64,000 bases of DNA from positions 1 to 64,000 of the forward strand of contig JADCJE010000032.1 of the NCBI GenBank assembly GCA_020247305.1, written 5' to 3'. The stretch is from Phycisphaerales bacterium. GTDB taxonomy: Bacteria; Planctomycetota; UBA1135; UBA2386. The notes beneath the pieces were generated by a model. It made no database searches and was not told where the DNA came from. It saw nothing but the letters and a program-made list of their open reading frames with translations. Made by a program: the position numbers and the translations under genes. This document shows positions 1-64,000 of this stretch, in pieces; within the stretch, counting starts at the first letter, position 1, and each line of letters opens with the position of its first letter.

Positions 1-159
1 CCCTGACGGCGATCGTCCTGCTTGCGGAACTTGCCCATGCAGCCGGTACGACGCCCGCTGCCGCGGCAGAGTTTCGTGGCTATGCAGATTCGGGCTTCGT
101 GAGGGGATCCGTGACGCAGACTCCTAGCGGTCACGTCGCCCGTCGCCCCGTTGGCCTCG

Positions 160-1359
160 TCAGCAGCCCTTGCGCACGGGCAACAGTGTCGCTCCGCCGA
201 GCAGCGCGGCGCCGGCGGCCGCGACGAGGCAGGTCTGCATGCCGGCGATCGGTGTCGCGGCCATGCCGTAGAGCCAGCCCGAAGCGAGCGTGCCCACGAG
301 CCGACCGACGCTGTTCGCGGCGTAGTAGAAGCCGATGCGCTCGGCGACGTCTTCGGCGCCCGCGATGGCGACGACGATGCCGCTGTGCAGGCTGCTGACG
401 ACCGCGAACACCGCCCCGAAGAGCAGGAAGCACGTCGCGGTCACCCAGGTCGGGGCCGCGGCGATCACGAGCGTGGCGGCCGCGCCGGCGACGACGGCGA
501 GCAGGACCGCCGCGCCGGCAGCGAGACGCACCCCGCGGGCGGTGGTGCGCGCACCCGTCAGGCCGGGCGTCAGCGCCTGCACCACGCCGTAGACGATGAT
601 CCACAGGGCGAGCAGGCCGCCGACGGCGGTCGGCGACAGCCCCAGGAACGGACCAAGGAACAGCGGCAGTGCGATGGCGAACCAGACGTCGCGGGCGCCG
701 AACAGGAACGTGCGCGAGACGGCGAGCCAGCGCACTGCAGCCGGCTGATGGACGACCGCGGCCATCGTGGCGCTGGCGCTGCCGGGCACGGTCGGCAGGA
801 GCGACCAGGCCGCCAAGGCGGTCATGGCGAGCAGCGCGGCGAGGCCGGCGTTCGTCGCCTGGAACCCCGCCAGCGCCAGCAGCGCGCCGCCGAGGAAGTA
901 CCCCGCGCCCTTCATCGCGTTCTTGCTGCCGGTCATCCAGGCGACGAGCGTGAACAGCGGGCCGGCGCCGTGTTCTGCGGGCGCGAGCCGGCGCACGTAG
1001 CTCTTGGCGCTGGTCTTGGCGAGGTCCTTGGCCACGCCCGACAGGCACTGCGCGAGCGCGAGCAGGGCCAGCGATCGGGGCGTGGCTTCGACCGCCAGCA
1101 GCGCGCAGGCGACTCCCTGCAGCGACAGTCCGGCGATCAGCGTCGACTTGAGGCCGCAGCGGGCGCCGAGCCAGCCGCCGAGCAGGTTGGTGACGACGCC
1201 CGCCGCTTCGTAGGGCAGCAGCAGCAGAGCCAGCGCCAGCGGCGCGCGTCCCTGCGCGCCAAGGTGCAGCAGGACGAGCATGCGCAGCGCGCCATCGCTC
1301 AGCGTGAACGCCTGGTAGAGCGCGGTGACGAGCCGGAAGCCGCGCGGCGTCGCCGTCAT
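160..1359 (-). CDS. arsJ: ArsJ, MFS exporter of 1-arseno-3-phosphoglycerate
   Basis: A 399-residue, highly hydrophobic major-facilitator protein with about twelve membrane segments. Residues 13-31 (ending DGALRMLVLLHL), the GVVTNLLGGWLGAR stretch near residue 54, SGVAKDLAKTSAKS near 107 and TGSKNAMKG near 143 match my recollection of ArsJ rather than generic drug exporters. ArsJ is known to expel 1-arseno-3-phosphoglycerate, the unstable product GAPDH makes from glyceraldehyde 3-phosphate and arsenate. The ATG at 1359 overlaps the stop of the GAPDH gene by four bases (ATGA), so the two are translationally coupled; this start also begins directly before the first membrane segment. No arsR or arsC is visible, but the window ends just downstream. 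Confidence 0.87.
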   Translation of the reverse strand: MTATPRGFRLVTALYQAFTLSDGALRMLVLLHLGAQGRAPLALALLLLPYEAAGVVTNLLGGWLGARCGLKSTLIAGLSLQGVACALLAVEATPRSLALLALAQCLSGVAKDLAKTSAKSYVRRLAPAEHGAGPLFTLVAWMTGSKNAMKGAGYFLGGALLALAGFQATNAGLAALLAMTALAAWSLLPTVPGSASATMAAVVHQPAAVRWLAVSRTFLFGARDVWFAIALPLFLGPFLGLSPTAVGGLLALWIIVYGVVQALTPGLTGARTTARGVRLAAGAAVLLAVVAGAAATLVIAAAPTWVTATCFLLFGAVFAVVSSLHSGIVVAIAGAEDVAERIGFYYAANSVGRLVGTLASGWLYGMAATPIAGMQTCLVAAAGAALLGGATLLPVRKGC

Positions 1360-2357
1360 CGCCGCGCCGTCGCGAAGCGCAGGGCGAGGTCGGCCATGCG
1401 GTTCACGTAGCCCCATTCGTTGTCGTACCACGCCATCACCTTGACCAGCGTGCCATCGACGACCCGCGTGCACAACGCGTCGACGACGGCGCTGCGCGGA
1501 TCGCGGGCGAAGTCGCTGCTGACCAGCGGCCTCGTCTCGTAGCCCAGGATGCCCTTGAGCCGGCCGGATTCGCTGGCCAGTCGCAGCGCGCGGTTGACCT
1601 CGTCGACGTCCGTCGGGCGCGCCATCTGGAACGCGCAGTCGGTCAGCGACGCATTCAGCACCGGCGCGCGCACGGCGATGCTGTCGAGCTTGCCGGCCAG
1701 CTCCGGCACGATCTCGACGACCGCGGTCGCCGAGTTGGTCGTCGTCGGGATCAGGTTGAGCAGCGCGGAGCGTCCGCGCCGTGGATCGGCGTCGGCGCGA
1801 TCGACCACGCCCTGCGTGTTGGTCGGGTCGTGCACGGTCGTCACCAGTCCGCGGGCGATGCCGATGGCGTCGTGCAGCACCCGCACGATGGGAGCGAGGC
1901 AGTTCGTGGTGCAGGAGGCGGCGGTCACGACCGCCTCGCGCGCGAAGTCGATGCCGGCGTCGTTGACGCCGACCACCAGGTTGCGAGCGCCCGGCACCGG
2001 GTTCGAGACGAGCACGTGGCGGGCGCCGTTCTGCAGGTGCACGTCCAGCCCGCCGCGTTGCTTGACCTTGCCGCTGCACTCGACCACGAGGTCGATGCCG
2101 AGGTCGCGCCAGGACAAGCGCTCGGGGAGAGCTTCCTGGCGCAGCATCAGGCTGCGATCGCCGACGAGCAGGCGGCCCGGGCTGCCGTGCACGGGGTGCG
2201 GGAAGCGTCCCTGCACGGAGTCGAACTCGACGCCGAGCGCCAGCGTCTCCGGCGTGCCCTTCGGCTCGTTGACGGCGACGACGTCGAGGCCGCGATCGAC
2301 CGCGGCCCGCAGGAAGAGCCGGCCCATGCGGCCGAGTCCTTGGATGGCGATGCGCAT
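1356..2357 (-). CDS. Glyceraldehyde-3-phosphate dehydrogenase, ArsJ-associated type
   Basis: A 333-residue GAPDH. The NAD-binding glycine motif GLGRMGR is at residues 7-13 and the catalytic SCTTN at 148-152 with nucleophile Cys149; the C-terminus carries the family WYDNEWGY signature. The usual Asp after the second beta strand is replaced (AVNEPKG, residues 28-34), as in ArsJ-linked GAPDHs. Expected role: cytoplasmic oxidation of glyceraldehyde 3-phosphate using arsenate in place of phosphate, feeding ArsJ downstream. The start at 2357 places the Rossmann motif at the N-terminus; the open frame extends upstream but without family similarity. Whether it also serves glycolysis cannot be told from this window. 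Confidence 0.88.
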   Translation of the reverse strand: MRIAIQGLGRMGRLFLRAAVDRGLDVVAVNEPKGTPETLALGVEFDSVQGRFPHPVHGSPGRLLVGDRSLMLRQEALPERLSWRDLGIDLVVECSGKVKQRGGLDVHLQNGARHVLVSNPVPGARNLVVGVNDAGIDFAREAVVTAASCTTNCLAPIVRVLHDAIGIARGLVTTVHDPTNTQGVVDRADADPRRGRSALLNLIPTTTNSATAVVEIVPELAGKLDSIAVRAPVLNASLTDCAFQMARPTDVDEVNRALRLASESGRLKGILGYETRPLVSSDFARDPRSAVVDALCTRVVDGTLVKVMAWYDNEWGYVNRMADLALRFATARR

Positions 2358-2437
2358 GAAGAGGCAGCAACGTGCCCGGGTCTGCCGCATCGTCGCAAGC
2401 GTCGGGGCGATGAAGTTTCCGCGAACCAGCGCGCTGC

Positions 2438-2443
2438 TAAGGT
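2438..2443 (+). promoter_or_regulatory. TAAGGT -10-like element, leaderless start of the M1 peptidase gene
   Basis: TAAGGT lies six bases before the ATG at 2450, with no ribosome-binding sequence between. Transcription starting about seven bases after such a hexamer would begin at the ATG itself. No clear -35 is seen. Confidence 0.5.
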
Positions 2444-2449
2444 TCCAGC

Positions 2450-4090
2450 ATGGTGGCCACGCCTGCCCTTGCCGTCGGTCTGTTCGTCGCATCGCTTGCC
2501 GCCGGGTGTGCCGCGCAAGGCGTCGCCCGCAACGCCTCCGGCGGGCCGCTGCTGCCCGAACAGGCTTGCTACGACGTCCTGCGGTACAGCCTGCGCGTCG
2601 CCGTGGACCCGGCGCAGAAGCGCATCGACGGCGTGTTGACGATGCGGGCGCGGCGGATCGCGGCCGGTGCGAGGATCGCGCTCGACCTCGATCCGGCGCT
2701 GGCGCTCGGTCGCGTGCTCGTCGACGGGGAGCAGGTGGCGGCGGAGCGGTCCGGCGGACGCTTCACCGTTCCGGTCCCCGCAGCCATCGGCAGCGAGTTC
2801 GCGGTCGAGGTCGCGTATGGCGGCGTGCCGCGCGAGGCGCGCAACCCGCCGTGGGACGGCGGCTTCACCTGGCAGCGGACGAAGGACGGCAAGCCGTGGA
2901 TCGCGACGACCTGCCAGGGCGAAGGCGCCGACCTGTGGTGGCCGTGCAAGGACCATCCGTCGGACAAGCCCGACGGCTTCGACTTGTGGTGCACGGTGCC
3001 TGCGGGACTCGTGTGCGCCAGCAACGGCAGGCAGCAGGGGGAACCCCGGATCGATGCCGCGGCCGGGACCGCGACGTGGCACTGGCGCACCGACCTGCCG
3101 ATCGCCAACTACAACGTCGCGCTCAACATCGCGCCGTACGTGGAGTTGACGGACACCTACGAGTGCATCGACGGCACGAAGATGCCGGTGCGATTCTTCG
3201 TGCTGCCCGAGAGCAGCAAGCGCGCCAAGGCGTGCATGCCGCAGTTCCTCGACCATGTCCGCTGCTTCGAGGAACTGCTCGGACCCTATCCGTTCCGCCG
3301 CGAGAAGTACGGGCTGGCCGAGACGCCGCACCTCGGCATGGAGCACCAGACGATCCTCGCCTACGGCAACGGCTTCCGCGACGAGCAGTACGACTGGCTG
3401 CACAACCACGAACTGGCGCACGAGTGGTGGGGCAACCTCGTCACTTGCCGCGACTGGAAGGACATGTGGATCCACGAGGGCTTCGGCACGTACATGCAGC
3501 CGCTGTACCGCGAGAGACGCTTCGGCAGGAAGGCCTACGACGACGAGATCGCCGGGTATCGCCTGATGAACCGCACGCCGGTGGCGCCGCGCGAGGCGCG
3601 CAACAGCCATGAGATCTACTTCGGCGTCAGCGGCAACGACATCTACCACAAGGGCAGCCACGTGCTGCACGTGCTGCGTTGGCAGCTGGGTGACGAGCGC
3701 TTCTTCCGGTTCCTGCGGACCATGTGCTACGCCGATGACGCGGCGGCGAAGTCGACCGACGGTTCGGCCGTGCGCTTCGTCGACACCGACGACGTCGTCC
3801 GGTTGGCGTCCGCCGTCGCCGGCGAGGACATGGCGTGGTTCTTCGACGTCTATGTCCGCCAGCCTGCCCTGCCCAAGCTCGACGTCGCGCGCGACGGCGC
3901 GACGCTGCGCTTGCGGTGGCAGACGCCGGACGCGTTGCCCTTCCCGCTCGCCGTGCCCGTGCGCGTCGGCGCCGAGGTCGTCAGGGTGCCGATGCCCGGC
4001 GGGGCGGGCGAGTGGACCGTCGGCGACCGCGACGTCGTCGTCGATCCCGATCGCCGTCTGTTGATGCGCCGCGAGAGCGCCAAACGCTGA
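2450..4090 (+). CDS. Secreted M1-family zinc aminopeptidase
   Basis: A 546-residue gluzincin. The zinc motif HELAH sits at residues 320-324 with the third ligand Glu343 (WIHEGFGTY), and GMEH at 296-299 is the counterpart of the aminopeptidase GAMEN substrate-recognition motif. Residues 40-230 form the beta-rich N-terminal domain typical of M1 enzymes. The first 23 residues are a Sec signal peptide with a possible lipobox ending at Cys20, so the protein is exported and perhaps lipid-anchored. It is shorter than the classic 850-residue PepN and lacks the long helical C-terminal domain, resembling compact M1 enzymes of planctomycetes and Bacteroidetes. It is divergently transcribed from the arsenate pair and stands alone. 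Likely role: clipping amino acids from peptides in the periplasm. Confidence 0.88.
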   Translation: MVATPALAVGLFVASLAAGCAAQGVARNASGGPLLPEQACYDVLRYSLRVAVDPAQKRIDGVLTMRARRIAAGARIALDLDPALALGRVLVDGEQVAAERSGGRFTVPVPAAIGSEFAVEVAYGGVPREARNPPWDGGFTWQRTKDGKPWIATTCQGEGADLWWPCKDHPSDKPDGFDLWCTVPAGLVCASNGRQQGEPRIDAAAGTATWHWRTDLPIANYNVALNIAPYVELTDTYECIDGTKMPVRFFVLPESSKRAKACMPQFLDHVRCFEELLGPYPFRREKYGLAETPHLGMEHQTILAYGNGFRDEQYDWLHNHELAHEWWGNLVTCRDWKDMWIHEGFGTYMQPLYRERRFGRKAYDDEIAGYRLMNRTPVAPREARNSHEIYFGVSGNDIYHKGSHVLHVLRWQLGDERFFRFLRTMCYADDAAAKSTDGSAVRFVDTDDVVRLASAVAGEDMAWFFDVYVRQPALPKLDVARDGATLRLRWQTPDALPFPLAVPVRVGAEVVRVPMPGGAGEWTVGDRDVVVDPDRRLLMRRESAKR

Positions 4091-4169
4091 GCTCGCCGAA
4101 GCCGCCGGCGTCGCCTGCCGGTTGGCGGGTCGCGGTTGCTGCCCTCGGCGCGACCGGCATGATGCCGGC

Positions 4170-5501
4170 TTGCGCACGGAACTGGCGAACCTGCACGGCA
4201 GCGGATGCGACCTGTTGGTGCTTGGCGGCACGCTGTTCGGGGCGGCCGTCGCATGGCGCGCTGCCGGCGCTGGCCTGCGCGTCGTCCTGGCTGTGGACGG
4301 CGATCTGCCGGCCCGCACCGCGAGCCGTGGCCGCGCGTGGCTCACCGGTGCGCCCGCCTGCGTCGGTGGGGCGCGTGCGGCATTCGCCGCCGACCTCGCC
4401 GAGCGCGAACGCCTGCTGCGCACGGCGGCTCCGTTCGTGCGGCCGGTGGCGCTGCGCCTGCGCGCCAGCGACCGTGCCGCGGCGCGCGACGTGTCTCGGG
4501 AACTGCAGCTGGTCCGCGCGTCCACCCTGCCAGCCGCGGAGCGTTCGGAGGGCGGCCTCGCGGTCGCCGGTTTCGACGGCATCCGGGACGACGTGGCGCT
4601 GGCGCGCGCCGTGGCTGCGGCTGCGGCGGCTCGCGGCGCGCGCATCGTCCTACACGCCGAGTGCGTCGCCGGCGCGGCGAGCGGCATCGTGCTGCGGCAA
4701 CGGCACGGCGTCGCCGAAGCGCGTCTGCAGGCCAAGCACGCGCTGCTGGCCATGGACGACGGCGCGGAGGAGGTGGCGTCGGCCCTGCGCGCGGCGCTGG
4801 CCGGCGAATGGCTGGCGTCGACGGCGGCGGCTGGGCTGGTTCCGCATCCGGACGGTGGTCCGCTGCACGCGATCGTCGCAGCGGCCGGCCTCGCCGCGCT
4901 GGTGCCACTGCATCGCCATCGCCTGTGCCTGTGGCTGCCGCGTGCGGTCGGCGGCGATGTCGACGCGCCCGCGGCCGGTCGCTGGCCCGAAGGGTCCACG
5001 CCGCCAGTCCTGCACACGCGGCGCCGCATGGTTGCGACCCGCACCAGCGCGTCGTCGACCGCGGCGACGCAGTTGCACGAATGGCCGTGGCGGGCCGGCT
5101 CGCCGTTCGCGGCGGCGGCGGCGTTCCTGGCGGCGCGCTTTGAGGTTCCGGCCGACGCGCAACGTCCGTTCGACGCTGGCGCCGCAGAACCGATGGATCG
5201 GCTCTGGCGGTGCTACGGGCCGCGCGCGGCGGTGGTCCGCCGCCGTTGCGGCGCGTCGTCGGCGGCGGCTCTGCCGCTGTGCCCGCACCGTCCGACGCTC
5301 GCCGGCGAACTCGACTTCGCCATCGCCGACGACGGCGCGATGGGGTTCGCCGACGTGCTGTCGCGGCTCGATCCCGACGGCGCGCCGTGCCTGCAGCCAC
5401 AATGCCTCGCCGCCGCCCACGCGGCCTTCCTGCGGTCGCGTCAGCTCGCGGTCGACGACGATCCCGCCGCTGCCATCGCGGCGTTCGTCGCCGCGCCCTG
5501 A
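4170..5501 (+). CDS. GlpD-like flavoprotein with degenerate FAD motif
   Basis: About 443 residues from a TTG at 4170; no ATG or GTG lies between this point and the Rossmann strand, so the start is weakly supported. The protein lines up with FAD-dependent glycerol-3-phosphate dehydrogenase along its length: nucleotide-binding strand (DLLVLGG), a segment corresponding to the GlpD SSR/LIHGG region, the RERLLRTAAPFVRP stretch, [18 protein letters not shown], and a C-terminal match to the GlpD cap domain (residues 365-443). However, the dinucleotide motif reads GGTLFG instead of GGGITG, and the active-site serines and the second FAD motif are eroded. I infer a divergent, possibly non-catalytic paralogue; a different substrate is also possible. 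It sits alone between the peptidase and the selenoprotein candidate. Confidence 0.6.
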   Translation: MRTELANLHGSGCDLLVLGGTLFGAAVAWRAAGAGLRVVLAVDGDLPARTASRGRAWLTGAPACVGGARAAFAADLAERERLLRTAAPFVRPVALRLRASDRAAARDVSRELQLVRASTLPAAERSEGGLAVAGFDGIRDDVALARAVAAAAAARGARIVLHAECVAGAASGIVLRQRHGVAEARLQAKHALLAMDDGAEEVASALRAALAGEWLASTAAAGLVPHPDGGPLHAIVAAAGLAALVPLHRHRLCLWLPRAVGGDVDAPAAGRWPEGSTPPVLHTRRRMVATRTSASSTAATQLHEWPWRAGSPFAAAAAFLAARFEVPADAQRPFDAGAAEPMDRLWRCYGPRAAVVRRRCGASSAAALPLCPHRPTLAGELDFAIADDGAMGFADVLSRLDPDGAPCLQPQCLAAAHAAFLRSRQLAVDDDPAAAIAAFVAAP

Positions 5502-5515
5502 CGGCGTCGGCGAGC

Positions 5516-5521
5516 TATCCT
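5516..5521 (+). promoter_or_regulatory. TATCCT -10-like element before the selenoprotein gene
   Basis: TATCCT ends six bases before the ATG at 5528, overlapping the intergenic gap of only 26 bases. No Shine-Dalgarno sequence is present, consistent with a leaderless message. Confidence 0.5.
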
Positions 5522-5527
5522 TGCCGC

Positions 5528-6754
5528 ATGCCGTGCTTCGCCGCGTTCGCCTTCGCCGTAGCCATCCCCGTGGCGGCGCCGCAGGATCCGCCCGTGCCGA
5601 CCGCCACCGACTACGAGCGCTGGGCGCGCGCGATCGAGCCGGACGAGCAGGAGCGCTCGTACGAGCAGATCGCATGGCGCAACGCCTTCGGTTCGGCCAT
5701 CGCGGAAGCGCGCGCGCTGGGCCGTCCCGTGCTGCTGTGGGCGATGAACGGCCACCCGCTCGGGTGCACCTGAAACAACGGCGTCCGCGGACGCCAGGTG
5801 GTCTGGTCAGACCCCGTGCTGCAGGACCTCGCGCGCCAGTTCGTGCCGGTGGCGGAGGAAGTGCACTTCCTCTACCCCGAAGACGCGGCCAGCCAGCAGC
5901 GCGTTGCCGGCGAACCACTGCATCAACTGTTCAAGCGATTCGGTGACGCGATGCCGCCGGGCGACTGGCGGCGCGAGGGCACCAAGCAAGGCATCTACCT
6001 GATGGGGCCCGACGGCGAGTACCTCGAAGGCCTCGCGACGGCGAGCGGCGATCCGACCGACCTGCGCCGGCGCTTCGAGCGCGCGTTGGCGCGCTGGCAG
6101 ACGCTGCGCAAGGAGCGCAAGTACGCCAACAAGCCGGTGCCGCAGACGGGCGTCGCCATGCCGGCGGGCTTCGAGGACGCGCCGCTGCTGTTGCGCGTCA
6201 GTGTGCGCGACCTCGCCAGCGCCGCGTGCGACACGACGCCACGCTGGCGTCCCGGCGCGTTCGACGATGGCAACTGGGCCGAGTTCACGCGCTGGGCGTG
6301 GAACCAGTCCTGGCACGGAGTCGCTGCGCCGCAGCAGTTGCTGCCCACCGGTGCGGCTGCGGCGACCGCGGACACCGCATGGTTCCGGCGGCTTTGCCGC
6401 GAGGTCTTCGTCGACACCGTGCGCGGCCAGGCGCCGCCGTTCGCCGACGAGCACGTGCGCAAGGCTGAACTGCGCATGCAGCGGCAGCCGGTGCGCAACG
6501 GCAAGCTGACGGTCGAGTACGAGGGCGAAGTCGAACTCGACGACGGCGCGCATCGCCTGCGCCTGCGCCTGCGCGGCCGTGGCGCGTTCGCCGTCGCCGA
6601 CGGCCGCTGCGAGGACTTGCTGCTGGTCGCCCTGGGCGAGCGGCGCGGCGCGCATGCCGCCAACCAGCGTGCGGCCGGTCCGGAGTCGGGGTGGATCGGC
6701 TTCGCGGTGCGCCGGCACGCCCAGGCGGCGCCGCCGAAGGCTGGGCGCAGGTGA
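5528..6754 (+). CDS. Probable selenoprotein: secreted thioredoxin-like protein with in-frame UGA
   Basis: Read with UGA at 5771-5773 as selenocysteine, the frame encodes 408 residues. Residues 1-17 are a signal peptide. A strand PVLLWAMNG is followed by GHPLGCTU (Cys80, Thr81, Sec82) and then NNGVRGRQ and WSDPVLQDLARQFVPV, the strand-redox-motif-helix order of thioredoxin-like folds. The same frame stays open for 327 codons after the UGA, with the same G/C-rich third positions as before it. Two GC-rich hairpins lie 7-40 bases after the UGA. The C-terminal half (residues 180-390) is a beta-rich domain I do not recognise. The stop overlaps the GTG of the aldo/keto reductase by four bases. The alternative is a nonsense mutation in a pseudogene; the position inside a redox motif argues against it. 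Confidence 0.72.
5780..5813 (+). promoter_or_regulatory. Candidate bacterial SECIS region (two hairpins after the UGA)
   Basis: Hairpin 1 pairs GGCGTCC (5780-5786) with GGACGCC (5789-5795). Hairpin 2 pairs GGTCTG (5800-5805) with CAGACC (5808-5813), leaving a GGTC apical loop when one pair opens; its loop begins 31 bases after the UGA. Known bacterial SECIS hairpins lie within the coding sequence with a G-rich apical loop about 16-37 bases downstream, so hairpin 2 is the better candidate. Folding and SelB binding are untested. Confidence 0.5.
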
Positions 6755-7764
6755 CCGCGGGCGGGGCGCGGAGCGTGCCCGGGCTCGGGCGCGCGATCGC
6801 GCCGATCGCCCTTGGTGGCTGGCTGACGCTGGGCGAACGCCTCGACGCGGCTGCGTCGCTGCGCCTGCTGCACCGTGCCATCGACGGCGGCATCGACTTC
6901 CTCGACGTGGCGGATGTCTACGCCGGTGGGGAGGCCGAGCGCATCGTCGGCCGCTTCCTGCGCGAAGTCCGGCGTGATCGCGTCGTCGTCGCCAGCAAGG
7001 TGTTCTGGCCGACGAGCGAGCGACCGGAGGACCGCGGGCTGTCGCGGCGTCACATCCATGCCGCGATCGACCGCACGCTGCAGCGGCTCGGGTGCGGACA
7101 GGTGGACCTGTACTTCTGCCACCGCGAGGACCCGGACGTGCCGCTCGCCGAGACCGTGCAGGCGATGGGCGACCTCGTGCGCGCCGGCAAGGTGGCGGCG
7201 TGGGGCACGAGCTGCTGGCGACCGGCGACCCTGCGAGCGGCACACGCGCTTGCCCGCGAACTGGGCGTCGCGGCGCCTGCGGTCGAGCAGTCGGCCTACA
7301 ACCTGCTGGAGCGCTCGGTCGAAGGCGGCGTGCTGCCGACGTGCGCCACGTTGCGCATGGGGTTCGTCGCCTTCAGCCCACTCGCCGGCGGGGTGCTGAC
7401 CGGCAAGTACCTGGCGGCGGCTCCGGCCGGCTCGCGCGGCGCCGTGTCGTCGTGGCTCGCCGCCTACGACGACGCTCGATGCCGCCGCGTGGTCGCCCGC
7501 TTCGTGGCGGCGTGTGCCGCGCGCGGCATGGCGCCGGCCCCGACGGCGCTTGCTTGGGTGGCTTCCCGACCGGGCGTCACGGCAGCCATCTGTGGCGCCA
7601 CGTCGCCGACGCAATTCGACCAGAATCTGGCGGCCATGCGCCTGCTGGTTGACGGCCACGATCTCGCGTGGGTGGGAGGCCTGGCCCCGGTGTCCCTGGG
7701 GGTTCGGGCGCGTGCCTTGGCATGCGCCCTCCGCCGGGTCTTTCTGCGCACAAGAACGGGTTGA
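6751..7764 (+). CDS. Aldo/keto reductase
   Basis: A 337-residue NAD(P)H-dependent oxidoreductase of the aldo/keto reductase barrel family. With GTG at 6751 as start, the catalytic tetrad is Asp52, Tyr57 (DVADVY), Lys83 (VVVASKVFW) and His124 (YFCHRED). The family C-terminal cofactor segment appears as ICGATSPTQFDQNLAAM, close to the SGA-type signature of the potassium-channel-beta-like subgroup. The GTG overlaps the stop of the selenoprotein candidate (GTGA), implying one message and perhaps a shared redox role. Substrate unknown. Confidence 0.88.
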   Translation: MTAGGARSVPGLGRAIAPIALGGWLTLGERLDAAASLRLLHRAIDGGIDFLDVADVYAGGEAERIVGRFLREVRRDRVVVASKVFWPTSERPEDRGLSRRHIHAAIDRTLQRLGCGQVDLYFCHREDPDVPLAETVQAMGDLVRAGKVAAWGTSCWRPATLRAAHALARELGVAAPAVEQSAYNLLERSVEGGVLPTCATLRMGFVAFSPLAGGVLTGKYLAAAPAGSRGAVSSWLAAYDDARCRRVVARFVAACAARGMAPAPTALAWVASRPGVTAAICGATSPTQFDQNLAAMRLLVDGHDLAWVGGLAPVSLGVRARALACALRRVFLRTRTG

Positions 7765-7788
7765 CGCTGCAGCGAAACAAAGTAGCGT
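7761..7788 (+). promoter_or_regulatory. Sigma-70-like promoter for the PEP-CTERM/exosortase pair
   Basis: TTGACG (7761-7766) and TAGCGT (7783-7788) are separated by 16 bases, the only near-canonical -35/-10 pair I see in the window. It overlaps the stop of the aldo/keto reductase gene and would give a leader of about 38 bases. Confidence 0.45.
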
Positions 7789-7832
7789 TCGCAGCACTCG
7801 GGGCGCCGCAATCGGCGGCGCAACCACCTGCC

Positions 7833-8051
7833 ATGCTGCGGACCACCGTACTCGCTGTCGTTTTCCTGGTTCCCATGTCCGTCGCGCTCGCTGCGGCCCC
7901 TGCACCGCAGGGCTACTCGGCCGTCGGCGCCAAGCCGGCGATGCCCGTCGGCGGTACCCCGGAGCCCACGACCATGCTCCTGATGTGCGGCGGTGCCCTG
8001 GCCTACGTTGCGTGCCGTCGATACGGTCGGCCGCAACGCCGCGAGGACTGA
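7833..8051 (+). CDS. Minimal PEP-CTERM protein, predicted exosortase substrate
   Basis: A 72-residue protein made almost only of sorting signals. Residues 1-22 are a signal peptide. The PEP motif is at 43-45 (GTPEPTT), followed by one hydrophobic helix (MLLMCGGALAYVA) and a basic tail (CRRYGRPQRR), the tripartite PEP-CTERM anchor. Only about 20 residues remain between the two processing points (roughly 23-45: PAPQGYSAVGAKPAMP and onward), so the exported product would be a short proline/alanine/glycine-rich peptide. It lies six bases upstream of the exosortase gene, as dedicated substrates often do. Function unknown; a surface peptide or processed signal is possible. Confidence 0.75.
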   Translation: MLRTTVLAVVFLVPMSVALAAAPAPQGYSAVGAKPAMPVGGTPEPTTMLLMCGGALAYVACRRYGRPQRRED

Positions 8052-8057
8052 CTGCGG

Positions 8058-9506
8058 GTGGCGGCCCTCGCCCTGGCAGCCTGCCTGCTGTGGGTGTTTC
8101 GGGGGACGCTGGCGCGCTACCTCGCGGACCAGCACTACCAGGAGCACTTCCTCTACCTGTGGGTGTTCCTGGCGCTCGCGCTGTGGCGCAGCGTGCGTCG
8201 CCCCTTCCGCACCCATGCGAGCCTGCGCAGCCTGCGCGACCTCGCGGGCCTTGGCCTCGCGGCGATCTCGTGGCTGCTGCTGCTGACCCACGAACTCGGT
8301 GGCAGCAACATCGTTGGGCGAACGGCACTCGTGGTGTTCGTGACTGCCCTCGCCGTGTTGTCCTTGCCGGCCTGGAGCGTCGGTCGCTGCCTCGCGCACG
8401 GCGTGCTGTTGCAGTTGTGCTTCGGGTTGCCCTACTCGGTCTACTTTCCGCTGACCGAGCGCATGCAGTGGGGCGTCGCGCAGTTGGTCGCATTGCCGGC
8501 GAAGCTGGGGTTGGCGAGCTACGACGTCGTCGACGCCGTGGCGGTCTTTCCGCACTACCAGTTGCGCATCACGGCGGATTGTTCGGGCATGGGGCAGGTG
8601 CTGACCTTCGTCGGCATGGCGGCGCTCGGCGTGCTCGGGGCCGCGCCCGATCCGCGCCGCGCCGTGCGCCTCTTCGCTCTGGCCATTGCGTTGGCGTGGC
8701 TGTCCAACCTCGCGCGCGTCGGGTTGTTCGTGCTGCTCGTCGGCTGGGGCGCGACGTGGGCCGTCGACGACGCGGGTTGGCATGCGGCGCTCGGCACTGT
8801 CGTGTTCCTGCCGTTCGCGGCGGCATTGGTCGCTGCGATCTTGCGGTCTTTCCGCCCGTGGTCGCCGGCGGCAGCGGCCACGCCGGCGGCCGGCCGGTTG
8901 CCGATCGCGTTGCTCGCCGTGCCGCTGCTCGCGGTGCACGCAGCGCTCGGCGACCGCAGCAGCGAACCGGCGGCGCGCCCGGGGTATTTCGCCGAGTTGG
9001 AGCATCCGCCTGGGCACGCCTTGGCCCTGCGAGGACCGACCGAGGCGGCCGACCGCGCCGCGTACGAGACGCCGTGGCTGCTTAATGCGCGCTTCGCCGC
9101 CGCCGACGGCGGCACGTTCGACCTGTTCCACTACACGACGCGGTCGCGCAGCCACCTCTGCGTGCACCGCATCGCCGACTGCGTAGATGGACCCGGCTTG
9201 GCGATCCGTTACGCCGAACCGGTCGTGGTCGACGGCCGGCCGTGGTGGCGTCTGGCCGTCGAGGCGGACGCGCCCGATCGTGCGACGCGGCACGTCTACT
9301 TCGCCTTCGAGGTCGACGGCATGCGCTGCGACGACTCGTGGACGACGCAGTGGCACGTGCTGCGCGCGCGGGTGACCGGCGCATCGTGGGACGTGGCGTG
9401 CACTCGGGTCATGTTCGACGGCCCGCTGACCGCGGTCCCGACCGGCCGCGAGGCCGCGGTGCTGGCGTGGTTGGGGCGCCTCGTGTCGGGCCCGTTGGCC
9501 CGCTGA
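8058..9506 (+). CDS. Exosortase (archaeosortase/exosortase family protease-transpeptidase)
   Basis: A 482-residue polytopic membrane protein starting with GTG. About eight transmembrane helices occupy residues 1-275. The exosortase catalytic residues are visible: Cys175 (ITADCSGMG), Arg220 (LSNLARVG) and His242 (AGWHAALG). Established role of the family: recognises PEP-CTERM tails, cleaves them and transfers the protein to a cell-surface acceptor. Residues 280-482 form a soluble, probably periplasmic C-terminal domain that looks like an EpsI-type (DUF3485) fused partner, an arrangement known in planctomycete exosortases. Its immediate upstream neighbour is a PEP-CTERM protein, so the pair probably forms a dedicated system. 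Confidence 0.88.
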   Translation: MAALALAACLLWVFRGTLARYLADQHYQEHFLYLWVFLALALWRSVRRPFRTHASLRSLRDLAGLGLAAISWLLLLTHELGGSNIVGRTALVVFVTALAVLSLPAWSVGRCLAHGVLLQLCFGLPYSVYFPLTERMQWGVAQLVALPAKLGLASYDVVDAVAVFPHYQLRITADCSGMGQVLTFVGMAALGVLGAAPDPRRAVRLFALAIALAWLSNLARVGLFVLLVGWGATWAVDDAGWHAALGTVVFLPFAAALVAAILRSFRPWSPAAAATPAAGRLPIALLAVPLLAVHAALGDRSSEPAARPGYFAELEHPPGHALALRGPTEAADRAAYETPWLLNARFAAADGGTFDLFHYTTRSRSHLCVHRIADCVDGPGLAIRYAEPVVVDGRPWWRLAVEADAPDRATRHVYFAFEVDGMRCDDSWTTQWHVLRARVTGASWDVACTRVMFDGPLTAVPTGREAAVLAWLGRLVSGPLAR

Positions 9507-9544
9507 CGACACGCTCGATCGAAGCCAAATCGGACGTCGCAGGG

Positions 9545-9550
9545 TAGGCT
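9545..9550 (+). promoter_or_regulatory. TAGGCT -10-like element before the PPC-domain gene
   Basis: TAGGCT ends seven bases before the ATG at 9558, with no Shine-Dalgarno sequence. Same arrangement as at 2438, 5516 and 44603. Confidence 0.45.
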
Positions 9551-9557
9551 GGCGTCG

Positions 9558-10826
9558 ATGATGCGCGCGCTGGTTGCCTGCGTTGCCCTGGCCGGCCTCG
9601 CCGCCGATGCGATCGCGCAGCGCGTCGTCGAGGGGCCCGAGCCCAACGCATCGGCAGCGACCGCGACCTTGCTGCCGCTCGGCGCCGAAGCTGCCGGCGT
9701 GTTGGCGAGCGCTGGCGACGCGGATTGGTTCGCGCTGACGGTGCCCGCCGGCGTGCGGTTGCGCATCGAGTCCGTTCCGGGCGTCGGGGCGCAGGCGCGC
9801 GACACGGTGCTCACGCTGCTCGACGCGGCCGGCGCCCCGATCTGCAGCAACGACGATGGCGTCGCCAGCGGCTGGTACAGCAGGTTGATCACCGCGGTGT
9901 TGCCCGCGGGCGCGTACTACCTCACCGTCGAATCCGGCCCCGCGGCGGTTGCCGCCGGCGCCTATGCGCTCGACGTGCGCGCCGTGACCGTGCCGGCCTT
10001 CGCCGGCGCCACGACGGTCGAAGGCCCGGAGAACAACGATCCGCGCGCCGGCGGCACGGCGACCGCCATCAACCTGCCGGCGCGGTGCAGCGGCGTCGTG
10101 GCGGCGACCGGCGTCGCCGGCGATTGGGACTTCTACCGCTTCACGCTCGCCGCCGATGCGCTGGTCGAAGCCCGCGTCGATGCCACGGCGAGCCATCCGT
10201 CGGCTGCTCGCCTCGACGATCCGGTGCTCTATCTGTTCGACGGCGCCACGCCGCCCAATCTGCTCGCCGGCCCGTTCCAGTCGCGGTCGTTCGCCGTCTA
10301 CGACGCGTGGCTGGAGGCTCGGCTGCCCGCCGGCTCCTACCAACTCGCCGTCCGCGGGTGGAGCGGCAGCGTGGCCGGCGCGTACTACCTCGACGTCGTG
10401 CGCCGCGATGCGGCGCGGGCGACCATCGCCAGCGGCGGCTGTGGCGGCCGTGCGCTGGCCGTGCCCGCGACGGACGCCGGACCGGGAGCGCCGCTGCGGC
10501 TGGAGCGGCCGGTGCTCGGCGCGACCTGGTCGCTGCTTGGCAGCAGCCTCGGCGCCAACGGCTTCGCGTTCCACGTCATTGGTCTGCAGGCCACCGCCGT
10601 CGACCTGACGGCGCTGGGCGCGCCAGGGTGCATGCTGGAGGTCGTCTACCTCGACACGCCGCTGCAGCTCGCGGATGCCGCGGGCCGCGCCACCTTCTCC
10701 CTGCGGCTGCCGGAGACGCCGAGCCTGCTCGGGACCACGGTTGAGAGCCAGGTCGCCGTGTTCGATCTGAGCAATGCACTCGGCATCACGCTGAGCAACC
10801 GGGTCAGCGCAGCCGTCGGCTACTGA
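9558..10826 (+). CDS. Secreted protein with two PPC-like domains and an unnamed C-terminal domain
   Basis: A 422-residue protein with a signal peptide ending near Ala20. Two related beta-sandwich repeats resemble bacterial pre-peptidase C-terminal (PPC) domains: residues 26-150 (DADWFALTVPAG ... LPAGAYYLTVESG) and 155-290 (GDWDFYRFTLAADA ... LPAGSYQLAVRGW). Each has the aspartate-rich opening and the closing G-Y-L-V strand typical of PPC. The last 120 residues carry a separate pattern, with LGAPGCMLEV, an LPETPSLLGTTVESQ segment and a final SNRVSAAVGY; I have an impression that this domain recurs at the ends of planctomycete exported proteins but cannot name it. No protease domain is present. 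Its end overlaps the convergent histidine kinase gene by seven bases. Confidence 0.75.
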   Translation: MMRALVACVALAGLAADAIAQRVVEGPEPNASAATATLLPLGAEAAGVLASAGDADWFALTVPAGVRLRIESVPGVGAQARDTVLTLLDAAGAPICSNDDGVASGWYSRLITAVLPAGAYYLTVESGPAAVAAGAYALDVRAVTVPAFAGATTVEGPENNDPRAGGTATAINLPARCSGVVAATGVAGDWDFYRFTLAADALVEARVDATASHPSAARLDDPVLYLFDGATPPNLLAGPFQSRSFAVYDAWLEARLPAGSYQLAVRGWSGSVAGAYYLDVVRRDAARATIASGGCGGRALAVPATDAGPGAPLRLERPVLGATWSLLGSSLGANGFAFHVIGLQATAVDLTALGAPGCMLEVVYLDTPLQLADAAGRATFSLRLPETPSLLGTTVESQVAVFDLSNALGITLSNRVSAAVGY

Positions 10827-12334
10827 CGCGGCGCGCCGGCGGCGAGCGGCAGTTCGATGCATATGAGCGCCCCGACCGGCGGGTCGGCGACGTAGACGCG
10901 GCCGCCGTGCGCTTCGACGATGCGGTGGGTGATGGCGAGGCCGAGCCCCGTGCCTTGGCCGGTCGGCTTGGTGGTGAAGAACGGCTCGAAGACGCGCTGG
11001 CGCAGTGCGGCGGGGATGCCCGGGCCTTCGTCCGCGACGGCGAGCCGCAGGCCGCCATCGGCGTACGCCAACTGCAGGCGGATCGCGCCGCCGCTCGGGC
11101 TGGCGTCCATCGCGTTGCGCAGCAGGTTGAGCAACGCCTGCCGCCACTCCTCGGCGTCGCCTTCGATCACGGCGTCCGCCGCGGCGAGGTCGAGTTCGAG
11201 GCGCAGCCCGGCCTGCTGCAGTTGGTGGCCGAGGAACGCCGCGACCTCGCGGATCTCGTCGGCGAGCCGGATCGGCGCGCGTCTCCCCTGGTCCTCACGG
11301 GCGAAGCGCAGCAGGCGCGTCGTGATGTCCTTGGCGCGCAGCGCTTCCTTGCGTAGGATCTGCAGGTATTCGACCTGCGCCAGGTCGGCGCCGCCGTCGC
11401 TGCGCGCGCTGCGCAGCAGGCCGTCGGCCGCCGCGACGATGCTCGCCAGTGGATTGTTGATCTCGTGCGCAACGCCGGCGGCGAGGGTGCCGAGCTGGGC
11501 GAGCCGCGCCGAGCGCAGCGCCTCCTGCGTGCGGGCGACGACGCGTGCTTCGAGTTCGTCGCGATTGGCGCGCAACTGACGCGCCATCGCACGGAAGGCG
11601 CCGGCGAGGTCGCCGAGTTCGTCGTCGCGGTGGCGCGGGATGTCGACGGCGAGGTCGCCGCTGCCCAGGCGGATGGCGGCATGGCGCAGGTCGTCGACCG
11701 GCTGCAGCACGCGCCGCAGCAGGCTCCAGCCGAGCAGGCCGAGCGTCAGCAGACCGGCGCCGCCGAGCAGCAACAGCAGTTGCCGCATCGCGTCGCTGCC
11801 GCGGTCCAGGTGGTCGCCGACGTCGCGTGATTCCCGTTCGATCGCCGCCGCGAGGCTGGCCGCCGCGTGACGGCACGCAGCGAGCGGCTCGCGCAACCCG
11901 GCGAGCGCGCGACGTTCTCCCGCGGCCGCGATCATCGACTGCAGTTGATCGCGCAGTTGCGCGACGAGGCGCGCTTCCTCGTGGTCGTGGCCAGGGCGCG
12001 ACGGATCGAGGTCGGGCTGGAAGCGGCGCACCGTCGCCAACGCGGCGGCGAGGTGCTGCTCGACGTCGCGGCGCACGAACGCCTCCGCTTCGGCAGACGT
12101 CGGCAACGGCACGCTGATCCACTGTTCGACTCCGCGCAACTCGTCGATCAGGGCGCGCACCACGGCGACCTCGCGCAGTTCCTCGAACAGTCGTTCGATG
12201 TCGGCGTGCACGGCGCGCGCGTAGTTCCATTGCGCCACGCTGGCCGCCACCAGGGCGCAGGCGAGCGGCACGAAGGCCAACAGCACGCCGCGCCGCAGCG
12301 GGCGACGACCGGGGAACTCCGGCTCACCGGGCAT
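10820..12334 (-). CDS. Membrane sensor histidine kinase
   Basis: A 504-residue two-component sensor. Transmembrane helices at about 15-35 and 185-207 bracket a 150-residue periplasmic helical sensor domain. A HAMP linker follows (residues 208-262), then HisKA with phosphoacceptor His290 (GVAHEINNP) and an HATPase domain with N box (LLNLLRNAMDA), G1 (DEGPGIP) and G2 (GTGLGLAI) motifs. It is the last gene of the leftward arm of the phenolic-lipid cluster and overlaps the YceI-like gene by 11 bases. No response regulator is adjacent; the NtrC-type regulator at 20501-21868, at the other end of the cluster, is the nearest candidate partner. Confidence 0.9.
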   Translation of the reverse strand: MPGEPEFPGRRPLRRGVLLAFVPLACALVAASVAQWNYARAVHADIERLFEELREVAVVRALIDELRGVEQWISVPLPTSAEAEAFVRRDVEQHLAAALATVRRFQPDLDPSRPGHDHEEARLVAQLRDQLQSMIAAAGERRALAGLREPLAACRHAAASLAAAIERESRDVGDHLDRGSDAMRQLLLLLGGAGLLTLGLLGWSLLRRVLQPVDDLRHAAIRLGSGDLAVDIPRHRDDELGDLAGAFRAMARQLRANRDELEARVVARTQEALRSARLAQLGTLAAGVAHEINNPLASIVAAADGLLRSARSDGGADLAQVEYLQILRKEALRAKDITTRLLRFAREDQGRRAPIRLADEIREVAAFLGHQLQQAGLRLELDLAAADAVIEGDAEEWRQALLNLLRNAMDASPSGGAIRLQLAYADGGLRLAVADEGPGIPAALRQRVFEPFFTTKPTGQGTGLGLAITHRIVEAHGGRVYVADPPVGALICIELPLAAGAPRQ

Positions 12335-12992
12335 CGCGCTGCCACTCCAGGTCGAGTCCGAGCGTCACCTGCATCGCGCTGGCCGGCAGGAACAGCGTCC
12401 AGCGCTGCGGCAATTCGTAGTCCTGCGCGCGAACCGGACCATGGCCCTGCAGGCGCACCGGCCTGCCGGGCAGGGCGCACGCCCACAACTGCATCGGCTG
12501 GGCCAGCACGCGGTTGCCGAACGCGAGTTGGCCCAAGAACAGCAGGCGTTCGACGCCGGCGAGGTCGGTGGTCGCGGCCGAGACCAGCCGCGCGCGGAAC
12601 GCCACGGTGTCGGCGCGCCGTACGCCCAGCACGCGGTGCAGGTCGATGCCCGCCGTGCCGGCGAGGGTGGTCGCGCTGGCGAGGTTGAAGCGCAATTCCA
12701 GCGTTCCGCCGCCCTTGCCGTCGCGTGTCAAGATGCCACTGACGTCCGGACAGCTCACGAGCAGGCGTTCGTCGCCGTGTTCGACATGGAACCGCACGGT
12801 CGAACCCTCGGCCACGAGGTTCCATGTGCGCGCCTTGTCGTCGCGGCGCAGCGGCGGCAGCGTCGGCAGGTCGACGGCGCGCGCGCGCGACGGCGGCGAC
12901 GGTTCGGGCGACGGCAGCGCGCGCGGCGCGAAGGCGGCTGCCCCGATCAGGGCCGGCAACCAGACCCGCGGATCCAACAGATGGCGGGTCAT
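12324..12992 (-). CDS. YceI-like exported protein
   Basis: A 222-residue protein with a short N-terminal hydrophobic segment and a proline-rich linker (residues 25-50), then a beta-rich domain starting WNLVAEGSTVRFHVEHG that resembles the opening of YceI lipocalin-like barrels (W-x-D-x-x-x-S-x-V-x-F-x-V-x-H). YceI proteins are known to bind long isoprenoid or quinone-type lipids in the periplasm. The match is weaker than for the protein at 16346-17533. It overlaps its neighbours on both sides (ATGA with the oxidoreductase, 11 bases with the kinase), so it belongs to the same operon; a periplasmic lipid carrier is a reasonable inference. Confidence 0.55.
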   Translation of the reverse strand: MTRHLLDPRVWLPALIGAAAFAPRALPSPEPSPPSRARAVDLPTLPPLRRDDKARTWNLVAEGSTVRFHVEHGDERLLVSCPDVSGILTRDGKGGGTLELRFNLASATTLAGTAGIDLHRVLGVRRADTVAFRARLVSAATTDLAGVERLLFLGQLAFGNRVLAQPMQLWACALPGRPVRLQGHGPVRAQDYELPQRWTLFLPASAMQVTLGLDLEWQRDAR

Positions 12993-14209
12993 GCCGATGC
13001 CCGGAAGGCGCGCCAGAAGCCCGGGCGCAGCAGGTCACGCGGGTGGATCGTGTCGCCCGACATCGTGACGACGAGGTCGGCGAGTCCCGGCCAACGCGCC
13101 AGCGCACCGACGGCGCCGCGGATGACCCACGGGTGGCGGAGGCCGCGCTGCAGCCAACGCGAGGCGGCGATGCGCGGCTGGATCTCGCGGCGACGGGCCG
13201 CGAGGTAGCCGCGCATGGCGTCCTCGGCGTGGTCCGGTTGGTCGAGCGCGTCGGCCAGCGCATCGGCGGCTGCCTTGGCGCCGAACAGCGCGAAGTAGAT
13301 GCCCTCGCCGGTCAGCGGGTCGCAGTAGCCGGCGGCGTCGCCGACCAGCAGCGCGCCCGGCGCCACCGGCGACGTCACCTCGTGCGCGAACGGTCCGATG
13401 CCGCGCCAAGGCGTCGTGCGCCGCGCGTTCGCCAGGGCGGCGAGCAGATCCGGCGCGTCGGCGAGTTTGCGCTGCAGCAGCGCATCGTGGTCGTGGGTGG
13501 CGTCGGCGCGCAGTTCGGCCTTGGGCAGCACGACGTTGACGCTGAACAGGCCCTCGTCGACCGTCGTCGCGGCGAAGAAGCCGCGCGGGAAGAGGTGGAC
13601 CGCGGCGCTGCTGCGCGGCGTGACGCCGGCGAAGTGGGTGGTGACGGCGAACTGCTGCAGCCAGGGTACCGGCCGTGGCACGCCGAGCGCGCGGGCGACG
13701 CGCGAGTGCACGCCGTCCGCGCCGACGACGAAGCGGCACGCGATGGCTCGCTCGGCGCCGTCCGGATCGCGCAGCGTGGCGCCGGTGACGCAGCCGTCGG
13801 GCGAGCGCTGCAGCGCGACGAACTCGTGCCGCGGCAGGAAGGTCGCGCCGGCGCGCGCGGCGGCGTGGACGAGTTCGAAGTCGAAGCGTTCGCGCCGGAT
13901 GCCGAAGCCCGCGCGACCGCGCGCACTGGCGCCCAGCGCGCGGAAGCGGCCGTGCGCCACCGCGCCGGTGGCGGACAACCGCATGCCGGCGACCGGCCAC
14001 GCGCCGACGCGCGCCAGCAGCTCGCCTTCCCCGAGTGCGTCGAGGTACGGCACGCACTCGGGGCTGAGGAACTCGCCGCAGGGTTTGCTGCGGGGAAAGG
14101 CCTTGCGGTCCGCCAGCGCAACCGCGAAGCCGCGCCGCGCCAGCGCAATCGCCGTCGCCGAACCCGCCGGACCGGCGCCGAGGACGAGCACGTCGCAGCG
14201 GTCGGTCAT
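12989..14209 (-). CDS. FAD-dependent oxidoreductase of the geranylgeranyl-reductase/hydroxylase family
   Basis: A 406-residue flavoprotein. It has the N-terminal FAD motif GAGPAG (residues 11-16), the DG motif GADGVHSR (163-170) and the GD motif LLVGDAAGYCDPLTGEG (287-303) of class A flavoprotein monooxygenases and geranylgeranyl reductases. The SKPCGEFLSP segment at 41-50 is characteristic of the subfamily found beside type III polyketide synthases. In the Streptomyces srs system the corresponding flavoprotein (SrsC) hydroxylates an alkylresorcinol ring; a similar role here is inferred from the neighbourhood. The open frame extends upstream, but ATG 14209 overlaps the exporter stop (ATGA) and is the natural start. 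Confidence 0.82.
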   Translation of the reverse strand: MTDRCDVLVLGAGPAGSATAIALARRGFAVALADRKAFPRSKPCGEFLSPECVPYLDALGEGELLARVGAWPVAGMRLSATGAVAHGRFRALGASARGRAGFGIRRERFDFELVHAAARAGATFLPRHEFVALQRSPDGCVTGATLRDPDGAERAIACRFVVGADGVHSRVARALGVPRPVPWLQQFAVTTHFAGVTPRSSAAVHLFPRGFFAATTVDEGLFSVNVVLPKAELRADATHDHDALLQRKLADAPDLLAALANARRTTPWRGIGPFAHEVTSPVAPGALLVGDAAGYCDPLTGEGIYFALFGAKAAADALADALDQPDHAEDAMRGYLAARRREIQPRIAASRWLQRGLRHPWVIRGAVGALARWPGLADLVVTMSGDTIHPRDLLRPGFWRAFRASA

Positions 14210-16161
14210 GCGATCCCCTTCGCCGCGCGCGGCGTGCGCAGGCCCGCCGGCAGCAACACGGCGGTCGCCAGCCAGGCGGTGGCGATCGTCGCTGCGGCGA
14301 GCACGCCGAACTCCGCGGTGGTGGTCAGGCGGCTCCAGGCGGCGGAGCCGAAGCCCAGGGCGAGGACGGTGCTGGCGAGCGTCATGGGTGCAATGGTGTC
14401 GTGCCAGGCTTCGGCCAAGGCGGCCGCGGCGCCGGCGCGAGCGCGCAAGGCTTGGTAGCGGTGCAGCAGGTGGATGGTGTTGTCGACGACGAGGCCGAGC
14501 ATGGTGCAGCCGATCATCGCCGTGGCGACCGAGACCGGGCGTCCGCTCCAGCCGAGCGCGCCGTAGAGCCACAGCGACGGCAGCAGGTTGGGGGCGATGC
14601 CGAGCAGGCCGAGTCGCCACGAGCGGAAACCCAGCGCCATGCCGATGGCGAGCATGGCGAGCGAACCGAGCGCGCTGCCGAGCAGTGAGCGCAACAGGCG
14701 TCCCGAATCGCGTGCCAACTGCACCGACGCGCCGGCGGGCGCGACACCGTCGAAGCCGAGCACGGTGGTGGTCCGCTCGATGCCGGCGAAGAGCGCTTCG
14801 CGGGCCGCGCTGCCGCCGGGGGCGAGCAGCAGCGGCACGGCGACCTCGCCGTCTTCACCGCGCCGGGCGGGACCAGCGAGGCCGGCGATGCCCGGCTGCT
14901 CGCGCAGTGCGGCGAGCAGCGGCAGCAGGCGCGCGGGTTCGGCGCCGGGGTGGCGCGCCGGCACCAGCAGGTGGAACGCGTCGATGCCGCCGAGCCGCCC
15001 GGCCAAGACGTCGTGGTCGCGGCGGACGAGTTCGTCGCGCGGCAGCAGCTGCAGCACGTCGTTGTCGGCGCGCACGCGGAAGAGACCTGCCGCGGCGAGC
15101 GCGGAGATCGCGGCGGCAGCAGCCAGCGCGCCGGTGCGGTGACGGCCGATCGCCGACCACAGCCGGGCGGTCGATGGGGACGCCGGCGCTGCGGCGGCTG
15201 CGCCGGTCGGCAGGGCCATCCGCCGCAGCAGCGGCGGCAGCAGCAAGAACGTGAAGAAGTGGGTGAGGCCGATGCCGAGCGCGCTGCGCAACCCGAAGTC
15301 GAACACCGCCGGGATGTCGCTCGTCGCGAGCGACCACATGCCGACCATCGTCGTCGCCGTGGCCAGCAGTGCGGGCGCCTTGACCTCGCGCACGGCGGCG
15401 TCGACCGCGGCGGCAGATGGCAGGCCCGTGGCGGTCGCGCGCAGGAAGGCGCCGACGACGTGCACGCTGGTCGCGACGCCGATCGTCAGCAGCACGGGGT
15501 CGAGCAGCGCCGCCACCGGGTCGAGCCGGTGGCCGAGGCGGCTGACCGCGCCGCTGGTCCAGGCGATCGCGGCCAGCGCCGGCGCGAGGGCCGCGGCAGC
15601 CAGCGCCGCCCTGCGGTAGGCGAACCATGCCACGGCGAACAGCACCGCCAGCAGCAGCGGCACGACGCGTTGCCGTTCGGCGGCGACGAGCCGTGCGATC
15701 GTGCCCTCGACCAGCGGCAGGCCGGCGGCGTGCAGGCCAACCCCCGGCGGCAGACCGCCCCGGCACGCCGCCAGCACGCGTTCCGTCGTCGGCAATTCGT
15801 CGTCGCGCGCCACGGTGACGGCGTAGGCCGCGAGCCCCGGGTCGGGCACCGGCGCCGCGGCAATGGCTTGCACTCCAGGCAGCGCGCGGACCTGCTCGGT
15901 CAGGGCGGCGATCTGCAGCCGTTGGTCCGCGGGCAGTTCCAAGTCGCCCGGTGCGGTGAAGGCGACCAGTACGACCGGGTCGGTGGGCACCACGGCGGCG
16001 AGTTCGCGCAGGCGTTCGGCGTCGCGGCTGGTCGGCGACTTCAGCGAGCGGTTCTGGGCGTCGACGGGCTGCTCGGGCAGCGCCGCTGCCAGCCACGCGG
16101 TGCAACCGAGGAAGGCCACCCAGGCGAGGCGTTGGAGCAGATTGGTCGAGACCGAGGGCAT
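14206..16161 (-). CDS. MMPL/RND-family lipid exporter
   Basis: A 651-residue membrane protein with the duplicated RND topology: one N-terminal helix, a periplasmic loop (about 35-165), five helices, a central helix near residue 335, a second loop, and five more helices with MMPL-type motifs (MIGCTMLGLVVDNTIHLLHRY). Length and the GLVVDNTIH signature fit the MMPL/HAE3 hydrophobe exporters, which move hopanoids and other lipids. It heads the leftward arm; the 184 bases between it and the divergent YceI gene at 16346 must hold both promoters, though I see no convincing elements. Exporting the lipid made by the cluster is the likely job. Confidence 0.82.
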   Translation of the reverse strand: MPSVSTNLLQRLAWVAFLGCTAWLAAALPEQPVDAQNRSLKSPTSRDAERLRELAAVVPTDPVVLVAFTAPGDLELPADQRLQIAALTEQVRALPGVQAIAAAPVPDPGLAAYAVTVARDDELPTTERVLAACRGGLPPGVGLHAAGLPLVEGTIARLVAAERQRVVPLLLAVLFAVAWFAYRRAALAAAALAPALAAIAWTSGAVSRLGHRLDPVAALLDPVLLTIGVATSVHVVGAFLRATATGLPSAAAVDAAVREVKAPALLATATTMVGMWSLATSDIPAVFDFGLRSALGIGLTHFFTFLLLPPLLRRMALPTGAAAAAPASPSTARLWSAIGRHRTGALAAAAAISALAAAGLFRVRADNDVLQLLPRDELVRRDHDVLAGRLGGIDAFHLLVPARHPGAEPARLLPLLAALREQPGIAGLAGPARRGEDGEVAVPLLLAPGGSAAREALFAGIERTTTVLGFDGVAPAGASVQLARDSGRLLRSLLGSALGSLAMLAIGMALGFRSWRLGLLGIAPNLLPSLWLYGALGWSGRPVSVATAMIGCTMLGLVVDNTIHLLHRYQALRARAGAAAALAEAWHDTIAPMTLASTVLALGFGSAAWSRLTTTAEFGVLAAATIATAWLATAVLLPAGLRTPRAAKGIA

Positions 16162-16345
16162 GCGCGCGTGCAGACGTCCTAGCACAGGGCGTGCCGTTGC
16201 CGCCGCACCCTGGCCACCGCCGCGACAGCGTGCAACTCCTGCACGACCCGTGCAAGGAGTGCAGGCGATCCGTGCGGCGGTGGCCTGCTGGCCGCCGTGG
16301 CGCAGGATCTTTGGGACCGGGCATGCCACTTGCATCCCGTGCGTC

Positions 16346-17533
16346 ATGTCCGGCAAGTTGCTGCAGGCGCTCGGCGCTCTCTTCGTCCTCGGTCTCGTCG
16401 GAGGTGCCGTCGGTGGGTTGATGGTGCTCAAGGACCGCATCAAGGTGGTCGTCGCCGCCGACGACGCCGGCGCGACCGGACCCGCGCCCATCGCGCTGTT
16501 GCGCGACGACGTCCGCCAGATGGCGAGCGACACCGCCGAATGGCAGCAGGGCGTCGGCCGCAACTTCGAGCAACTCGGCACGGCGCTCGAGGAACGGGCC
16601 ACGGCCCGCCACGAGGACGTCCAGCGCCTGCGCACCGAGGTCGCCGCCCTGCGCGAGGCGTTGGCGGCGCTCCGAAGCGAGCACGCGGCGACGAAGGCGC
16701 TGGTCGCCGGCCTGCCGGCGGCCGTTGCAGCGGTGACGCCGGCAGTGGTGACGCCGGCAGTGGTGACGCCGGCAGGGGTGACGCCGGCAGAGGTGACGCC
16801 GGCAGTGGTGACGCCGGCAGGGGTCGCGACCGCGCCGGTCGCGCCGCCCGAGCCGATCGCCGCGGCGACCGCGCCGCCGGCCGTGGCTCCGCCTGAGCCG
16901 GTAGCCGCGCCGGAGGCGAACGCCGCGCCATCCAAGCCGAAGGGTGGCTTCCTGACCTTCTCGGTGCCGGCGTCGAAGTTCCGCTTCGACGAGCCGCAGG
17001 ACTACGCGCTGGTGCCGGACCTCTGCAGCGTCGGCTTCGACGCCAAGAGCACGCTGCACGACTTCACCGGGCGGACCGGCGCGGTCCGCGGCAGCTTCCG
17101 CGCCGACTTCGACGAGGCGGAAGCCAAGTGGTCGGGCGAGATCGTCTGCCAGGCAGCGACGCTGGTCACCGGCGTCGAGGGGCGCGACGACAACATGCGC
17201 GACCACCTCGACACCAAGAACTACGCCGAGATCCGCTTCCGCCTCGACCAGTTCAAGGCCGCGCCGGACGGCCTCGACGAGGCCAACCAGAAGGTCCGTG
17301 GCGAGGTGTCGGGCACGATGACGATCCGCGGCCAGTCGCGGCCGTTCGCGATGCCCGTCGCGGTCGAGGTCGATGCGCAGAAGCGCGTCGTGGTCACCGG
17401 CCAGGCTCCGCTGAAGCTGTCGGACCACGGCGTGCCGGTGCCGAGCCAGCTCGGGCTGATCAACATGCAGGACGAGGTCGTCGTGTGGATCGCGTTGCGG
17501 GCGCGCGCAGTGGCGGGAGGCAAGAAGCAATGA
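16346..17533 (+). CDS. Membrane-anchored YceI-domain protein with pentapeptide repeats
   Basis: A 395-residue protein. Residues 5-28 are an uncleaved or signal-like hydrophobic anchor, 30-125 a charged, probably coiled-coil stalk, 130-159 six VTPA(V/G/E) pentapeptides, then a Pro/Ala linker, and residues 200-390 a YceI domain (strand FRFDEPQDYALVPDLCSVGF ... TKNYAEIRFRLDQF). YceI barrels bind isoprenoid-like lipids. ATG 16346 is chosen because it directly precedes the hydrophobic segment. It opens the rightward arm, and its stop overlaps the next start (ATGA). Inferred role: holding the lipid product at the membrane or passing it across the periplasm. Confidence 0.82.
   Translation: MSGKLLQALGALFVLGLVGGAVGGLMVLKDRIKVVVAADDAGATGPAPIALLRDDVRQMASDTAEWQQGVGRNFEQLGTALEERATARHEDVQRLRTEVAALREALAALRSEHAATKALVAGLPAAVAAVTPAVVTPAVVTPAGVTPAEVTPAVVTPAGVATAPVAPPEPIAAATAPPAVAPPEPVAAPEANAAPSKPKGGFLTFSVPASKFRFDEPQDYALVPDLCSVGFDAKSTLHDFTGRTGAVRGSFRADFDEAEAKWSGEIVCQAATLVTGVEGRDDNMRDHLDTKNYAEIRFRLDQFKAAPDGLDEANQKVRGEVSGTMTIRGQSRPFAMPVAVEVDAQKRVVVTGQAPLKLSDHGVPVPSQLGLINMQDEVVVWIALRARAVAGGKKQ
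16733..16822 (+). repeat. Six in-frame 15-bp repeats encoding VTPAX
   Basis: Six consecutive units of GTGACGCCGGCAGNG, differing only in the penultimate base (T, T, G, A, T, G), encode VTPAV, VTPAV, VTPAG, VTPAE, VTPAV, VTPAG. Such near-identity suggests recent slippage expansion; the unit keeps frame. Confidence 0.95.
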
Positions 17534-17970
17534 GCCGCGCCGTCTCCTCATCCCGTCGGCGCCTCGCCGGCTTCGCTGCATGCATGGCGATGGCCGCGTG
17601 CATCCCATCCAACGTCGTGGCGCCGACGGAGCGCATGGTCGTCGAGTCCGAGTCCGTGCCGACCTTCGTTCCGGCGACCGCGGCCGACGTCGTCGGCTTC
17701 CACGAGTCCATCGACATCCAGGGCGACGCCGCCGTCTCGCTGCGCAAGGTCTACTACCTCTTCAGTGACGACGGTTCGTACACCGGCGCAGCGCTGGTCG
17801 ACGACGGCGAACGGCGGACGTTCCAGACGCTGACTGGCACGTGGAAGCTGGCGCCCGAGGGGCTCGTGCTCGACGACCAGCCGGCCGCGCCATGCGATGC
17901 CGCGCCGGGGCAGCTGCGGCTCACCGCGCCGACCGGCGTGCTCCGCTTGCGGCGCGCCAAGGCGGAGTGA
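17530..17970 (+). CDS. Small predicted lipoprotein, unknown function
   Basis: A 146-residue protein with a basic N-terminus, hydrophobic segment and lipobox ending at Cys24 (MAMAAC). The mature part (residues 45-140) is a small beta-rich domain with KVYYLFSDDGSYTGAALV, TLTGTWKLAPEGLVLDD and LRLTAPTGVLRLRR, a pattern like lipocalin-type or META-like small barrels, but I cannot assign a family. ATG 17530 overlaps the YceI stop (ATGA), and the UbiG-like gene starts two bases after its stop, so it is embedded in the lipid operon. Confidence 0.7.
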   Translation: MSRAVSSSRRRLAGFAACMAMAACIPSNVVAPTERMVVESESVPTFVPATAADVVGFHESIDIQGDAAVSLRKVYYLFSDDGSYTGAALVDDGERRTFQTLTGTWKLAPEGLVLDDQPAAPCDAAPGQLRLTAPTGVLRLRRAKAE

Positions 17971-17972
17971 CC

Positions 17973-18671
17973 ATGGCGAGTTCGGCGGAACCGCTGTTCG
18001 ACCGCGCCGGTTGGTGGGAGCCGCGCGACCGCGCATTCGCCTCGCTGCGCGCCGTGTCGGCGTTCCGCCTCGACCTGCTGCGACAGTGGTTGGGTGACGA
18101 CTGGCGCGGACGCGCCGTCGTCGACCTCGGCTGCGGCGGCGGCCTGCTGGCGATCCCGCTGGCGGCGCTGGGCGCTCGCGTCGTTGGCGTCGATCTCGCT
18201 GCCGCCGCGCTGCGCGATGCACGGCGGCAGCGCCCCGAAGGCTGGCAGCCGGTGCTTGGCGACCTCGCCGCGCCACCGCTCGGCGACGGCTGCGCCGACA
18301 TCGTGCTGTTGGCGGACGTCGTCGAGCACGTCGACGCTCCGGCGCACGCCGTCGCCGGCGCCGCCCGCTTGCTGCGCCCCGGCGGCCGCCTCTTCGTCAA
18401 CACGATCGCCCGCACGCGCCGTTCGCGGTGGCTCGCGATCGCACTCGCCGAAGGGCTCGGCTACGTGCCGCGCGGCACGCACCAGCACGAACGCTTCGTG
18501 CAGCCGGCCGAGCTCGGCGCCATGGCCGCGGCCGCCGGGCTGCGCGAGGTCGCGCGCTGCGGCGAGGCGCCGCGCCTGTGGGCGACGGTGCGCACGGGCG
18601 CGGTGCAGCTGCGCGCGAGCGCCAGCATGGCCGTCGGCTACGCCATGCTGTTCGCCAAGGCGGCCGCATGA
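17973..18671 (+). CDS. UbiG-like SAM-dependent O-methyltransferase
   Basis: A 232-residue class I methyltransferase. Motif I is VVDLGCGGG (residues 49-57), followed by the acidic GVDLAAAAL strand, and the segment GYVPRGTHQHERFVQPAEL matches the region of UbiG/COQ3 that precedes the last strands (compare PKGTHDWKKFIKPSEL). UbiG methylates polyprenyl-catechol hydroxyls in ubiquinone synthesis. In this operon, with a type III polyketide synthase and a flavoprotein, it is more likely to methylate a hydroxylated alkyl-resorcinol ring. Its stop overlaps the next gene (ATGA). Confidence 0.82.
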   Translation: MASSAEPLFDRAGWWEPRDRAFASLRAVSAFRLDLLRQWLGDDWRGRAVVDLGCGGGLLAIPLAALGARVVGVDLAAAALRDARRQRPEGWQPVLGDLAAPPLGDGCADIVLLADVVEHVDAPAHAVAGAARLLRPGGRLFVNTIARTRRSRWLAIALAEGLGYVPRGTHQHERFVQPAELGAMAAAAGLREVARCGEAPRLWATVRTGAVQLRASASMAVGYAMLFAKAAA

Positions 18672-19414
18672 CCGCCGTCGCCGTCCCGCCGCGCAGCGTC
18701 CCGCGCGCGCTCGCCATGGCCGCGCTGTGCCACGGCGTGTTCGGTCTCGCCGTCGGGTCCATGGCATTCGCGCTCGCCACCGGCATGCAGCTCGGCATCG
18801 GCGGCCTGACCGGCGCCTCCGCTTGGCTGGCGAACATGCTGCTCGTTGCGCAGTTCCCGCTCGTGCACAGCTGGTTGCTCGGCCGCGGGCGCGGCTGGCT
18901 TGCCCGCCTCAGCCCGTTCGGCCACGGGGCGACGCTGGCGCCGAGCACGTACGCCATCAGTGCGTCGCTGCAGCTGCTGGCGGCGTTCTGGCTGTGGTCG
19001 CCGAGCGGCGTCGTCTGGCACGCGCCGACCGGCGCGTTCGGCGTCGGCCAGTGGATGCTCTTCGCCGGCGCGTGGCTGTTCCTGCACAAGGCGCTGTTCG
19101 ACGCCGGCCTGATGCTGCAGACGGGCGCCGCCGGTTGGTGGGCGCTGCTGCGCGGCCGCAAGGTCGACTACGGCGACATGCCGACGCGCGGCCTTTTCGC
19201 CGCCTGCCGCCAGCCGATCTACCTCGGCTTCGCGTTGGTGCTGTGGACAGCGCCGACGTGGACGCCGGACTGGCTGCTGCTCACCGTCGGCTGGTCGCTC
19301 TACTGCGTCGTCGGTCCGCGGCGGAAGGAAGCGCGCTGGCAGCGCCAATTCGGCGAGCGATTCCTTTCCTATCGGCGGTCGGTGCCGTACTTGCTGCCCA
19401 GGTTGTTCCGATGA
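18668..19414 (+). CDS. Isoprenylcysteine-methyltransferase-like membrane methyltransferase
   Basis: A 248-residue integral membrane protein with about five or six helices. The C-terminal block GLFAACRQPIYLGFAL ... RRKEARWQRQFGERFLSYRRSVPYLLP is the SAM-binding signature of the isoprenylcysteine carboxyl methyltransferase/phospholipid methyltransferase family. SrsB, the second enzyme of the Streptomyces srs phenolic-lipid operon, belongs to this family and O-methylates alkylresorcinol. Here it likewise directly precedes or follows the synthase: its stop overlaps the type III polyketide synthase ATG (ATGA). Substrate identity is inferred. Confidence 0.82.
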   Translation: MTAVAVPPRSVPRALAMAALCHGVFGLAVGSMAFALATGMQLGIGGLTGASAWLANMLLVAQFPLVHSWLLGRGRGWLARLSPFGHGATLAPSTYAISASLQLLAAFWLWSPSGVVWHAPTGAFGVGQWMLFAGAWLFLHKALFDAGLMLQTGAAGWWALLRGRKVDYGDMPTRGLFAACRQPIYLGFALVLWTAPTWTPDWLLLTVGWSLYCVVGPRRKEARWQRQFGERFLSYRRSVPYLLPRLFR

Positions 19415-20460
19415 ATATCGCCGCCGTACGCAGTTCGTTCCCCCAGCACTGGTACGACCAGAAGGCCCTGACCGAAGCGCTCGTCCGCTTGATGGGCCTG
19501 CGCGATCGCGACGCCGACCGGCTGCGTTCCTTCCACGCCAACTCCGGCATCGAGGGACGCTTCCTCGTGCAGCCGCTGGAGCGCTACACCGCCGACCTCG
19601 ACTTCACGGTCGCCAACAAGGTCTGGCTGCAGGGGGCGCTCGACCTCGGCGAACGCGCCTGCCGCGACGCGCTGGCGGCCGCCGGCGTGCGCGCCGACGA
19701 GGTCGACGCCATTGTCTTCACCACGGTCACCGGACTCGCCAGTCCCTCCGTCGACGCCCGCCTCGTGACGCGGCTCGGGCTGCGCCCCGACATCAAGCGC
19801 ATGCCCCTGTTCGGCCTCGGCTGCGTCGCCGGGGCGGCGACCATCGCGCGCGCCGCGGACTTCCTGCGCGGCAAGCCCGACGGCGTCGTGTTGGTGCTGT
19901 CGGTCGAGCTGTGTTCGCTGACGCTGCAGACCAAGGACCAGTCGCTCGCCAACCTCGTCAGCGTCGGGTTGTTCGGCGACGGCGCGGCGGCGGCCGTCGT
20001 GGTCGGCGAGGCGCGCGAGGCCGCCGGTCCCCGCATCGCGGCGACGCGCTCGGTCTTCTACCCCGACACGACCGACGTCATGGGCTGGGACATCGGCGCC
20101 CATGGCTTCCGCATCGTGCTGTCGGCAGAGGTGCCGACGGTGGCGCGGGAGCGCGTGCCGCAGGACGTCGACGCGTTCCTCGGCGCGCACGGGCTGACGC
20201 GCAGCGCGATCCGCCGCTGGATCGCGCATCCGGGCGGACCGAAGGTCCTCCTCGGCCTGCAGGAGGGCCTCGGTCTCGCGCAGCGCGATCTGCAACCCAG
20301 CTGGGACTGCCTCGCTCGCGCCGGCAACCTGTCGAGCGCTTCGGTGTTGATGATCCTCGAACAGCACCTGCGCGATCCCGCCTGCAAGCCGGGCGACCTC
20401 GGGCTGATGCTGGCGATGGGACCCGGGTTCTGCAGCGAACTGCTGCTCTTGCGCTGGTGA
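19411..20460 (+). CDS. Type III polyketide synthase (alkylresorcinol/alkylpyrone type)
   Basis: A 349-residue chalcone-synthase-fold enzyme. The catalytic triad is Cys138 (LFGLGCVAGA), His273 (IAHPGGPKV) and Asn306 (AGNLSSAS). The enzyme condenses a CoA- or ACP-activated acyl starter with malonyl-CoA and cyclises the chain. Similarity to bacterial alkylresorcinol/alkylpyrone synthases (MxxLFGLGC, SVGLFGDGAAA, GWDIGAHGFRIVLS) and the two methyltransferases upstream favour a long-chain phenolic or pyrone lipid. It ends the rightward operon. Starter length and ring type cannot be read from the sequence. Confidence 0.93.
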   Translation: MNIAAVRSSFPQHWYDQKALTEALVRLMGLRDRDADRLRSFHANSGIEGRFLVQPLERYTADLDFTVANKVWLQGALDLGERACRDALAAAGVRADEVDAIVFTTVTGLASPSVDARLVTRLGLRPDIKRMPLFGLGCVAGAATIARAADFLRGKPDGVVLVLSVELCSLTLQTKDQSLANLVSVGLFGDGAAAAVVVGEAREAAGPRIAATRSVFYPDTTDVMGWDIGAHGFRIVLSAEVPTVARERVPQDVDAFLGAHGLTRSAIRRWIAHPGGPKVLLGLQEGLGLAQRDLQPSWDCLARAGNLSSASVLMILEQHLRDPACKPGDLGLMLAMGPGFCSELLLLRW

Positions 20461-20472
20461 CGTCAGCGACCG

Positions 20473-20496
20473 CGCCGGCCGCGACACCGGCCGGCG
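20473..20496. terminator. GC-rich hairpin between convergent genes
   Basis: A perfect 9-bp stem (20473-20481 with 20488-20496) and a six-base loop fill the 40-base gap between the convergent polyketide synthase and sigma-54 regulator genes. There is no T-tract on either side, so it is only terminator-like; the position suits a bidirectional 3' end. Confidence 0.45.
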
Positions 20497-20500
20497 GCGC

Positions 20501-21868
20501 TCAATCGGTCGGTTTGTCGCCGTCGCCGCCCGCCGCGAGCTTGTTGTAGAGCGTGCGCACGGCGATGCCGAGCGTGCGGGCGGCTTGGGTCTTGTCGCCG
20601 CCGCTGCGCTGCAGCGCCTGCGCGATGGCGCGCCGTTCCAGTTCGGCCAGCTCGAGCGTCGGCAGGGTCGCAGCCGGCGATGGCGCGCGGCGGCCGAGCG
20701 CGCACTCGACGACGTCGCGCGCGGCCACGATGGGGCCGTCGGCGAGCACGCCGAGCCGGACGATCGCGTTCTCCAGTTCGCGCACGTTGCCGGGCCACTC
20801 GTGGCGGCGCAGCGCCTCGCGCGCGCCGTCGTCGAAGGCGAGCGGCCGGCCGGCGCGCGTGGCTTCGCGCGCGAGGAAGGCCTCGGCCAGCGGGATCACG
20901 TCCTCCGGTCGTTCGCGCAGCGGCGGCACGTGCAGTTCGAGCACCGCGAGCCGGTAGAACAGGTCCTCGCGGAACGACTCGTCGGCGACCTTGGCGCGCA
21001 GGTCGCGGTGGGTGGCCGCGACGATGCGCACGTCGACGCGGCGCGCGGCGTCGCTGCCGACCGGCCGGATCTCGCCGAACTGCACGGCGCGCAGGAGCGC
21101 CGGCTGCACCTCCAGCGGCAGTTCGCCGACTTCGTCGAGGAAGAGCGTGCCGCCGTCGGCCGCTTCGAACAGCCCTTGGCGCTTGTGGTCGGCGCCGGTG
21201 AAGGCGCCCTTCAGGTGGCCGAACAACTCGCTCTCGACCAGTTGGCGCGGGATCGCGCCGCAGTGCACGACGACGAACGGCCGGTCGTGGCGGCGCGAGC
21301 CGGCGTGCAGCCGGCGGGCGACCAGTTCCTTGCCGACGCCGCTCTCACCCTGCACGAGCACGCTCTCGTCGCTGGCGGCGACGCGCTGCACCTGCCGCTC
21401 GAGGCGCTGCGCCGGCGGGCTGCTGGCGGCGACGCGCAGCGCGTCGACCGCCGCGTGCGCGGCGGCGGCGCGCAGGCGGAGGTTCTCGCGCAGCAGGCGG
21501 CCGTGCGCGACGGCGCGCCGAACCGTCTGCTCGAGCGTGTCGAGTTCGACCGGCTTCTGCAGGAAGTCGAACGCGCCGCGCTGCATGGCCTGCACCGCGA
21601 CGGCGACCGAGCCGTGGCCCGTGCACACGACCACGGGCAGCGTCGGGTCGGCGGCGACGACCTGCGCCAGGATCTCCATGCCCGGCGTGCCGGGCAGGTT
21701 GAGGTCGAGCACGACCGCGTCGGGGTCGTGCCTGCCCAGCGCCGCGAGGACGCCGCTGCCGTCGCGCAGCGAGTGTGCGGTGAAGCCGGCGCGCTGCAGT
21801 TCGCGCGTCAGCACGAGGCGCAGGCTGTCGTCGTCCTCGACCAGCAGGATGGCCGGCGCTGCGCTCAC
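20501..21868 (-). CDS. NtrC-type sigma-54-dependent response regulator
   Basis: A 455-residue regulator with three domains. The receiver has the acidic pocket Glu11-Asp12, phosphoacceptor Asp55, Thr83 and Lys105. The AAA+ domain has Walker A GESGVGKE (Lys180), the sigma-54 contact loop GAFTGA (221-226) and Walker B GGTLFLDEVGE (239-249). A FIS-type helix-turn-helix closes the protein (KTQAARTLGIAVRTLYNKL). It should activate RNA polymerase carrying sigma-54 when phosphorylated. The GTG at 21868 overlaps the stop of the ThuA/DUF1080 gene (GTGA), so it is co-transcribed with that gene. Its cognate kinase may be the orphan sensor at 10820-12334. Confidence 0.93.
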   Translation of the reverse strand: MSAAPAILLVEDDDSLRLVLTRELQRAGFTAHSLRDGSGVLAALGRHDPDAVVLDLNLPGTPGMEILAQVVAADPTLPVVVCTGHGSVAVAVQAMQRGAFDFLQKPVELDTLEQTVRRAVAHGRLLRENLRLRAAAAHAAVDALRVAASSPPAQRLERQVQRVAASDESVLVQGESGVGKELVARRLHAGSRRHDRPFVVVHCGAIPRQLVESELFGHLKGAFTGADHKRQGLFEAADGGTLFLDEVGELPLEVQPALLRAVQFGEIRPVGSDAARRVDVRIVAATHRDLRAKVADESFREDLFYRLAVLELHVPPLRERPEDVIPLAEAFLAREATRAGRPLAFDDGAREALRRHEWPGNVRELENAIVRLGVLADGPIVAARDVVECALGRRAPSPAATLPTLELAELERRAIAQALQRSGGDKTQAARTLGIAVRTLYNKLAAGGDGDKPTD

Positions 21869-23268
21869 AGCGAGCGGATGCGCAGGTTGCGGTAGGCGAC
21901 CTCGTCGCCGTGGTCCTGCAGGCAGAGGCGGCCCTTCTTGGCCTTGCCAAACGGCCACTCCTTGAACTTGCTGGCGCCGATCATCGCGTCCCACTCGGGG
22001 CCTTCGCCCGGGGCGTCGACGACCATCGCGCCATTCAGCCAGAAGCGGATGCGGCCCTGCGCGACGACGATGCGGGCGTCGTTCCAGTGCCCGGCGGGGC
22101 GCACCGGCGCGCCCTTGGGCGCCACGAGGTCGTAGAGCGCGCCGACGCCGTGCTTGGCCTTTGGCTTGGCGCCGAGGTCGTCGAGCACCTGGAACTCGGG
22201 GCCGGACATGTAGCTCGTCTCGTTGTCCTCCGTGACGCGCCACATGACGCCGCTGTTGGCCTTCGGGGCGACGCGGAACGCGAAGCGGAAGTCGAAGTCG
22301 CCGTACTCCTCGACGGTGACGAGGTCGCCGCCGCCGCCGCCCGCCGCGTGCACGATCGCGGCGTCCTGCACCGACCAGCCCTGCGCCGGCAGGCCCGCGC
22401 CCTTGTAGGCGCGCCACTGGTCGATCTTGCGGCCGTCGAACAGCAGCTGGAAGCCGTCCTTGCGCTCCTCGTCGCCGAGGTGGTTCAGCGGCTCGGGGGC
22501 GAGCGTCACGGCGCCCGTCGCGGCCCATTCGCTGCCGCGCGCGACGAGGCGGCGAAACTGTGGGTCGCTCCAACTGGCGCGGCTCTGCGGGACATTCTTC
22601 CACGTGTGGCCCAGCGGCGTGTGGAAGACACGGCCCTTGCCCCAGGTCGCGACCGTGGCCATCGGTTCGTCGGCGCCGGTGCCGCCGGTCTTCGGGTCGC
22701 TGTACGCGCTCATCAGCAGCTGGAACTCGCTGCCGGGCGCGCGCCAGAGCTTGTGGTACAGCTCGTCGGGGTGCAGGCGCAGCGGCGCCATGCCTTGCGT
22801 GATCGGGTGATCGGCGACGAGCACCTTGACGTCGAACGGATGGAAGCTGCCGTGGCCGGTGCCGTCGCGCCAGAGCAGGCCGACGAGCTGCTCGTAGTCG
22901 GTCCAGCCCGGGAAGGCGTTGTTGGCGGCGTGCAGCACGCTGACGCCGACGCCGCCGGTGACCGCCTGCAGGAAGCCCTGCTCGGCGGCTTCGCCCCAGC
23001 GCGGCCCGTTGTAGTCGAGCACGATCAGCTGCAGTTTGCCGGCGGCGGCGAGCGCTGGCGCCTCGGCGAGGGCCTTCGCCGGTTCGTACGAGATCGCCAC
23101 TTCGAAACGGCCGGTCTCGGTCAGCGCCCGCGCGATCTCCGGCGCGGTCCACTCCCAGTCGTGGTTGTTGGCGCCGCTGACCAGCAGGGTGCGGATCGGC
23201 GGCTCCTGGGGGGCTGTGGTGGCGCACGGCAGCGCGAGCGCGGAGACGACGAGCGAGGCGGCGAACAT
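21865..23268 (-). CDS. Secreted ThuA domain plus 3-keto-disaccharide hydrolase (DUF1080) protein
   Basis: A 467-residue exported protein. After a signal peptide (about residues 1-20), residues 25-255 form a ThuA-like glutamine-amidotransferase-fold domain (LLVSGANNHDWEWTAPEIARAL ... GRVFHTPLGHTWKN). Residues 285-467 form a concanavalin-like DUF1080 domain (FQLLFDGRKIDQWRAYKG ... LQDHGDEVAYRNLRIRSL), now known to hydrolyse 3-keto-glycosides. The combination is abundant in planctomycetes and is linked to degradation of sugars through 3-keto intermediates. It is the promoter-proximal gene of a pair with the sigma-54 regulator. Confidence 0.88.
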   Translation of the reverse strand: MFAASLVVSALALPCATTAPQEPPIRTLLVSGANNHDWEWTAPEIARALTETGRFEVAISYEPAKALAEAPALAAAGKLQLIVLDYNGPRWGEAAEQGFLQAVTGGVGVSVLHAANNAFPGWTDYEQLVGLLWRDGTGHGSFHPFDVKVLVADHPITQGMAPLRLHPDELYHKLWRAPGSEFQLLMSAYSDPKTGGTGADEPMATVATWGKGRVFHTPLGHTWKNVPQSRASWSDPQFRRLVARGSEWAATGAVTLAPEPLNHLGDEERKDGFQLLFDGRKIDQWRAYKGAGLPAQGWSVQDAAIVHAAGGGGGDLVTVEEYGDFDFRFAFRVAPKANSGVMWRVTEDNETSYMSGPEFQVLDDLGAKPKAKHGVGALYDLVAPKGAPVRPAGHWNDARIVVAQGRIRFWLNGAMVVDAPGEGPEWDAMIGASKFKEWPFGKAKKGRLCLQDHGDEVAYRNLRIRSL

Positions 23269-23274
23269 GCCGAG

Positions 23275-23280
23275 AACGTA
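23275..23280 (-). promoter_or_regulatory. TACGTT -10-like element before the ThuA/DUF1080 gene
   Basis: On the minus strand TACGTT is followed by six bases and the ATG at 23268. No Shine-Dalgarno sequence is seen. Confidence 0.42.
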
Positions 23281-23333
23281 CCGGCGACTGCGGCCACTGG
23301 CGACCGGTCGGCGCCTGCGGTAAGCATCGCGCC

Positions 23334-24806
23334 ATGCGGTTGCGGGCGGTGTCCTCGTGGTTGCTCTCGTCCCTCGTCGGCGTCGCCGCGCACATGCCGG
23401 CGCAGGGTCACCTACCCGCGCAGGGTCACCTACCCGCGCCGGGTCACCTACCCGCGCCGGGTCACCTGCCTGCGCCGGGTCACCTACCTGCGCCGGGCAT
23501 CGCGCGTGCGGTCGCCGCCGCCGAAGCGCTCGGCGCGCGCACCGGCGTGGCGGTTTGCGACACCGGCGGTCGATGGCTGTTCCGGCACGCGGCGGGCGAC
23601 GCCTTCGCGCCGGCGAGCAACATGAAGGTGTTGACCGCCGCCGCGGTCGTCAACGGCCTCGGCGCCGACTTCCACTTCACGACGACGTTCGCGCTGCGCG
23701 GCGGTCGCCTCGCCGTGGTCGCCAGCGGCGATCCGAACTGGATCCAGGACTCGCTGCACGACAGCGCGCACGTCTTCGCCGCGGTCGCGCGCGCGCTGGC
23801 GCAGAAGGGCGTCACCGCCATCGCCGGCATCGACCTGGACGCGGGCAACTTCACCGGGCCGGCGCGGCCAGCGACGTGGCCGCAGGACCAGCTGCAGACG
23901 TACTACTGCGCGCCGACCGGTCCCTTCGTGCTCGAACAGGGCACCTTCGCGCTGCGCGTCGAACCGCGCGGCGCCAACGCCGCCGCCAGCGTGATCGCGC
24001 CGTTCGTCGACGTGCCGGTGCGCGGCGCCATCGAACTGGTCGACCGCAGCAAGGGCGCGGTCTACGGCGCCGTCGACCAGGGCGACGGCGTCAAGGTCAG
24101 CGGCCGGTTCCCGCGCCGCGGCAGCGCGGCCACCATCCGCACCGCCGTCGCCGAACCGGCGTGGTGGTACGAGCAGGCGCTGCGCAAGGCGCTGGCCGAC
24201 GCCGGCGTGCGCATCGACGCGACGGCCGCGGTCGCGGACCAGGTCGTGCACGAGCACCGCAGCGACCTGCGCCTCGCCGTGCTGCGCATGCTGGAGGACA
24301 GCTCCAACTTCGACGCCGAACAGTGCCTGCGCGTGCTCGGCAGCAAGGTCCGGGGCGATGGCAGCCTCGCCGGCGGCGTCGCGGCGCTGCACGACGAAGT
24401 GGCCAAGCTCGTCGGTCGCGTGCCGGAGGGCAGCGTGTTCGTCGATGGCTCCGGCTTGTCCAAGCAGAACCGCGTTTCGGCGGGCTTGCTCGCCGCCGCG
24501 CTGGTGCGCAGCAACGCCGCCAGCGCCGGGCCGCTGCTGCGCGCCTGCCTGCCGGTCGCCGGCCAGACCGGCACGCTGCAGGAGCGCTTCCGCGGCACCG
24601 ACCTCATCGGGCGCGTGCGGGCCAAGACCGGCTGGATCCGCGGCGCGTCGGCGCTGTCGGGCATGGTCGAGCGGCGCGACGGCAGCGTCCGGTTCTTCGC
24701 CATCCTGATGAACTACGACCCGAAGAAGGACGGCCTCAACCGCGACCTCAAGCAGTTGCAGGAAGACATCGTCGCGGCGATCGATCGCGCGGACGGCGGC
24801 GCGTGA
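23334..24806 (+). CDS. dacB: D-alanyl-D-alanine carboxypeptidase/endopeptidase (PBP4 type) with hexapeptide repeat
   Basis: A 490-residue class C penicillin-binding protein. The three active-site motifs are SNMK (Ser95-Lys98), SSN (Ser323 and Asn325) and KTG (431-433). The long insert between motifs 1 and 2 (residues 100-320) is typical of PBP4/DacB. It trims or cleaves peptidoglycan cross-links in the periplasm. After the signal peptide, residues 21-55 are six near-identical (L/M)PA(Q/P)GH units, which is unusual for the family and probably a flexible spacer. Its stop overlaps the GTG of the next gene (GTGA). The gene shows that this planctomycete has peptidoglycan metabolism. Confidence 0.92.
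   Translation: MRLRAVSSWLLSSLVGVAAHMPAQGHLPAQGHLPAPGHLPAPGHLPAPGHLPAPGIARAVAAAEALGARTGVAVCDTGGRWLFRHAAGDAFAPASNMKVLTAAAVVNGLGADFHFTTTFALRGGRLAVVASGDPNWIQDSLHDSAHVFAAVARALAQKGVTAIAGIDLDAGNFTGPARPATWPQDQLQTYYCAPTGPFVLEQGTFALRVEPRGANAAASVIAPFVDVPVRGAIELVDRSKGAVYGAVDQGDGVKVSGRFPRRGSAATIRTAVAEPAWWYEQALRKALADAGVRIDATAAVADQVVHEHRSDLRLAVLRMLEDSSNFDAEQCLRVLGSKVRGDGSLAGGVAALHDEVAKLVGRVPEGSVFVDGSGLSKQNRVSAGLLAAALVRSNAASAGPLLRACLPVAGQTGTLQERFRGTDLIGRVRAKTGWIRGASALSGMVERRDGSVRFFAILMNYDPKKDGLNRDLKQLQEDIVAAIDRADGGA
23394..23498 (+). repeat. Six in-frame 18-bp repeats encoding LPAPGH
   Basis: Consecutive 18-bp units such as CTACCCGCGCCGGGTCAC encode MPAQGH, LPAQGH, LPAPGH three times and a final LPAPG. Units differ at only a few bases, so the array is young. 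There are no spacers, and it lies within the reading frame of the carboxypeptidase. Confidence 0.95.
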
Positions 24807-25624
24807 CCGACCTGCGGCCGTTCCTCGACCTCGCGCTGGCGCTCGCCGCCGAGGCGGGGACCGACCTGCTGCGGCGGCGGCCGACGGCGGCCGCGCGCCC
24901 CGAGTCCAAGAGGCAGCGGCGCGAACTGGTCACCGAGGCCGATCGCGCCGCCGAGGCCATCGTGGTCGGCGGCTTGCTGCGCGCGCATCCGGACCACGCC
25001 GTGCTCGCCGAGGAGGGCGTCTTGACCGCGCCCGGCGGCGCGGCGCGCGACGCCGAATGGACGTGGATCGTCGATCCGCTCGACGGCACGACCAACTTCG
25101 TGCACGGCTTGCCGCACTTCGCCGTCGCCGTGGCGCTCGCGCACCGCAACGTGCCGGTCGTCGGGGTCGTGCACGCGCCGGCGCTCCGCGAGACCTTCTA
25201 CGGCGCACGCGGCCTCGGCGCGTGGCGGCGCGACGACTCCGGCGACCGGCCCTTGCGGGTGTCGCCGACGCGCGAGGTCGCCGACGCGCTGCTGGCGACC
25301 GGCTTCAGCTACGTGCGCAACGAGCCGGGCCGCGACGACAACGCCGGCCACGTCGCTGCCGTGCTGCCGCACTGCCGCGACCTGCGGCGACTCGGGTCGG
25401 CCGAACTCGACCTCTGCTACGTCGCTGCGGGCGTCTTCGACGGCTACTGGGAGCTGTACCTCGCGCCTTACGACGTCGCCGCCGGCGCGGTGCTGGTCGC
25501 CGAAGCCGGCGGGCGCGTCAGCGACTGGCAGGACGGCGACGACTGGTTGTTCGGCGACCGCGTGCTGGCGAGCAACGGCCACCTGCACGGCGCCCTGCGG
25601 CGGCTGCTCGGCAGCGGCGGCTGA
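24803..25624 (+). CDS. Inositol-monophosphatase-family phosphatase
   Basis: A 273-residue magnesium-dependent sugar-phosphatase fold. The metal-binding motif WIVDPLDGTTNFVHG is near residues 88-102, an upstream Glu pair (LAEEG) near 70, and the second signature YLAPYDVAAGAVLVAEAGG near 220. The usual W-D-x-A-A-G reads Y-D-V-A-A-G, a minor change. Likely substrates are inositol phosphates or related sugar phosphates such as histidinol phosphate or PAP. The GTG start overlaps the carboxypeptidase stop, so the two are co-translated. Confidence 0.88.
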   Translation: MTDLRPFLDLALALAAEAGTDLLRRRPTAAARPESKRQRRELVTEADRAAEAIVVGGLLRAHPDHAVLAEEGVLTAPGGAARDAEWTWIVDPLDGTTNFVHGLPHFAVAVALAHRNVPVVGVVHAPALRETFYGARGLGAWRRDDSGDRPLRVSPTREVADALLATGFSYVRNEPGRDDNAGHVAAVLPHCRDLRRLGSAELDLCYVAAGVFDGYWELYLAPYDVAAGAVLVAEAGGRVSDWQDGDDWLFGDRVLASNGHLHGALRRLLGSGG

Positions 25625-25651
25625 TTCCCGCGCTGCCGGCGGCCAGCGACC

Positions 25652-25993
25652 TCACAGCGGCGCGCGCCGGGGGGCGCCGTCGACCATGCGCACGACGTGC
25701 GCGCCGCGGGCGAGCGGCGAGCGCTTGAGCAGCGGCAGCAGCACGGCGAGCATGCGGTCGGGATCGGGCCCGCAGAAGAACAGCGAGCACTCGCCGCCGC
25801 CCAACTCGTCGCCGTCGTACTCGCCAACGCCGGCGTCGCGCACGGCCGCGTCGAGGTCGTCGGTGAAAGCCTCCAGGTCGGCCCGTTCCTGGTTCGTGCC
25901 CATCTGGCGGTTGCTCAGCTTGAGCACGATGAGCAGGTCCTGCTCGGGGGCGTCGTCGTCCGCGTCGTCGGGATCGTCACCGGCGTTGGCCAT
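25652..25993 (-). CDS. Small acidic cytoplasmic protein, unknown
   Basis: A 113-residue protein with no signal peptide. It opens with an Asp/Glu-rich tail (residues 5-18), followed by a strand-helix-strand arrangement: DLLIVLKLSNRQMGT, a helix around EAFTDDLDAAVRDA, then GGGECSLFFCGPDPDRMLAVLLPLLKRSP and GAHVVRMVDG. The GGGExxLFFxGPD pattern and an alpha/beta ferredoxin-like layout look like a genuine conserved family, which I cannot name. A TAGCGT element precedes its ATG by six bases. It converges on the phosphatase gene with a 27-base gap. Confidence 0.7.
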   Translation of the reverse strand: MANAGDDPDDADDDAPEQDLLIVLKLSNRQMGTNQERADLEAFTDDLDAAVRDAGVGEYDGDELGGGECSLFFCGPDPDRMLAVLLPLLKRSPLARGAHVVRMVDGAPRRAPL

Positions 25994-25999
25994 GCACAG

Positions 26000-26005
26000 A
26001 CGCTA
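26000..26005 (-). promoter_or_regulatory. TAGCGT -10-like element before the small acidic protein gene
   Basis: Minus-strand TAGCGT, six bases, then ATG at 25993; no Shine-Dalgarno sequence. It supports the chosen start. Confidence 0.42.
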
Positions 26006-26099
26006 CGAGCCGCCGCCGCGGAAGGCCACGCCGCACGGCACGCCGCTGCTCCCGGCGCGCCGACCCGCGCTGGCCGCTGGTCGCCGGCGGACCCGCAGC

Positions 26100-26105
26100 T
26101 ATGCT
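26100..26105 (+). promoter_or_regulatory. TATGCT -10-like element before the uvrA operon
   Basis: TATGCT lies 14 bases before the GTG at 26120, which would give a message with a leader of about seven bases. Same hexamer class as the leaderless starts elsewhere in the window. Confidence 0.4.
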
Positions 26106-26119
26106 GCGGGGTTCGTCCC

Positions 26120-29100
26120 GTGGCACGAAACTCGGAATCGACCCCAAAGAGCGCCGCCAAGACCGCCGCAACGACCGCGCCGAAGGCCGGATACGTGGTG
26201 GTGCGCGGCGCTCGCGAACACAACCTGAAGGGCGTCGACCTGGAGTTCCCGCGCGACAGCCTGATCACGATCACGGGCGTGTCGGGGTCGGGCAAGTCGA
26301 GCCTCGCGCACCACACGATCTACCAGGAGGGCCAGCGGCGATTCCTGGAGAGCCTGAGTTCGTACGCGCGGCAGTTCCTCGGCCGCATGGAGAAGCCGAA
26401 GGTGGACCTCGTCGAGGGCCTGTCGCCGACGGTGTCGATCGACCAGAAGTCGACGAGCCACAGCGCGCGCTCGACCGTCGGCACCTTGACCGAGGTCAAC
26501 GACTTCCTGCGCCTGCTGTGGTCGCGCCTGGGCGAGCCGAGCTGTCCGACGTGCGGCGCTGCCATCGAGTCGTGGGCCCCCGACCGCATCGTCGACGCCA
26601 TCGTGACCGACCACGCCGGCACGGCGGCGATGGTGCTGGCGCCGGTCGTGCGCGAGCGCAAGGGCGAGTACCGCAAGGAACTCGCCGAGTGGGCGCAGAG
26701 CGGCTTCGTGCGCGCCCGCATCGACGGCGTGGTGCGCCGCCTCGACGAGCCGATCGCGCTGGCGCGCTACGCCTACCACACGATCGAGCTCGTCGTCGAC
26801 CGCCTGACGATCGCCGCCGATGCGCGTTCGCGCCTGGGCGAAGCCGTCGAGCAGGCGGTCCAGCTCGGCGGCGGCTTGTGCGCGATCGCGTGGGGCGACG
26901 ACGGCTACCGGTTGTTCTCGACGCAGCGCAGTTGCCCGGCGGGCCACGGTTCGCTGCCCGAGCTGGAGCCGCGCCTGTTCTCGTTCAACAGCCCGATCGG
27001 CGCCTGCGCGACGTGCGACGGCATCGGCCTCGCGCACGGCTTCGCGCCGGAGCTGCTGGTGGCCGACGCCACCAAGTCGGTGCGCGACGGCGCGCTGCAC
27101 GTCTTCACCGATGACGGCCGGCTGGTCTACGGCCGGCTGACGATCGACCACCTCGCCGCGGTCGGCGAGGCGTTCGGCTTCGACGTCGACACGCCGTGGC
27201 AGGACCTGCCGGCGAAGGCCCGCAAGGTCGTGATGCACGGCTCGGGCAAGCAGACGTTCGAGTTCCGCTGGAAGCGCCAGGGCGCGATGTCGACGACGAC
27301 CGGGAGCGACCGCATCGCCTTCCCCGGCCTGATCGGGCACCTCGAACGCGTCTACCGGCCGTCGCGCGCCCGCCACCTCGACCGCTTCCGCGCGGCGTCG
27401 CCGTGCAGCGACTGCGGCGGCGCGCGCCTGGGGCCGTCGGCGCGGGCGGTGCGCTTCCAGGGCCGCACGCTGCCCGAGGTGCTCGACCTCGCCGTCGCCG
27501 ACGCGCTCGGCTGGTGCCGTTCGCTGCAGCTCGCCGGCAACGCCGCGCGCATCGGCCGCGACATCGTGCAGGAGATCGAGCGCCGGCTCGTGTTCCTGGT
27601 CGACGTCGGCCTCGGCTACCTGACGCTGAGCCGCCGCGCGCCGACGCTCTCGGGCGGCGAGTCGCAGCGCATCCGCCTCGCGGCCCAGGTCGGCGCCGGC
27701 CTGCGCGGCATCCTCTACGTGCTCGACGAGCCGAGCATCGGCCTGCACGCGCGCGACCAGGAACGCCTGCTGCGCACGCTCGAAGCGCTGCGCGACCGCG
27801 GCAACACCGTGCTGGTGGTGGAGCACGACGAGGAGACGATGCGCCGCAGCGACTTCCTCGTCGACGTCGGTCCGCTGGCCGGCGTGCACGGCGGCGAGGT
27901 GACCGCCGCCGGCACGCCCGAGCAGGTGGCGGCGACGCCGGCTTCGCTCACGGGCCGGTACCTGCGCGGCGAACTGACCGTGCCGATGCCGGCGCGACGG
28001 CGCGACGCGCCGAAGGGCGCGCTGTGCATCGTCGGCGCGCGCCACCACAACCTGCAGGGCGTCGACGTCACCATCCCGCTCGGCCGCCTCGTCGCCATCA
28101 CCGGCGTGTCCGGCTCGGGCAAGTCGACGCTGGTGCACCACGTGCTGGTCCCGGCGCTGCAGCGCGACCTGAACGGCGCGAGCGGCGCGGTCTCGCACTG
28201 CCAGCGCGTCGAAGGCATTGGCCAGCTCGACAAGGTGGTGGAGATCGACCAGGCGCCGATCGGGCGCACGCCGCGCAGCAACCCGGCGACGTACACCGAC
28301 GTTTGGTCGCACGTGCGCGACCTGTTCGCGCAGCTGCCCGAGAGCAAGCTGCGCGAGTACGACAAGGGCCGCTTCTCGTTCAACGTGCCCGGCGGCCGCT
28401 GCGAGGCGTGCGAGGGCGCTGGCGTCACCACGCTGGAGATGAACTTCCTCGCCCCCGTCGAAGTGGTGTGTGAAGAGTGCGGCGGCGCGCGCTTCCACGC
28501 CGAGACGCTCGCCGTGCGCTGGCAGGGCAAGAGCGTGCACGACGTGCTGGCGATGACGGTCGACGAGGCGGCAGCGTTCTTCGCCGACCTGCCGAAGGTC
28601 GCCCGCGGCCTCGTCGCGCTGCAGGACGTCGGCCTCGGCTACCTGCGCTTGGGGCAACCGTCGACGACGCTGAGCGGCGGCGAGGCGCAGCGCGTCAAGC
28701 TCGCGACCGAACTGCAGCGGCCGGCGACGGGCAAGACGTTCTACGTCCTCGACGAACCGACCACGGGCCTGCACTTCCACGACGTCGCGCGCCTGCTGAC
28801 GGCGCTGCAGCGCCTCGTCGACGCCGGCAACTCGGTGCTGGTCATCGAGCACAACCTGGACGTCGTGCGCGCCGCCGACTGGCTGATCGAACTCGGCCCC
28901 GAGGGCGGCGGGGGCGGCGGCCGCATCGTCGCCGCCGGCACGCCCGAGCAGCTCGCCGACGACCCGGCGGCGCCGACCGGCGCGGCGCTGCGGGCGCTCG
29001 GGCTCGGCCGCAAGCGCGGCAAGTCTGCCGCCACGAAGGCGCCGGCCAAGGCCGCGCCGCCGCGGCCGGTGACCGTGGCGCCGACCAGCATCGCGGTCCG

Positions 29101-32014
29101 CGGCGCGCGTACGCACAACCTGCAGGCGGTGGACGTCGACGTGCCGCTCGGCGCGTTCACGGTGGTCACCGGGCCGTCGGGTTCGGGCAAGTCGAGCCTC
29201 GCGTTCGACACGATCTTCCAGGAAGGCCAGCGCCGCTTCCTGGAGAGCATGTCGACGTACGCGCGCCGTTTCCTCGGCCGCATGGACCGCGCGCCGTGCG
29301 ACCGCATCGACGGCCTCGGCCCGGCGATCGCGATCGACCAGCAGCGCACCGGCCGCAGCCCGCGGTCGACGGTCGCCACCACGACCGAGATCCACGACTA
29401 TCTGCGCCTGCTGTTCGCGCGCGTCGGCCGGCCGCACTGCCCGACGCACGGCCAGGAGCTCGCGGCGTGGTCGCCGAGCAAGGCCGCGGCGCGCTGCGTC
29501 GGCGAGTGGTCCGGCCGCCGGGCCTACGTGCTGGCGCCGATCCACGTGCCGAACGACGCCGCGCCGGGGTGGCTCGACGCGCTGGTGGGCGAGTGGCGGA
29601 CGGCCGGGCGCGTTCGGGCGCTCGTCGACGGCGTCGAACGCCGTATCGGCGAAGCGTGGCCGACGCCATCGCCGCGTGAGCTGTTCCTGGTGCTCGACCG
29701 CGTGTCGTTGAGCGACCGCGCGCGGCTCGCCGACGCGATCGAACAGGCGCAGGCGGCCGCCGCCGCGCACGGCGGGGCGGCCGCGGCGGTCGTGCAACTC
29801 GTCGATGGCGCCGACGCCGGCGCGCGGCATTGGTTCCGCGCCAGCGCCGGCTGCCATCTGTGCGGCTACGAGGCGCCAGCCGAGATCCAGCCGCGTTGGT
29901 TCTCGTTCAATCACCACAGCGGCGCGTGCCCATCGTGCCTGGGGCTGGGTCAGGTCAGCCGCTGCGCCGAAGACCTGCTGGTCAACCACCCGGAGAAGCC
30001 GGCGTTCCGCGGCGCCATCCAGCACCCGGGCGCGGCGTTCACGTTCCTCACCAGCCGCGACGGCTACTTCGCCGAGGTCGCGCAGGTGCTGGCCGAACGC
30101 AACGGCTTCGACCTGGAGCGGCCGTGGCGCGAGCTGCCGCCGGCGGCGCGGCAGCTGCTGCTGCGCGGGGCCGGCGGCGATCGTTTCGAGGTCGTGTTCC
30201 ACAAACGCGACGCCGGCAGCCAACGCGAATGGCGCATGCAGGTGGCGTGGAAAGGCCTCGCCCGCCAGGTCGAGGAGTGGCACCTCGGCAAGGACGGCGA
30301 CGCCGCCGGCGACACGCGCTTCGCCGCGGTGATGGAGCGGCAGGCCTGTCCCGAGTGCGCGGGCGAGCGCCTGCTGCCGGGGCCGCGCGCCGTGCGCGTC
30401 GGCGGCGTGCGTCTGCCGGAACTGCTCGCCGACACGGTCGACGCCGCGGCGACGCGCCTCGCCGCGCTGCGGTTGTCGGCGACCGAGCAGCGCATCGCGC
30501 ACGACGTGCTCAAGGAGATCCGCAATCGGCTGACCTTCCTGCGCGACACCGGCCTCGGCTACCTGACGCTCGACCGCTCGGCGGCGACGTTGAGCGGCGG
30601 CGAAGCGCAGCGCATCCGCCTCGCCACCCAGCTCGGCAACCGGCTCGTCGGCGTGCTGTACGTGCTCGACGAGCCGACGGTCGGCTTGCACCCGCGCGAC
30701 ACCGAGCGCTTGCTGCGCACGCTGATCGGCCTGCGCGACCTCGGCAACACGGTGCTCTCCGTCGAGCACGACGAGGTCATGGTCCGCGCCGCCGACCACG
30801 TCGTCGACATGGGGCCGGGCGCTGGCGTGCGCGGCGGGCGCGTCGTCGCCAGCGGCGCGCCCGCGGCGATCGCGGCCGCCGACAGCGCCACGGGCCGCTG
30901 GCTGCGCGGTGAGCTCGCCATACCGATCCGGGCCGAGCGGCGGCAGCCGGCCGGCCACGCGCGCCTGCGCGGCGTCGCGGTGCACAACCTGCAGCACGTC
31001 GACGTCGACGTGCCGCTCGGCGTGTTCACCGCGGTGACCGGCGTGTCCGGTTCCGGCAAGTCGTCGCTGGTGATGGACGCGCTCGTGCCGGCGCTGCGCG
31101 ACGGCGGCGCGAAACTGGCCTGGATGGCCGGGCCGCCGCGACCGCACGCCCTCGTCGTCGTCGACCAGGGCGCGATCGGCAGTTCGCCAGCGAGCAATCC
31201 GGCGACCTACGTCGGAGCCTTCACCGCCATCCGCGAGTTGTTCGCGCAGACCCCGCTGGCCAAGCAGAAGGGCTTCGGCCCCGGCCGTTTCTCGTTCCAC
31301 GTCAGCGACGGCCGCTGCGCCAACTGCGAAGGCAAGGGCCAGCTGCAGGTCGAGATGCACTTCCTCGCCGACGTGTGGGTGACGTGCGAGGTCTGCCGCG
31401 GCCGCCGCTACAACAGCGAGACGCTGGCCGTGCAGTACCGCGGCAAGGACATCGCCCAGGTGCTGGCGATGGACGTCGACGAGGCGCTGGCGTTCTTCGG
31501 CAACCACCGGCAGATCAGCCGGCCGCTGCAGTTGCTGGCCGACGTGGGCCTCGGCTACCTGCGCCTCGGCCAGCCGGCGAACACGTTCTCGGGCGGCGAA
31601 GCACAGCGCATCAAGCTGGTCGCGGAGCTGGCGCGGCGGCCGCGCGAGCACACGTTCTACGTGCTCGACGAGCCGACCACCGGCCTGCACGCCGACGACG
31701 TGCGCAAGCTGCTGGCCGTGCTGGAGCGACTGGTCGAACGCGGCGACTCGGTGGTGGTGATCGAACACCAGCTCGACGTCATCGCCGCTGCCGACCACGT
31801 CATCGAACTGGGCCCGGAGGCTGGCGCCGGCGGCGGCCGCATCGTCGCCGCTGGACCGCCGGAGCAGATCGCCGCCACCGCCGCGAGCCACACGGGACGG
31901 TTCCTCGCCGAGCGCCTGGCGATGCGGGCCGGGGTCGCCGTTCGCGCCGAGGCGCGCGCGGGGAAGCCGGCGCGGCCGAAGACGCGGCGCAGCAAAGGGG
32001 CGGGCGAGGCATGA
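26120..32014 (+). CDS. uvrA: Tandem double-length UvrA (two fused UvrA copies)
   Basis: A 1,964-residue protein, about twice the usual 940-960, made of two complete UvrA copies joined by a lysine/alanine/proline linker near 29010-29095. All four ATPase sites are intact: Walker A lysines at residues 59, 668, 1024 and 1647, and signature motifs [27 protein letters not shown] and FSGGEAQRI. The inner zinc modules (CEACEGAG ... CEECGGARF and CANCEGKG ... CEVCRGRRY) are complete. The first zinc module of copy 1 reads CPAGH where a CxxC is expected, while copy 2 keeps CHLCG. UvrA finds bulky DNA damage for UvrB/UvrC; a fusion would mimic the natural dimer. Start GTG 26120 is inferred; its stop overlaps the helicase ATG (ATGA). 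Confidence 0.93.
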
Positions 32015-33717
32015 ACGAACCGCCGCTGATCGTCCAGGCCGACCGCACGGTGCTGCTGGAGACGACGCACCCGGAGTACGAGGCGACGCGCGACCGGTTG
32101 GCGCGCTTCGCGGAGCTGGAGAAGTCGCCCGAGTACGTGCACTTCTACAAGATCACGCCAGTCAGCTGCTGGAACGCCGCCGCGCTCGGTGAACGGGCCG
32201 ACGAGGTCTGCGATTGGCTCGTGCGCGCGTCGCGTTTCCCGGTGGCGCCGCCGGTGCTGGCGCAGATCCGCGAGTGGTTTCGCCGCTACGGCCTGCTGCG
32301 GCTCGCGCCCGGCCGCGGCGGCCGGCTGTTGCTGCAGTGCGACGACGCGGCGACGCTCGCAACGCTGCTGGAGCAGCCGACGTTCGCCGCGCTGGTCGAA
32401 TCGGACGACGGCGCCTCGGTCGCGGTGGCTGCGGCCAACCGCGGCCTCGTCAAGCAGACGCTCGTGCGACTCGGCTACCCGGTCGACGATCGAGCCGGCT
32501 ACCGCGACGGCGAACGGCTCGCGTTCGGCCTGCGGCAGGCGGACGCGGGCGCTCCCGGGTTCCGGCTGCGCGACTACCAGGCGGCGGCCGCGGCCGCGTT
32601 CCACGCCGGCGGCAGCGACCGCGGCGGGTGCGGCGTCGTCGTGCTGCCGTGCGGCGCAGGCAAGACCGTGGTCGGCATCGCCGCGATGCAGCTGCTGCAG
32701 ACGAACACGCTGGTGCTGACCACCAACACGGTCGCGGTCCGGCAGTGGATCCGCGAGATCCTGGCGCGCACCACGCTCGGACCCGACGAAGTCGGCGAGT
32801 ACACCGGCGAGCAGAAGCTCGTGCGGCCGGTGACGGTCGCGACCTACCAGATCCTGACGCATCGCAAGGGCAAGCTCGACGGTTTCACGCACATGGACCT
32901 GTTCGATCGCGGTGGCTTCGGCCTCGTCGTCTACGACGAGGTGCACCTGCTGCCCGCGCCGGTGTTCCGCGCCACCGCCGGCATCCAGGCGCGCCGACGC
33001 CTCGGCCTGACGGCGACGCTGGTGCGCGAGGACGGCCGCGCTGACGAGGTGTTCTCGCTGATCGGACCCAAGCGCTACGAGGTGCCGTGGAAGCTGCTGG
33101 AGCGCCAGGGTTTCCTGGCGGTGGCGCGCTGCTTCGAGGTCCGCGTGCCGCTGCCGGCGGGGCCGGCCGAGGCGTACGCGGCGGCCGGCGCGCGCACGCA
33201 GATCCGCATCGCGGCCGACAACCCCGGCAAGCTCGATCTCGTCGGTGCGCTGCTGCGGCGCCACGCCGGCGATCGCGTGCTGGTGATCGGGCAGTACCTG
33301 GAGCAGTTGCAGCAACTCGCGGAGCGCCACGGCCTGCCGCTGATGACGGGGCAGACGCCGCAGGCCGAACGCGACCGCTTGTACGCGGCCTTCCGGGCCG
33401 GCGAGGTGCCGCGCCTCGTCGTCAGCAAGATCGGCAACTTCGCCGTCGACCTCCCGGACGCCAACGTCGCCATCGAGGTCAGCGGCACGTTCGGCAGCCG
33501 CCAGGAGGAGGCGCAGCGGCTGGGCCGCATCCTGCGGCCGAAGGCGGACGGCCGGCCGGCGAGCTTCTACTCGCTGGTGAGCGCCGACACGCGCGAGCAG
33601 GAGTTCGCCCGCAAGCGCCAGCTCTTCCTCACCGAGCAGGGGTACGCCTACGAGATCCTGCAGGCCGACGACCTGCTCGCCGACGCCGCCGACGGACGCG
33701 AGGAGCGGCGCGCATGA
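32011..33717 (+). CDS. XPB-like superfamily 2 DNA helicase
   Basis: A 568-residue helicase. An N-terminal damage-recognition-like region (residues 1-180, beginning [24 protein letters not shown]) precedes the motor: Walker A PCGAGKT (Lys218), DEVH box at 309-312, motif [15 protein letters not shown], and C-terminal motifs [19 protein letters not shown]. This is the bacterial XPB architecture, 3'-5' duplex unwinding linked to nucleotide-excision repair. It overlaps the UvrA stop by ATGA and the next gene by ATGA, forming a three-gene repair operon. Confidence 0.92.
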
Positions 33718-35564
33718 CCAGACTGAGCCTGCGCAACCTGCTGCAGGGCGCCGGCGAACCGGCGCTGCGCGAATGCGTGTTCCGCTGGTGCGGCGCGGTC
33801 GCCGACGAGGCCAAGCCGACCCTCGCCGCTGCGGCCGCGGCGATGGAGGACGAGCAACGCGTGCAGGCGCGGCTGGCGGCGCTGCCGAAGAAGCTGCAGG
33901 ACCTGCTGGAGCCGTTCTTCGCGCCTGGCGCGTCGGTGCGGTCGGTGCAGGCCCTGGTGACCGAGTGCGGCAAGCAGTTCAAGAGCCGTTTCGAACTGGA
34001 GGCGGCGCTGGCGGCGCTGCATCGCGAAGCGTTCGTCTGGCACGTCAAGGACAAGCGTTGGGCGACCTTCGACTCCCCGAGCTGGGCGGTGCCGACGGAG
34101 CTGGTCGAGTGCGTGCACCAGCTGCGGCAGCGGCGCCAGCGACTCCTGCAGGACGCCGTGACGTTGCAGGGTTTCCTCGACGCGCGGTACTTCCGCGAGC
34201 GGGTCGAGGCGGGCAAGGCGGGCGGCAAGGACGACGCCAAGGCCAGCGACCACGCGCGCAAGATCTACAAGCTGTACGCGCTGGACGCCTCGATCGCGCA
34301 GCGGCTGCAGAAGCTGCCGCCAGCCGTCGCGACGATCGTCGACGACGTGCTGTTCAAGCACGGCGGCATCGCGGCGTGGGAGGAGACGCTGCGCGAGGTG
34401 GACCTGCCCGATCCGCCGGACCTCGCGCTGGTGGGCAAGTGCCTCGCCGAGGCGATGCTCGGCACGGTCACCGACCTCGACCTAGCGCGCATCGGCGTGC
34501 AGCCGCTGCCGCAGGCGGTCGTCGTGTTCCACGAGGTCGCGTTGTTCGCGCTCAAGCGGCGAGGCGAGTCGGCGCTGCCCACCGTCAGCGAGGAGCTGTC
34601 GTGCCGCGGCGACTTCGCGACCAACGTCGGCCGCTTCCTCAAGGACCTGCAGCACACCAAGGTGCTGTTCACCGCCGAGGGCGACCTGTTCAAGGCCTCG
34701 CAGAAGCGCATCGCCGCGACGCTGCTGCCCGTTCCCGGCGGCTTCCTCGGGCAGGAGGCGACGCTGGAGGCGATCTTCCGCTTCTGCCTGCAGCGACGGC
34801 TCGTAGATCGCCGCGGCGAACGCGCGCTGCGGCCGACGCCCGCGGGGCAGGAGTTCGATCGCGCGCCGCTGGCGGAGCAGACCCGAACCCTGCTCGCGCA
34901 CTTCGTGGAGGATCGCACGCTGCACGGCGAGCCGTACCACCACACGCGCCTGCGCCGCGTGTTCTTGCGCCTGCTGCGCCGGGCGGAGCCGATGGTCTGG
35001 CAGGACTGCTCGCTGCTGCCGTTCCTGGCGCGCAACGCCTATCTCGCGCAGCTCGAAGCGGCGGCGACCGAGGAGTACTTCGCCGCGCGCTTCCTCGGGG
35101 GCGCCTACACGCCCAGCGAGACGCTGCAGCAGTTGGCGTGGAACCTGCTCGTCTGGGTCAAGCGCCGCCTGTTCCCGCTGGGCATCGTCGACCTCGGCGT
35201 GCACCAGGGACGCGTCACCGCGCTGCGGCTGTCGCGGCTCGGCGCCGAGCTGCTCGACGCCGAGCCGGCGGGCAAGGTCGGTGGCACGCGCAGTTCCGTC
35301 ATCGTGCAGCCGGACTTCGAGGTCATCGTTTTCCCGGGCGACGACGTGCACGACGTCCTGCACCTGTTCGATCGCTTCGCGCGGCGGACGAAGAGCGACC
35401 ACGTGCACCAGTTCCGGATCGACGAGGCCTCGGTGCGCGCCGGAATCGCCGACGGCCTGTCCGGCGCGCAGATCATCCAGGTGCTCGCCGACCGCGCACG
35501 GGCGCCGGTGCCGCAGAACGTCCGCTACAGCCTCGAGGAGTGGGCGCAGCGACCGCACGCGTGA
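33714..35564 (+). CDS. Helicase-associated protein, partner of the XPB-like helicase
   Basis: A 616-residue soluble, mainly helical protein. The C-terminal 120 residues ([18 protein letters not shown] ... [39 protein letters not shown]) match the helicase conserved C-terminal-like domain (PF13625 type) found alone beside XPB in actinobacteria, for example the gene next to XPB in Mycobacterium. No ATPase motifs are present, so it is probably an accessory or regulatory subunit. It begins inside the helicase stop (ATGA) and ends the operon; a large inverted repeat follows. Confidence 0.78.
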
Positions 35565-35624
35565 CGCCGGTGCCATCGGATCGTCCGGAGTCTTCTTCTG
35601 GTCCTTCAACACGGCGCACCGGCG
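35565..35624. terminator. Inverted repeat directly after the repair operon
   Basis: CGCCGGTGC (35565-35573), starting at the base after the stop codon, is perfectly repeated inverted at 35616-35624 with a 42-base loop. A second pair, TCGTCCG (35581-35587) and CGGACGA (35623-35629), could compete with it. The long loop makes an intrinsic terminator doubtful. Confidence 0.3.
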
Positions 35625-35634
35625 GACGATGAGC

Positions 35635-35640
35635 TAGGCT
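35635..35640 (+). promoter_or_regulatory. TAGGCT -10-like element upstream of the UGM-like gene
   Basis: TAGGCT preceded by GC lies 20 bases before the ATG at 35661, in the same sequence context (GCTAGGCT) as at 55291, giving a short leader of about 13 bases. Confidence 0.35.
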
Positions 35641-35660
35641 CGTCACCGCACGCACCGCCC

Positions 35661-37160
35661 ATGACCGCGCCAGACGCCGATCCGAACGCCGCCTCGAGTC
35701 CCGCTGCCGCCGGCACCGCCGATCCGTCGGTGCTCGTGCTGGGCGCCGGCCCGGCGGGCCTCGCCTGCGCCATGGAGTTGTCCCGCAACGGCCGGCGGAC
35801 CATGGTCGTCGAGCGCGACGAGCAGGTCGGCGGGCTGGCCAAGACGCTGACCATCCGCGAGGGCGACCTGACGTTCCTGACGGACATCGGGCCGCACCGG
35901 TTCTTCTCGAAGAACAAGTACCTCTACGACTTCATCGAGGACCTGCTGCACGAGGAGTGGCGCAAGGTGCCGCGCCTGACCCGGCAGTTCATCGACGGCA
36001 AGTACTACAACTATCCCGTCAACTTCGGCCAGGTCGTCCGCAACCTCGGCTTCCTGCGCAGTTGCCGAATCGGCGTCGACTACTTCCTTGCGCGGCTGCG
36101 CTACGGGTTGTTCGGCAAGCCGATGAAGACGTTCGAGGACTACGTCGTCGCCAACTTCGGCCGCGCGCTCGCCGAGTTCTCGATGATCAACTACACCGAG
36201 AAGATCTGGGGCATCCCGGTCCGCGACATCCATCCGGACTGGGCCAAGCAGCGCATCCACGGCCTCAACCTCTGGAGCGTGCTGACGAAGGCGATCGGGC
36301 TCGGCGGCAAGAAGGGGCCGAAGTCGCTCGTCGACGAGTTCTACTATCCCCAGTTCGGCACCGGCACGATCTACGAGGAGATCGGCAAGCACCTCGCCGA
36401 GACCGGCACGAAGATGCTGCTGCGGAGCGAACCGGTGAAGGTCCGCCACGACGGCCGCCGGGTGACGTCCGTCGATCTGCGGACGCCCGACGGCGTCGTG
36501 ACCGTGCGTCCCGACCACGTCGTCGAGTCGGTGCCGCTGACGCACTTCCTGACGCTGCTCGATCCGCCGCCGCCGCCCGACGTGCTGGCGGCCGCGGGCG
36601 CCCTGCGCTGGCGGGCCCAGGTCTACCTGTTCCTCACGCTCGACAAGGACAAGGTCACCGACGACAACTGGATCTACTTCCCGAGCAAGGACATCCCGTT
36701 CGGCCGTACGAGCGAGATGAAGAACTTCAGCAAGGACATGTGTCCGCCCGGGAAGACCTCGTTCTTCGTCGAGTTCTTCACGTTCGAGGACGATCCGCTC
36801 TGGTCGATGACCACGGAGCAGGTGCTCGACCTCGCGATGCCGTACTTCGAGTCGTGGGGCTTCTTCACCCGCAAGGAGGTCCGCAAGGCGTACCTCTGGA
36901 AGCGGTCGCACGTCTATCCCGTCTACGACAGCGCGTACAAGTCGCGGCTGGCGACGATCGCGTCTTGGTTGGAGCGGCTGGAGAACCTCGTCTACATCGG
37001 TCGGCCCGGCCGCTTCCGCTACACCAACCAGGACCACAGCCTGGAGATGGGCATCATCGCCAGCCGCATCGTCCTCGAAGGCCGCAAGTACGACATGGAC
37101 ACGGTCGGCTCCGAGAACGAGTACTTCGAGAAGGGTCCGATCTACGAGAAGCGCATCTGA
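35661..37160 (+). CDS. FAD-dependent amine-oxidase/UDP-galactopyranose-mutase-like protein
   Basis: A 499-residue flavoprotein. The FAD motif VLGAGPAGLACAMEL is at residues 26-40, followed by ERDEQVGGLAKT, the GG-doublet typical of the amine-oxidase/UGM superfamily. The segment TDIGPHRFFSKNKYLYDFIEDLL and the tryptophan/tyrosine-rich C-terminus resemble the UGM-like proteins encoded in bacterial polysaccharide clusters. The C-terminal cofactor segment is YIGRPGRFRYTNQDHSLEMG. True mutase activity is not certain, since the family includes enzymes of unknown function. It stands alone, with a TAGGCT element upstream. Confidence 0.75.
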   Translation: MTAPDADPNAASSPAAAGTADPSVLVLGAGPAGLACAMELSRNGRRTMVVERDEQVGGLAKTLTIREGDLTFLTDIGPHRFFSKNKYLYDFIEDLLHEEWRKVPRLTRQFIDGKYYNYPVNFGQVVRNLGFLRSCRIGVDYFLARLRYGLFGKPMKTFEDYVVANFGRALAEFSMINYTEKIWGIPVRDIHPDWAKQRIHGLNLWSVLTKAIGLGGKKGPKSLVDEFYYPQFGTGTIYEEIGKHLAETGTKMLLRSEPVKVRHDGRRVTSVDLRTPDGVVTVRPDHVVESVPLTHFLTLLDPPPPPDVLAAAGALRWRAQVYLFLTLDKDKVTDDNWIYFPSKDIPFGRTSEMKNFSKDMCPPGKTSFFVEFFTFEDDPLWSMTTEQVLDLAMPYFESWGFFTRKEVRKAYLWKRSHVYPVYDSAYKSRLATIASWLERLENLVYIGRPGRFRYTNQDHSLEMGIIASRIVLEGRKYDMDTVGSENEYFEKGPIYEKRI

Positions 37161-37208
37161 CCGGCAGGCCGCCGCGAGCGCGCCGGCGCGCGCACGGCTG
37201 CCCGCGCG

Positions 37209-37943
37209 TCACGGCCTGCGGGCGCGCAGCAGGTCGAACTGGCCCTTGAGCACGGCGAGCGCCGTCTCCGTGCGCAGCGGGCGCGCGCCGCACGAAACGG
37301 GCAAGAAACCCTGCGCCGCGAAGCGCTCGACCTCATAGGGCAGGAAGCCGCCGTCGGGTCCGATCGCGAGCGCGATGCCGCCGCCACCGGGCGCGAGCAT
37401 CGCGGTCGGCGTCGCCGCCGCCGGATCGGCGACGAAGCGCTGCGCCGGCAGGGGCAACACCGGCAGCGCGTCCTCGACGAACGGGCGGAACAGCGCATGG
37501 AACGACACGGTCGGCAGGCGCGTGCGGCCGGTCTGCTCCAGGCCGGCGAGCAACGCTGCCCGCTGCGCCGCGGGCTGCATCGCCTCGCTGGCGAGGTGGC
37601 TCTTGTCGACGCGCCAACTGCGGAACAAGTCGATGCGGCCGAAGCCGAGCGCCGCCGCGTGCGCGAGCATGCGCAGCAGCACCTTCGGCCGCGGCACCGC
37701 CAGCAACAACGCGTCGTCCGGGCGCGGTTCGACGTCGTGCCGCCACGCGCATGCGAACTCGACCGCTTCGTCGCCGATCGCCGTGACGCGGGCTTCGCCG
37801 CGGGGGCCGTCGACGATCGCCGCGCGCAGCACGTCGCCTGCCTGGGCGCGCAGGACCATGCGCACGTGCTCGGCGCGACGGCCGACGAGCCGGCAATGGC
37901 CAGCCGCATCGGGCTCGTCGGCTTCGAGCAGCAGGAAGTTCAC
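37209..37943 (-). CDS. rsmE: 16S rRNA m3U1498 methyltransferase RsmE
   Basis: A 244-residue SPOUT-class methyltransferase. The N-terminal PUA-like domain (HVRMVLRAQAGDVLRAAIVDG) is followed by the SPOUT fold with LAIGPDGGFLPYEVERFAAQGF and the C-terminal LRTETALAVLKG, the knot signature of RsmE. It methylates U1498 in the decoding centre. GTG 37943 (start of VNFLLLEADE) is preferred over an upstream GTG at 37979 because it begins at the family's usual point and is preceded by TACCAT six bases away. The inner sequence FRSWRVDKSHLASEAM replaces the usual TERS-type strand. Confidence 0.9.
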   Translation of the reverse strand: MNFLLLEADEPDAAGHCRLVGRRAEHVRMVLRAQAGDVLRAAIVDGPRGEARVTAIGDEAVEFACAWRHDVEPRPDDALLLAVPRPKVLLRMLAHAAALGFGRIDLFRSWRVDKSHLASEAMQPAAQRAALLAGLEQTGRTRLPTVSFHALFRPFVEDALPVLPLPAQRFVADPAAATPTAMLAPGGGGIALAIGPDGGFLPYEVERFAAQGFLPVSCGARPLRTETALAVLKGQFDLLRARRP

Positions 37944-37949
37944 CGCCGG

Positions 37950-37955
37950 ATGGTA
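37950..37955 (-). promoter_or_regulatory. TACCAT -10-like element before rsmE
   Basis: Minus-strand TACCAT, six bases, then GTG at 37943. It is the deciding evidence for the downstream start; no Shine-Dalgarno sequence is visible. Confidence 0.45.
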
Positions 37956-38086
37956 GGAGCCGGGTCCGCGGGTGGCCACGCCGCCCGACGCGCGTCCCGG
38001 GACGGGGGCTCCGGGCCTGTGCGCCGTTGCCGGGCGCGGGCGGACTCGCGCGGGAAATCCGCGCTAGCGGCATCCGGACGCGCGCA

Positions 38087-38092
38087 TACCAT
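38087..38092 (+). promoter_or_regulatory. TACCAT -10-like element before pssA
   Basis: TACCAT, eight bases, then ATG at 38101. It forms a divergent pair with the rsmE element, with 131 bases between the two hexamers. Confidence 0.4.
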
Positions 38093-38100
38093 GCCGCGGC

Positions 38101-39036
38101 ATGAGCACGTCGCGACTCGAAGACCTCGCCCTCCGCCGGCGCGGCCGGCTGCGCCGGCTGAAGGAGGTCCCCGTGCTGCCGAGCCTGATCACGCTCGGCA
38201 ACCTCTGCTGCGGCTTCCTGGCCATCGCCAAGGTCGCGGACGCGCTGCGCACCGCCCAACCTGGGGCCGAGTTCGCGACCGTGGTCGCCTTCTTCGAGGC
38301 CGCCGTGGTCCTGGTCTTCGTCGCGATGGTCTTCGACGCGCTCGACGGCCGGGTCGCGCGCATGACCGGTCAGACCACGCCCTTCGGCGCCCAGTTGGAC
38401 AGCATGGCGGACATGGTCACGTTCGGCTGCGCGCCGGCGTTCCTGTGCAAGGTGCTGGTCGACTGGCACGCGCAGGTCGACGGCAACCGGCTGTTGCCGC
38501 TGCACCCCAAGCTCTTCTTCGCCGCCGCCGCGGTCTACGTCGTCGGGGCGGCGCTCCGACTGGCCCGCTTCAACGTCGAGACCGGCGCCGACGAGGACGA
38601 CCACCGGGAGTTCAAGGGTCTGCCGTCGCCGGCCGCCGCCTCGGTCGCCTGCGCGCTGGTCGCCCTGTTCTGCACGCGCAACGACACCGGCGCCACGCTC
38701 GCGCACTGGCTGTTCGCGCCGAGTCACTTCGACCTGATCGTGGTCGCCATGCCCGGCGTGCTGGTGCTGCTCGGCCTGCTGATGGTCAGCCGCTTCCCGT
38801 ACCCGCACGCGATGCACTGGCTGATGAAGGGCCGCAACAGCCTGCCGGTGCTCGCCTTGGTGGTGGCGCTCGTGATCGTCGCCGCGATCGAATGGCAACT
38901 GGCGTTGGCGGCGACGACTTCGGGGTACCTGCTGTCGGGGCCGGCGGTCGGATTGGTTCGCCTCGTGCTGCGCCGGCGCAGCGACGACGACGACCAGGAC
39001 GGCGAGGACGCGCGGCCGCTGCCGTCGCACAACTGA
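38101..39036 (+). CDS. pssA: CDP-diacylglycerol-serine O-phosphatidyltransferase
   Basis: A 311-residue inner-membrane enzyme with about eight helices. The CDP-alcohol phosphotransferase motif is complete: Asp79, Asp82, Gly83, Ala86, Arg87, Gly96, Asp100 and Asp104. The opening VLPSLITLGNLCCGFLAI is typical of bacterial type II phosphatidylserine synthases. It condenses CDP-diacylglycerol with serine, the first step towards phosphatidylethanolamine. The C-terminus carries an extra acidic tail (residues 295-311). It lies 12 bases upstream of the FolK-PanC fusion and probably heads that operon. Confidence 0.9.
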   Translation: MSTSRLEDLALRRRGRLRRLKEVPVLPSLITLGNLCCGFLAIAKVADALRTAQPGAEFATVVAFFEAAVVLVFVAMVFDALDGRVARMTGQTTPFGAQLDSMADMVTFGCAPAFLCKVLVDWHAQVDGNRLLPLHPKLFFAAAAVYVVGAALRLARFNVETGADEDDHREFKGLPSPAAASVACALVALFCTRNDTGATLAHWLFAPSHFDLIVVAMPGVLVLLGLLMVSRFPYPHAMHWLMKGRNSLPVLALVVALVIVAAIEWQLALAATTSGYLLSGPAVGLVRLVLRRRSDDDDQDGEDARPLPSHN

Positions 39037-39048
39037 TCCCGTCGCGTC

Positions 39049-40398
39049 GTGTCCGATCCTGCGTCACCCGCCGTGTCCCCGTCGCCTCGCACCCGCACCG
39101 TCCACCTCGGCCTTGGCAGCAACGAAGGCGACCGGGACCGCCATCTGCAGTCGGCGATCGGCCGGCTCGCCGCCACGCCGGGCATCGCCGTGGCCCGCGT
39201 CTCGTCCTTTCGCGAGACGGCGTTCGTCGGTGAAGGACCGGCGCAGGGGCCGTACCGGAACGCCGTCGCCGAGTTGTCGACCTCGCTGACGCCGCAGGCG
39301 CTGTTCGCCGTCTGCAAGGCGATCGAGGCCGAAGCTGGGCGCAAGCTGCCGTCGCCGCGCAACCATCCGCGGCCGCTCGATCTCGACATCGTGTTCTTCG
39401 GCGACGAAGTGATCGACACGCGCGAATTGGTGGTGCCGCACCCGCGCTGGCACGAACGCCCCTTCGTGCTGGAGCCGCTGGCGGAACTCGGGGTCGACGT
39501 CGCCGGCCGCAAGCGCTGGACGCCGCCGGACGTCGTCGACGAGCCGCCTGCGATGTCGGCGCGGGCGGCGCGTTGGCGCGCCGGCGGCTGCACGATCGGC
39601 GTCGTGCCGACGATGGGCAGCCTACACGCCGGCCATCGCCGGTTGATGGAGATCGCCCGCAGCGAATGCGACCGCGTCGTGGCGACCGTGTTCGTCAACC
39701 CGCTGCAGTTCGGGCCGAAGGAGGACTTCGCCGCCTACCCGCGCGACCTCGCCGGCGACCTCGCCGTCTGCCGCGACGCCGGCGTCGACTGCGTGTTCGC
39801 GCCGACGGTGGCGCAGATGTACGACCCCGACTTCTGCAGCCACGTCGACGTCGGCCGCGCCGCCGACGGCATGGAGGGCGCGGTGCGCCCCGGGCACTTC
39901 CGCGGCGTCGCCACGGTGGTCGCGCGCTTGTTCGCGATCGCGCAGCCGACGCGGGCCTACTTCGGCGAGAAGGACGCCCAGCAGCTGGCGGTGATCCGCC
40001 GGATGACCCGCGACCTGGGTTTCCCGATCCGCATCGTGGCCTGCCCGATCGTGCGCGACGCGGACGGGTTGGCGCTGTCGAGCCGCAACGTCTACCTCGG
40101 CGCCGCCGACCGCGCCGCGAGCACCGTGCTGGTGCGCGCGCTGCGCAGCGCGCGCACGGCGTTCGGCCGTGGCGAGCGCGACCGCGACGCCCTGCTCGCC
40201 CGCGCGCGGGCGGTCATCGCCGCCGAACTGCGGGCGCAGCTCGACTACCTCGAACTGCGGCGCGAAGGCGATCTCGCCGAGCTGCCGCCTGGCCCGGTCG
40301 CCGGCGGCCGCATGCTGGTCGCCGCGATGTTCCGCGACGGCGTGCGCCCCGTCCGCCTGCTCGACAACCTCGCGCTCGACGGCAAGGCGGACGAATGA
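39049..40398 (+). CDS. folK-panC: FolK-PanC fusion: HPPK plus pantothenate synthetase
   Basis: A single 449-residue frame with two complete enzymes. Residues 17-165 are HPPK (FolK): HLGLGSNEGDR and RPLDLDIVFFG, with the catalytic Asp111-Asp113 pair. Residues 170-449 are pantothenate synthetase (PanC): PTMGSLHAGH (187-196), FVNPLQFGPKEDF, YFGEKDAQQL and DGLALSSRN (339-347). FolK pyrophosphorylates 6-hydroxymethyl-dihydropterin for folate; PanC joins pantoate to beta-alanine for coenzyme A. No frame change or internal stop separates them, and PanC seems to lack only a few N-terminal residues. GTG 39049 lies 12 bases after pssA; the stop overlaps ispE (ATGA). Confidence 0.92.
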   Translation: MSDPASPAVSPSPRTRTVHLGLGSNEGDRDRHLQSAIGRLAATPGIAVARVSSFRETAFVGEGPAQGPYRNAVAELSTSLTPQALFAVCKAIEAEAGRKLPSPRNHPRPLDLDIVFFGDEVIDTRELVVPHPRWHERPFVLEPLAELGVDVAGRKRWTPPDVVDEPPAMSARAARWRAGGCTIGVVPTMGSLHAGHRRLMEIARSECDRVVATVFVNPLQFGPKEDFAAYPRDLAGDLAVCRDAGVDCVFAPTVAQMYDPDFCSHVDVGRAADGMEGAVRPGHFRGVATVVARLFAIAQPTRAYFGEKDAQQLAVIRRMTRDLGFPIRIVACPIVRDADGLALSSRNVYLGAADRAASTVLVRALRSARTAFGRGERDRDALLARARAVIAAELRAQLDYLELRREGDLAELPPGPVAGGRMLVAAMFRDGVRPVRLLDNLALDGKADE

Positions 40399-41300
40399 GC
40401 GGCGGGCCCGCCCTGCGCCTGCCGGCGCGCGCGAAGCTGAACCTGTACCTGCGGGTATGCGGCCGCCGAGCCGACGGGTACCACCTGCTGGAGACGCTGT
40501 TCCACGCGCTAGAACTGCACGACGACCTCGTCGTCGCGCGCGCCGGCGACGGCGTCGAGCTGGCGGTCACGGCGGACACGCCGGGGCTCGCCGTGGCGCC
40601 GGGGCCGGACAACCTCGTCTGCCGGGCGCTGCAGGCGTTCGCCGAGCGCATTCCCGGCGCCGGCTTCCGCGCGCAGCTGCACAAACGCATCCCGCATGGC
40701 GGCGGACTCGGCGGCGGCAGCAGCGACGCGGCGGCGGCGCTGCGCCTCGCCAATGCGCTGTGCGGTGAGCCGCTGCCGCCCGCGGAGCTCGCGGCGATGG
40801 CGGCGCGGCTCGGCGCCGACTGCGCGTTCTTCCTTCGCGGCGGCACGCAGTGGGGGCGCGGCGTCGGCGACGAACTGACATCGACGCACCTCGCGGCGCG
40901 ACACTTCGTGCTCGTCTGTCCGTCGTTCGGCTGCGACACCGCTGCTGTCTACAAAACGCACGCCGCGATGTGGCGCGGCATGGAGCATGCCGATACGGTA
41001 GAAGGCATTCCGGCGGTCGACGAGCCGGAAGCCGTCCTGCACCACGGCTTCCGCAACGACCTGTGGGCGGCGGCGACGCGGGTCCAGCCTGCGCTGGCGC
41101 CGCTGCGGCAGCGGGTCGAGGCGCTTGCAGGGTGCGCGGCGGCGATGACGGGCAGCGGCTCGACCTTGTTCGTGCCGTTCTCCGTCGCAGCGGCGGCAAT
41201 CCGTTGCGCGCGCGATCTCGCGCCGCTCGCCGAGGACGGCGTGCGGCTCCTGGTGACGCGCAGCGGGCCGTCGGTCGTCGACGTGCCGACGCCGGACTGA
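40395..41300 (+). CDS. ispE: 4-diphosphocytidyl-2-C-methyl-D-erythritol kinase
   Basis: A 301-residue GHMP kinase of the MEP isoprenoid pathway. The catalytic lysine lies in ARAKLNLYL (Lys14), the ATP-binding loop PHGGGLGGGSSDAA spans 100-113, and GADCAFFLRG near residue 142 supplies the substrate-site aspartate. A GSG motif (MTGSGSTLF) near 250 is the third GHMP motif. It begins inside the FolK-PanC stop (ATGA) and is followed 121 bases later by spoVG, a neighbourhood also known from Bacillus (ispE, purR, yabJ, spoVG). Confidence 0.92.
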   Translation: MSGGPALRLPARAKLNLYLRVCGRRADGYHLLETLFHALELHDDLVVARAGDGVELAVTADTPGLAVAPGPDNLVCRALQAFAERIPGAGFRAQLHKRIPHGGGLGGGSSDAAAALRLANALCGEPLPPAELAAMAARLGADCAFFLRGGTQWGRGVGDELTSTHLAARHFVLVCPSFGCDTAAVYKTHAAMWRGMEHADTVEGIPAVDEPEAVLHHGFRNDLWAAATRVQPALAPLRQRVEALAGCAAAMTGSGSTLFVPFSVAAAAIRCARDLAPLAEDGVRLLVTRSGPSVVDVPTPD

Positions 41301-41410
41301 GCGGTCGGCGGCCCGGGCGGGCCGCCGGCGCGCCAGCGGAGGTCGTCGCGGCGAGCTGAGGCACCGGTCGGTCCTCGGTCGCATCGGTCGAAGGCGCGGT
41401 TCGACAACCT

Positions 41411-41416
41411 GGGAGG
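41411..41416 (+). promoter_or_regulatory. Shine-Dalgarno GGGAGG of spoVG
   Basis: GGGAGG lies five bases before the GTG at 41422 and fixes that start. It is one of the few clear ribosome-binding sites before a non-overlapping gene in the window. Confidence 0.6.
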
Positions 41417-41421
41417 CGGCA

Positions 41422-41997
41422 GTGCAATCCGAACGCAGCGACGGTGCCCATCACGTGCGGTTCTCGATCACCGAGGTCCGCGTCAAGCTGACCGAGGACC
41501 CGCGCAACAAGCTGCGCGCCTACGCCAGCGTCACCATCGACGACGCCTTCGTCATCCGCGACCTCAAGATCATCGACGGCGCCAAAGGTCCGTTCGTCGC
41601 GATGCCGAGCCGCAAGCTGTCGGACCATTGCCCGCGCTGCCAGCACAAGAACCACATGCGGGCGCGCTACTGCAACCAGTGCGGCGGCGAACTCGACGGC
41701 GATCGGGCGCCGCGCGACGGCCGCGGCCGGGCGCGGCTCTATGCCGACCTCGCGCACCCGATCAACAGCAACACGCGCATCGAACTGCACAAGGCGGTGG
41801 TGCGGGCCTATCAGGAGGAGGTCGAGGCGCAGCGCAGCGCCGGGTCGAACTACCAGCCGAAGGACTTCGACGACCTCGACGTGCTGTCGGAGTCGATCGA
41901 CGCCGAGTACCTCGACGAGTTGGCGCGCCGCCAGGAGGAACGGGAGCGGCGGCGGCGGGAGCAGGCGGCCGCGGGGGAAGCCGGCGCCGGCGCGTGA
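41422..41997 (+). CDS. spoVG: SpoVG-family RNA/DNA-binding regulator with inserted zinc ribbon
   Basis: A 191-residue protein; typical SpoVG has about 90-100. Residues 12-65 match SpoVG (FSITEVRVKLTE, LRAYASVTIDDAFVIRDLKIIDG, GPFVAMPSRK). Then comes a CxxC-x10-CxxC zinc ribbon (Cys70, Cys73, Cys84, Cys87) and the SpoVG ending ADLAHPINSNTR (108-119). The remaining 70 residues are a charged helix (EYLDELARRQEERERRRREQ). SpoVG proteins bind nucleic acid and tune stage-specific genes in Firmicutes and Borrelia. The zinc ribbon sits exactly where SpoVG has its nucleic-acid-binding hairpin, so it may change specificity. Confidence 0.88.
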   Translation: MQSERSDGAHHVRFSITEVRVKLTEDPRNKLRAYASVTIDDAFVIRDLKIIDGAKGPFVAMPSRKLSDHCPRCQHKNHMRARYCNQCGGELDGDRAPRDGRGRARLYADLAHPINSNTRIELHKAVVRAYQEEVEAQRSAGSNYQPKDFDDLDVLSESIDAEYLDELARRQEERERRRREQAAAGEAGAGA

Positions 41998-42133
41998 TGG
42001 CGGGCGTGCCGCGGCGGCGGTCCAGATGGAGCCGACGCCGAGGGCCGAGCGGCGCAGCCGCACTGCCGCGGCGGCGAGCGTTCCCCGGCGACGACGCATG
42101 CCGGGCGGCGTGGCCTTCCGTGCCGAAAGCCTC

Positions 42134-42139
42134 TACGAT
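42134..42139 (+). promoter_or_regulatory. TACGAT -10-like element before the DUF2520 gene
   Basis: TACGAT, six bases, then GTG at 42146. It favours the GTG over an in-frame ATG at 42098. Confidence 0.42.
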
Positions 42140-42145
42140 CGGCGC

Positions 42146-43009
42146 GTGCCGCTGCGTGTGTTGATCTTCGGTCCGGGCCGCGTCGGCGTGGCCTTCGCCC
42201 GCCGGTTGCGCGCTGCCGGCTGCGACGTGCTGGGCTTCGTTGGTCGCGATGCCGTGCGCACGCGCGCGGCGGTGGACGCCACGGGAATCGGTGCGCCGTG
42301 CGGCGCCGGTGACCACGCGCGCGCGCACGTCGTCGTGTTCGCCGTCGGCGACAGCGACCTCGCCGGCGCCGTCGCTGGCGCCGTGGCCGCGGCGCCGCCG
42401 CGACCCTGCAGCCTGTGGCTGCACACCAGCGGCCGGCACGGCTTGGAGGTGTTCGCCGGGATCCCGGGCATCCGACGCGGCGCGCTGCATCCGGCGGCCC
42501 CAGTCCCCGTGCCGGCCGCGACCGTCGATCCGCTGACCGGTGCGGCTGGCGTCTGCGTCGGCGACGTGCGCAGCATGCGCCTGCTGCACGGCCTCTGCCG
42601 CCGGCTCGGGCTGACGCCGGTCGCTGGTCACGGTGGCGATCGCAGCCTGTACCACGCCGCCTGTGCGCTCGCCGCCAATGGCCTGACCGGCCTGTTCGCG
42701 GCCGCCGCCGACGCGGTCCGCGCCTCGGGTGTGGTCGGCGGCGCAGACGCGGACGCGGTCGTGCTTGGCCTGATGCGCGGCGCGCTCGCGGCGTGCGCCG
42801 CAGACGGTCCCGTCGCGGCGCTCACCGGCGCGGTCCGGCGCGGCGATGCCGCGGCCGTGGCGGCGCACCTGCGGGCGCTGCGTGCGCAGCAGCAGGCGGC
42901 CGTGCCCGTCTACCTCGCGACAGCGGGAGCGGCCTTGGCGCTGGCGCGGACGGCTGGGCTGCCGCCGGATGCCGCAGCCGCCGTCGCGGCGGTGCTCGCA
43001 GGCGGTTGA
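42146..43009 (+). CDS. Rossmann-fold/DUF2520 oxidoreductase-like protein
   Basis: A 287-residue protein with an N-terminal NAD(P)-binding fold (VLIFGPGRVGVAFARRL, residues 5-21) and the dimeric helical DUF2520 domain in the C-terminal half (YHAACALAANGLTGLFAAAADAV). The architecture resembles ketopantoate- or F420-type reductases, but the family has no established substrate. The 148 bases before it contain only the TACGAT element and an open frame with no family resemblance. It precedes the aroD-aroE gene by 69 bases; co-transcription is uncertain. Confidence 0.8.
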   Translation: MPLRVLIFGPGRVGVAFARRLRAAGCDVLGFVGRDAVRTRAAVDATGIGAPCGAGDHARAHVVVFAVGDSDLAGAVAGAVAAAPPRPCSLWLHTSGRHGLEVFAGIPGIRRGALHPAAPVPVPAATVDPLTGAAGVCVGDVRSMRLLHGLCRRLGLTPVAGHGGDRSLYHAACALAANGLTGLFAAAADAVRASGVVGGADADAVVLGLMRGALAACAADGPVAALTGAVRRGDAAAVAAHLRALRAQQQAAVPVYLATAGAALALARTAGLPPDAAAAVAAVLAGG

Positions 43010-43078
43010 GCCGGCGCGCTCGCGCGGCCGGAGGTCCATTGCCTCGCGCCGCCGCAGCGGCGACGCTCTGCGCTGGTC

Positions 43079-44575
43079 ATGGCCCGCATCGTCGCCAGCA
43101 TCTTCGCCGAGTCGCGGGATCAGGTCGTGCGCGCCGCAGCCAAGGCGGCCATGGCCGGCGCGGACTGGTTGGAACTGCGCCTCGATCGCTGGCAGCGCGG
43201 CGACCTGACGTCGCTGTTCCGCGACCTTCGGCTGCCCGCGTTGGTCGCCTGCCGCACGCCGGAGGACGGCGGCCACTACCGCGGCACGCTCGCCGAGCGC
43301 CGCGAACTGCTGTCGGCGGCGCTCGACGCCGGCGCCCAGGGCATCGATCTCGAAGGTTGGGAGGCATGGCAGCCGCCGGCGGGGCGGTCGCGCTTGCGGT
43401 TGCGCATCCGCTCGTTCCACAGCTTCACTGGCGTGCCGAAGGAGTTGGACGCGATCCGCGCCAAGCTGCACGCCAATCCGGGGCAGATCGCCAAGATCGT
43501 CGTCACCACGCACGATCTCGCCGACGCGGCGCCGGTGTTCGACCTGCTGCGTGCCACGGACCAGCGCGAGCAGCCGACGGTCGCCTTCGCGCTCGGGCGG
43601 ACGGCGTGGCCGACGCGCTTGCTGGCGGCGGTGATGGGGGCCCCGCTCGTCTACGGCCGCGTCGACGACGGCGAGGAGGCGACGGCGCCAGGCCAGCCGT
43701 CGGTTGCGCTGCTGCACGGGCTGTTCCGTGCGCGCGAACTCGGCCCCGACACCAAGGTCTTCGGCGTGCTCGGCAATCCCGCGCTGCCATCGCTCGGGCC
43801 GTGGCTGCACAACCGGATCTGCCGGCGGCTGGGCGTCGACGCGATCTACCTGCCGTTCGAGACGTCGCGGCCCGAGGCCGTCGTCGAGATGCTGCAGCGC
43901 GCCAACCTGCGCGGCGTGTCGGTGACCGCGCCGCACAAGGGCGCCATGGCGGCGCGGTGCCGCGAGATCGACGACGACGCCAAGGCCGCTGACGCCGTCA
44001 ACACCGTGGTCTTCGACGGCGACGGCCGGTGGAGCGGCCACAACACCGACGTGGCCGGCGTGCTGGAGGCGCTCGCCGGCGCCGGCGTCGCGCACGGTGA
44101 CGGTCGCACGGCATGCGTGCTCGGCGCCGGGGGCGCTGCCCGCGCCGGCGCTGCGGCCCTCGCGCGGCTCGGCTTCGCGGTGACGATCCTGGCGCGTTCA
44201 CTCGACGCCATCAGGCCGTATGCCGCGGCGCACGGCTTCCAGCTCGCCAGCATGTCGGCGGCCGTGCTCGGCGCACTCGCGCCGGCGGTCGTGGTGCAGG
44301 CGACTCCGGTCGGCACGCGGGGCCGCGACGGCGAGGACCGCCTCGTGCCCGAGTGGCGGCCGGCCAAGGACTGCGTCGTGATGGACATGGTCTACCAACC
44401 GCGGCGCACGCGTTTCCTCCAGGACGCCGAAGCCGCGGGTGCGCGCACGGTCGACGGTCTGGCGATGTTCCTGGCGCAGGCGAGCGCGCAGGCGCGCTGG
44501 TTCAACGGCAAGCACGCGCCAGCCGACGGGCTGGCGCGTCTACTGGCCGGCGCGCCGGCGCTGACGGCTGGCTGA
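43079..44575 (+). CDS. aroDE: Fused 3-dehydroquinate dehydratase (type I) and shikimate dehydrogenase
   Basis: A 498-residue bifunctional shikimate-pathway enzyme. Residues 1-215 are a type I dehydroquinase barrel, with Schiff-base Lys139 (QIAKIVVTTH), catalytic His114 (RSFHSFTG) and substrate-binding ELRLDRW. Residues 225-498 are shikimate dehydrogenase: HN in PWLHN, VTAPHK (Lys287), GHNTD (Asp324) and the NADP motif GAGGAARA near 345. The usual first SDH motif is altered to GNPALPSLGPWLHN but keeps its Ser and Asn. The fusion is known in plants, chlamydiae and planctomycetes and converts dehydroquinate to shikimate in the cytoplasm. Confidence 0.92.
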   Translation: MARIVASIFAESRDQVVRAAAKAAMAGADWLELRLDRWQRGDLTSLFRDLRLPALVACRTPEDGGHYRGTLAERRELLSAALDAGAQGIDLEGWEAWQPPAGRSRLRLRIRSFHSFTGVPKELDAIRAKLHANPGQIAKIVVTTHDLADAAPVFDLLRATDQREQPTVAFALGRTAWPTRLLAAVMGAPLVYGRVDDGEEATAPGQPSVALLHGLFRARELGPDTKVFGVLGNPALPSLGPWLHNRICRRLGVDAIYLPFETSRPEAVVEMLQRANLRGVSVTAPHKGAMAARCREIDDDAKAADAVNTVVFDGDGRWSGHNTDVAGVLEALAGAGVAHGDGRTACVLGAGGAARAGAAALARLGFAVTILARSLDAIRPYAAAHGFQLASMSAAVLGALAPAVVVQATPVGTRGRDGEDRLVPEWRPAKDCVVMDMVYQPRRTRFLQDAEAAGARTVDGLAMFLAQASAQARWFNGKHAPADGLARLLAGAPALTAG

Positions 44576-44602
44576 GGGCGGCGGAATGCAGCGGCGATCG
44601 GC

Positions 44603-44608
44603 TATCCT
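44603..44608 (+). promoter_or_regulatory. TATCCT -10-like element before the sigma/kinase operon
   Basis: GCTATCCT lies seven bases before the ATG of the 23-codon upstream ORF at 44616, the same arrangement as at 5516. Confidence 0.45.
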
Positions 44609-44615
44609 CCGGCCG

Positions 44616-44687
44616 ATGACCGATGGCACGGAATCTGGCGGTGGCAGCGCCGCGGCGCGGTGGGCGCCGCTGGCGGGGGCGGCCTGA
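44616..44687 (+). CDS. 23-codon upstream ORF coupled to the sigma-factor gene
   Basis: A short frame encoding MTDGTESGGGSAAARWAPLAGAA. It begins seven bases after a TATCCT element, and its stop overlaps the sigma-factor ATG as TGATG (44685-44689). It looks like a leaderless entry point that delivers ribosomes to the sigma-factor start, which has no good Shine-Dalgarno of its own. The peptide has no recognisable function. It is too short for codon statistics, so it remains a proposal; the alternative is an N-terminal GTG (44660) for the sigma factor. Confidence 0.45.
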   Translation: MTDGTESGGGSAAARWAPLAGAA

Positions 44688-45280
44688 TGGACCGCTCCGA
44701 CGAAGCCCTGGAAGCGGCGCTGCGCGCCGGCGAGGACGCCGCGCTCGGTCTGCTGTTCGACCGCCTGCGCGAACGCCTGCACCGCATGGTGCACTTCCGG
44801 CTCGATCCTCGCCTCGTCGGTCGCCTCGACGCCGACGACGTGCTGCAGGAGGCGTTTCTGGAGGCCGGCAAACGCCTCGGGGCATTCCGCGCCGACGACA
44901 AGCCGTTCCTCGTGTGGATCCGGTTGATCACGCAGCAGACGATGATCGACCTGCATCGCAAGCACCTCGGGGCGAAGATGCGCAGCGCCGGCCGCGAGGT
45001 GCTGGCCCCCGCGAGCGGCGCGATCTCCGGCTTCTTCGTCGGGACGATGACGTCGCCGAGCGGCGCCGTGATGCGCGAGGAGCTGCGGGCGCGCGTCGAG
45101 GCGGCGCTGGCCAGCATGGACGAGATCGACCGCGAGGTCCTGCTGCTCCGCCACTTCGAGGAGTTGTCCAACAAGGAGGCCGCGGCGGTCCTCGGCATCC
45201 AGGAGAACGCCGCCAGCAACCGATACGTGCGGGCGCTGACTCGCCTCAAGGGCCATCTCGGCGACATCGGGCTGCAATGA
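44687..45280 (+). CDS. ECF-family RNA polymerase sigma factor (planctomycete type)
   Basis: A 197-residue sigma-70-family protein. Region 2 covers residues 15-95 (LVGRLDADDVLQEAFLEAGKRL; FLVWIRLITQQTMIDLHRK), and region 4 covers 130-195 with the helix-turn-helix FEELSNKEAAAVLGIQENAASNRYVRALTRLK. A long linker (95-130) separates them. The stop overlaps the kinase start (ATGA). Sigma factors of this kind beside Ser/Thr kinases are a hallmark of planctomycetes, and the kinase probably controls sigma activity by phosphorylation. Confidence 0.9.
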   Translation: MDRSDEALEAALRAGEDAALGLLFDRLRERLHRMVHFRLDPRLVGRLDADDVLQEAFLEAGKRLGAFRADDKPFLVWIRLITQQTMIDLHRKHLGAKMRSAGREVLAPASGAISGFFVGTMTSPSGAVMREELRARVEAALASMDEIDREVLLLRHFEELSNKEAAAVLGIQENAASNRYVRALTRLKGHLGDIGLQ

Positions 45281-48033
45281 CCTCGGACGACGCGACCGTG
45301 CCGCGGGATCCGGTCGACCTGCTGGTCGAGCGCTTCCTGGAGCGACGTCGCAGCGAGCCGCAGTTGTCGGTGGCCGATTTCGCGCGCGAGCATCCGAGCC
45401 ACGAAACGATCCTGCTCGACCTGCTGCCGACCATCGTCGCGCTCGAACAGCACAAGCGGGATCGCGCCTCCAGCGGCAGTTCCGGCCGGCGCGCGACGGT
45501 GCCGCAGCTCGAACGGCTCGGCGACTTCCGCATCGTCCGCGAGATCGGCCGCGGCGGCATGGGCGTGGTCTTCGAAGCGGTGCAGGAGGCGCTCGGTCGC
45601 AAGGTCGCGCTCAAGGTCCTGCCGCAGTCGGGCCTGCTGACCGGCAACCAACTCGAGCGCTTCCGCCGCGAGGCCCAGATCGCCGCGCAGTTGCACCACA
45701 GCAACATCGTCCCGGTGTTCGGCAGCGGCGAGAGCGACGGGTACCACTGGTACGCGATGCAGTTCATCGACGGCCAGGGGCTCGATGGCTGGCGGCGAAC
45801 GCAAGCCGAGCAGCCGCCGAAGGGGCCGGGGGCTTGGCGCACCCGTGCCCGGTTCGTCGCGCGGCTGGGCGTGCAGGCGGCGAGCGCGCTGCACCACGCG
45901 CATTCGCTCGGCACGCTGCACCGCGACGTCAAGCCGGGCAACCTGCTGCTGCAGGGCGTCGACCACCTCTGGGTGACGGACTTCGGCCTCGCCAAGGCGC
46001 TCGAGGCCGACAGCCTGACGCATTCGGGCGACCTGCTCGGCACGCTGCAGTACATGGCGCCGGAGCAGTTCGCCGGCCAGTACGACGTGTGCAGCGAGGT
46101 CTACGCGCTCGGCGTCACGCTGTACGAGATGGTCACGTTGCAGCCGGCCTTCGTCGGCGGCTCGCGCAGCGAGCTGATGGAGCGCATCCGGCAGCACCGG
46201 CTGGAGCCGGTTCGCCGCGTGTGTCCGGACCTGCCGATCGACCTCGCGGTCATCATCGGCAAGGCGTGCGCCCGCGATCCACGCGACCGCTATGCCGATT
46301 GCGCGGCGCTCGCGCGCGACCTGCAGGCGTTCCTCGACGATCGCCCGGTCGAGGCCCGGCCGTTGTCGAACGTGGCGCAAGTCTGGCGCTGGTGCCGGCG
46401 CAACCGGCTCACGGCCGCCATGGCGGCCTCGACCCTGCTCGCTTTGGTGGTCGCCGGCGTCATCGGCTGGATCGGCTACGTCGGCACGCAGCAGGCGCTG
46501 GCGCGGGCGGCACAGGAGTCGGAGCGCGCCGAGCGCAACCTGGAACTGACGCTCGCCGCCTTCGGCCGCGTGTTCGACGGGCTCGTCGGCCTCGACCCGA
46601 CGCTCTCGCTGCACGAGGACGAGGAGACGGGCGAAGCGACGGTGCTGGTGCGCAGCGTCGATCCGCGCGACGTCGCCCTGCTGCAGGAGATGCTCGCGTT
46701 CTACGACCGCTTCGCGGCGCAGAACGAGGGCAACGTGGCGCTGCGCTTCGAGACGGCGCGCGCGTGCTGGCGGGTCGCCGCCATCCATGCCCGCCTCGGA
46801 TCGCCGGACAACCTGGAGGCGGCAGCGAAGGCCTATGGCCTCGCGCTGGCCCATCTCGCGGCCATCGGCAACCGCGACGTGCGCCGCGAACGCGCCACGG
46901 TGTTGGTGGAGTCGGCGCAGTTGGCCCGCCGGCGCGGCGAGTCTGAGGCCGCGCGCCGCACGCTGGGCGAAGCGCTGCAGTTGGTCGAGGGCTACGCGGC
47001 CGATGGCGGTCGCGCCGCCCGATTGGAACTGGCGAAGGTTCACTACCTGCTCGCCACGGACCTGCCGGGCAACCGCAGGCCGCCGTTCGGTCCCGGCGGC
47101 CGCGGCGCCGAGTTCGATCGCGACCGCGAGCGTGAACGTCTGCCCGCCATCCGGGAGCACCTCGCGAAGGCGACTGGACTCGTCGACGGCGTCCTCGCCG
47201 AGGATCCGCAATCGGCCGATGCGCAGTCGCTGCGCGCCCGCGTCTTGCTGTCGACGTCCCGTTTCGCGCGTCGCTCCGAACCGGGGCGCGGCGACGGCGA
47301 TCGCGACAAGGCCCAGGCGGCGGCGATCGAGGCCTTGCGCGCCGTCGTCGCGAACCACCCCGAACGCGACGACGACCGCTTCGCGCTGTGCCGCGTGCTG
47401 CTGGAACCGTCGCGGCGCGACGATGGCCCGCGTGGGGCGCGCGAAGCGTCGACGCCTGATGCCGGGCTGCTCCGGGAAGCGGTCGGGCACGCGAGGTCGC
47501 TGGCTGCTCGGCAACCGTCGTTCCGCGAGTACCAACGGGTGCTGGCGCAATCCTGTTCGGCGCTCGGTCGCGCGCTCGCCGGCCGCGGCGACGCCGGGGA
47601 AGGCGACGCAGCCCGCAAGGCGCGGTTGTTGGAGGCCGAGTCCGTGCTGCTGGAGGCGCTGCGGGCCGAGGAGAAGCTCGGCCCCGATGCCGCCCCCGTC
47701 GATCGCGCGCTGTTGGTGCAGAACCTGCAGACCCGTCGCGCGCTCGTCGCCGTCTACGAGGCGCAGGGCCGCCGCGACGACGTCCGCTCGCAGGTGACGG
47801 CGATGCTCGGTCGCCTGGAGGCGCTCCTCGGCGAGCGCGCCAACCTGCCGCGCATCGGCGAACTGCTGCAATCGCGGCCGGGCGCGCCGGACGGCGGCGG
47901 CCTGCGCGAGCAACTGCGCGGCGTGATCGAACGCGCGGGAGACCCGGCGCTGGCCGAACGGCTGCGCGCATTGATCGCGCGCTTGCCGGCGCGCGACGAC
48001 GGGCCGCCGCCGGACGGTCGACGCGGTCGCTGA
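45277..48033 (+). CDS. Membrane Ser/Thr protein kinase with helical C-terminal domain
   Basis: A 918-residue Hanks-type kinase. Residues 1-78 are a helical N-terminal region. The kinase domain spans 83-350, with glycine loop GRGGMGVVF (91-99), ATP-binding Lys113, catalytic HRDVKPGN (Asp217), DFG Asp235 and MAPEQF (260-265). A single transmembrane helix lies at about 378-402. The outer part (405-918) consists of antiparallel helices with TPR-like periodicity (ALRFETARACWRVAAIHARLG; ARRTLGEALQLVEGYA). It is coupled to the sigma factor by ATGA and probably transmits an envelope or periplasmic signal. Confidence 0.92.
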   Translation: MTSDDATVPRDPVDLLVERFLERRRSEPQLSVADFAREHPSHETILLDLLPTIVALEQHKRDRASSGSSGRRATVPQLERLGDFRIVREIGRGGMGVVFEAVQEALGRKVALKVLPQSGLLTGNQLERFRREAQIAAQLHHSNIVPVFGSGESDGYHWYAMQFIDGQGLDGWRRTQAEQPPKGPGAWRTRARFVARLGVQAASALHHAHSLGTLHRDVKPGNLLLQGVDHLWVTDFGLAKALEADSLTHSGDLLGTLQYMAPEQFAGQYDVCSEVYALGVTLYEMVTLQPAFVGGSRSELMERIRQHRLEPVRRVCPDLPIDLAVIIGKACARDPRDRYADCAALARDLQAFLDDRPVEARPLSNVAQVWRWCRRNRLTAAMAASTLLALVVAGVIGWIGYVGTQQALARAAQESERAERNLELTLAAFGRVFDGLVGLDPTLSLHEDEETGEATVLVRSVDPRDVALLQEMLAFYDRFAAQNEGNVALRFETARACWRVAAIHARLGSPDNLEAAAKAYGLALAHLAAIGNRDVRRERATVLVESAQLARRRGESEAARRTLGEALQLVEGYAADGGRAARLELAKVHYLLATDLPGNRRPPFGPGGRGAEFDRDRERERLPAIREHLAKATGLVDGVLAEDPQSADAQSLRARVLLSTSRFARRSEPGRGDGDRDKAQAAAIEALRAVVANHPERDDDRFALCRVLLEPSRRDDGPRGAREASTPDAGLLREAVGHARSLAARQPSFREYQRVLAQSCSALGRALAGRGDAGEGDAARKARLLEAESVLLEALRAEEKLGPDAAPVDRALLVQNLQTRRALVAVYEAQGRRDDVRSQVTAMLGRLEALLGERANLPRIGELLQSRPGAPDGGGLREQLRGVIERAGDPALAERLRALIARLPARDDGPPPDGRRGR

Positions 48034-48072
48034 CGCCGCCGCCCGGTTCGTCCCGCCAGCGGCCTGCGCGCC

Positions 48073-49485
48073 TCAGGCCAGGATCGCGCGCGCGACCTTG
48101 CCCTCGACGTCGGTCAGGCGGAAGTCGCGCCCGGCGTGGCGGTAGGTGAGGCGCTCGTGGTCGAGGCCCAGCAGGTGCAGCAGCGTGGCGTGCAGGTCGT
48201 GCACGTGCATGCGGTCGGTCGCCGCGTAGTAGCCGTAGTCGTCGGTGCCGCCATGGCTGATGCCCTCGCGCACGCCGCCGCCGGCGAGGAAGTGCGTGAA
48301 GGCGTGCGGATTGTGGTCGCGGCCGGTGCCGCCTTCGCTGGTCGGTGTGCGGCCGAACTCGCCGCCCCACCAGACCAGGGTGTCCTCCAGCAGCCCGCGC
48401 TGTTCGAGGTCGGTGATGAGCGCCGCGATCGGCTGGTCCACCTCGGCGGCGTTGCGCCGGTGGTCGGGTTCCAGGTTGCCGTGTTGGTCCCACTTGTAGC
48501 TGTGGGTGACCTGGACGAAGCGCACGCCCGCCTCCAGCAGGCGGCGCGCCATCAGGCACTGCCGACCGAAGTTGGCGGTGCGCTGGTCCTCCAGGCCGTA
48601 CTGGCGCTTCGTCGCCGCCGTCTCCGTGTCGACGCCGAGCACGCCAGGCGCCTCCATCTGCATGCGGAAGGCGAGCTCGAACGACTGGATGCGGGCGTCG
48701 AGCACGTCGTCGCCGGGGCGCGCCGCGGCGTGCTCGCCGTTGAGGTCCTGCAGCAGGTCCAGCATGCGCCGCTGGCGGCCAACGGGCATCTCGCCGTGCA
48801 GGTGGCGCACCGCCGCTTGCGAACTCGGCACGCTGGCGTTGCCGAGCGGCGTGCCCTGGTAGACCGCCGGCAGGAAGGCGCTGCTCCAGTTGTTGACGCC
48901 GCCGTGGCCGAGCGTCGGGCAGATGGTCACGAAGCCGGGCAGGTTCTGGTTCTCGCTGCCGAGCCCGTAGATCGCCCAGCTGCCGATCGACGGCCGCACG
49001 AACGTGTCGCTGCCGGTGTGGATCTTCAGCAGCGCGCCGCCGTGGGCGTCATTGCTGCCGTGCAGGCCCTTGAGGAAGCACAGTTTGTCGACTACCGAGG
49101 CGATGTGGGGGAAGATCTCGCTGACCCATTGGCCGCTCGCGCCGTGCTGCCGGAACGCGTAGGGCGAACGCATCAGGTTGCCGGTTTCGGCGAAGGTCAC
49201 GCGCGGCTTGGGGAACGGCAGCGGCTTGCCGTGGTCGCGCTGCAGCAGCGGCTTGTAGTCAAACGTGTCGATGTGCGACGGCCCGCCGTGCATGAACAGG
49301 AACACGACGCGCTTGGCGCGCGGCGCGAAATGCGGCAGCCGCGGGCGCAGGTCGTCGCCCTTCGGCGCGGCGCCGGCGCGCAGCAGGTCGCCGAGCGCGA
49401 GCGCGCCGAAGCCGCAGGCCGACTGCTGCAGCAGGCGGCGGCGCGAAGGATCGATGCCCGGTCCTGGGCGACGGCGGTTCGGCAT
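48073..49485 (-). CDS. Tat-exported DUF1501 protein (sulfatase-like fold)
   Basis: A 470-residue protein with a twin-arginine-type leader (SRRRLLQQSACGFGALALG, residues 14-32). The DUF1501 core follows: KRVVFLFMHGGPSHIDTFD, GSWAIYGLGSENQNLPGFV, and WWGGEFGRTPTSEGGTGRDHNP with metal-ligand-like Asp/His residues as in alkaline-phosphatase/sulfatase folds. These proteins occur by the dozen in planctomycetes, nearly always beside DUF1549/DUF1553 proteins, as here (three-base gap). The biochemical role is not established. Confidence 0.9.
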   Translation of the reverse strand: MPNRRRPGPGIDPSRRRLLQQSACGFGALALGDLLRAGAAPKGDDLRPRLPHFAPRAKRVVFLFMHGGPSHIDTFDYKPLLQRDHGKPLPFPKPRVTFAETGNLMRSPYAFRQHGASGQWVSEIFPHIASVVDKLCFLKGLHGSNDAHGGALLKIHTGSDTFVRPSIGSWAIYGLGSENQNLPGFVTICPTLGHGGVNNWSSAFLPAVYQGTPLGNASVPSSQAAVRHLHGEMPVGRQRRMLDLLQDLNGEHAAARPGDDVLDARIQSFELAFRMQMEAPGVLGVDTETAATKRQYGLEDQRTANFGRQCLMARRLLEAGVRFVQVTHSYKWDQHGNLEPDHRRNAAEVDQPIAALITDLEQRGLLEDTLVWWGGEFGRTPTSEGGTGRDHNPHAFTHFLAGGGVREGISHGGTDDYGYYAATDRMHVHDLHATLLHLLGLDHERLTYRHAGRDFRLTDVEGKVARAILA

Positions 49486-49488
49486 GGC

Positions 49489-52335
49489 TCAGTCCACGTA
49501 GACGAATTCGTTGCTGGCGAAGAGCGCCTGGGCGAGGCCTGACCACGCCGCGCTGTCGTCGGCCTGCGTCCGGACCTCGACCAGCCACGCGCGCGCCGCG
49601 GCCAGTTCGCGCGGCGAGGGTTGCCGGCACAGCGCCTGCCGCCAGAGCCAGCGGCAGATCGCGTCGTCGTCGCCGTTCGGCCGCCGCGCGGCGAGGGCCT
49701 TGGCCTGCTGCGCGACCTGCGGGTCGTTCAGCAGCAGCAGCGCCTGCGTCGCGACGGCGGTCTGGGGCCGCTGCTCGATGTGCACGCTCGGGTCGGCGTA
49801 GTCGAACGCGGTGAACAGGTCGTACATCGCGTTGCGGATGATCGGCAGGTAGAGCGCGCGCCGCGGGGCGTCGTAGCGGGCACGGTCGTTGCTCTGGTCG
49901 TTGGTGACGTAGTCGCGGTCGCCAGTCGAGAGCAGGGAACCGCCGAGCGTGCGATCGAGGGTGCCGGCGACGGCGAACAGCGCGTCGCGGACGCCCTCCG
50001 CGGGCAGGCGCATGCGGTTCTGGCGCGCCAGCAGGCGATTGTCCGGATCGTGCTCGCGCAGCGCGATCGGCGCGTCGCTGGCGAGCTGCCAAGTGCGCGA
50101 CAACAGGATGCGTCGCCACAGGGCCTTCTGCGACCAGCCGGACGCGCGCAGGTCGGCGGCGAGCCAGTCGAGCAGGTCGAGGTCGTGCGGTTGGTCGCCG
50201 CGGCGGCCGAAGTTCGACGGCGAGCGGCTGAGACCACGGCCGAACGCGCGCTGCCAGACGCGGTTGGCGAGCACGCGGGCGGCGAGCGCCTGTTCGGGCC
50301 GGAACAACCACGCCGCAACCTCGGCGCGGCCGCTTTGGTCGGCCGGCATCGCCGGCGGCGGCACGAAGGCCGCAAGCGCCGAGAGCACGCCGCGCGGCGT
50401 CGTCTGCGCCGCGAGCGTCAGGTGGTTGCCGCGCAGGTGCACCGGCAGATCGACGGGTTTGTCGTCGGCGATGCACATGACCGTCGGCGCGCGCGCCGGC
50501 ACCGACTGCTTCGCCTGCGCGCGGGCGTCGGCCAGCTGCTGCAGACGCAGCGCCGTCTCCGGCGCGTGATGCGGACGGAGTTCGGCCTCCGGCACGGCGA
50601 GCAGGCCACCGGCGTCGTGCAGCAGCCGGCGCGCGTCCTCCTGCAGCGGTTCGTCGAGGCGCACGGGCGCCTTGTCGTCCTTGCGCGCACGTGCGGCCGC
50701 CTGGGTTGCGGCCTCCGCGGCGGCGAGGAAGACCTGCGTGCGCGCGGCGAGCTCGCGCCGCGTCGCGGGCGGCTGGCCGCCGAGCAGGATGGCGGCGAGT
50801 CCGCCCTTGCCCTGGTTGTTCGCTGCGCGTTCCACGAAGCCGTCGTCACCGCCGTCGCACAGCTCGCGCCAGAACCGCAGCACGGCGTTGTGCGCACCGC
50901 TGGCGAGCGCGGTCGTCGCCTGACGGACGACAGGCGCCAGCAGGTCGGCGTCGCCGGCGGCGTCAACGGGCGTCAGCAGCACGGCGTCGAGATGCGGCAC
51001 GTGCGGGCCGACCGCTTCGAGCCGCAGCGTGTGCGCGCCGGCCGTCAGGTCGGCGACGGCGACCGCATGCCATTGCTGGTGCTCGGCGCGCCACCCGCCG
51101 GTCGTTGCCGCGAGCGCCGCATCGGCGACGACGGCGCCATCGAGCCGTACGCGCATCGGCCGCGACTCCTGGGCCGCGTACCGCACCGCGAGCTGGAAAC
51201 GGCCGGCCGCCGGCGCGTCGAGACGCCACTCGGCGAACTGTTCGCCGCCGCGCTGCGTGTGCAGGATCGTCGTCGCCGCGTCGCCGTAGTTGCGGTCGTC
51301 GGCGCCGAGGCTCGTGGCGACGGCCGCTTCGGCCTGTGTGAACTGCGACCGCATCAGCAGTTCGTGGCCGGCCAGGAGGTAGCGCCCGGCGTCGCCGACG
51401 AGGCGGCCGCGCAGTTGTGCCGCCGCCGCCGCGGCCGCCGCCGTGTAGGCCTTCTCGGCCTCGTCGCGGCGCGCTTCGGCCGTCTTGCGGGCGGCGACGG
51501 CGGCGTCGCCGGCGGCTTCGCGGTCGAACCACCGCGAGACGTGGTCGAGGTTGTGGAAGCTCTTGCTGCTGCGGAACACGCCGGCGAGCGCGTAGTAGTC
51601 GGCCGTCGGGATCGGATCGAACTTGTGGTCGTGGCAGCGCGCGCAGCCGAGCGTCAGCCCGAGCACCGTGCGGCCGACGAGGTCGACCTGCTCGTCGACC
51701 GTGTCGAGGACGAGCTTCTCCTTGTCCTGCTCGGCGAGCATGCGCGGACCGAGCGCCAGGAACCCGGTGGCCACGTACCCGTCGACGCCGACTGCCGGGT
51801 CTTCGACCAGCAGGTCGCCGGCGATCTGCATGGCGACGAAGCGGTCGTACGGGAGGTCCTGGTTGTGCGCCTGCACGACCCAATCGCGGTAGCGCCACGC
51901 GTTGGCGAAGGCGAGGTTCTCGTCGAGGCCGTTGCTGTCGCTGTAGCGGGCGAGGTCGAGCCAAGCGCGCGCCTGATGCTCGCCGTAGTGGGGCGACGCG
52001 AGCAGGCGGTCGACCACCCGGGCGAAGGCGTCGGGCGATTCCTCGGCGACGAAGGCGTCGACCTCTTCGGGCGTCGGCGGCAGACCGGTCAGCGCGAAGG
52101 TCGCGCGCCGGATCAGCGTGCGCCGGTCGGCGACGGCAACGGGCGCGACGCCGGCAGCGCCGAGGCGCGCGCGCACGAAGCGGTCGATCGGGTGTGCCGC
52201 CCATGCTGAATCGTCACACGGCGGCGGCTCCGCGCGGCGCCATGGACGAAATGCCCAATCGGCGTCGCGATCCGACTGCGCCGACAGGGGCGCGAGCAGC
52301 GCGAAGGACACGACGGCGACGAGGATGGGACGCAT
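49489..52335 (-). CDS. Secreted DUF1549/DUF1553 planctomycete protein with CxxCH motif
   Basis: A 948-residue exported protein; the signal peptide ends at SAQ (residues 1-20). DUF1549 (about 45-250) contains LTGLPPTPEEVDAFV, HYGEHQARAWLDLARYSDSNG and a CxxCH haem-type motif (LGCARCHDHKFDP). DUF1553 fills the C-terminus (RVLANRVWQRAFGRGLSRSPSNFG; NRMRLPAEGVRDALFAV). Between them, about residues 340-470, is a beta-rich insert resembling a carbohydrate-binding jelly roll (GRFQLAVRYAAQESRPMRVRLDG). The separate N-terminal planctomycete cytochrome c domain found in many relatives is missing. It pairs with the DUF1501 gene downstream. Confidence 0.9.
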   Translation of the reverse strand: MRPILVAVVSFALLAPLSAQSDRDADWAFRPWRRAEPPPCDDSAWAAHPIDRFVRARLGAAGVAPVAVADRRTLIRRATFALTGLPPTPEEVDAFVAEESPDAFARVVDRLLASPHYGEHQARAWLDLARYSDSNGLDENLAFANAWRYRDWVVQAHNQDLPYDRFVAMQIAGDLLVEDPAVGVDGYVATGFLALGPRMLAEQDKEKLVLDTVDEQVDLVGRTVLGLTLGCARCHDHKFDPIPTADYYALAGVFRSSKSFHNLDHVSRWFDREAAGDAAVAARKTAEARRDEAEKAYTAAAAAAAAQLRGRLVGDAGRYLLAGHELLMRSQFTQAEAAVATSLGADDRNYGDAATTILHTQRGGEQFAEWRLDAPAAGRFQLAVRYAAQESRPMRVRLDGAVVADAALAATTGGWRAEHQQWHAVAVADLTAGAHTLRLEAVGPHVPHLDAVLLTPVDAAGDADLLAPVVRQATTALASGAHNAVLRFWRELCDGGDDGFVERAANNQGKGGLAAILLGGQPPATRRELAARTQVFLAAAEAATQAAARARKDDKAPVRLDEPLQEDARRLLHDAGGLLAVPEAELRPHHAPETALRLQQLADARAQAKQSVPARAPTVMCIADDKPVDLPVHLRGNHLTLAAQTTPRGVLSALAAFVPPPAMPADQSGRAEVAAWLFRPEQALAARVLANRVWQRAFGRGLSRSPSNFGRRGDQPHDLDLLDWLAADLRASGWSQKALWRRILLSRTWQLASDAPIALREHDPDNRLLARQNRMRLPAEGVRDALFAVAGTLDRTLGGSLLSTGDRDYVTNDQSNDRARYDAPRRALYLPIIRNAMYDLFTAFDYADPSVHIEQRPQTAVATQALLLLNDPQVAQQAKALAARRPNGDDDAICRWLWRQALCRQPSPRELAAARAWLVEVRTQADDSAAWSGLAQALFASNEFVYVD

Positions 52336-52394
52336 GCGAGCGTGCGCGGCGATGGCTGGCAAACCGCCGACGCACGATACTCGTCGGCCTTCGC

Positions 52395-55259
52395 ATGCCT
52401 CGCCTCGCCTTGTCGCTCGTTTGTCTCGCAGGCGCCGTGTTCGCTGCATGCCTCCGCGCCCAGGACGGCGCCGAGCGAGCCGGAGCATGGTCGCCGCTCG
52501 CTCGCCATGGCGGCAGCCTGCGCGGTCTCGCGGTCGTCGATGCCACGGTTGCCTGGGCCAGCGGCGACGGCGGCGCGATCTGGCGCACGACCGATGGCGG
52601 CGCGTCGTGGCGCAACGTTGCGCCGCGCGAGGCGGCGGCTTGGGACTTCCGCGACGTCGAGGCGTGGGACGGCAATCGTGCCCTGGCGATGGTCGCCGGC
52701 ACGCCCGCGCGCGTGCTGCGCACCGACGACGGCGGCGCGAGTTGGCGCACCGTGCTCGCGGACGAGCGCAAGGGCGCGTTCTTCGACGCGATGGCGTTCG
52801 CCGGCGACGTCGGCGTGCTCTTCGGCGACCCGATCGACGGCGCGTTCAGCGTGTGGACGACGCGGGATGGTGGCTCCACGTGGAAGGCGGTGGGCGGCGC
52901 GGACTTGCCAGCGCCGTTGCCGGGCGAAGCCGCGTTCGCGGCCAGCGGGTCGTGCGTCGCGGTCGCGGGCTACCCCGGGGCCGAGACGTTCTGGATCGCG
53001 ACCGGCGGGGGCTCGCGCGCGCGCATGCTGCGCGGCGCTGCGAACGGTTGGACGGCGATCGATCTGCCGCTGCCGGCGGGCGCGCCGTCGCGCGGAGCGT
53101 TCGGCCAGGCTTGGCGCGGCGACCGCGGCATCGTGGTTGGCGGCGACTACGCGGACACGGCGATCGGCGGCGTGGCGTTCACCTCGGACGGTGGGCGCAC
53201 GTGGCAGACAATGCCGGAGTTCGGCGGGTTCCGATCCGCCGTGGCCTGGGTCGACGACGAGCATGCGCTCGCGGTCGGCTCACACGGCGAGACCAGCCTG
53301 CGATTCGATCGCAGCGTTTCTACGACGGATGGGGCGATCGGATTCCACGCGCTCGCCGTCGGCCGCGACGGCGCGGTGCTCGCGGCGGGGGCCGATGGTC
53401 GCATCAGCCGCCGCAGCAGCCAGCCGCGTCGTCCGCTGCGGCTCGCGCGCCTGTTCGCCGATCACATGGTCGTGCCCGCTGCCACGTCCGTGCGCGTGCG
53501 CGGCTTCGCCACTGCCGGTGCGCGCGTGCGCCTCGCGGCGTCATGGGGCGTCGAGGCGGAGGCGTTGGTCGCCAACGATGGCTCGTTCGGCTGCGAACTC
53601 GCGACGCCGCGAGAGCCCGGCGGTCCCCATGGCTTCACCGTGGCCTGCGGCGAGGAACAGGTCGCAGTGCGCGACGTGCTCGCCGGCGACGTGTGGCTCG
53701 CGTCCGGGCAGAGCAACATGGAGATGCAGCTCGGCAAGGCGGGCTGGAGCGCAGGCATCGACGGCCACGAGGCTGCGATCGCTGCCGCGAACCTGCCGAC
53801 GTTGCGCGTCTTCACGGTGACCCGGCGCGCCAGCGAACAGCCGCAGGACGACTGCGAGGGCGTATGGCAGGTCTGCACGCCGGCCGTGGCGCACGAGTTC
53901 TCGGCGGTCGGCTTCCACTTCGCCCGCGCGCTGCAGCAGGCGCGCCAGCGGCCGTTCGGGCTCGTCGTCAGCGCGTGGGGCGGCACGGTCGCCGAGGCCT
54001 GGACGAGCGCCGCGGGCCTGCGCGAGTTCCCCGAGTTCGCCGGCCAGTTGGCGGCGCTGCGCGGCGGCGCCGACGCGCCGCCGGCGGCGCTGCGCGCCGC
54101 GTTCTGGCGGGCCGTCGAGGCCGCGCCGGGCGGGGAGTTCGCGCCGGTCGCGATGCCGGACGTCTGGTCGCGCTCCGGGCTCGGCGGGTTCGATGGCGCT
54201 GTCGAGTACCGGCTCGAAGTGACCGTGCCGGCTGCTTGGGCGGGAAGCGACTGCGTGCTCGAACTCGGCCCGGTCGACGACATGGACCGCGCGACATGGG
54301 ACGGCGAACGCATCGGCGGCATGGAGCGCGACGGCGCCTGGGCGACGCCGCGGGCGTACGCGATCCCGGGGCGTCTCGTCACTGCCGGCGACCACGAGCT
54401 GCGGCTGCGCGTCGCCGACACGAGCGGCGAGGGCGGACTCGCCGGGCCCGCCGCGGCGCTGCGGCTCGCGCGGCGCGGCGAAGCGACCGCGACTCTGTCG
54501 TTGCGCGAGGGGTGGCAGCGGCGCGAACTCGCGTCGCTGGCGCAGTTGCCGCCGTGGCCGCGCGACGGCGGCCCCAACCGCGCGAGCGTGCTGTGGAACG
54601 GCATGATCGCGCCGCTGCAGCCGTTCCCGTTCGCGGGCGCCATCTGGTACCAGGGCGAGAGCAATCGCGGCCGCGCCGACCAGTACGCCCGACTGCTGCC
54701 GGCCCTGGTGCGCGACTGGCGGCGGGGCTTCGGCGAGCAGTTGGCGTTCCACTGCGTCCAGATCGCGCCGTTCGGCTACGACGGCGACACCGGCCAGACC
54801 GCCGAACTGCGCGAGGCGCAGGCGGCGATCCTGGCGCTGCCGAACACGGGCATGGCGATCACGCTCGACGTCGGCGACGCCGCGGACATCCACCCGCGCA
54901 ACAAGCTGCCGGTCGGCGAGCGACTGGCGGCACTGGCACGGTCGCGCACGTACGGTGACGCCGTGCCATGCGAAGGGCCGGCGCTCGTCGCCGCGCGGCG
55001 CGAAGGGGAACGCGCGGTGCTGTCGTTCCGGTGCGATGGGGACCTGGCGCTCGCGGGCGACAGCGGCTTCGAACTCGCCGGCCCCGACGGTGTGTTCCGC
55101 CCCGCCGTCGCGCGACTCGTCGATGGCATGGTCGAGCTGCGCGCGGCCGGCCTGAGCGCGCCGGCTGCGGTGCGGTACGCGTGGGCGGCGGTGCCGGCGT
55201 GGTCGCTGCGCTCGTCGCACGGCCTGCCGGCGGCGCCGTTCCGCGCCGCGCTGCGGTGA
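52395..55259 (+). CDS. YCF48/BNR-like propeller fused to sialate O-acetylesterase
   Basis: A 954-residue exported protein with a signal peptide (residues 1-23). Residues 30-345 contain repeated Asp-box/YCF48-type blades (TDGGASWRNV, DDGGASWRTV, RDGGSTWKAV, SDGGRTWQTM). Residues 355-954 form a GDSL-type sialate O-acetylesterase: nucleophile Ser440 in LASGQSNMEM, WYQGESN, and the DIH motif Asp831/His833 in DIHPRNK, with a jelly-roll insert near 610-700. It would remove O-acetyl groups from sialic acids or similar sugars outside the cytoplasm. The combination with a propeller is unusual. It is transcribed divergently from the DUF1549 gene across 59 bases. Confidence 0.9.
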   Translation: MPRLALSLVCLAGAVFAACLRAQDGAERAGAWSPLARHGGSLRGLAVVDATVAWASGDGGAIWRTTDGGASWRNVAPREAAAWDFRDVEAWDGNRALAMVAGTPARVLRTDDGGASWRTVLADERKGAFFDAMAFAGDVGVLFGDPIDGAFSVWTTRDGGSTWKAVGGADLPAPLPGEAAFAASGSCVAVAGYPGAETFWIATGGGSRARMLRGAANGWTAIDLPLPAGAPSRGAFGQAWRGDRGIVVGGDYADTAIGGVAFTSDGGRTWQTMPEFGGFRSAVAWVDDEHALAVGSHGETSLRFDRSVSTTDGAIGFHALAVGRDGAVLAAGADGRISRRSSQPRRPLRLARLFADHMVVPAATSVRVRGFATAGARVRLAASWGVEAEALVANDGSFGCELATPREPGGPHGFTVACGEEQVAVRDVLAGDVWLASGQSNMEMQLGKAGWSAGIDGHEAAIAAANLPTLRVFTVTRRASEQPQDDCEGVWQVCTPAVAHEFSAVGFHFARALQQARQRPFGLVVSAWGGTVAEAWTSAAGLREFPEFAGQLAALRGGADAPPAALRAAFWRAVEAAPGGEFAPVAMPDVWSRSGLGGFDGAVEYRLEVTVPAAWAGSDCVLELGPVDDMDRATWDGERIGGMERDGAWATPRAYAIPGRLVTAGDHELRLRVADTSGEGGLAGPAAALRLARRGEATATLSLREGWQRRELASLAQLPPWPRDGGPNRASVLWNGMIAPLQPFPFAGAIWYQGESNRGRADQYARLLPALVRDWRRGFGEQLAFHCVQIAPFGYDGDTGQTAELREAQAAILALPNTGMAITLDVGDAADIHPRNKLPVGERLAALARSRTYGDAVPCEGPALVAARREGERAVLSFRCDGDLALAGDSGFELAGPDGVFRPAVARLVDGMVELRAAGLSAPAAVRYAWAAVPAWSLRSSHGLPAAPFRAALR

Positions 55260-55291
55260 GTCGCCGGCCTTTTCGTCGGCGGCGCATCGGC

Positions 55292-55297
55292 TAGGCT
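55292..55297 (+). promoter_or_regulatory. TAGGCT -10-like element before the PPTase gene
   Basis: GCTAGGCT lies 11 bases before the ATG at 55309, giving a leader of only about four bases. Confidence 0.4.
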
Positions 55298-55308
55298 CTC
55301 ACGGCCCC

Positions 55309-56040
55309 ATGGATGAGTTTGCCCTGCACGCTGCGTTCGCCGTCGCGTCCCCCGGCGGCCAGAACCTCGGCGCTTGCGATTTGCACGTCTGGGCGGTGCC
55401 GCTGACCGGCGACCCCGAGCAACTCGGCGCGCACCTGTCGAAGGCGGAGAACCAGCGGCTGTCGCGGTTCCACTTCGCCGACCATCGCCGGCGCTACCAG
55501 ATCGGCCACGGCGCGCTGCGCGCGATCCTCGCCGGGTACCTCGGCTGCGGCCCGGCCGACGTCGAGTTCGCCAGCGGCCCGCGCGGCAAGCCGTACCTCG
55601 CCGGCCCGGGCCCGCACTTCAACCTGTCACACAGCGGCAAGCTGGCGCTGATCGGCGTCGCCAACTTCGAGGTCGGGATCGACCTGGAAAAGGTGCGCCG
55701 CCTCGACAGCCTCACCGAGATCGCCCGCAAGCACTTCTCGGCGAGCGAGTTCGCGGCGCTCGACGCGCTGCACGGCGACGCGCGCGAACTGGCATTCTAC
55801 CGCTGCTGGACGCGCAAGGAGGCGTACATCAAGGCCGTCGGCGAGGGGCTGTCGATGCCGCTCGACATCTTCGACGTCAGCCTCGACGAGCAGCCACGGT
55901 TCCTGGCGATCCGCGACGGCAAGGAGGATGCCGCGCGCTGGTCCCTGCAGGACGTGTCACCGGCCGCCGACTTCGTCGCGGCGGCGGCGATGCGCCAGCA
56001 CGGGGTGCGCGTGCAGCGTCACCGGTTGGCCGGTTCCTGA
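55309..56040 (+). CDS. 4'-Phosphopantetheinyl transferase (Sfp type)
   Basis: A 243-residue two-domain Sfp/HetI-like enzyme. It has the motifs GPRGKPYL (90-97), FNLSHSG (104-110), VGIDLEKV (magnesium ligands Asp125 and Glu127) and WTRKEAYIKA (167-176, Glu171). It transfers phosphopantetheine from CoA to a serine on acyl- or peptidyl-carrier proteins. No carrier protein is encoded nearby, so it may serve the fatty-acid ACP or a remote megasynthase, but its neighbours are ATP-grasp ligases. Its last 22 bases overlap the convergent lipoprotein gene. Confidence 0.92.
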   Translation: MDEFALHAAFAVASPGGQNLGACDLHVWAVPLTGDPEQLGAHLSKAENQRLSRFHFADHRRRYQIGHGALRAILAGYLGCGPADVEFASGPRGKPYLAGPGPHFNLSHSGKLALIGVANFEVGIDLEKVRRLDSLTEIARKHFSASEFAALDALHGDARELAFYRCWTRKEAYIKAVGEGLSMPLDIFDVSLDEQPRFLAIRDGKEDAARWSLQDVSPAADFVAAAAMRQHGVRVQRHRLAGS

Positions 56041-56390
56041 GCCGGCGCGGTGGCGGGCGCAGGAGCCGGCGCGAGCACGTCGCGCGGCAGAGCCGTCGGA
56101 TCCTCGCCGCGCAGCACGGCCTCGCGCACGGCTGTCGGCAGGTCGGCCAGCAGCACGCTGCACACGTCGATGCCGCCGCCGAGCCACCACGGCCCGCCAT
56201 GCCAGACCTCGATGTAGGCGCGGTCGCTGGTGCGGCCGATCCACGTGGTCGTGCGCACCGTCGCCGGTTCGGCAGCGGCGCAGAGGCGGGTGAAGGCCTT
56301 GCCGTCGACGCGCTTGTGCGCGCCCGCGGCGCAGGCGGCGAGCGGCAGCAGCGACAGCGGGAGGAGCGCCGAGCGGAGGGGCCGGATCAT
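56019..56390 (-). CDS. Small predicted lipoprotein, unknown
   Basis: A 123-residue protein with a lipobox ending at Cys20 (PLAAC). The mature domain (25-95) reads KRVDGKAFTRLC, TVRTTTWIGRTSDRAYIEVWHGG, IDVCSVLLADLPTAVREAVLRG, an alpha/beta pattern with two cysteines; the tail is Pro/Ala-rich and lies antisense to the end of the PPTase gene. The ATG at 56390 overlaps the stop of the first ATP-grasp gene (ATGA), so it is the downstream partner in that operon. The family is not recognised. Confidence 0.65.
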   Translation of the reverse strand: MIRPLRSALLPLSLLPLAACAAGAHKRVDGKAFTRLCAAAEPATVRTTTWIGRTSDRAYIEVWHGGPWWLGGGIDVCSVLLADLPTAVREAVLRGEDPTALPRDVLAPAPAPATAPAQEPANR

Positions 56391-57607
56391 CGGGCCTTCA
56401 CCTTCACCTGTTCGCCGCAGGCGTTCAACAGCGCGCGCAGCTGGTCGAAGTCGGGGTGGCGCATGCGCACGTAGGCGTTGGCCATGTAGCCGGCCTCGAC
56501 GCCCTGCGTCGGCGTGCCGGCCGGCGGCAGGTGGCTGTCGAGGATCCACTGGCCGTGCTCGCGCTGGAACCGGTCCCAGCCCTCGTAGCGATCGATCACG
56601 CCGTCCTTGTCCGGCCGCAGCGCGATCATGCCAGCGGCGTACTTGCGGCTGGGCTGGAACGGCACGCTCTCGTGCACGATCGCGTGCGCCCACGCCGCGT
56701 AGAGGTCGAACTCGTTGGCGGCGCAGTACAGATCCCAGACGCCGACGCCCGGCGGGCGGCAGCCGATCTCGGAGAACTTCAGGCCCTTGCCGCCGAAGAA
56801 CCACTCCATGTGCGTCGGCGAGGTCCAGACGCCGAGAGCCGTGCAGACCTTCTGGCCGAACGCGCGCAGTTCCTTGTAGCTGTCCTGCTCGATGCGGTTG
56901 CTGACGACGATCTGCGGGCTGATCCAGCGGGTCCGCATCGCCTCCAGCACGTTGGGGTAGTAGTGGCTGACGAAGTCGAGCACGACCTTCCCGTTGACGG
57001 TGATGGTGTCGTAGAAGCCCTCGTGGCCGTCGAGGAACTCCTCGATCGCAACCTCGCGGCCGCTGCCGACGCGCAACGTCTCGCAGGCCGCGCGCAACGC
57101 CGCGTCGTCAGCGCAGCGCGTCGCGCCCGACGCGCCGGCGCCGTCGATCGGCTTGAGGATCAGCGGGTAGCCGTTGGCCTTGGCGAACGCCTCGGCGTCG
57201 GCGACCGAGCGCACGCGCGCGCTGGCGGCGCAGCCCAGCCCGGCCGCGCGCACCGCGTCCTTCATCGCCGGCTTGTCGCGGCACAGCCACGCCGTCTGCG
57301 ACGTCGTGCCATGGATGCCGAGCTTCTCGCGCACGTGCGCGGCGGCCATGACGTGCGCTTCGACCGTCGCCTCCAGGCGGTCGATGCGGGCGCGCTGGGC
57401 GAGGCGCTTGCACGCCTCGGCGAGCGCGTGCTCGTCGACCACCGAGCGCACGCGCTCGTACTGGAAGACGTCGTCGCGCAGCTCCGGCGGCAGCGCCTCC
57501 GGCGGGCGCTCGCTGATCGCGGACACGCGCGCGCCGGTGCTCAGCAGGCCGCGCAGGAACTCGCGCTGGTTCTTGGGGAAACAGGGTTCGATCAGGACGA
57601 CGTGCAT
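56387..57607 (-). CDS. ATP-grasp ligase, paralogue 1
   Basis: A 406-residue ligase. A Rossmann-like pre-ATP-grasp domain (MHVVLIEPCF, residues 1-95) is followed by CRDKPAMKDAV (109-119), the ATP-binding lysine in YPLILKPIDGAGASG (Lys152), hinge IEEFLDG (188-194), HMEWF (266-270) and FSEIGCRPPG (278-287), in which Glu280 and Arg284 match the metal/phosphate residues. The fold activates a carboxylate as acyl phosphate and joins it to an amine or thiol. It shares these blocks with the ligases at 59244 and 60490. Substrates unknown. It lies 37 bases downstream of glgA and is coupled to a lipoprotein gene. Confidence 0.85.
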   Translation of the reverse strand: MHVVLIEPCFPKNQREFLRGLLSTGARVSAISERPPEALPPELRDDVFQYERVRSVVDEHALAEACKRLAQRARIDRLEATVEAHVMAAAHVREKLGIHGTTSQTAWLCRDKPAMKDAVRAAGLGCAASARVRSVADAEAFAKANGYPLILKPIDGAGASGATRCADDAALRAACETLRVGSGREVAIEEFLDGHEGFYDTITVNGKVVLDFVSHYYPNVLEAMRTRWISPQIVVSNRIEQDSYKELRAFGQKVCTALGVWTSPTHMEWFFGGKGLKFSEIGCRPPGVGVWDLYCAANEFDLYAAWAHAIVHESVPFQPSRKYAAGMIALRPDKDGVIDRYEGWDRFQREHGQWILDSHLPPAGTPTQGVEAGYMANAYVRMRHPDFDQLRALLNACGEQVKVKAR

Positions 57608-57644
57608 GGCGGTTGGGTGCGGACGGGTAGCGGAGGCTGGCAGT

Positions 57645-59120
57645 TCAGGCGCCGGTCAGGGAGCGGTAGAGGGCGACGTACTCGGGCCCTTGGCGGTCCC
57701 ACGAGAAGTCCTTCTGCATGCCGTTCTTCATCAGCTGCTGCCAGCCCTTCTGGTCGCGCCAGTTGCGCAGCGCCCAGTCGATCGTGCCGGCCAGCGCCTG
57801 GCTGCTGTACTCGTCGAACAGGAAGCCGGTGCCGGTGCGGGAGGCAGGATCCCACGGCTCGACGGTGTCGGCCAGCCCGCCGGTCCGGCGCACGATCGGC
57901 GGTGTGCCGTAGCGCAGGCTGTACATCTGGTTGAGCCCGCACGGCTCGAAGCGGCTCGGCATCAGGAAGACGTCGCTGCCGGCCTCGATCCAGTGCGCGA
58001 GGTCCTCCTGGAAGCCGCGGTAGAGCCCGACCTTGCGCGGCCAGGTGTCGCGCAGCCACTGGAAGTACTTCTCGTGCTTGTCCTCGCCGGAACCGAGCAC
58101 GCACAGGCGCATGTCCTCGCGCTGCAGGAAGACCGGGATGGAGTCGGCGAACAGCTCGAAGCCCTTCTGGGCGGTCAGGCGCGACACGACGCCGAAGACC
58201 GGCGCGCGCGGGTCGTGCGGCAGCTGGAAGCGCTGCAGCATCGCCGCCTTCATCTTCGCCTTGCCGCCGAGGTCGGCGGCGGAGTAGTGGTGCGGGATGC
58301 GCGGGTCGGCGGCGGGATTCCACTCGCCGTAGTCGACGCCGTTGACGATGCCGACGAGGTCGCCGCTGCGCCCCCGCAGCAGTTCGTCCATGCCCATGCC
58401 GTGCTCGGCGGTCTGGATCTCGCGGGCGTACGTCTTCGACACCGTCGTCACGCGGTGGGCGTGCAGCACGCCGGTCTTGAGGAACGAGAGCTTGCCGTCG
58501 CGCAGGTCGCCGTGGTGCACGTGCGCGCGCTGGTCCCCGAGGCCGACGACGTCGAGCGTCGACTGGTCGAACAGTCCCTGGTAGCCGATGTTGTGGATCG
58601 TCAGCACCGACTTCGTGGCGGCGAACATGCGATCCCAGGCGTAGAGCGTGCGCAGGTACAGCGGCAGCAGGCCGGTGTGCCAGTCGTTGCAGTGCACGAC
58701 GTCCGGGGCCCACCGCAGCCGCTGGCAGGTCTCGAGCACGGCGCGCGACAGCAGCGCGAAGCGCAGCGGCTCGTCGCCGTCCTCCGTGTAGATGCCGTCG
58801 CGGTCGAACAGTTCCTTGCAGTCGACGAAGTGCACCAGCACCTCGCTCTGCGGCAGCGGCGCCGTACGGATCGAGAAGCGGATCGTGCGCTGGGGGAACC
58901 GCACCTCCAGATCCTGCGCGCCCGCCAGCGGCTGGGTGGCGAGGCCCGACGCGGCGATCTTGCGGTACAGGGGCAGGAAGATGCGCACGTCGTGTCCGGG
59001 GCCTTGCGGCGCCTCGCGGCCGAGCCACCGTCCGAGGCCGAGCAGCACGTCGGCGAGGCCGCCGGTCTTGGCGAACGGCGCGACTTCGGATGCGCAGAGG
59101 GCGAGGCGCAGCGGACGCAT
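57645..59120 (-). CDS. glgA: Glycogen synthase (ADP-glucose, GT5)
   Basis: A 491-residue GT5 glycosyltransferase. The ADP-glucose-binding KTGGLADV is at residues 18-25, followed by VVHCNDWHTGLLP, NGVDYGEWNP, VSRLTAQKGFELF and the C-terminal SRFEPCGLNQMYSLRYGT with the catalytic glutamate. It extends alpha-1,4-glucan chains. ATG 59120 begins directly before the first strand (LRLALCASEVAPFAKTGG). Flanking genes are ATP-grasp ligases, not the usual glgB/glgC/glgP, so a specialised glucan or a metabolic link with the ligases is possible. Confidence 0.92.
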   Translation of the reverse strand: MRPLRLALCASEVAPFAKTGGLADVLLGLGRWLGREAPQGPGHDVRIFLPLYRKIAASGLATQPLAGAQDLEVRFPQRTIRFSIRTAPLPQSEVLVHFVDCKELFDRDGIYTEDGDEPLRFALLSRAVLETCQRLRWAPDVVHCNDWHTGLLPLYLRTLYAWDRMFAATKSVLTIHNIGYQGLFDQSTLDVVGLGDQRAHVHHGDLRDGKLSFLKTGVLHAHRVTTVSKTYAREIQTAEHGMGMDELLRGRSGDLVGIVNGVDYGEWNPAADPRIPHHYSAADLGGKAKMKAAMLQRFQLPHDPRAPVFGVVSRLTAQKGFELFADSIPVFLQREDMRLCVLGSGEDKHEKYFQWLRDTWPRKVGLYRGFQEDLAHWIEAGSDVFLMPSRFEPCGLNQMYSLRYGTPPIVRRTGGLADTVEPWDPASRTGTGFLFDEYSSQALAGTIDWALRNWRDQKGWQQLMKNGMQKDFSWDRQGPEYVALYRSLTGA

Positions 59121-59226
59121 GCTCGGGATGTTGGCACGCCCCGCCCGCGCGTGCCACGGCAAAGCCAAGGCTGCGGACTGTGGCCCAGGCCGGCGCATCG
59201 CCGTGGCAGGCGGCGGCGGCCCGGGC

Positions 59227-59232
59227 TACCTT
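59227..59232 (+). promoter_or_regulatory. TACCTT -10-like element before ATP-grasp paralogue 2
   Basis: TACCTT lies 11 bases before the ATG at 59244, in the 123-base gap to the divergent glgA. The gap also holds a purine stretch GACGAGG that could act as a weak ribosome-binding site. Confidence 0.38.
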
Positions 59233-59243
59233 GACGAGGTCGC

Positions 59244-60470
59244 ATGCACGTCTGCTTCGTCATCCCGTTCGCGATGGAGAACACGCTGCGCTTCGCGCGC
59301 GCCGCTGCCGCGTTGCCCGGCGTGCGCGTGAGCGTGGTGTCGCAGGAACCCGCCGAGCGGTTCCCCGCGGACTTCCGCGGCGCGCTCGCCGGCTTCGAGC
59401 CCTGCGTCGACGCCATGAAGCCCGACCTGCTGGCCAACGCCGTCGAGGCGCTCGGCAAGCGGCTCGGTCCGGTCACGCGCCTGCTCGGCATCCTCGAGCC
59501 GTTGCAGGAGTCGCTGGCCGCGGTGCGCGAAAAGCTGCGCATCCGCGGCATGGATGCGCAGACGGCGCGCAACTTTCGCGACAAGTCGCGGATGAAGGAC
59601 CTGTTCGGCGCGCACGACCTGCCGTGCGCCCGGCACCGACTCTGCGCGTCGGTCGCCGCGGCGCAGGAGTTCGCGCGCGAGGTCGGCTACCCGCTGGTCG
59701 GCAAGCCGCCGGCGGGGGCCGGCGCCAAGGCGACGGCCCGCCTCGCCGACGACGCGGCGCTGGTCGCGTTCGTGCAGTCGCTGCGGCCCGCGCCCGGCCG
59801 CGAGGTGCTGCTGGAGGAGTTCGTCACCGGCCGCGAATTCTCGTTCGACACCGTCACCCTGCACGGCCGCCACGTCTTCCACAACGTCTGCTGCTACCAC
59901 CCGACGCCGCTGCAGGTCATGGAGAACCCGTGGATCCAGTGGGCCGTGGTGCTGCCGCGCGACCTGTCGGGGCCGGAGTTCGCTGCGATCCACCGCGACG
60001 GCCCGCGGGCGCTCAGCATGCTCGGCATGTGGAACGGCATGTCGCACATGGAGTGGTTCCGCCGCGCCGACGGCAGCATCGCCATCGGCGAGGTCGCTGC
60101 GCGGCCGCCGGGCGCGCAGTTCACCACCCTGATCGGCCTGGTCACCGGCGTCGACATGTACCGCGCCTTCGCCGAGCTGATGGTGTTCGAGACCTTCACC
60201 CCGCCGCCGCGGCGGTTCGCCGCCGGCGCGGCCTACCTGCGCGGCCAGGGCGGCGGCAAGGACGCGACGATCCGCGCCGTGCACGGCCTCGACGCGGTGC
60301 GCCGCGAACTCGGCGAGGTGGTCGTCGAGGTCAAGGAGCCCCAGATCGGCAAGCCGGCCGCCGCGACCTACGAAGGCGACGGCTACGTGCTGGTCCGCCA
60401 CCCCGACACGGCCGCTGTCGAGCGCGCCGTCCAGCACGTCGTCCGCACCGTTCGCGTCGAACTCGCCTGA
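59244..60470 (+). CDS. ATP-grasp ligase, paralogue 2
   Basis: A 408-residue relative of the proteins at 56387 and 60490, with the same layout: MHVCFVIPFA at the N-terminus, FRDKSRMKDL (111-120), YPLVGKPPAGAG (Lys154), LEEFVTG (190-196), HMEWF (268-272) and IGEVAARPPG (281-290, Arg287). The lysine loop has an extra proline compared with KPIDGAG, so this copy may differ in carboxylate specificity. It starts an operon of two ligases and two RND-pump genes, divergent from glgA. Product unknown. Confidence 0.85.
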   Translation: MHVCFVIPFAMENTLRFARAAAALPGVRVSVVSQEPAERFPADFRGALAGFEPCVDAMKPDLLANAVEALGKRLGPVTRLLGILEPLQESLAAVREKLRIRGMDAQTARNFRDKSRMKDLFGAHDLPCARHRLCASVAAAQEFAREVGYPLVGKPPAGAGAKATARLADDAALVAFVQSLRPAPGREVLLEEFVTGREFSFDTVTLHGRHVFHNVCCYHPTPLQVMENPWIQWAVVLPRDLSGPEFAAIHRDGPRALSMLGMWNGMSHMEWFRRADGSIAIGEVAARPPGAQFTTLIGLVTGVDMYRAFAELMVFETFTPPPRRFAAGAAYLRGQGGGKDATIRAVHGLDAVRRELGEVVVEVKEPQIGKPAAATYEGDGYVLVRHPDTAAVERAVQHVVRTVRVELA

Positions 60471-60489
60471 TCGGAGCCCGCCCCACGCC

Positions 60490-61707
60490 ATGCACGTCGT
60501 CTTCCTGAGTCCCGGATTCCCCGCCGAGATGCCGCTCTTCGTGCGCGGCCTTGCCAAGGTCGGCGCCAAGGTCCTCGGCGTCGGCGACCAGCCGGCGAGC
60601 GCGCTGCCGCGCGAAGCGCGCGAGGCGCTGTCCGACTACCTGCAGGTGTCCACCTTCGGCGACGAGAAGCAGGCGGCCGAGGAGATCCACGCCTGGCTGC
60701 GCGGCCGCTCCGTCGACCGCGTCGAGTGCCTGTGGGAGCGGTTGATGTACCTCGCCGCGAGCCTGCGCGAGCGCTTCGGCCTGCCGGGCATGAGCAAGGC
60801 CCAGACCGAGGTCTTCCGCGACAAGGAGACCATGAAGCAGGCGGTCGAGAAGGCGGGCCTGCGCGTGCCGCGGCACGGCAAGGCGCGCACCGTCGCGGAG
60901 GCGTGGGCGCACGTGGAACGCATCGGCTATCCGTCGATCGTCAAGCCGATCGACGGCGCCGGCAGCAAGGACACGTACCGCTGCAACGACAAGGCGGAGT
61001 TCGCCGCCGCATTGGCGAAGGTGCGCCACATCGACGTGCTGTCGGTCGAGGAGTTCATCGAGGGCGAGGAACTGACCTACGACACGGTCTGCGTCGACGG
61101 CCGCATCCTGTTCGAGAACGTCGCGTGGTACCGGCCCAAGCCCATGGTGCTGGCGCAGAGCCCGTGGATCTCGATGCAGAACATCTGCCTGCGCGACCTG
61201 GCGCAGGATCTGCCGCGGCCCGGCGTCGAACTGGGGCGCGCGGTGATCAAGGCGCTCGGCTTCGGCACCGGCTTCACGCACATGGAGTGGTTCCGCACGC
61301 CGAACGGCGAGGCGGTGTTTGGCGAGATCGGCGGCCGGCCCGCCGGCGCGCGGCTCGTGCACGCGATGAACTACGCCTGCGACTGCGACCTGTTCGCCGG
61401 CTGGGCGGAGGCGGCTTGTTTCGGCCGACTGAGCCAGGACACGAGCCATAAGTACAACGCCTCGATGATCTTCAAGCGCGGGCAGGGCGAGGGCGTCGTG
61501 AAGGAGCACCGCGGGCTGAAGGACCTGATGCAGCGCTACGGCCAGCACGTCGCCACGATCGAGTTGACGCCGATCGGCGAGCAGAAGCGCGACTGGCGCA
61601 AGGTCGTGGTCGGCGACGGCTGGGTCGTCGTGAGGCACCCGGACCTCGCGACGACGCTGGAGATGTCCGAGCGGTTCGTCAGCGACCTCGTCGTGGTGGC
61701 CGGGTGA
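60490..61707 (+). CDS. ATP-grasp ligase, paralogue 3
   Basis: A 405-residue ligase with MHVVFLSPGF, FRDKETMKQAV (109-119), YPSIVKPIDGAGSKDT (Lys152), VEEFIEG (186-192), HMEWF (264-268) and FGEIGGRPAG (277-286; Glu279, Arg283). It is closest to paralogue 1 in the ATP loop. It follows paralogue 2 by 19 bases, and its stop overlaps the GTG of the RND adaptor (GTGA), linking ligation to export. The three ligases probably act in sequence or on related substrates. Confidence 0.86.
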   Translation: MHVVFLSPGFPAEMPLFVRGLAKVGAKVLGVGDQPASALPREAREALSDYLQVSTFGDEKQAAEEIHAWLRGRSVDRVECLWERLMYLAASLRERFGLPGMSKAQTEVFRDKETMKQAVEKAGLRVPRHGKARTVAEAWAHVERIGYPSIVKPIDGAGSKDTYRCNDKAEFAAALAKVRHIDVLSVEEFIEGEELTYDTVCVDGRILFENVAWYRPKPMVLAQSPWISMQNICLRDLAQDLPRPGVELGRAVIKALGFGTGFTHMEWFRTPNGEAVFGEIGGRPAGARLVHAMNYACDCDLFAGWAEAACFGRLSQDTSHKYNASMIFKRGQGEGVVKEHRGLKDLMQRYGQHVATIELTPIGEQKRDWRKVVVGDGWVVVRHPDLATTLEMSERFVSDLVVVAG

Positions 61708-62918
61708 GCGCACCGCGCCTCGCCGTCCTGGCATTCTTCGCCCTCGCTGCGTGCGAACCGGCGTCGCGGGGCGCTGGCGCGTCTGCCGGCCAATCCGCGG
61801 CGCGCCCGCCGAAGCCGGTTCGTCTCGTCGCCGCAGCTGCGGCCGCGCTGCCGACGAAAGTCGCCGTCAGCGGCCTGCTGGCGGCGCAGGAGGAACTGGT
61901 GCTCGGCATGGAGGTCGGCGGGCGGCTCGCGTCGCTCGCGTGCGACGTCGGCGACGCGGTGGCCGCAGGGCAGTTGCTCGCCGCGCTCGACGAGCGTGAC
62001 TTCCAGTTGGCGATCGAACGCGCCGAGGCGGCGGTCGCCGCCGCCGAGGCGCGGCTCGGCCTCGGGCCCGACGCGCCGCTCGACCGCTTCGACCTCGAAC
62101 GCGCGCCGAGCGTGCGCGAAGCCCAGGCCGTCGTGGTGGAGGCGCAGCTCAACCGCGAGCGCGTGGCGAAGCTGGTCGAGGGTTCGCTGCAGGCGGCCGC
62201 CCAGCTGGAGACCGCGACAGCCGTGCTGGCGGTGGCCGAGAACCGGCTGCATCGCGCGCGCGACGACGTGCGCACGTGGCTCGCCGAGGCACAGCTGCGC
62301 CGCATCGAGCGCACCCAGGCGCAGAAGCGCCTGCTCGACGCGCAGGTCAAGGCGCCGTGGGCCGGGCGCGTCGCCGTCCGCCACGTCGCGGCGGGACAGG
62401 TCGTCCAGGCGGGCGCTGCGGTGGTGACGCTGTTGCGCACCGAGCCGCTGCGCCTGCGGATGCGCGTGCCCGATCGCCTCGCCTTCGGCATCGCCGCCGG
62501 CCAGAGGGTCGAGTTCACCGTCGACGGCGCCGACGGCGTCGACCGCGTCGGCAAGGTCGTTCGCGTCGGTCCGGCGATCGATCGCGACGATCGCACGCGG
62601 CTCGTCGAGGCCGAGGTCGGCAACGCCGACGGCGCGCTGCTGCCGGGAGCCTTCTGCCGCGCCCGCATCGTCGTCGCCGAAGCCGCGCCGGTGGTCACCG
62701 TGCCGAAGGCGGCGGTGGCGACCTTCGCCGGCGTCGACCGGGTATTCACCGTGGCGAAGGACAAGGACGGCGGGCTGCGCGCCAAGGGCGTGCTCGTCGA
62801 GCTCGGCCGCCCGGTCGGCGACGCCATCGAGGTCGTGCGCGGCGTCGCCGTCGGCGACCGCGTCGTCGCCGAGTCGGTCGGCCTCGCGCCCGAGGCGCCG
62901 GTCCAGGTCGTGGAGTAG
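61704..62918 (+). CDS. RND efflux periplasmic adaptor lipoprotein
   Basis: A 404-residue membrane-fusion protein. The lipobox ends at Cys17 (FALAAC). The lipoyl half-motifs (GGRLASLACDVGDAVAAGQLLAALD near residue 75 and APWAGRVAVRHVAAGQVVQAG near 215) flank a long alpha-helical hairpin (110-205). A beta-barrel and membrane-proximal domain follow. It connects the inner-membrane RND pump encoded next to an outer-membrane channel, which is not encoded in this window. The GTG start overlaps the ligase stop. Confidence 0.92.
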   Translation: MSAPRLAVLAFFALAACEPASRGAGASAGQSAARPPKPVRLVAAAAAALPTKVAVSGLLAAQEELVLGMEVGGRLASLACDVGDAVAAGQLLAALDERDFQLAIERAEAAVAAAEARLGLGPDAPLDRFDLERAPSVREAQAVVVEAQLNRERVAKLVEGSLQAAAQLETATAVLAVAENRLHRARDDVRTWLAEAQLRRIERTQAQKRLLDAQVKAPWAGRVAVRHVAAGQVVQAGAAVVTLLRTEPLRLRMRVPDRLAFGIAAGQRVEFTVDGADGVDRVGKVVRVGPAIDRDDRTRLVEAEVGNADGALLPGAFCRARIVVAEAAPVVTVPKAAVATFAGVDRVFTVAKDKDGGLRAKGVLVELGRPVGDAIEVVRGVAVGDRVVAESVGLAPEAPVQVVE

Positions 62919-62920
62919 CC

Positions 62921-64000
62921 GTGCGCAAGCTCGCCGACGTCTGCATCCACCGCCCGGTCTTCGCCACCATGCTGATCCTGGCGATGGTGGTCGCCGGCGC
63001 GGTCGGCTTCCGCTTCCTCGCCGTCGACCGGTATCCGGCCTACGACCTGCCCACGGTCACCGTGCGGACCGAGCTGCCGGGCGGGGCGCCGGAGGAGGTC
63101 GAGGTCGCGGTCACGTACCCGATCGAGGAGATCGTCAACACCGTCGAGGGCATCCGCGAACTGCGCTCGATCTCGGGCGCCGGCACGTCGCTGGTGCTGG
63201 TCACCTTCGACCTCGGCCGCGACATCGACGCCGCCGCGCAGGACGTGCGCGACCGTGTGTCGCAGGCCATGCGGCGCCTGCCGGAGGAATGCGAACCGCC
63301 GGTGGTCAGCAAGTTCGACAGCGACAGCTCGCCGGTGCTGACGCTGGCGCTCGCCGGCGACCGGCCGCTGCGCGAGCTGTCGGAGTTCGCCGACAAGCGC
63401 CTCAAGCGCGTGCTGGAGCGCGGCCGCGGCGTCGGCGAGGTGCGGCTGGTCGGCGACCTCGAGCGCACGATCAACGTCTGGCTCGACGCCGACCGCATGG
63501 CCGCCTACGACCTCCCCGTCGAGGTCGTCAGCGCCGCGATCCGCCGACAGAACAGCGATGTGCCGGGCGGCAACGTCACCGACGACCAGCGCGAACGCAC
63601 GTTGCGCACGCTCGGTCGCGTGCTGGATCCGGCCGCGTTCCGCAACCTGACGATCGCGCGGCGCAACGGCGTCCCGGTCGAACTCGGCGACGTCGCCCGC
63701 ATCGAGGACGGGACCGCGGAGGCGCGGTCGCTGGCGCGCCTCGACGGCGTGCCGACGGTGGTGCTGGAGGTGCGCCGGCAGTCAGGCGCCAACACGGTCG
63801 CCGTCATCGACGGCGTGCTCGCGGCGATCGACGCGCTGCGGGCGCAGTTGCCGCCCGACCTGCGGCTCGAGGTGGTGCGCGACCAGTCGCGCTACATCCG
63901 CGCCGCGCTGCACGAGATCCAGTTTCACCTCGTCGTCGGTTCGCTGCTGGCGGCGCTGGTGGTGCTGTGGTTCCTGCGCAGCTGGCGGGCGACCCTGATC
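62921..64000 (+). CDS. RND multidrug-type efflux pump (5' part, runs off the window)
   Basis: The first 360 codons from GTG 62921, two bases after the adaptor stop, remain open to the last base. Residues 10-30 are the first transmembrane helix (VFATMLILAMVVAGAVGF), then DRYPAYDLPTVTV, LPGGAPEEVEVAVTYPIEEIVNTVEGI, and the porter subdomains (DVRDRVSQAMRRLPEE; LVGDLERTINVWLDADRM) of HAE1/AcrB-type proton antiporters; the second helix begins near 342. The full protein should be about 1,030 residues. Together with the adaptor it forms a tripartite exporter. Confidence 0.93.
   Translation, partial: MRKLADVCIHRPVFATMLILAMVVAGAVGFRFLAVDRYPAYDLPTVTVRTELPGGAPEEVEVAVTYPIEEIVNTVEGIRELRSISGAGTSLVLVTFDLGRDIDAAAQDVRDRVSQAMRRLPEECEPPVVSKFDSDSSPVLTLALAGDRPLRELSEFADKRLKRVLERGRGVGEVRLVGDLERTINVWLDADRMAAYDLPVEVVSAAIRRQNSDVPGGNVTDDQRERTLRTLGRVLDPAAFRNLTIARRNGVPVELGDVARIEDGTAEARSLARLDGVPTVVLEVRRQSGANTVAVIDGVLAAIDALRAQLPPDLRLEVVRDQSRYIRAALHEIQFHLVVGSLLAALVVLWFLRSWRATLI

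Follow-up and report, generated by a model that had tools for sequence, protein, structure and literature searches.

A probable family of secreted, thioredoxin-like selenoproteins in Planctomycetota

Does the TGA triplet that interrupts a long frame of a Phycisphaerales genome end a gene, or does it encode selenocysteine (Sec)? The frame lies in the window, by which we mean the whole 64,000-nucleotide stretch of DNA that was analysed. Translation of positions 5528–6754 gives 409 codons, among which the sole internal TGA is codon 82, directly preceded by residues ...PVLLWAMNGHPLGCT. The original prediction had placed an in-frame TGA at this point with continuation in the same frame, and translation bears this out. 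The stretch that follows is long and free of stops, as described, but comprises 326 sense codons rather than 327 before the terminal TGA at 6752–6754. The N-terminus reads as signal-peptide-like, in agreement with the signal peptide claimed earlier, and suggests that the product is exported. The features concerned are as follows.

5528–6754, + strand: predicted selenoprotein gene of 408 residues plus stop, with Sec as residue 82; one in-frame TGA, homologues conserved over the full length.
5528–5584, + strand: signal-peptide-like N-terminus (MPCFAAFAFAVAIPVAAPQ), read from the sequence; similar hydrophobic leaders begin the homologues.
5771–5773, + strand: UGA codon, residue 82, predicted to be read as selenocysteine; TGA in 141 of 155 aligned copies.

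The GC content of the three codon positions is coding-like both upstream of the TGA (0.70/0.57/0.93) and downstream of it in the same frame (0.76/0.52/0.90). Based on base composition alone, the chance of 326 open codons is about 0.4%, which is weak evidence in DNA of 73% GC; because an open frame is unremarkable at this composition, the case for the gene rests on comparison with homologues. That comparison lifts the frame beyond chance, since the UGA is conserved in 141 homologues and the sequence after it is under purifying selection (dN/dS 0.07–0.26 in 12 homologue pairs). Standard gene calling does split 5528–6754, as had been foreseen, and a GTG at 5798 is a possible start for the second part, so that the locus could be taken for a pseudogene or for two separate genes divided by a real stop. 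We give this reading practically no weight: the same UGA recurs in the homologues, conservation runs the full length across the site, dN/dS after it is well under 1, and a split would sever the confidently modelled thioredoxin domain, separating its first core strand from the helix of the active site.

When the joined protein served as query against 61 close genomes, 29 of them yielded relatives, nearly all with exactly one internal TGA. A profile built from 27 relatives of that search has matches, some of them weak or partial, in 81 of the 154 genomes examined from the class and in 116 of the 392 sampled across the phylum; some genomes have two to four of them. A genome collection was also scanned for close relatives; two named ones are both from Planctomycetota, and plasmid and phage records gave none. 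From these matches 155 distinct sites were extracted, 141 with TGA and 14 with a sense codon (Ser in nine, Asp in two, and Thr, Pro and Gly in one each, the Gly copy, L037, being a broken frame). The original prediction had looked to homologues with Cys or UGA at position 82 for support; UGA homologues do share the codon and are conserved downstream of it, but Cys is absent, as are TAA and TAG, from the aligned codon of all 155 copies. A quick tree, rooted at the midpoint, gives Sec as the ancestral state and four losses of it, in which the replacements are Ser, Asp or Pro and in no case Cys.

The window's genome also carries a second full-length copy (L115:5559-6872; G000 contig C199), with its UGA in MNGHPLACT-U-NNG and 30% identity to the window protein over 333 aligned positions. 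Four other copies (L063, L084, L131 and L150) have two in-frame TGAs within the match, of which the second may be either another Sec codon or the end of the frame. The copies in which Ser or Thr replaces Sec (L107-L109, L112-L114 and L116-L118) retain part of the surrounding motif and are possibly inactive or repurposed paralogues.

The original prediction had also called for a search of the genome for selA, selB, selC and selD, and all four were found in the assembly that contains the window (4.9 Mb, 92.6% complete): tRNA-Sec (73 bits; called by ARAGORN as tRNA-SeC, anticodon TCA), SelA (2.6e-116), SelB (2.1e-106) and SelD (2.8e-106). Because tRNA-Sec, SelA, SelB and a UGA-bearing SelD are all present, the organism very probably makes selenoproteins. 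The SelD gene (G000 contig C197:9175-10098; L050, L125) itself contains UGA, in the motif UAAKLPPGSL, and adjoins selA on contig C197; its UAAK fits UxxK, given as the known selenophosphate synthetase motif in a 2026 review (PMC13188914). Of the 89 genomes of the phylum sample that bear a UGA copy, SelA was found in 87, against 153 of the 303 that do not (Fisher p 1.7e-19, a value that ignores relatedness and comes from genome lists transcribed by hand). The two UGA-bearing genomes in which SelA was not found are draft metagenome-assembled genomes. Five genomes with copies lacking UGA (G145, G147, G246, G318 and G428) are also without detectable SelA, and other genomes with a Ser copy do have it.

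Selenocysteine insertion in bacteria would draw on an RNA hairpin (bSECIS) within the coding sequence 3' of the UGA, and we compared the folding energy of 115 non-redundant genes with that of synonymous versions built from the codons of the respective gene. Among 26 offsets, the excess of structure is strongest in windows that start at the UGA (z -0.74, s.e. 0.08), where z is below zero in 79% of the genes; elsewhere it ranges from about -0.36 to +0.49, except at the offset one codon further on. The apical loops are GGUC-rich and cluster 18-19 and 22-23 nt past the UGA. Under a published bacterial SECIS model (loop 16-37 nt after the UGA, G within the first two loop positions), 108 of the 115 copies have a matching loop against 69 (s.d. 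4) expected, and 83 have one with GU near the loop start against 29 (s.d. 5). Two hairpins were found in the window's own sequence.

5797–5815, + strand: candidate bSECIS hairpin in the lowest-energy fold, matching the 16-37 nt model with its loop 31 nt after the UGA.
5780–5795, + strand: second hairpin, GGCGUC-CGCG-GACGCC, in the lowest-energy fold; it lies between the UGA and the candidate SECIS, its loop 12 nt past the UGA.

The candidate bSECIS has a stem of GGUCU/AGACC (5800–5804 with 5809–5813), outer GG/CC pairs (5797–5798 with 5814–5815) and an apical GGUC loop (5805–5808), and the region is more stable than its synonymous versions, of which only 1.4% are as stable. The loop of the candidate lies farther from the UGA than in most homologues (18-23 nt). 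The second hairpin is common to some close homologues. RNAalifold gave no common structure on an ungapped codon alignment of the homologues, probably because the position of the loop varies between subgroups, and Rfam gave only sub-threshold matches in the UGA region, none of them relevant.

A UGA read through as a residue other than Sec (for instance Trp, Arg or Gly), whether by leaky termination or a suppressor tRNA, could likewise keep the downstream frame conserved, and nothing found supports it directly. We consider it very improbable for the following reasons: (i) The copies are almost confined to SelA-bearing genomes. (ii) Every one of the 141 stops is UGA, with no UAA and no UAG. (iii) There is a SECIS-like structure 3' of the UGA. 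(iv) UGA is an ordinary stop elsewhere in the window and at the end of the selenoprotein gene itself.

The part of the protein around residue 82 was modelled by AlphaFold2 with high confidence (pLDDT 87.6 for the whole protein), and the regions used below are these.

5609–6127, + strand: predicted thioredoxin-fold domain, residues 28-200 (AlphaFold2 pLDDT 93.4; Foldseek PDB matches).
5747–5794, + strand: active-site motif NGHPLGCT-U-NNGVRGR, residues 74-89, by conservation among 141 UGA homologues.
6185–6715, + strand: C-terminal domain with many beta strands, spanning about residues 220-396; confident model.

Foldseek matched residues 28-200 to DsbD-gamma, AGR2, 3f9u, 3ira and a DsbH domain in the PDB with probability 1.00, and in the predicted structure the active site sits at the N-terminus of the helix that follows the first core strand of the thioredoxin fold. 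The placement of the UGA at a thioredoxin redox-motif position, proposed from the outset, agrees with the AlphaFold2 model, the Foldseek matches and the profile alignments to 3ira and 3f9u. In Foldseek the full-length model, its C-terminal domain included, has no PDB fold match at E <= 0.001, and that domain has no match in Pfam. Among the UGA homologues, Gly75 (-7) and Arg89 (+7) are invariant (141/141), followed by Asn84 (+2; 138/141), Gly85 (+3; 136/141), Pro77 (-5; 134/141), His76 (-6; 133/141) and Cys80 (-2; 125/141). In HMMER alignments to 3ira and 3f9u, which are weak (E 0.043 and 0.093), the first Cys of CxxC corresponds to Sec82 and the second to Gly85; in a profile-profile comparison with VPGUxxT, Sec82 falls on the second Cys of that family. 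Sec82 most likely occupies the position of the nucleophilic Cys of CxxC.

Taken together, UGA conservation, the Sec machinery, SelA co-occurrence, the SECIS-like structure, purifying selection, and the predicted thioredoxin fold and motif make it almost certain, as judged by comparative evidence, that codon 82 is read as Sec. The original reading of the locus as a selenoprotein is strongly supported by the sel genes, the UGA homologues conserved past the codon and the thioredoxin-like fold.

On this basis a mechanism can be proposed. SelB with Sec-tRNA-Sec would decode UGA codon 82, aided by the bSECIS stem-loop just 3' in the coding sequence. The Sec82 selenol would lie where the active-site helix begins, replacing the nucleophilic Cys of CxxC; the position of the resolving Cys (+3) would be held by Gly85, and Cys80 (-2), though frequent, would be dispensable. 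The selenolate would attack an oxidised or electrophilic substrate (a peroxide, a disulfide or similar), and the intermediate would be resolved by Cys80, where there is one, or by a thiol from outside the protein. Binding of a substrate or partner may be the task of the C-terminal domain. Because a resolving Cys is not conserved, we moderately favour a periplasmic redox enzyme that works with one selenol.

The Sec residue might instead serve a role other than redox chemistry, binding a metal such as mercury or handling copper with an SCO1-like partner. One family member (L028:1387-2673) has a SCO1/SenC domain (E=1.8e-17) in place of its C-terminal half, and many predicted selenoproteins are tied to metals according to PMC13188914. 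The SCO1/SenC fusion occurs in one copy only, however, while another member (L064:235-2115) continues in frame into an M28 peptidase domain at its C-terminus, and neither Cys80 nor His76, the residues that might supply a second ligand, is invariant. We therefore regard a non-redox Sec as unlikely. The two single fusions point to no clear substrate.

Downstream of the gene, the surroundings offer the following neighbour outside the family.

6751–7764, + strand: aldo/keto reductase (Pfam PF00248, E=2.5e-58), with a likely GTG start at 6751.

The selenoprotein stop overlaps this likely start in GTGA (6751–6754), which makes translational coupling of the two genes plausible here. Co-translation with the reductase had been predicted, and the overlap is consistent with it, but the adjacency is absent from the relatives examined outside the genus. 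The reductase thus says little about function and was ruled out as a functional partner; the genes neighbouring a few homologues likewise have no shared partner. Further along (7668–9503), an exosortase (PF09721, 8058–9503) directly follows a small open frame with a PEP-CTERM-like tail (PEPTTMLLMCGGALAYVACRRYGR), possibly an exosortase and substrate pair.

The review PMC13188914 states that nearly all selenoproteins have Cys homologues. Known bacterial selenoproteins usually do, whereas the family described here has none in the genomes searched, which cover one phylum, together with the one genome-collection scan for close relatives. A tentative picture, to which we give somewhat less than even odds, is that of phylum-wide exported selenoenzymes in which Sec was ancestral and was lost to Ser or another weak nucleophile, never to Cys, the reaction itself needing selenium. 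If the family is indeed Sec-only, it would be invisible to methods of selenoprotein discovery that pair Cys with Sec, and standard annotation would split its genes into two false genes. It suggests that the catalogue of selenoproteins in a major environmental phylum is still incomplete, and it offers a natural test of what keeps Sec in place, given that in the four inferred losses Sec has yielded to Ser, Asp or Pro and not to Cys.

Judged from its sequence and predicted fold, the window protein is a member of a large, undescribed family of putatively secreted thioredoxin-like bacterial proteins. No selenoprotein or thioredoxin model of Pfam or NCBIfam reaches its cut-off on it, and among the entries consulted in the table of prokaryotic selenoprotein families in PMC13188914, none is alike by motif or model; the families of Haft and Tolstoy 2025 were compared through that table and NCBIfam. 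The literature yielded no planctomycete family of this kind, the candidates in the supplement of PMC4807772 lying outside the comparison.

Iodothyronine deiodinases (PF00837) are thioredoxin-fold selenoproteins with a Cys-Thr-Sec stretch like that of the window protein. Pfam scans gave no match to PF00837, and no deiodinase appears among the PDB sequence hits.

The closest resemblance among selenoproteins is to VPGUxxT (NCBIfam NF041382/NF041383, OS_HP5): both carry a single UGA/Sec in the active site of a thioredoxin-like domain, and both occur in the same phylum. A divergent membership of that family would fit the profile-profile match between the thioredoxin domains (probability 91.8, E 7e-7) and weak NCBIfam matches of 14.2-15.9 bits, yet these scores are far under the 350-bit cut-off, Sec is not preceded by VPG, neither Thr nor Cys stands at +2/+3, and genuine VPGUxxT proteins coexist in the phylum; we judge it improbable. 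The VPGUxxT-type motif FQEVPGU(S/A)TC has Cys at +3 and has Cys homologues (L208, L211 and L213), whereas the window family, with NGHPLGCTUNNG, has Gly at +3 and none was found. Seven short planctomycete proteins (L209, L210, L212 and L214-L217), with UGA in FQEVPGU(S/R)TC and about 119-138 bits against the VPGUxxT_one cut-off of 350, probably represent an unmodelled VPGUxxT subtype of which L208, L211 and L213 are the Cys forms.

With Thioredoxin_7, DsbD-gamma, AGR2 and DsbH (DUF255), the window protein shares its predicted fold and active-site position. Its sequence falls below the Pfam cut-off (13.2 vs 27 bits), and where that group has CxxC, the window protein has U-N-N-G plus an extra C-terminal domain.
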